Shown here: positions 1 to 17,738 of the stretch, one piece after another | Layout of the letters: every line of letters starts with the position of its first letter | Numbering within the stretch: position 1 is the stretch's first letter | Origin: Bacteroidota bacterium | Lineage (GTDB): Bacteria > Bacteroidota > Bacteroidia > Bacteroidales > Bacteroidaceae | Assembly (NCBI GenBank): GCA_023458215.1 | Contig: JAEXAJ010000087.1 | Span: forward strand, 1-17,738 | Reading direction: 5' to 3' | DNA: 17,738 nucleotides | Made by a program: the position numbers and the translations under genes | The notes under the pieces: model-generated | What the model was told of the DNA's origin: nothing | Database searches by the model: none | Seen by the model: only the letters and a program-made list of their open reading frames with translations

Positions 1-135
1 CTGGAACTTAACTACACGAACCTAAAAACAGCTACGACAATCAGCCTTAACGGCAGTGACGTGAAAGAGACGAAACTGCGATTGTCCAAATTAGTGCGTG
101 AAGTCGATAAATGCATCGCTTTGTTGAACGAATAA
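1..135 (+). CDS. C-terminal 44 residues of a small unidentified protein upstream of zapA (5' truncated)
   Basis: The plus strand is open from base 1 and ends in TAA at 133-135, giving a tail that finishes in CIALLNE. The window edge cuts off the start, so the full length is unknown. The tail is polar and leucine-spaced (LRLSKLVREVDK), compatible with a short helical or coiled-coil protein. Only 6 bases separate its stop from the zapA start, so the two are almost certainly co-transcribed. A small helical partner beside ZapA would fit a divisome role, but that rests on position alone. I do not recognise the family. Confidence 0.7.
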   Translation: MELNYTNLKTATTISLNGSDVKETKLRLSKLVREVDKCIALLNE

Positions 136-141
136 TGATGT

Positions 142-432
142 ATGAACGATAAAATAAAGATAAACCTGCAAATGGCAGGAGCCTCCTACCCTCTCACAAT
201 CAACCGCGAGGACGAGGAAATGGTAAGAGAAGCCGCCAAACAGGTAGATATCAGACTCAATGCGTATAGGGAACATTATCAAAATGTATCTCCGGAGAGA
301 ATTATAGCCATGGTAGCTTATCAATTCTCTTTAGAGAACCTGCAAATGAAGGATCGTAATGATACCGCCCCCTATACCTATAAGATAAAAGAACTGACAG
401 AAGTATTGGAAAACTATTTTAAAGAAGAATAA
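142..432 (+). CDS. zapA: Cell division protein ZapA
   Basis: This encodes 96 aa, the usual ZapA size. The N-terminal part (about residues 3-20, IKINLQMAGASYPLTINRED) matches the beta-strand start of the ZapA fold. It is followed by EEMVREAAKQVD and a long amphipathic helix that ends in the charged C-terminus. ZapA is a cytoplasmic protein that binds FtsZ at midcell and bundles or cross-links protofilaments in the Z-ring. The start ATG at 142 lies 6 bases after the upstream stop, consistent with an operon. The gene is followed by a structured spacer and a strong terminator-like hairpin before rny. The call rests on motif and length recognition. Confidence 0.88.
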   Translation: MNDKIKINLQMAGASYPLTINREDEEMVREAAKQVDIRLNAYREHYQNVSPERIIAMVAYQFSLENLQMKDRNDTAPYTYKIKELTEVLENYFKEE

Positions 433-530
433 GTTACCACATCTTCCCGCTCAGTGGATGAGAGAGATAATTCGCGCACTGTACAAAAGTCAGGTCCTCA
501 CAGGATCAGGCTTTTATGCAGTGCTTTTTT
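433..530 (+). ncRNA. Structured zapA-rny spacer, possible small RNA
   Basis: Two hairpins follow the zapA stop directly. The first spans 441-468 (outer ATCT/AGAT, inner CTCA/TGAG around GTGGA). The second is the long terminator hairpin at 476-524 with a six-T tract. The position after zapA is where several proteobacteria carry 6S RNA (ssrS), and Bacteroidetes have a short 6S variant. I cannot show the typical central bubble here, so this may be only a 3' UTR with a terminator. Confidence 0.25.
476..530 (+). terminator. Rho-independent terminator after zapA
   Basis: A 16-position stem pairs GCACTGTACAAAAGTC (476-491) with GGCTTTTATGCAGTGC (509-524), with a few wobbles and one mismatch. The loop contains a nested TCCT/AGGA stem. 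TTTTTT follows at 525-530. This is a strong intrinsic terminator, suggesting that zapA and rny are separate transcription units or are joined only by read-through. Confidence 0.8.
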
Positions 531-557
531 ATTTATATACTTAAACAAATTAATAGA

Positions 558-2096
558 ATGACAGTAGTTACAATAGTAGTATCCATTGCCTGCTTCATCG
601 TTGGAGGATTTGCTTCGTATATGTTCTTCAAGCACGGCTTGAAGTCCAAATACGACGGCATTCTGAAAGAGGCTGAAACCGAGGCAGAAGTGATTAAAAA
701 GAATAAGTTGCTGGAAGTGAAGGAGAAATTCCTGAACAAGAAAGCCGACTTGGAAAAAGAAGTTGCGATCCGCAATCAAAAGATACAGCAAGCGGAAAAC
801 AAGTTGAAACAGCGTGAATTGGTGTTGAACCAACGCCAAGACGAAATCCAACGCAAGAAGATGGAAGCCGAAGCTGTAAAGGAAAACCTCGAAGCCCAGC
901 TTGTAATCGTAGACAAAAAGAAAGAAGAACTGGACCACCTGCAACGCCAGGAAATCGAGAAATTGGAAGCCATCTCAGGTCTTTCGGCCGAAGAAGCTAA
1001 AGAGCGCATGGTAGAAACCCTGAAAGAAGAAGCCAAGACTCAGGCTCAGTCTTTCATCAACGACATTATGGATGATGCCAAACTGACCGCCAGCAAGGAA
1101 GCCAAACGCATCGTGATACAGTCTATCCAACGTGTAGCTACGGAAACGGCTATCGAGAACTCCGTTACCGTATTCCATATCGAATCGGACGAAATCAAAG
1201 GACGTATCATCGGTCGTGAAGGGCGTAACATCCGTGCTCTTGAAGCGGCTACCGGTGTGGAAATCGTTGTGGACGACACTCCTGAAGCTATCGTGCTCTC
1301 TGCTTTCGACCCCGTTCGCCGTGAAATAGCCCGCTTGGCATTGCACCAGTTGGTTACAGACGGTCGTATTCACCCCGCACGTATCGAGGAAGTAGTTGCC
1401 AAGGTACGCAAGCAGGTCGAAGAAGAGATTATCGAAACCGGTAAACGTACCACCATCGACTTGGGTATCCACGGTCTGCATCCCGAACTGATCCGCATTA
1501 TCGGTAAGATGAAATACCGTTCTTCATACGGCCAAAACCTGTTGCAGCATGCCCGTGAAACTGCCAATCTTTGTGCAGTGATGGCATCGGAACTCGGATT
1601 GAATCCTAAGAAAGCAAAACGTGCAGGTCTGCTGCATGATATCGGTAAAGTGCCCGATGAAGAACCGGAATTGCCGCACGCACTCTATGGTATGAAGCTG
1701 GCTGAGAAGTTCAAAGAGAAACCGGACATTTGCAACGCTATCGGCGCTCACCACGACGAAGTGGAAATGACCAGTTTGCTGGCTCCTATCGTACAGGTAT
1801 GTGACGCCATCTCAGGTGCACGTCCGGGCGCACGCCGTGAAATTGTAGAAGCCTACATCAAGCGTCTGAACGACCTCGAACAATTGGCTATGTCTTATCC
1901 CGGCGTAACGAAAACTTATGCCATCCAGGCAGGACGCGAGTTGCGCGTTATCGTAGGTGCCGACAAGATAGACGACAAGGCAACCGAGAACCTCTCCGGT
2001 GAAATCGCCAAGAAGATTCAGGATGAGATGACTTATCCGGGACAGGTTAAGATCACTGTGATCCGTGAGACTCGCGCAGTGAGCTACGCAAAATAA
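558..2096 (+). CDS. rny: Ribonuclease Y
   Basis: This encodes 512 aa, close to the family's usual size. An N-terminal membrane helix (about residues 3-24, [17 protein letters not shown]) anchors the protein. A long charged coiled coil follows (about 30-190). A KH RNA-binding domain carries the GxxG loop in [19 protein letters not shown] (about 215-235). An HD metal-dependent phosphohydrolase domain contains H331, the HD pair in LLHDIGK (H360/D361), AHHDE (398-401) and D416. RNase Y is an endoribonuclease that starts mRNA decay at the inner membrane. An in-frame start at 516 exists, but it would fall inside the preceding terminator stem and put a charged extension before the membrane helix, so ATG 558 was chosen. 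A terminator follows the gene. Confidence 0.95.
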
Positions 2097-2109
2097 AAAT
2101 AGAGAATTA

Positions 2110-2152
2110 AATAACGAAAGGGCGGATTACTATTCGCCCTTTCGTTATTTTT
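2110..2152 (+). terminator. Rho-independent terminator after rny
   Basis: A perfect 15-bp stem pairs AATAACGAAAGGGCG (2110-2124) with CGCCCTTTCGTTATT (2135-2149) around a 10-base loop, followed by TTT. It starts 13 bases after the rny stop. Confidence 0.88.
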
Positions 2153-2153
2153 G
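2146..2153 (+). promoter_or_regulatory. Candidate cutC promoter, -7 box TATTTTTG
   Basis: TATTTTTG matches the Bacteroides -7 consensus TAnnTTTG and lies 25 bases before the cutC ATG. It overlaps the 3' arm and T-tract of the rny terminator. No convincing TTTG -33 element is visible upstream, because that region is the terminator stem and loop. Confidence 0.4.
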
Positions 2154-2178
2154 CAAAGCTGATAACATAATCAATAAT

Positions 2179-2931
2179 ATGAAAAATTATCAATTTGAAG
2201 TCTGTGCCAACTCCGTAGAGAGTTGTCTGGCAGCACAAGCCGGAGGAGCCAACCGGGTAGAACTGTGTGCGGGTGTTCCCGAAGGGGGCACCACCCCATC
2301 TTACGGCGATATTAGCGTGGCACGTGGAGTACTGACCAGCACAAAGTTGCACGTCATCATCCGTCCGCGAGGCGGTGATTTCTTGTACTCCTATATTGAG
2401 CAACGCATCATGCTGAAAGATATAGATAATGCCCGCCAACTCGAAGCAGACGGAGTGGTTTTCGGATGCCTTACGGCAGAAGGAGATGTTGATATTCCAC
2501 TTATGAAACAACTGATGGAGGTTGCACAAGGCATGTCTGTTACTTTCCACCGAGCTTTTGATGTATGCCGCAATCCACAGCAGGCATTGGAGGATATTAT
2601 CAATTTAGGGTGCGACCGGATACTCACTTCCGGACAAATGCCTACAGCAGAACAAGGCATTCCTTTATTGAAAGAGCTACAACAACAAGCGGCAGGACGT
2701 ATCACCCTACTTGCAGGCTGTGGTGTGAATGAGAATAATATAGCCCATATCGCCCAAGAAACAGGCATACATGAGTTTCATTTCTCAGCAAGAAAAGACA
2801 TTGAAAGTGGTATGACCTATCACAACAAAGCCGTTTCTATGGGAGGGACGGTACATATTGACGAGTACAAGCGCTCTGTAACTACAACGGAACGAGTTGC
2901 AAAAACAATAAACTCATTAAAACAATACTAA
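2179..2931 (+). CDS. cutC: CutC family protein (copper homeostasis annotation)
   Basis: This encodes 250 aa, the normal CutC length. The N-terminus carries the family signature FEVCANSVESCLAAQAGGANR followed by VELCAGVPEGGTTPS. VIIRPRGGDF, VTFHRAFDVC, RILTSGQ and LLAGCGVNENN follow in the expected order for a TIM-barrel CutC protein. CutC is cytoplasmic. The family was named for copper tolerance in E. coli, but its biochemical function is disputed, so the copper role should be treated as annotation only. The gene has its own candidate promoter after the rny terminator and converges on the minus-strand gene ending at 3095, with a palindromic repeat between them. No neighbouring gene supports a metal role. 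Confidence 0.92.
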   Translation: MKNYQFEVCANSVESCLAAQAGGANRVELCAGVPEGGTTPSYGDISVARGVLTSTKLHVIIRPRGGDFLYSYIEQRIMLKDIDNARQLEADGVVFGCLTAEGDVDIPLMKQLMEVAQGMSVTFHRAFDVCRNPQQALEDIINLGCDRILTSGQMPTAEQGIPLLKELQQQAAGRITLLAGCGVNENNIAHIAQETGIHEFHFSARKDIESGMTYHNKAVSMGGTVHIDEYKRSVTTTERVAKTINSLKQY

Positions 2932-2982
2932 TTCTGTAAATCATAACCACTCAAATCTTACGGTTTCCGATAATCAGTACTA

Positions 2983-3065
2983 TTTGTCATCCTGAGCTTG
3001 TCGAAGGATCTCCTCCCTTTCATATATTGAGAAGAGATGCTTCGACTACGCTCAGCATGACAAAA
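2983..3065. repeat. Interspersed palindromic repeat (GTCATCCTGAGC type)
   Basis: The two arms, at 2983-3012 and about 3034-3065, are near-perfect reverse complements. Each contains GTCATsCTGAGC, GTCGAAG and ATCTC, with small differences in the middle. The spacer is about 21 bases. I recall very similar GTCATCCTGAGC...TCGAAGGATCT sequences scattered between genes in many Bacteroidetes genomes. It sits between two convergent genes, where it could also work as a bidirectional transcript end. Confidence 0.75.
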
Positions 3066-3094
3066 GTTACTCTGCTATTTCAACTAATCGCTGT

Positions 3095-5761
3095 TCATAA
3101 TCCTTTTATCGTCTTCATCAATTGCTCTCCCAAACCAATCGTATATCCTTGTGAAACGAAAACTACGCGATTGAAGGTATCGGCAATAATGAATATAGGC
3201 AGACTATCTTTATTCTTCAGTTTCATGCTTTCAGCTATCTGACCGGATATGTTATCCGTATCTATACCATATACAATAGTAGATGGTAAATCAGGGAACG
3301 CAGTTCTAACAAACTTCCCTGCTTGAACCTCATCCGGGAAAAGCAGCACCATCTTCCTGCCCCACTTCTCTAAATCGGCTTTGAATGCTGCAATATCACG
3401 CAGTGCATGATTGGTTGGCTCCTGATTAACTCCCAAGACCCCTACAACAAAATACCCGCGGCCGCAAGCTTGCAACAAGCTTTGTGGATCAGAGAGCGTA
3501 CCATTATCCTGTAGCGGAGTAAAAATAGATTCAGAATTGAAATTTCCAATTACCTGAACTTCATCTTTACTTTGACGCATCACCAAATCAATATGAGTTG
3601 TCTTACCCGGCTCTATGCTGAAATACGTAGCTTTTGAAAGCACTGCACCACTTGCCATACGAGTTCCTGTAACCAGCATATAGTCTCCTGCATATAACAT
3701 AGTGCCATACTTTAGTAAATTGCTCCAAGTAGTACCGGCACCCATATCGGTATCTTCCTCATCATAAGCCAGTAAGTGCAAATTACCCTGCGGCGTAATT
3801 TGAGAGAGGGTGAAGTGAGAATAATATTTCGGGTTATCCAGTATGTTGGTCGGTGTATATTTAGCAATAAGTTTGCCTTTCTGAACAGTAGTTGGCGCGG
3901 CTTCCTCAAAATTCACATCTATCAGCCTCTCATCTCCTATTAATTGCACTTTACCGGTCACCTCGTCAATACGGGCAGGAATGCCCATACTGCGTGCCAT
4001 GGCAACGAAGAAAATATCACGACTATGAGCATCTGCCATACGCGCTCTCCATACTCCTTCCGGCGAAACAGGAGCTCCGCCCAAATTACAGTCTTTCTCC
4101 AAACGAATATTCTCCTTTACCCACGCAACGAGTTTCATCGGATCTGCCACATAAACCTCAGCCTCATTTTTCGGAATCACTTTACCGAAGAAGGACTTAT
4201 AAGGAGTCAGCATTTCATTACTTATACGTGGATTACGCACATATTTACGGAAGTAGTCGGCTTTCGTTTTCAAAGGGGACAACATGTGATCTATCAATAC
4301 CTCCAGACTAACATCACGAAGATCTTTTGCTGAGATCTGTTGCAAAAGGTCTATTCCCCCTCTTTTTGATTTCTCTGAACGCAGACGCGCCATAAAATTG
4401 CGGATAACCTCGTGATTGCCACGAGAGGCCACTAAAATCTTAGCAACAGCATCTTCGTCCAGTTTATAGTCTTTTGCAAAATTACGTGCCGATTCTTCTA
4501 TCATGAATGTACTCACGTAGGCATTACGTATTGAATCTTCATGCGCCAAACGCTGATCGTTTCGGGCGCGTTGCTCAGGAGTAACATTGGGTACATTCGC
4601 ACTTTCTGCAGGAGGCACGATATCGAAGTCTATAGAATAGTTCTCACCCGCCTTCTTATCCAGTTTCACGGTCAGCTCATTGTCCTTACCAAAGGAGAGC
4701 TTGGCATACCCGAACTTTCCGTCTTTAGATGCCCATACCAGCATATCGCCTTTTCCGGCAGTCAGGGTACAGTTGCCGGAAGCATCAGTCTGCTTTTTAG
4801 CAACCGTATAGAATTCAGCATAATTGTAAAGTTTGAACTCTACGCAGGCATCGGCAACCGGATTGCCTTGTTCATCTGTTACCGTTACAGATGCCTTGGC
4901 AGTGGGTGCATAATTTTCGATTACATTGATTTCAGTATAATTAGGGGTAACGGACATTATTTCTTCCGCACCTTCATATCGACCGAAAACCTTGGTATGC
5001 ATCAACATTCCCCGACTGGCAGGTGCATTGAACCATCCCAAGTTTAACACAGGTTCCGGCTCGCAAGCTCCCAGAAAATACCACTTACCATCTGCCCAGG
5101 CTTCCACCCACGCATGATTATCATCAGTATGTGCCCAGCGAGGGGTATATACTTGCCTCGCCGGAATACCTACCGAACGAAGAGCGGCAACCAACAAAGT
5201 AGATTCTTCACCACATCGCCCGTAAGCCGTACGTACCGTTGCCATAGGCGAACTGGTTCGTGAATCGGAAGGCATATAAACAGCTTTCTCATGACACCAA
5301 TGGTTCACTTCAAGAATAGCATCATAGAGAGAAAGCGATTTGACACGATCTTTCAGTTCCTTGTAGAATACAATCCTCGCACTATCCAATTGTTCATTGT
5401 TTACCCGCTCCGGAAGTACAAAATGTCGGAATACTTCTTCGGGAATTTTATCTCCCCAAGACATTTCTGCCGCCGCCTGCTGCGAAGCCCGTATATTCAT
5501 TAAGTGAAACTCTCCGGAATAATCAGTTATATCAGCCAAAGGCATATAGGCGTACAGAAACTCTAACGCCTCGCGTTCATACGAAGTCAGTTCCGCATCG
5601 AATATAGCAAACAAATCGCTCTGGGCGATCAACGCCTTTTTCTGCTGAAAATCTTGCTCTACGCGTTCGCGATAAGAAGCATCTGTCATGAAATGGGATT
5701 CACCGCAAGCGGTCAGTAAAAACAGTAAAACGGTTCCTAAAAATAATGCAATTTGTTTCAT
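3095..5761 (-). CDS. Transglutaminase-like lipoprotein with a degenerate second repeat and thioredoxin-like C-terminus
   Basis: This encodes 888 aa. The lipoprotein signal MKQIALFLGTVLLFLLTAC predicts lipidation at C19. A transglutaminase-like core spans about residues 165-240: C183 in GRCGEES, IPARQVYTP, and H216 in DNHAWVEAW. The usual acidic third residue falls near GACEPEP, where E234 could substitute. An Ig-like or carboxypeptidase-regulatory-like beta domain follows (about 285-370, VTVTDEQGNPVADACVEF). Around 555-620 a second region resembles the transglutaminase core (MARSMGIPAR), but the aligned cysteine position is A578. The C-terminal ~110 residues look thioredoxin- or peroxiredoxin-like (KMVLLFPDE, LPIFIIADTFNRVVFVSQGY) without a CxxC. 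It is last in the LytTR/TonB/DUF2141 block, 52 bases after DUF2141. Substrate is unknown; a peptidase or protein-modifying role at the cell surface is inferred. Confidence 0.8.
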   Translation of the reverse strand: MKQIALFLGTVLLFLLTACGESHFMTDASYRERVEQDFQQKKALIAQSDLFAIFDAELTSYEREALEFLYAYMPLADITDYSGEFHLMNIRASQQAAAEMSWGDKIPEEVFRHFVLPERVNNEQLDSARIVFYKELKDRVKSLSLYDAILEVNHWCHEKAVYMPSDSRTSSPMATVRTAYGRCGEESTLLVAALRSVGIPARQVYTPRWAHTDDNHAWVEAWADGKWYFLGACEPEPVLNLGWFNAPASRGMLMHTKVFGRYEGAEEIMSVTPNYTEINVIENYAPTAKASVTVTDEQGNPVADACVEFKLYNYAEFYTVAKKQTDASGNCTLTAGKGDMLVWASKDGKFGYAKLSFGKDNELTVKLDKKAGENYSIDFDIVPPAESANVPNVTPEQRARNDQRLAHEDSIRNAYVSTFMIEESARNFAKDYKLDEDAVAKILVASRGNHEVIRNFMARLRSEKSKRGGIDLLQQISAKDLRDVSLEVLIDHMLSPLKTKADYFRKYVRNPRISNEMLTPYKSFFGKVIPKNEAEVYVADPMKLVAWVKENIRLEKDCNLGGAPVSPEGVWRARMADAHSRDIFFVAMARSMGIPARIDEVTGKVQLIGDERLIDVNFEEAAPTTVQKGKLIAKYTPTNILDNPKYYSHFTLSQITPQGNLHLLAYDEEDTDMGAGTTWSNLLKYGTMLYAGDYMLVTGTRMASGAVLSKATYFSIEPGKTTHIDLVMRQSKDEVQVIGNFNSESIFTPLQDNGTLSDPQSLLQACGRGYFVVGVLGVNQEPTNHALRDIAAFKADLEKWGRKMVLLFPDEVQAGKFVRTAFPDLPSTIVYGIDTDNISGQIAESMKLKNKDSLPIFIIADTFNRVVFVSQGYTIGLGEQLMKTIKGL

Positions 5762-5813
5762 AATGTAGTCTATCTAAGGTACAGACCACAAAATTAAAGA
5801 ATTATTTAAGAAT

Positions 5814-6227
5814 CTATTTCAAATGTATCACCAAAGTCATATCTTCAGTAAAAGAAAAATGGCATTTATCAAAAGATGGTGCCCCCATCACCCCTTCGGC
5901 ATCATTACTAAAACCGAATTTCTCTGTAGGAATACCGAAAGCGCCGGTATCCAGCTTCCCGTTTCCATTCTCATCCTGATAAAGAGAAACAGCATACGTA
6001 CCGGCAGGCAATCCCTTACAAGGCATCGAAAGTACTTTATCCTTCACCTCAACCCTGAAACCTGCCAGCGGCTTCTTCATAAACGTCTCTTGCGAGTTAT
6101 AGATAGCTACATAGAGATAACCTTCCGTTTTCTCAATATCACGCACTTCAATAGTTAAGTTCTGTGCAAACAGCAGTTGTACTGCACCTTGCAATACAAA
6201 TACTAAAAAGATAATCATTGCTTTCAT
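5814..6227 (-). CDS. DUF2141 secreted protein
   Basis: This encodes 137 aa. A signal peptide (about residues 1-21, ending LLFAQ) precedes a short beta-rich domain. The domain carries features I associate with DUF2141: GYLYVAIYNSQETF near the start, the LPAGTYAVSLYQDENGNGKLD block (about 73-93), and FGIPTEKFGFSNDA followed by the FDKCHFSF strand. The DENGNGKLD stretch resembles a calcium-binding loop. The protein is predicted to be periplasmic or surface-exposed. It sits 63 bases downstream of the TonB receptor and upstream of the transglutaminase-like lipoprotein on the same strand, so one transcript is likely. The molecular function of DUF2141 is not established as far as I know. Confidence 0.85.
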   Translation of the reverse strand: MKAMIIFLVFVLQGAVQLLFAQNLTIEVRDIEKTEGYLYVAIYNSQETFMKKPLAGFRVEVKDKVLSMPCKGLPAGTYAVSLYQDENGNGKLDTGAFGIPTEKFGFSNDAEGVMGAPSFDKCHFSFTEDMTLVIHLK

Positions 6228-6268
6228 TTTCGTTGTTTTTTTAAAGTTAATATTAAGAGTTTCCTCCC

Positions 6269-6282
6269 TCCCCTTCAGGGGA
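6269..6282. other. Small intercistronic hairpin between TonB receptor and DUF2141 genes
   Basis: TCCCC (6269-6273) pairs with GGGGA (6278-6282) around a TTCA loop, just after the receptor stop at 6291. There is no adjacent T-tract in the minus direction, so it looks more like an mRNA processing or stability element than a terminator. Confidence 0.3.
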
Positions 6283-6290
6283 ATGAGGGG

Positions 6291-8216
6291 TTAGAAATTG
6301 GAAACATCGTATGCAGCCTTCTTACCAAGGGTAATGTAAACTCCTATGTAGAAGAAATGGTCGCTGGATGCCAGTATAACTTTGTCGTCCACCTTCCCGA
6401 ATTCATTCTTCCTACATAAGATATTGGTAGCGGAAGTGTGAATAATCACCTTCTTACTAACCAAATAAGTGAGGCCCAAATCCAAACTATTATAAGGCTT
6501 CACTTCATCGTTCATCAAACCCGGTAATGCGGGGTTATGAAAAGGACGACCACTACTGAAACGATTGGTTACACTGATAATAGTATGTAAACTTGGCAAA
6601 GAGTATTTTACTACCAAAGCTGCATTATGCCGGGTGGCATACTGAGGAGTAGTCACTTCCGTATACTCCTGATATTTACGCCTGGATATATTATAGGTAT
6701 AAGAAAGCTGGTATTCCAGATTCTTAAGCAAAGCCCGGTCACGGAAGAAGAGGTCGATACCCTTGCTATGCCCATATCCGTCAGATGTCAGGCAAATAGG
6801 TTCAGGAGCGGTATTCTCCTCTGTCAATGCCAATCGATCATAATTCTTATAATAGAATTCGGCATTATAGAATCGTCCCTCATTACCGTACTGGATACCC
6901 AAATTATATTGCAAACAGGCTTCGGACTTCAAATCAGGTTGGCGAACCAAATACTTATTCTCCGGTAATTGCGTATAACGCCCGATGGTTCCCGAAAACA
7001 TAATATCCCCCCAATGATAATTCAATGCTAACCGCGGTGAGAAATTCACTTTCCGGTTCAGTGACGTATATTCCGTACGAAAAGAAAGTTCGGCTTTCAG
7101 TTGTTCTATAGGATAATATGTAGCCGAGAAGAAAACCGCACTAACCGTAGGCGACATGCGATTACTATCATCAACTTCGGAAAGCAGATAGTGATTCTTG
7201 TAAGAACGTATATAGCTCTCCAGCCCCATATCCAAACGAAAAGTCGATGACAAGCGTTTAAAAACTTTTGTTTTCAGATGTAACTCTTGTTGACGTTCCA
7301 ACCAATCGTCGCTTGCCATAACGGCACCGTTTATTTTCTGCTCATTAAATGAAATGGCCGCACCCGCAAACCAATTCCACTCTCCCGACATACGACGGCG
7401 AAATGTTGTATTGATATATATATTATCTTCACCCAAGCCAAATAATCTACGGTCCTCTCCTTCATAAGTCGAAAGGTCGGTGCGATCATATTGAGCATAA
7501 ATCTTAAAGGCAGTAGCCTCATCAGGCGTATACCGAAACTGGGTAGCTCCTGAAAACATCCGGTATGGTTTTGAGAATTCTTTCCGACCGGAATAAATCT
7601 TATCATATAATCCCAAGTTCTGATAGTTCAAATCCACCGACAAAGACCCCTTGTCAAAAACGTGAGTTCCTCCTCCTCCTATACCGACAACCGAAGCATT
7701 CACTCCTATTTTGTTTACCCGGCTATAATCTTTTGTCTCCAAAGGAAGTACAGCCGAAAGTGCTTCTCCGTATTCTTGCGAGGCACCACCGGAAGCCAAA
7801 TTCACTCCGCTGAACATAAAAGTCGAATAACGGCTTCGAGCCGGCGTATTGATGCCATTTGATGTATAAGGATTCAATACATGCATGCCATCTATATAGG
7901 TCTGCGTTTCACTGCTACTACCTCCGCGCACCAGCAATTCGCCGGTTTCACCTTGTACTTGCGTACCGGGTAATGTTTGCAATGCTTTGTATAAATCACC
8001 GTTTGCACCACCCACCGTAACCAGTTCCACCGGACGCATATCACTCCAACGACTGTTTGCAGCAGGTGTCTTTCGTCCTTTCACTACAACTTCGTCCAAA
8101 CCGATACTATCTATATTGAACTGAAGATGTATCGTATCAGTTAATGCCTTTTGTGCCATGGATGGATGCACAAAAAATAAAATACTTAAAGCTAAAAGAA
8201 TTATTTTCCGTTTCAT
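6291..8216 (-). CDS. TonB-dependent outer-membrane receptor
   Basis: This encodes 641 aa. An in-frame start 14 codons upstream exists, but ATG 8216 begins a clean signal peptide (MKRKIILLALSILFFVHPSMAQ). The mature N-terminus goes directly into a DEVVVKGRK segment and a plug domain (about residues 45-150) with LPGTQVQGETGELLVRGG and TYIDGMHVLNPYT. The rest is a beta-barrel rich in alternating aromatic and polar strands, ending LGKKAAYDVSNF. It lacks the N-terminal carboxypeptidase-like domain of SusC proteins and no SusD partner follows, so a glycan-utilisation pair is unlikely. It would import a ligand using TonB/ExbBD energy. The ligand is unknown. It is probably expressed with DUF2141 and the lipoprotein downstream. 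Confidence 0.9.
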   Translation of the reverse strand: MKRKIILLALSILFFVHPSMAQKALTDTIHLQFNIDSIGLDEVVVKGRKTPAANSRWSDMRPVELVTVGGANGDLYKALQTLPGTQVQGETGELLVRGGSSSETQTYIDGMHVLNPYTSNGINTPARSRYSTFMFSGVNLASGGASQEYGEALSAVLPLETKDYSRVNKIGVNASVVGIGGGGTHVFDKGSLSVDLNYQNLGLYDKIYSGRKEFSKPYRMFSGATQFRYTPDEATAFKIYAQYDRTDLSTYEGEDRRLFGLGEDNIYINTTFRRRMSGEWNWFAGAAISFNEQKINGAVMASDDWLERQQELHLKTKVFKRLSSTFRLDMGLESYIRSYKNHYLLSEVDDSNRMSPTVSAVFFSATYYPIEQLKAELSFRTEYTSLNRKVNFSPRLALNYHWGDIMFSGTIGRYTQLPENKYLVRQPDLKSEACLQYNLGIQYGNEGRFYNAEFYYKNYDRLALTEENTAPEPICLTSDGYGHSKGIDLFFRDRALLKNLEYQLSYTYNISRRKYQEYTEVTTPQYATRHNAALVVKYSLPSLHTIISVTNRFSSGRPFHNPALPGLMNDEVKPYNSLDLGLTYLVSKKVIIHTSATNILCRKNEFGKVDDKVILASSDHFFYIGVYITLGKKAAYDVSNF

Positions 8217-8255
8217 ATCTCTATGTTTTTTGCGTGCAATCTGCTTTCGCTGTTG

Positions 8256-8283
8256 CAAACATAGAGGAAGAATTCAGAGCAAA
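8256..8283 (-). promoter_or_regulatory. Candidate promoter of the TonB receptor operon
   Basis: On the minus strand TATGTTTG (8263-8256) matches the Bacteroides -7 consensus TAnnTTTG. A TTTG (8283-8280) 16 bases upstream fits the -33 box, slightly closer than usual. The predicted transcript would start near 8249, leaving a leader of about 33 bases before ATG 8216. Confidence 0.55.
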
Positions 8284-8312
8284 AAAATATCCGGGACAGA
8301 CAACCCGGATAT
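8281..8312 (-). terminator. Rho-independent terminator after the LytTR gene
   Basis: Read on the minus strand, ATATCCGGG pairs with CCCGGATAT (9 bp; 8312-8304 with 8295-8287) around an 8-base loop. Seven T residues follow (8287-8281), overlapping the last stem base. It separates the regulator transcript from the receptor operon promoter just downstream. Confidence 0.75.
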
Positions 8313-8365
8313 GTGACAAGCAGCACTCGCCCTGTGACGAATGACGTATTTCTGTGACGAATGAC
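8312..8365 (-). promoter_or_regulatory. Phased direct repeats, candidate LytTR operator
   Basis: CTGTGACGAATGAC occurs twice exactly (8332-8345 and 8352-8365), and a shorter third copy of the core TGTGAC lies at 8312. The three cores start at 8312, 8333 and 8353, a spacing of 21 and 20 bp, close to two helical turns. LytTR proteins bind direct repeats spaced by about two turns. The array lies about 65-115 bases upstream of the predicted receptor transcription start, a plausible activator position, and directly after the regulator's stop codon. Confidence 0.5.
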
Positions 8366-9264
8366 TAGCTTTCTACTGCATTCTCTATCAACGTTTTCAC
8401 CTCTTTGGCATAAGCTCTGGAAACCGGAACTTCTTCTTCGCAACCTTCCAACCGCAAACGATATCCCTGTGAGTTTCCATCTACTTTCACCACCTTTCGG
8501 ACACTCACCAAAAAGGCTCGATGGCAACGAATGATATAAGAGCAATCGGCTACCGCTTCTTCCGCCTGCTTCATCGTAACCCGCAATAATTTCTGAACGA
8601 TCTTTCCATCCTTGTCAGAATAGCAAGTCACCTTTACATAATTCCCCTCTGCTTCTGCATAAAGAAAATTATCAGCATTTACTTCCAGTACTTCTTTCGT
8701 CCCTCCTGAAAAGATTAAAACTTTCGGGCAGTCCTCTTCCGAAAATGAAATATTGTCCTCGGCCACCATCTTTTTCGAAAGAAAGAAATTCATTTCCGTC
8801 GCCTCTTTCAGGTTACGGGTTAACAACAAGTTCCGGTTCCACATCAAAAAGATGGTCGCAGGGAAAGGCGCCAATATCGCCACCCATAACATACAAACCA
8901 AAAACAAATACCAACTTAGCTCCAAATCATATAACCAAGAAGTATACAGCCAATTACCAACAGCTATCAATACACAATTCATTAATATATTAAGTAACTG
9001 CTTGCCTAACGTCCATCCTTGTTCCTTATAATAATTCGGAAAAAGGACAGGTAATACATAAACAAAGACTCCCAATGCCACGCCGGTTACCACCCCATAT
9101 CCCAATAAAATAAACAGTTTGTGTGCGTTATGCATTTGAGCAATTCCAAATGGTTGCAACAAATAAATAATCAGAAAAACGATAACCGAAGGTATTAATA
9201 CCGTCTTCCACCGTTGACAAAGGGCGGGATAAGGACTATGCAAAAGCTCTGTCAGTTTATTCAT
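8365..9264 (-). CDS. Membrane-anchored LytTR-family transcriptional regulator
   Basis: This encodes 299 aa. Four hydrophobic segments (about residues 21-42, 50-75, 88-108, 117-142) form an N-terminal membrane domain. A short linker follows, then a C-terminal LytTR DNA-binding domain (about 190-297) with FLYAEAEGNYVKV, IIRCHRAFLVSVRKVV and VPVSRAYAKEVK. There is no receiver domain, so it is not a standard two-component response regulator. The membrane segment may itself sense a signal or recruit the protein to the envelope. It has its own -7 box upstream and a terminator after its stop. The phased repeats and the TonB receptor operon directly downstream make it the likely regulator of that operon, by inference. 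Confidence 0.88.
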   Translation of the reverse strand: MNKLTELLHSPYPALCQRWKTVLIPSVIVFLIIYLLQPFGIAQMHNAHKLFILLGYGVVTGVALGVFVYVLPVLFPNYYKEQGWTLGKQLLNILMNCVLIAVGNWLYTSWLYDLELSWYLFLVCMLWVAILAPFPATIFLMWNRNLLLTRNLKEATEMNFFLSKKMVAEDNISFSEEDCPKVLIFSGGTKEVLEVNADNFLYAEAEGNYVKVTCYSDKDGKIVQKLLRVTMKQAEEAVADCSYIIRCHRAFLVSVRKVVKVDGNSQGYRLRLEGCEEEVPVSRAYAKEVKTLIENAVES

Positions 9265-9296
9265 TTTCGTTATATGTATGATATCGTAGATTATTG

Positions 9297-9304
9297 CAAA
9301 GATA
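9297..9304 (-). promoter_or_regulatory. Candidate promoter of the LytTR gene, -7 box TATCTTTG
   Basis: On the minus strand TATCTTTG matches TAnnTTTG exactly, 32 bases before the ATG at 9264. No well-spaced TTTG -33 box is evident; the nearest (9335-9332) is too far. Confidence 0.5.
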
Positions 9305-9412
9305 TGTAATATATTTGTAATATACAGATTGCAAAATCACGTATTTAGGATAAAAGTATAGAGTAATATGCATATTTTTATGTTATAAAACATATTTCTC
9401 ATAAACAATTCG

Positions 9413-9420
9413 TATCTTTG
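9413..9420 (+). promoter_or_regulatory. Candidate promoter of the 46-aa gene, -7 box TATCTTTG
   Basis: TATCTTTG followed by CAGTGTTAA is a perfect -7 match. A 16-base block (9414-9429) is repeated identically on the minus strand at 15066-15051, in front of the HU-like gene. A six-bp inverted repeat TATGTT/AACATA (9379-9394) lies just upstream. The divergent LytTR promoter is about 110 bases away. Confidence 0.55.
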
Positions 9421-9457
9421 CAGTGTTAATAGAGAAAACAATAAAGATGTAAAACCA

Positions 9458-9478
9458 GCTTTCCGAAACGCGGAGGGC
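9458..9478 (+). other. Hairpin in the 5' leader of the 46-aa gene
   Basis: GCTTTCCG (9458-9465) pairs with CGGAGGGC (9471-9478), including two wobbles, around AAACG. It ties up a GGAGGG sequence, the only Shine-Dalgarno-like motif in the leader. The A-rich run AAAAAACTAG follows. The shape recalls small riboswitch leaders, but the pseudoknot partner needed for a preQ1-I type fold is not seen. Confidence 0.3.
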
Positions 9479-9494
9479 AAAAAACTAGACGATT

Positions 9495-9635
9495 ATGAAA
9501 AAGAATGAAAATGAAATTATGATGTTACAGTACCGTATCAAACGCTATCAAGCAATGGGAAACGGAACTATGTGCCAGACCTTGAATGGCAAACTGCAAA
9601 AACTGCTTGCAAAGCAGTCTCAAATTACCATGTAA
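9495..9635 (+). CDS. Small basic protein of unknown function (46 aa)
   Basis: ATG 9495 to TAA 9633-9635 encodes 46 aa beginning MKKNENEIMMLQYRIKRYQ and ending LLAKQSQITM. It is predicted to be helical, basic and without a signal peptide or membrane segment. Support for a real gene comes from context: a -7 box and structured leader lie upstream, and a strong terminator lies 25 bases after the stop. The leader from the predicted start is about 65 bases. I do not recognise a domain. A small RNA carrying a short ORF is an alternative. Confidence 0.6.
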   Translation: MKKNENEIMMLQYRIKRYQAMGNGTMCQTLNGKLQKLLAKQSQITM

Positions 9636-9659
9636 ACAACACCTTTAAATAAAATGAAT

Positions 9660-9697
9660 AAGGGCGGAAGGCTGAAAAGTCTCCCGCCCTTTTCTTT
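9660..9697 (+). terminator. Terminator between the 46-aa gene and the convergent Fpg-like gene
   Basis: AAGGGCGGAAGGCT (9660-9673) pairs with AGTCTCCCGCCCTT (9678-9691), with wobbles, around GAAA. TTCTTT follows. In the reverse direction the same stem ends the Fpg-like gene, whose stop is at 9702, although the T-run on that side is poorer. Confidence 0.85.
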
Positions 9698-9701
9698 ATA
9701 T

Positions 9702-10535
9702 TCATTCCCCTATCTTCTGGCATTGCGGACAATAATAAACCGATCCTCCCAAATACGCCTCTTTCGCAATCACTCCTCCACAGCAGGGACAAGGATTTTT
9801 CCAGGTTTTGGCAGAAAGAATAGTTTTGTATCCGCCATAATTACCATAAAGGTCGGGCTGTGTATCACGGCCACCTTCAAAGGTCATTTCCATTAAAGTA
9901 TCCTTCAACGAGCCAAAAAGAATTTCTTTTTGGGAATCCGGTAGCTTCAGTACTTTCTGTTTCGGATGAATGCGAGCATTGAACAAAATATCCTGGGTTA
10001 CTCCGTTGCCTACTCCCGGAATACGTTGTTCGGTGGCAAGCAAGGCTTTGGCAGTCAAAGTATTTTTAGCTTCAATAAAGAGCTTTTCAAATTGTTTCTC
10101 CGTATAGTCTTCACTTAGAGGAGAGATACTATCACGACTTATTTTATAATACTTATTATCAATGACATCATTTAGATAAACATTGATAAAGCCATACATG
10201 GCAACTGTAAAAACAAGAAACGATTCATCAGCGAAAGTGAGCAATAGCTGATAGTTAGCCGGGACTTTATCACCCGAATTATAATAACGGACAATAACTC
10301 CATCACCTATATTCATCGTCACATTATCAGAAAGATAAAAATCAACAAACATACCATATCCTTTGGATGATAAGATAGTCTTACCAACCAATAACTTACC
10401 ATATCCTAACGGATCACTATTGTAAAACGTAAACTTATGCGGTTTGGTAGCATTGAACACTTGTGTAATCGTCTTTCCAGCCAAAACATGATTAATCTGT
10501 TTACTCAGTGTGAGAACTTCAGGCAACTCTAACAT
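9702..10535 (-). CDS. Fpg/Nei-family protein lacking the catalytic N-terminal proline
   Basis: This encodes 277 aa, the length of formamidopyrimidine-DNA glycosylase or endonuclease VIII. The fold markers are present: the ELPEV start, a lysine in SSKGYG (K58, at the Fpg K57 position), a helix-two-turn-helix region (about 160-191, KALLATEQRIPGVGNGVTQDIL), and a zinc finger with C249, C252, C269 and C272. The N-terminus is M-L-E-L-P-E rather than M-P-E-L-P-E, so the nucleophilic proline is absent, and the DNA-contacting arginine of the finger is replaced (GGSVYYC). Active Fpg/Nei chemistry is therefore doubtful; damage binding or a different reaction is possible. I recall proteins starting MIELPE in other bacteria, so this is probably a conserved subfamily. 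It lies 9 bases after the AraC-type gene, in one operon. Confidence 0.82.
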   Translation of the reverse strand: MLELPEVLTLSKQINHVLAGKTITQVFNATKPHKFTFYNSDPLGYGKLLVGKTILSSKGYGMFVDFYLSDNVTMNIGDGVIVRYYNSGDKVPANYQLLLTFADESFLVFTVAMYGFINVYLNDVIDNKYYKISRDSISPLSEDYTEKQFEKLFIEAKNTLTAKALLATEQRIPGVGNGVTQDILFNARIHPKQKVLKLPDSQKEILFGSLKDTLMEMTFEGGRDTQPDLYGNYGGYKTILSAKTWKNPCPCCGGVIAKEAYLGGSVYYCPQCQKIGE

Positions 10536-10544
10536 AATATTCTT

Positions 10545-11684
10545 TTATTTTTGATTATCAATTGGGATATAGATTTCTGTCAATAATTCATCAATAGCCG
10601 TCCCACTTGGGGTATTGCAATATACTTCAAACGTTAACGGCTGCTTCTGATAATATCCACTTCTTGGAAACCATTTCTCATAAATCATTTTATAAAAGTC
10701 GGGCAACTCTGCGTAACTTCCCTTATAACTAAAGACTGCGTACATACCACCGGGGATTTCTTGTATAGAAAACCTGCCTTTATGACTCAGCTCATCAACC
10801 GGCATTATTCCGATATAAAATCTAGATTGGTCTATCGGTGTTATGAATGGATTATCCAAACTGATACTTACAAAATGGTTCTTTGCATCCTGCTTCAGAT
10901 ACTTTTCTTTATAAGAAACCAGTTCCTTCCAAATATTGGTATAAGCACGTTTGCTATGAAAAGTATTACCTACTTCCAAACAAATCACCTTTTGAGTATT
11001 GATGCGTTTTATCTTCGGCACAGGCAGACTATCAGATATGGATTGAATCTCTATGGATTTATATTTCGCCCGATAATCGGACATAGAAAGCCCGAAATGC
11101 TTCTTAAAAGCTTTTGCCAAACTGAATTTAGTTTGGTAGTTAGTCTGTTCGCGTATTTTTTCAATAGATTGCCCTGTAACAATAAGCAAATGGGCTATAT
11201 ATTCCAGACGCAAGCGCTGAATATAGGTACCAACGTTTTCTCCGGTAACGTTCTTGAAAACTTTTCTAAAATGATAGAACGACAAATTAACCATTTCGGC
11301 TAGTTGTTCGGGAGTAAGATCTAAAAAAAGATTCTTATTGATATAAGCCTTTACTCGGTCGATGGCTGCATGGTGTACACTTTGCGTATCCTCCATCTGA
11401 CGCCAACGTCTGAGAGTCGGTAACCGTTTATTCAAGAGCACCCTTAATTCTTGCGGAGTATAATTCGTACCCGAATACCAATTATATTTATCTGTGTATT
11501 TCACCCAAATATCAACCATGTCATTCATGGAAATATCAACTATATACTCTCCGTTTTTCAGGCAATAATAACAATACTCATCACTACGGGAGTGATCAGC
11601 ATTCGTTCCCATATATTCCTCAATGTCGAAACGAAGAGGCATTCCACAACTTTGGCAATATTGTTTATCTACTATCTGATCCAT
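10545..11684 (-). CDS. Zinc-ribbon / AraC HTH / GyrI-like fusion transcriptional regulator
   Basis: This encodes 379 aa in three parts. Residues 1-95 form a putative zinc ribbon with C10, C13, C38 and C41 (QYCQSCGMPL, YCYYCLKNG). Residues about 105-206 are an AraC-type double helix-turn-helix (LTPEQLAEMVNLSFYHFRKVF, then TKFSLAKAFKKHFGLSMSDYR). Residues about 225-376 resemble a GyrI/Rob-type effector-binding domain (YIGIMPVDE, IPGGMYAVFSYKGSY, PLTFEVYCN). Rob- and BmrR-like effector domains bind small hydrophobic or cationic compounds, so drug or stress sensing is plausible. The downstream Fpg-like gene is 9 bases away and probably its target or partner. The start is fixed by the need for C10 and by the lack of an earlier sensible start. 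Confidence 0.85.
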   Translation of the reverse strand: MDQIVDKQYCQSCGMPLRFDIEEYMGTNADHSRSDEYCYYCLKNGEYIVDISMNDMVDIWVKYTDKYNWYSGTNYTPQELRVLLNKRLPTLRRWRQMEDTQSVHHAAIDRVKAYINKNLFLDLTPEQLAEMVNLSFYHFRKVFKNVTGENVGTYIQRLRLEYIAHLLIVTGQSIEKIREQTNYQTKFSLAKAFKKHFGLSMSDYRAKYKSIEIQSISDSLPVPKIKRINTQKVICLEVGNTFHSKRAYTNIWKELVSYKEKYLKQDAKNHFVSISLDNPFITPIDQSRFYIGIMPVDELSHKGRFSIQEIPGGMYAVFSYKGSYAELPDFYKMIYEKWFPRSGYYQKQPLTFEVYCNTPSGTAIDELLTEIYIPIDNQK

Positions 11685-11688
11685 TCCA

Positions 11689-11696
11689 CAAAAATA
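11689..11696 (-). promoter_or_regulatory. Candidate promoter of the AraC-type regulator, -7 box TATTTTTG
   Basis: On the minus strand TATTTTTG matches TAnnTTTG and ends only 4 bases before the ATG at 11684. If used, transcription would begin at or next to the start codon, giving a leaderless or nearly leaderless mRNA. Confidence 0.4.
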
Positions 11697-11697
11697 C

Positions 11698-11735
11698 GAT
11701 GCCTATCTCAGATTTAGTTATCCGAAATAGGCATC
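11698..11735. promoter_or_regulatory. 14-bp inverted repeat next to the AraC-type gene promoter
   Basis: GATGCCTATCTCAG (11698-11711) and CCGAAATAGGCATC (11722-11735) are reverse complements with two mismatches, separated by 10 bases. The element abuts the upstream edge of the -7 box and covers the -33 region. It could be an operator for the regulator or a terminator for the AT-rich cluster that reads toward it. Confidence 0.45.
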
Positions 11736-11784
11736 TTTATAGTTTCCTCAATAATAATATGAATTATTGGGTAAAAAGGGAAGG

Positions 11785-12061
11785 TTAGATTTTATAAAGC
11801 CTTGCTTTTTTGAAAAGCTGATAAATTAATAATTCATAATATATTTCACTATAAACATCATGATTAGATGATAGCCTCCTTTTTATATCTTCATACTCCT
11901 CTTTTGGATAATCATTGAACTATAAATTGAATTGCATTCTATCTTTTATAAAATTTGCATCTTTAATCCTTTCTTTTTATAATATTGAGCAATAACTTCC
12001 ACTCTTGTTCAATAATTTCCATTCCCCTTTAAACTGACATATTCAAAGCATCATTTTTCAT
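11785..12061 (-). pseudogene. Decayed short gene downstream of the membrane-protein pair
   Basis: Starting from ATG 12061 (MKNDALNMSV), one reading path keeps protein-like sequence to TAA 11785-11787. It needs two in-frame stops to be ignored and one frameshift. The pieces are RGMEIIEQEWKLLLNIIKRK, then after the shift RIKDANFIKDRMQFNL, then a tail with FNDYPKEEYEDIKRRL, NHDVYSEIYYELLIYQ and LFKKARLYKI. The span of 277 bases is 92 codons plus one base, as expected for a single indel. It begins 10 bases after the stop of the preceding membrane gene, so it was probably the last gene of that operon. The product looks soluble and helical. I do not recognise it. Confidence 0.5.
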
Positions 12062-12071
12062 AATAGTTATT

Positions 12072-12551
12072 TTAAAAGCAAATTATATCATTTTTCTTAA
12101 TTATAATTCGCTTAATGATTTCAGATCTAATTTTTAACAACTTTTTTATTCTAAAACATGTTAAGATAAATTCAAAACTTCGCTTTTTTATTTTATTTTT
12201 ATCAAAGACTAATAAGCCACTTTTCAATATAGGAAGAGCATTATCAAGTGCCAAATAAGCCAATATGCCTCTTAAAAAAATATCCAATAATCCATATTCT
12301 ATAATAGTAGTATTAAGAATACAAACATCATTATACACTATAAAAATAGCGCAAAGTAAGTAAAAAGAAGCATTTGTAATGCATGAAAAATCCTTATCAG
12401 AGATTATTTCATTTTTTGACATTGAAAAAATATTAACACATATAAATTTAACAATATTACCTCCCAATAATTTAACAAACAGAAATACAGCTAATAAAAC
12501 CAGATACACATAAACTTGAGATAAAAGAAAACATACTACCATCAGTATCAT
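12072..12551 (-). CDS. Small membrane protein of unknown function (159 aa)
   Basis: ATG 12551 overlaps the TGA of the upstream gene (ATGA), a classical translational coupling arrangement. The protein has several hydrophobic stretches (about residues 1-30, 60-80 and 85-105) and a very basic C-terminal tail (FRIKKLLKIRSEIIKRIIIKK), so it is probably a multi-pass inner-membrane protein with a cytoplasmic tail. The region is much richer in A+T than its surroundings, and an open frame of this length is notable in such DNA. I recognise no family. A bacteriocin-, transport- or immunity-related role would be guesswork. Confidence 0.5.
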   Translation of the reverse strand: MILMVVCFLLSQVYVYLVLLAVFLFVKLLGGNIVKFICVNIFSMSKNEIISDKDFSCITNASFYLLCAIFIVYNDVCILNTTIIEYGLLDIFLRGILAYLALDNALPILKSGLLVFDKNKIKKRSFEFILTCFRIKKLLKIRSEIIKRIIIKKNDIICF

Positions 12552-12859
12552 AACAATAAAAATAAAAAATATGCAATAGATATTATTGTCACTATTTCTG
12601 GTAATATAATTTTCACTAATAAAATAGGTAATTCAGCAATAGCTACACAAATACTATGATTACCAAAAACAATTGTAATCCCTATCACACATGTTAGATA
12701 GAGAAGTAAATAATTTCCCCATGGATAAAAAAAGATAAATGCTTTCTGTATCGGTTCTTTAGAAAAATAAAAAGATAATATAGTCATCGCAAAAAATGGG
12801 ATAAATCCCATTACAATATGTTTTCTCTTAGCTTTTATATTATATATCAATTGATTCAT
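12548..12859 (-). CDS. Small membrane protein of unknown function (103 aa)
   Basis: ATG 12859 begins MNQLIYNIKAKRKHIVMGF. A GTG 24 bases upstream is an alternative start but would overlap the preceding open frame, whose TAA (12861-12863) lies one base before this ATG. After a basic N-terminus come three hydrophobic segments (about residues 15-33, 40-60 and 70-103), so it is predicted to be an inner-membrane protein. It overlaps the next gene by four bases. Its base composition is strongly AT-rich like that of its partner. No family is recognised. Confidence 0.5.
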   Translation of the reverse strand: MNQLIYNIKAKRKHIVMGFIPFFAMTILSFYFSKEPIQKAFIFFYPWGNYLLLYLTCVIGITIVFGNHSICVAIAELPILLVKIILPEIVTIISIAYFLFLLL

Positions 12860-12860
12860 A

Positions 12861-13013
12861 TTATTCTTTGTTAAGAATGTCACGAAAAGACATTAATGGC
12901 AAAATAAAATATAAATTATGAGAATCAAACAATGAATTTTCAATTTTTACAAAAAACGACTTAAAAAAGAATAGTAGAACATTTACAATACAAACTATCT
13001 TATAATTTTCAAT
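12861..13013 (-). pseudogene. Open frame without a normal start, upstream of the membrane-protein pair
   Basis: Fifty codons are open and end in TAA one base before the next gene's ATG, with protein-like ends (SFFVKIENSLFDSH, LYFILPLMSFRDILNKE). There is no ATG before codon 41, and in-frame stops lie upstream (13014-13016 and 13059-13061). This looks like the 3' end of a truncated or frameshifted gene that headed the same operon. It may also be a chance open frame in AT-rich DNA. Confidence 0.35.
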
Positions 13014-13248
13014 TTATAAGCATACTTCTTTGCTACCTATTTTTTTAACACTTGACGTTTATTCAATATTAGGCATATTTTTCTCTTTATTCCATAAAAA
13101 CTCAAATAAACTTTTGGCAGGTACAATAGATTTTCTCGTATTTGCATATATCATAACTCTTAAAATAAAACACTTTATTTCTATGTTTATTAGCTTGATA
13201 TTCATAGTGGCAAATTTGCAATCTAAATCCAAAATTATTAAATGAAAG
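13006..13248 (+). other. AT-rich stretch with an open membrane-like frame on the plus strand
   Basis: The plus strand is open from 13006 to a TGA at about 13246 with no ATG near the start (TTG 13030 is possible). It encodes three hydrophobic segments, beginning LLPIFLTLDVYSILGIFF and continuing KLLAGTIDFLVFAYIITL. The pattern loosely recalls the C-terminal part of MauE/DoxX-type membrane proteins. An antisense frame is also open over 13059-13259. Either could be a gene remnant or chance. From 13249 to 13331 I see nothing further. Confidence 0.2.
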
Positions 13249-13331
13249 ACTCTCTTCATAAAAAAACTAATATATAAATGAAGTCAAGCTATCCAATCGT
13301 TGGAAAATCAAGTTCAACTCCAAAATGAGAA

Positions 13332-14192
13332 TTATTGATATTGACGACTAATCCCAAACAAAGACTTCAAACCATCATAAATTCCCGGAAGAGCGATAGT
13401 ACCATGTGTTTCTTCGGGGAACTTTCTTGAAATAACACGTAAATGCTGCTTTTCCATACCGGGAACTATCGTTTCCAAAAAGCTATCCACCAACGGAAAA
13501 TGTATCAAGTTCTTTCCCGGTCGTGGCTGAGTAGCAAACCCTACATACAACTGTTTTCCGGAGAAATCACTCATCTTAATTTTCTCCTCTGTCTGTTTCA
13601 TAAAATATCCCTGGTCCCACCATAAACTAGGGTCCAACGCCATATAAGTATCAAAAGCTTCAGGATGAGTCAACAAAACATGAAGAGTAAATAGTCCGGC
13701 ATACGAATGCCCCACCAGGAAATTCTGTCCGTCAACTGGAAACTGTTTCTCTATTTCAGGTCGCAACTCCTCTATCAAAAAACGATAAAACAGTTCCGCT
13801 CCACCACCTTCCTGCTTTTCGCCGGCATGAACAGTCCCATCGCGACGCGCGGCAGAGCTTGTGGGTGTCAAGTCCCTCGTTCTATCTGTATTCAGCACTG
13901 CCACCACTATACACGGAGGTAATGATGATACTTTGGAAGATGAAAACATACGGGTAAAGCCAACAACTGAATGAAAAAAAGAATCACCGTCCAACAAATA
14001 AAGAACCGGATAACTCCTCTCCGATTCTCCCGGCTGAGTTTCCGGCTTATAAATCCAATAATCTCTCTCTTCATTCAATACTTGCGAAAATATACAATAA
14101 CGTGTACCTATAGATATTGTCTCCTGAGCTTTCGTCGGAAAGAAAAACATGCCGCCAACCAACATTATAAACAGTATATGCAAACCTTTCAT
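13332..14192 (-). CDS. Secreted alpha/beta-hydrolase esterase (putative esterase / IroE-Fes-like family)
   Basis: This encodes 286 aa. The signal peptide MKGLHILFIMLVGGMFFFPTKAQ is followed by an alpha/beta-hydrolase fold. YPVLYLLDGDSFFH (about 61-74) is the typical strand and DGD turn of the putative-esterase family. The nucleophile is S163 in VGHSYAGLF. D187 in MALDPSLWW is near the fold's third strand, and H263 in EETHGTIALPG fits the catalytic histidine. Relatives hydrolyse esters such as siderophore, acyl or carbohydrate esters; the substrate here is unknown. It stands alone between the AT-rich cluster and the HU/smalltalk locus, with its own -7-like box (GACCTTTG at 14221-14214). Its base composition returns to that of the rest of the window. 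Confidence 0.88.
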   Translation of the reverse strand: MKGLHILFIMLVGGMFFFPTKAQETISIGTRYCIFSQVLNEERDYWIYKPETQPGESERSYPVLYLLDGDSFFHSVVGFTRMFSSSKVSSLPPCIVVAVLNTDRTRDLTPTSSAARRDGTVHAGEKQEGGGAELFYRFLIEELRPEIEKQFPVDGQNFLVGHSYAGLFTLHVLLTHPEAFDTYMALDPSLWWDQGYFMKQTEEKIKMSDFSGKQLYVGFATQPRPGKNLIHFPLVDSFLETIVPGMEKQHLRVISRKFPEETHGTIALPGIYDGLKSLFGISRQYQ

Positions 14193-14213
14193 TCAATTCA
14201 TTTTTTGAGTTTA

Positions 14214-14258
14214 CAAAGGTCGGAGAAAATATCCTATCCTCCTATCCCTATTTTTAGG
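14214..14258 (-). promoter_or_regulatory. Esterase promoter region with TATCC repeats
   Basis: The minus-strand GACCTTTG (14221-14214) differs from TAnnTTTG by one base and lies 22 bases before the start. Directly upstream are three copies of TATCC on the plus strand (14230, 14235, 14243) and a small CCTA/TAGG dyad (14247-14258), possibly a regulator site. Confidence 0.35.
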
Positions 14259-14280
14259 TATAATAGCATACTATATACAA

Positions 14281-14319
14281 GAAAATCCTTGAGCCTCTTT
14301 ATTAAGTTCAAGGATTTTC
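14281..14319 (-). terminator. Terminator-like inverted repeat after the HU/smalltalk genes
   Basis: A perfect 12-bp inverted repeat, GAAAATCCTTGA (14281-14292) and TCAAGGATTTTC (14308-14319), surrounds a 15-base loop. The T-run after it is short on either strand, but it is placed about 70 bases after the smalltalk stop. Confidence 0.6.
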
Positions 14320-14389
14320 CTTATCATACTCATTTAGTAATAAGTCTATCACTTATTTCCTAGAGTTAGTCCACTCATCATTTAACCAT

Positions 14390-14485
14390 CTAACCCCTCG
14401 AATTAACGCCAAGTGCTCCTAAAACAGCAGTAGCTACGGCGACTAAGACTTTCAAGATATTAGTCCAAACTGTTTTTTTCTTCAT
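14390..14485 (-). CDS. Smalltalk protein (31 aa)
   Basis: ATG 14485 to TAG 14390-14392 encodes 31 aa beginning MKKKTVWTNILKVLVAVATA, then VLGALGVNSRG. A short basic start followed by one hydrophobic helix and a GV ending matches the tiny Bacteroidales ORFs annotated as 'smalltalk protein', which typically sit just downstream of an HU-like gene. Here it starts 22 bases after the HU-like stop. It is predicted to be a single-span membrane peptide. Its function is not known. The N-acetylmuramoyl-L-alanine amidase gene that I recall often accompanying this pair is not seen here. Confidence 0.8.
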   Translation of the reverse strand: MKKKTVWTNILKVLVAVATAVLGALGVNSRG

Positions 14486-14507
14486 AATTTAATTATTCAT
14501 TAATCCA

Positions 14508-14999
14508 TTATCCAAGCGGATTATCGTTTTCGTCTCCACCGTTGCCACTACCGGAATTATCATCCGAAGGAGAATCACTACTGCTGAGATGATCGAGGTC
14601 CTTAAAAGTAAGACCATCTGAACGAGTAGTGCCGGAGGTATGAATACGTATGTCGTTATTGGCACGAAAACAAATACGAAGTCCTTCAATATTACTCACT
14701 GTAAAATCATCAAATTTATCTGTGCCACTACTACTGGCAGCGAGGAAAAAGTACCCTAAGCCATCGATGTTTACCGAACGTCCGGAAAGGAGAATCTTTT
14801 TCAGTAAAGTACGAAAGTCTTTCAGAACACTGATCGTTTCGCCCTCACTTACACCAGATTGAGTACTAATTTCATTGGCTACCTCTTTCAAGGTCGCCGG
14901 ATTATCGTATTTATACACTAATTGCGCAAAGAACTTCTTTCCCGCATCCGGTTTACGCAAATCAAACAAACGGCTTACTCTTCTAAATCGAATTGCCAT
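14508..14999 (-). CDS. HU-like (DNABII family) DNA-binding protein, Bacteroidales type
   Basis: This encodes 163 aa. The N-terminal ~125 residues resemble the long HU-like proteins of Bacteroides: basic start MAIRFRRVSRLFDLRKPDAGKKFFAQLV, helices with LKEVANEISTQSGVSEGETISVLKDF, then LLSGRSVNIDGLGYFFLAASS, the HU-type GR..I.GLG.F motif. The C-terminal ~30 residues are a low-complexity Ser/Gly/Asp/Asn tail (DSPSDDNSGSGNGG), probably disordered. HU-like proteins bind and bend DNA. Copies of this type lie beside surface-polysaccharide or surface-protein loci, fitting the DUF4906/FISUMP-like gene transcribed from the same strand upstream. The next gene is the smalltalk ORF. Confidence 0.88.
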   Translation of the reverse strand: MAIRFRRVSRLFDLRKPDAGKKFFAQLVYKYDNPATLKEVANEISTQSGVSEGETISVLKDFRTLLKKILLSGRSVNIDGLGYFFLAASSSGTDKFDDFTVSNIEGLRICFRANNDIRIHTSGTTRSDGLTFKDLDHLSSSDSPSDDNSGSGNGGDENDNPLG

Positions 15000-15059
15000 A
15001 ATTCTACATTTTTAAAATTAATTACTTAGTTAATAATCTCTTTGTCAACGTTAACACTG

Positions 15060-15067
15060 CAAAGATG
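15060..15067 (-). promoter_or_regulatory. Candidate promoter of the HU-like gene, -7 box CATCTTTG
   Basis: On the minus strand CATCTTTG followed by CAGTGTTAA differs from TAnnTTTG by one base. It lies 60 bases before ATG 14999. Sixteen bases here are identical to the promoter at 9414-9429. Confidence 0.5.
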
Positions 15068-15090
15068 GGGCAACTCGTAAAAAGATGAAA

Positions 15091-15194
15091 GGACACTAAA
15101 ACACATGATCTATTATGCCTTCCAAACTATCCGGAGAAGGGACAATCAATAATTTGTATCGATAAAAAGGACAAACAAGACCAAATAAGGGACA
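15091..15194. promoter_or_regulatory. Repeated GGACA motifs upstream of the HU-like promoter
   Basis: GGACA occurs at 15091, 15140, 15169 and 15190, mostly as RRGGACAA in an A-rich setting. The copies are on one strand with uneven spacing (49, 29 and 21 bases), directly upstream of the HU-like promoter. They could be regulator sites or chance in purine-rich DNA. Confidence 0.25.
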
Positions 15195-15218
15195 AAAGAC
15201 AGGTATATATAGTAGCAA

Positions 15219-15248
15219 ATCTCCCCGCTCACGCTTGAGCAGGGAGAT
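15219..15248 (-). terminator. Hairpin in the spacer after the surface-protein gene
   Basis: ATCTCCC pairs with GGGAGAT (15219-15225 with 15242-15248), with an inner GCTCA/TGAGC stem around CGCT. In the minus direction it is followed by only a short T-run (TTTGC). It is the strongest stem between the surface-protein remnant and the HU-like gene, so it probably ends transcripts arriving from 15502. A second weaker dyad containing the palindrome GTGATATCAC lies at 15267-15300. I see no gene in 15000-15370. Confidence 0.55.
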
Positions 15249-15379
15249 CACAAACAAACAAAAACATTAGCAGATAGTGATATCACATCAATATCGCTAA
15301 TATGAAAGTTACCAAATCTTATTATTATCCATTTATCCAACAAAACATCGAAAAATAAACCATCTTGCTTCATGTACTA

Positions 15380-15490
15380 TCAATACACAAAGCGGGACGG
15401 AAAACAATCAGTAATCCAAAGATGCCAACTCCAGATGGTCACTCCCGAAGCATTTATTGCCCTAATCACTGCATTCCCGCCTTTAGTTAT
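15380..15490 (-). pseudogene. Fragment of a second DUF4906/FISUMP-like surface protein
   Basis: Directly after the stop of the intact gene (15502), another minus-strand frame reads TKGGNAVIRAINASGV, then TIWSWHLWITD, then a divergent tail to TGA at 15380-15382. The intact neighbour has GGNGVIAVRDANGEILWSWH and IWVTDY in its middle (about residues 411-436 counted from GTG 17703). From GGN to TD, 14 of 25 residues are identical, and the DNA also aligns (shared TGCCAACTCCA on the plus strand). The fragment lacks a start and both flanks, so it is a remnant of a paralogous gene. Confidence 0.75.
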
Positions 15491-15501
15491 AATTAGAAAG
15501 A

Positions 15502-17738
15502 TTATTCTACTTCCTGTATACAACGGACATTATGAACATCCGAAGGCGCCCAACCATTATAAAGCATACGAACATAAATAACACTACTTCCATTATATGG
15601 TAATCCCGCCCAATTTATACTGAATCCTGAAGCAGTACCACTAGTTGAATGATTTCTGCACCAAACACATAAAAACCGTCCAATATAATTAAACTGCTCT
15701 GCATATTCCTGATAACCTGTAAAACGAAAATAAGTGGTATGCTCGGTATCATACATCAATAAAACACCACCATCATTCCATACTTTTGCCCCGGTACCTT
15801 TCTTCCAATACTCCGTATCACTATTATCCGGCTTCGACCGTAAAGTTGAATTATCAGTTCTCAAATCAGTTCCATAACTTATAGTCGAAAAGAAGTGAGA
15901 GTAATCTTCTATCTGAGGAATCTTCCATCCGGTCGGACAAGGATCATAAACAGTTTTCTCCGTTCCACTCCCCCAATATTTTGCATCGGATGTGTACCAT
16001 GGTCTTCCCAAATAAGTAGTAGTAGGATTTTTACAAGCATTTTCTATTGCCGATTTTCCGGAAGAGGTCAATCGGGGTTTAAAAGTATTTCCATCCGGTC
16101 CATAGGCATTCAACAATCCATTGGTCGGAGTGGTAGAACCGTTTACTATCACAATCTTCTGCATCTGTTCATTGGTATAACTACCCGGAAATGGATCTTT
16201 TCGTCCCCATTGAAAATGCATACCATTCGCTTTGGACTTATCTATCTCCTTTTTAGGTATTTCCGTATAGCCTTCCAATGCTCCCAAATTTCGGTCCATC
16301 ATAGGAAGTTGATTCCTGTTAGCATGATAAGCATATTTTTGCTTACGCTTAGTGGTAGGTTCTAATACCGTTTCAGCACCATACGGTTCCGGGCTATAAT
16401 CCGTCACCCAAATGTGCCAACTCCACAAGATTTCTCCATTGGCATCACGTACGGCAATCACGCCGTTCCCACCGGTAGTATTGGTTGCTACACGGCAATA
16501 AATACGACATTGGCCCGGAGCAGTAGGATATCCCGTTCCTCCATCCGTACGCTTGATATCAACCACATTCGTATGATCCGTAGCACTATTCACAATCCCC
16601 AGTACAGGATCGCCCACATCTCCGTTCTCACGGGTCTGCCATAATAACTCCACTGTTTTAATTCCTCCACGGCTACTTTGGGTAAAACCGGTCAAAGTCG
16701 TATTCTCAATATCTTTCCCCGCTTGCCGGAACATAAACGGATCAAAACAGAATGCACTTCCCGAAGCAACCATGAAACAATTGGCAGTAGGAACTAGGTT
16801 ATCATTATTTTCTGATGCCGGAACAGGATCGATATAAGTTACCCGTTTATCGTTTACAGGGATGCCCGTATGATTAAAATTCACCTCATAAACATAATCT
16901 TTATTCCGATATAGATTAAAGTCAGTAGAAGCGCCCGAACCGACGTAGACACGATAATCCAATTTCTTCTTGACATCGGTAGTATTGCCTGCTACAAAGT
17001 TCAGAAAAACACTTCCTGCGGGAGCATTCGCTTTGATACGCTGCAAATCTGAAGTAGCGGCAGCACTCTCCCCGCGAACATTCGCAGGAATCCACCACGA
17101 ACAAGAGCCATTGGCAGCATTTGCATCAGTAATCGTAGCCTCCAAAGTAGTAAACTGTGAAACCAAAGAAGGATACGTACCGTCACTCTCAGGTTTGTCC
17201 ACAATAGCATAATTCAAAGGCACACTTTGAAGAAACAACTTCTTTAGTTTATAGCCCGCCACACTATAATTCCAGTTGACGGTCAACCGTGAAGCCAAAC
17301 GCTTCAATAACAAACGGGTGTCATAGCTTCCTTCCGAACTTTGAATCATAGCTACGCCATTGACAACAACCACCTTTACATGTTTCAAATGAAGCACATA
17401 AGGCATTTTATTCATATCAACAGCAGGATCTATTGCTTGTATCACTGATTTATCTACAACCATATTCTGCACATCACTTAGTGATTTACTTTCTAAAGCA
17501 CCGATTGCCGAACCGCTGCCCCGAGCTACCAAAACCAACTGGCAATCGTTGCTCTCTTTCAATTTCACGTTCAGATATGTACCGATATCCACTGTTCCGT
17601 AATCTTCTCCTGTATCCTGAATGTAAGTTCCATCAGGTTCATACTGCCGGATTTCAAGATTATAAAGTTTGTCCGGTACATCGGTAGATGCACGCGTTAC
17701 CACATCCGGGAGTAGGCTCGCGTTGAAAGCAGCAAAGC
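15502..17738 (-). CDS. DUF4906/FISUMP-like fimbrial or surface protein (5' end beyond the window)
   Basis: The frame is open to the window edge, giving at least 745 codons. The GTG at 17703 is preceded by in-frame coding sequence (FNASLLPDVVTRAST), so the true start and any lipoprotein signal lie outside. The N-terminal half resembles DUF4906-type, fimbrillin-like proteins (LYNLEIRQYEPDGT, RLASRLTVNWNYS, CSWWIPANVRGES). A middle segment carries GGNGVIAVRDANGEILWSWH (about 411-430). The C-terminal third has marks of the Fibrobacter-type major paralogous (FISUMP) domain: MMDRNLGALEGY, QWGRKDPFPGS, YDPCPTGWKIP and a final VRCIQE. Such proteins are exported and may form pilus tips or surface adhesins. 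An HU-like gene and a smalltalk ORF follow on the same strand. A fragment of a paralogue follows its stop. Confidence 0.75.
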   Translation of the reverse strand, partial: FAAFNASLLPDVVTRASTDVPDKLYNLEIRQYEPDGTYIQDTGEDYGTVDIGTYLNVKLKESNDCQLVLVARGSGSAIGALESKSLSDVQNMVVDKSVIQAIDPAVDMNKMPYVLHLKHVKVVVVNGVAMIQSSEGSYDTRLLLKRLASRLTVNWNYSVAGYKLKKLFLQSVPLNYAIVDKPESDGTYPSLVSQFTTLEATITDANAANGSCSWWIPANVRGESAAATSDLQRIKANAPAGSVFLNFVAGNTTDVKKKLDYRVYVGSGASTDFNLYRNKDYVYEVNFNHTGIPVNDKRVTYIDPVPASENNDNLVPTANCFMVASGSAFCFDPFMFRQAGKDIENTTLTGFTQSSRGGIKTVELLWQTRENGDVGDPVLGIVNSATDHTNVVDIKRTDGGTGYPTAPGQCRIYCRVATNTTGGNGVIAVRDANGEILWSWHIWVTDYSPEPYGAETVLEPTTKRKQKYAYHANRNQLPMMDRNLGALEGYTEIPKKEIDKSKANGMHFQWGRKDPFPGSYTNEQMQKIVIVNGSTTPTNGLLNAYGPDGNTFKPRLTSSGKSAIENACKNPTTTYLGRPWYTSDAKYWGSGTEKTVYDPCPTGWKIPQIEDYSHFFSTISYGTDLRTDNSTLRSKPDNSDTEYWKKGTGAKVWNDGGVLLMYDTEHTTYFRFTGYQEYAEQFNYIGRFLCVWCRNHSTSGTASGFSINWAGLPYNGSSVIYVRMLYNGWAPSDVHNVRCIQEVE

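Follow-up and report, generated by a model that had tools for sequence, protein, structure and literature searches.

The window, the whole 17,738-nucleotide stretch of DNA that was analysed, comes from a Bacteroides-like bacterium and carries on its minus strand lytTR (8365..9264), coding for a 299-residue regulator (PF04397, E 8.8e-14), followed by genes for a TonB-dependent receptor (TBDT; 6291..8216; 641 aa; Plug E 1.3e-6, barrel E 1.1e-14), a DUF2141 protein (5814..6227; 137 aa; E 4.3e-33) and a transglutaminase-core lipoprotein (3095..5761; 888 aa; PF01841, E 1.9e-24) with a lipobox-like LTAC. The open reading frame list and a Pfam scan of the window agree with an earlier sequence-only reading of this DNA in the strand, order, coordinates and domains of all four genes. 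That reading missed an array of four half-sites and a promoter in the gap between lytTR and the TBDT gene, as well as the -7 elements that precede lytTR and the transglutaminase gene. The TBDT gene was taken to start at the ATG at 8216; the ORF tool lists a TTG at 8258, which overlaps the TBDT -7 element at 8263-8256. The locus is best read as three transcription units, namely lytTR, TBDT-DUF2141 and the transglutaminase lipoprotein gene.

Hydropathy, counted in the LytTR protein of the window, identifies four hydrophobic segments at about residues 23-41, 50-68, 90-108 and 120-138 with short loops between them, and the LytTR domain is C-terminal (residues 192-293; PF04397 51.9 bits against a curated cut-off of 22.6). 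The Pfam scan of the same protein found neither a receiver domain nor a kinase. The Pfam and hydropathy results thus bear out the description of a membrane-embedded LytTR regulator without a receiver domain, and predicted membrane helices and a DNA-binding domain reside in one polypeptide, as in transmembrane one-component regulators. A candidate -7 element for lytTR, TATCTTTG (9297..9304, minus strand), lies 40 nt before its ATG, and the motif TAnnTTTG is present within 120 nt upstream of lytTR in 35 of 48 loci, compared with a shuffle rate of 9%. In none of 61 loci do the 250 nt that precede lytTR contain even two chained half-sites, and the regulator would be transcribed from its own -7 element with no array in front. 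No conserved gene for a separate membrane inhibitor was seen beside lytTR. The gene upstream of lytTR in 15 loci, which we take to be YccF-like, is at least 442 nt away in all of them and is absent from the window.

The TBDT contains a plug and a beta-barrel (PF07715 and PF00593, both above cut-off), and no SusD family match was found among the nine window proteins scanned, confirming the receptor as SusD-less and leaving no SusCD pair. The best Foldseek matches of the TBDT model are small TonB-dependent transporters such as OprC, Cir, FepA and BtuB, which likewise have a plug and beta-barrel, about 640 residues and no SusD, but which share 10-15% identity with it at a TM-score of about 0.5 among the 50 matches listed. 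Because the plug is poorly modelled, the ligand is not readable from the fold match. The DUF2141 protein has an N-terminal hydrophobic, signal-like stretch, a conserved D-x-N-x-N-G-x-L-D loop and a beta-sandwich model; its fold search returned nothing at E 0.001 or better, and we therefore describe it only as a beta-sandwich. When the TBDT and DUF2141 alignments were used as profiles against solved structures, nothing passed the thresholds applied. Uptake of a metal or cobalamin, guessed from the nearby cutC gene and the OprC and BtuB folds, was not adopted because TBDT folds are alike (with TM-scores of about 0.5 here), cutC adjoins the transglutaminase gene in many loci that lack the trio of lytTR, TBDT and DUF2141 genes, and an Rfam scan of the window gave no match, riboswitches included.

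Four direct candidate half-sites of the ATTCGTCACA type, with a period of 20-21 bp, precede TBDT-DUF2141 on the minus strand. Half-site 1 (ATTCGTCACA, 8353..8362) is directly 3' of the lytTR stop codon (8367-8365); half-site 2 (ATTCGTCACA, 8333..8342) is 20 bp beyond it, half-site 3 (GCTTGTCACA, 8312..8321) a further 21 bp, and half-site 4 (GTCTGTCCCG, 8292..8301) 20 bp beyond that. The -7 element of the putative TBDT promoter, TATGTTTG (8256..8263, minus strand), lies 34 nt past the point where the GTCCC core of half-site 4 begins. LytTR sites, such as those of AgrA, are direct repeats about 21 bp apart.

Tandem direct repeats of this period are both present and conserved before the TBDT gene, which makes them candidate LytTR sites. 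A regular chain of four half-sites is found in 40 of 61 long loci, and among 56 loci (the window included and five of the 61 dropped), which are related to one another and so do not give independent counts, 196 RTCMC cores were counted within 150 nt, where dinucleotide shuffles gave 38, with 13 cores in the opposite orientation. The core spacings in these loci, 20 (86 cases), 21 (33), 30-31 (10) and 40-41 (4), correspond to whole helical turns. TAnnTTTG is located exactly 34 nt after the last core in 38 of the 43 loci with at least three chained sites. When 60 loci were anchored on the -7 element (32 of 92 de-duplicated loci have no TAnnTTTG to anchor on), cores were found at -34 in 47, at -54 in 40 and at -74/-75 in 41, and at -94/-95 in 31 of 54, with every other position below five. 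The three-base core RTC is frequent also at -38 and -47, arising from the hairpin sequence described below. The RTCMC rule finds no site in seven of the 61 long loci, a single one in five and a chain of two in six; some of these array-poor loci are interrupted contigs, and L126, L127 and L129 show by eye a shorter CGTC form.

The array precedes whichever gene of the pair comes first, TBDT-DUF2141 in 35 loci and DUF2141-TBDT in seven, four of the latter with a complete four-site array, and no -7 element was found in the TBDT-DUF2141 gap in any of 35 loci. Three divergently placed TM-LytTR genes have their last sites spaced by 20 bp and 34-35 nt from the -7 element. A strict array pattern scanned against 20 genomes gave 22 matches, 21 of which fall in the lytTR-TBDT gap. 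A looser three-site pattern gave 50 matches in 149 genomes, compared with 12 for a reversed control; 27 lie in this gap, three beside another TM-LytTR gene and 20 elsewhere, so that there may be further LytTR targets.

Among loci whose LytTR proteins are at least 40% identical (49 loci, the window included, tallied by hand), 42 have both TBDT and DUF2141 genes downstream and 48 have at least one; the arrangement is therefore not accidental. The proposal that all four genes stay together in relatives thus holds for lytTR, TBDT and DUF2141 but often fails for the transglutaminase gene, which follows the trio in 20 of the 61 long loci. In much of the genus LytTR and a direct-repeat array before a SusD-less TBDT and DUF2141 have stayed together. 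By these sequence comparisons, the candidate array is clear in Bacteroides and mostly absent in distant relatives; a wide generality was looked for and not borne out, chains of at least three sites being present in only seven of 39 distant loci and in none of 12 loci beside nitronate monooxygenase-like genes. Our literature search, which covered papers outside subscription journals and preprint servers, found no published description of the lytTR-array-TBDT-DUF2141 arrangement.

A terminator-like hairpin, ATATCCGGG..CCCGGATAT followed by a T run (8287..8312, minus strand; -14.4 kcal/mol, z -3.7), overlaps the array, with the CCCG of half-site 4 in the 3' arm of its stem, and probably ends the lytTR transcript. 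This raises the question of whether the repeats and hairpin work as RNA, with an attenuator-like leader governing read-through from lytTR into the TBDT gene. A stem of -8 kcal/mol or lower occupies that position in 27 of the 43 loci with at least three chained sites, and L205 has, at that half-site, a stem of different sequence whose z against dinucleotide shuffles is only -1.7. However, the other 16 loci keep the array without a strong hairpin, the array lies upstream of a -7 element with spacings that track the DNA helix (20, 21, 30, 31), the promoter-proximal geometry is similar where lytTR is divergent, and Rfam has no match in the window; we regard an RNA mechanism as highly improbable. 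It is very unlikely too that another regulator binds the half-sites with LytTR a mere neighbour. Their absence from many distant LytTR relatives would fit such a regulator, but in the 20 genomes scanned nearly all strict matches adjoin these lytTR genes, three of the 23 looser matches outside the gap adjoin a different TM-LytTR, and LytTR proteins are known to bind direct repeats with a period of about 21 bp.

The sequence-only reading had joined all four genes in one LytTR-controlled operon that binds, processes (through the transglutaminase) and imports a ligand. The four-gene order is clustered on the LytTR tree (four changes against a shuffled mean of 17.0, and none of 500 shuffles as low), and transcription could continue from TBDT-DUF2141 into the transglutaminase gene. 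Nevertheless, a -7 element, TAATTTTG in the window (5789..5796, minus strand), precedes the transglutaminase gene in all 20 distinct four-gene loci, and one is present without the trio in 42 of 77 rows. The gene is also more widespread, being found in 117 of 149 genomes of the genus, compared with 58 for lytTR; in 10 of 77 loci it is found at this chromosomal position with the trio missing, and in some lytTR-bearing genomes (G807 and G853, for example) it is distant from lytTR. Reciprocally, the trio adjoins cutC or rny without a transglutaminase gene in L117, L205 and L221, and in the window lytTR is itself parted from the TBDT gene by the terminator-like hairpin and a promoter. Given the promoters, the wider distribution of the gene and the sites that lack the trio, we consider the single operon unlikely and reject it as the main reading; the data do not support four genes forming a dedicated processing operon, nor do they point to a peptide or protein as the ligand, as that reading had suggested. 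The transglutaminase gene is probably a bystander outside the LytTR unit, with its own promoter. In its product Cys183 and His216 are invariant in all 34 aligned proteins, and the position that we take to be that of the usual transglutaminase Asp reads L-G-A-C-E.

We infer, with strong support, that LytTR controls TBDT-DUF2141, and we think it probable that the locus is a self-contained switch that activates this pair, the transglutaminase lipoprotein being separate. The regulator, anchored in the inner membrane by four helices, may sense something in or at the envelope, and its LytTR domain would bind the four direct half-sites between its own stop codon and the TBDT-DUF2141 promoter. Bound LytTR would then activate that promoter; activation, as opposed to repression, is suggested only by the fixed position of the last half-site, 34 nt upstream of the -7 element. 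The TBDT and DUF2141 protein would be co-produced, the one importing a ligand across the outer membrane and the other serving as a secreted beta-sandwich partner, and the transglutaminase lipoprotein would be found at the site independently and in more genomes. Most likely, then, an import receptor and its small secreted partner are turned on by a membrane-anchored LytTR switch through four docking sites.

Several known systems are related. HigX of Caulobacter likewise combines a LytTR domain with four TM helices in one protein and apparently lacks a periplasmic domain, an arrangement its authors consider suggestive of a 'fused LRS' (PMC13384398); in contrast to the window lytTR, it is associated with a toxin-antitoxin locus and with the SOS response, and the available portion of that report does not describe a four-site array after the stop codon or a TBDT-DUF2141 unit. 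The LytTR Regulatory Systems (LRS), including 'LRS-like' operons of Bacteroides whose regulators also have transmembrane segments, share a LytTR regulator with direct repeats of about 20-22 bp period near a promoter (PMC6193735). In LRS, however, the membrane inhibitor is encoded by a gene of its own, the system is autoregulated and there are two repeats of different sequence instead of four; beside lytTR here no such inhibitor gene is conserved, and no array precedes it. Membership of the LRS was rejected because both of these defining features, an inhibitor gene in the operon and repeats upstream of the regulator's own operon, were looked for and not seen. Transmembrane transcription regulators share the plan of a membrane-bound one-component DNA-binding protein but are a broad functional class, and the part of the source available to us describes no operator or target of this kind (PMC10269533).

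The literature searched contains little work on target recognition by membrane LytTR proteins that lack a receiver. In many species of the genus this locus combines a defined candidate operator with a promoter whose geometry is fixed and with a single adjacent target, which makes signal, binding and output testable with one reporter. Scanning Bacteroides genomes for such an array beside TM-LytTR genes could also help to link these regulators to their targets. More tentatively, Bacteroidales may possess portable envelope switches in which a four-helix LytTR and a promoter array, its half-sites spaced by about 20-21 bp and at a constant register to the -7 element, accompany varied targets; the rarity of the array in distant loci lowered our estimate of this from somewhat short of even to rather doubtful. 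Were it true, the promoter-proximal half-site would double as an arm of the lytTR mRNA terminator in much of the Bacteroides branch, and regulator output and operator occupancy would share one DNA element. Its targets would include TBDT-DUF2141, TBDTs with other partners and perhaps others, and a second type of TM-LytTR faces a membrane protein and a TBDT.

The lytTR gene (8365-9264), the TonB-dependent receptor (TBDT) gene (ATG at 8216, running to 6291), the DUF2141 gene (5814-6227) and a gene for an 888-residue lipoprotein with a transglutaminase core (3095-5761) follow one another on the minus strand, the order that the sequence-only reading had proposed. The gap between lytTR and the TBDT gene contains, after the lytTR stop codon, an array of four direct half-sites with RTCMC cores spaced 20, 21 and 20 bp apart, which are candidate LytTR sites.

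To compare arrays we used 61 long loci, the window included; for core counts, 56 were retained and five (L130, L194, L198, L200 and L206) were dropped because the downstream stretch is interrupted or lacks a target. Within 150 nt these 56 loci contain 196 cores, compared with 38 in dinucleotide shuffles; counted per locus, there are four cores in 38, five in three, three in seven, two in three, one in two and none in three. Neighboring cores are predominantly 20 bp (86 instances) or 21 bp (33) apart, with smaller numbers at 30-31 (10) and 40-41 bp (4) and ten at other distances. When each of the 61 loci is scored by its longest regular chain, 40 reach four sites, 3 reach three, 6 reach two and 5 have a single site, with no site in the remaining 7. 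Where three or more sites are chained, a TAnnTTTG promoter motif (-7 element) lies exactly 34 nt past the last core in 38 of 43 loci. A pooled set of 92 loci (100 less eight near-identical rows, distant loci included) provided this motif as an anchor in 60, with cores at -34 in 47/60, at -54 in 40/60, at -75 or -74 in 25 and 16 of 60, and at -95 or -94 in 17 and 14 of 54; every other position has cores in under five loci. This signal is contributed mostly by the 61 long loci, and among the 39 distant loci alone, seven chain at least three sites, eight chain two, and 24 have one or none.

In its strict form the pattern is close to being restricted to this gap. In 20 hand-chosen genomes, 19 of them picked because they carry lytTR, a strict two-site pattern matches 22 times, 21 of these in the lytTR-TBDT gap, the other falling inside an ORF predicted in genome G807; the reversed pattern matches once. 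A looser three-site pattern yields 50 matches in 149 genomes (12 when reversed), with 27 in the lytTR-TBDT gap, three at divergent membrane LytTR (TM-LytTR) loci and 20 elsewhere. None of the six inspected among these 20 has a LytTR match; five are within predicted ORFs and one (G002) is mostly inter-ORF.

For lytTR itself, 35/48 loci carry TAnnTTTG no more than 120 nt from the start of the gene (9% in shuffles), and none of the 61 loci has a chain of two half-sites in the 250 nt that precede lytTR. The motif is not found in the TBDT-DUF2141 gap in any of 35 loci. Of the 43 loci that chain at least three sites, 27 have half-site 4, the site nearest the TBDT -7 element, covered by a hairpin of -8 kcal/mol or better; in the remaining 16 the array is kept but such a hairpin is absent. 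The window hairpin has an energy of -14.4 kcal/mol (z -3.7). At locus L205 the stem that encloses this half-site differs in sequence, and its z is -4.4 relative to simple shuffles but -1.7 relative to dinucleotide shuffles. Most simply, the hairpin would terminate the lytTR transcript, and a putative regulatory role is possible.

The sequence-only reading had also placed the transglutaminase gene within the same set, and this part is not supported: the gene has its own TAnnTTTG, is present in 117/149 genomes, and occurs at the same site without the lytTR-TBDT-DUF2141 trio. In each of the 21 four-gene rows (20 distinct loci, since L002 and L187 are one contig) the motif is 29-37 nt ahead of the transglutaminase start, and 42 of 77 other rows have it 25-75 nt ahead (3% in shuffles; L114, a copy of L001, was left out, and in distant rows the start codon is placed approximately). 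Among the best 80 of at least 590 confirmed lipoprotein stretches, the trio lies upstream in two, some loci having short upstream DNA. Four changes are needed to place the four-gene label on the LytTR tree. In all 34 aligned transglutaminase sequences, Cys183 and His216 do not vary.

A conserved 46-residue ORF (9495-9635, plus strand) is divergent from lytTR; 18 of the 19 other four-gene loci have it ahead of lytTR, and it was matched in 48 examined loci, some being the same place twice. Of 77 trio-less loci (72 with more than 1 kb of upstream DNA), 10 also have this ORF upstream of their transglutaminase gene, eight of the ten within 500 nt. In L117, L205 and L221 the trio lies beside cutC or rny and the transglutaminase gene is absent. 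Together with the trio-less loci carrying the 46-residue ORF, these show that at one chromosomal site the trio was gained or lost in events separate from those of the transglutaminase gene. Past the lipoprotein gene, the plus strand of the window carries a gene resembling cutC (E 4.6e-76 to PRK11572, under the PRK11572 cut-off) and what we take to be rny and zapA. In a 379-residue protein encoded at 10545-11684 (minus strand), three domains are combined: Zn_ribbon_2, AraC-type helix-turn-helix and GyrI-like ligand-binding.

With a cut-off of E 1e-25, the regulator occurs in 58/149 genomes of the genus of B. stercorirosoris and 59/393 of the order; at E 1e-20 it occurs in 49/349 of the family. 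In the 61 long loci the order is TBDT-DUF2141-transglutaminase in 20, TBDT-DUF2141 in 15, DUF2141-TBDT in seven, TBDT without DUF2141 in nine, and otherwise in ten. Among 49 loci with LytTR at least 40% identical (including the short contig L198), TBDT and DUF2141 occur together in 42, and 48 have one or both. These regulators may have had DUF2141 as a partner for a long time, because in L155 and L125 a DUF2141 gene directly follows a distant LytTR gene. In more distant loci (L119, L213, L215, L216, L126-L129 and L222) c9, a family of ~200-residue proteins, occupies the place of DUF2141 after the TBDT.

What the sequence shows is the order of the genes, the half-site array and its spacing, the register with the promoter, and the near-confinement of strict matches to the lytTR-TBDT gap. 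We infer that LytTR would bind the array, probably as two pairs, and that binding would lead to activation; a signal would enter through the four-helix membrane part of the regulator, and the TBDT and DUF2141 proteins would act jointly. DUF2141 is modelled with confidence as a beta-sandwich (pLDDT 90), for which a fold search gave no match at E 0.001, and its conserved loop D-x-N-x-N-G-x-L-D presumably resembles calcium loops. The TBDT model has a fair barrel and a poor plug (mean pLDDT 68); the matches listed are small transporters, with OprC at the top and TM-scores of about 0.5. The four-helix LytTR design is common to Caulobacter HigX and lytTR, and TM-LytTR with repeats is common to Bacteroides LRS-like operons and this locus, but the locus falls outside the LRS definition.

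A second TM-LytTR type (L223, L224 and L225) is divergent from a ~257-residue protein and a likely TBDT, as judged by eye. Its promoter-proximal geometry is similar to that of the lytTR-TBDT array, the last three cores being 20 bp apart and the last core 34, 34 and 35 nt from the -7 element, but the outer part differs because an extra core sits 12 bp upstream. Among other next genes in the order-wide set, 12 of 31 scanned are nitronate monooxygenase-like and two are hydrolases. None of the 12 nitronate monooxygenase-like loci has a chain of three sites by the RTCMC rule, and thus TM-LytTR with its array as a portable switch is only a possibility. These enzymes adjoin a distant LytTR relative (L144-L146, L148, L149, L151-L153 and L156-L159), and TTTCGYCCCTAAA-like repeats were seen by eye in some of the gaps.
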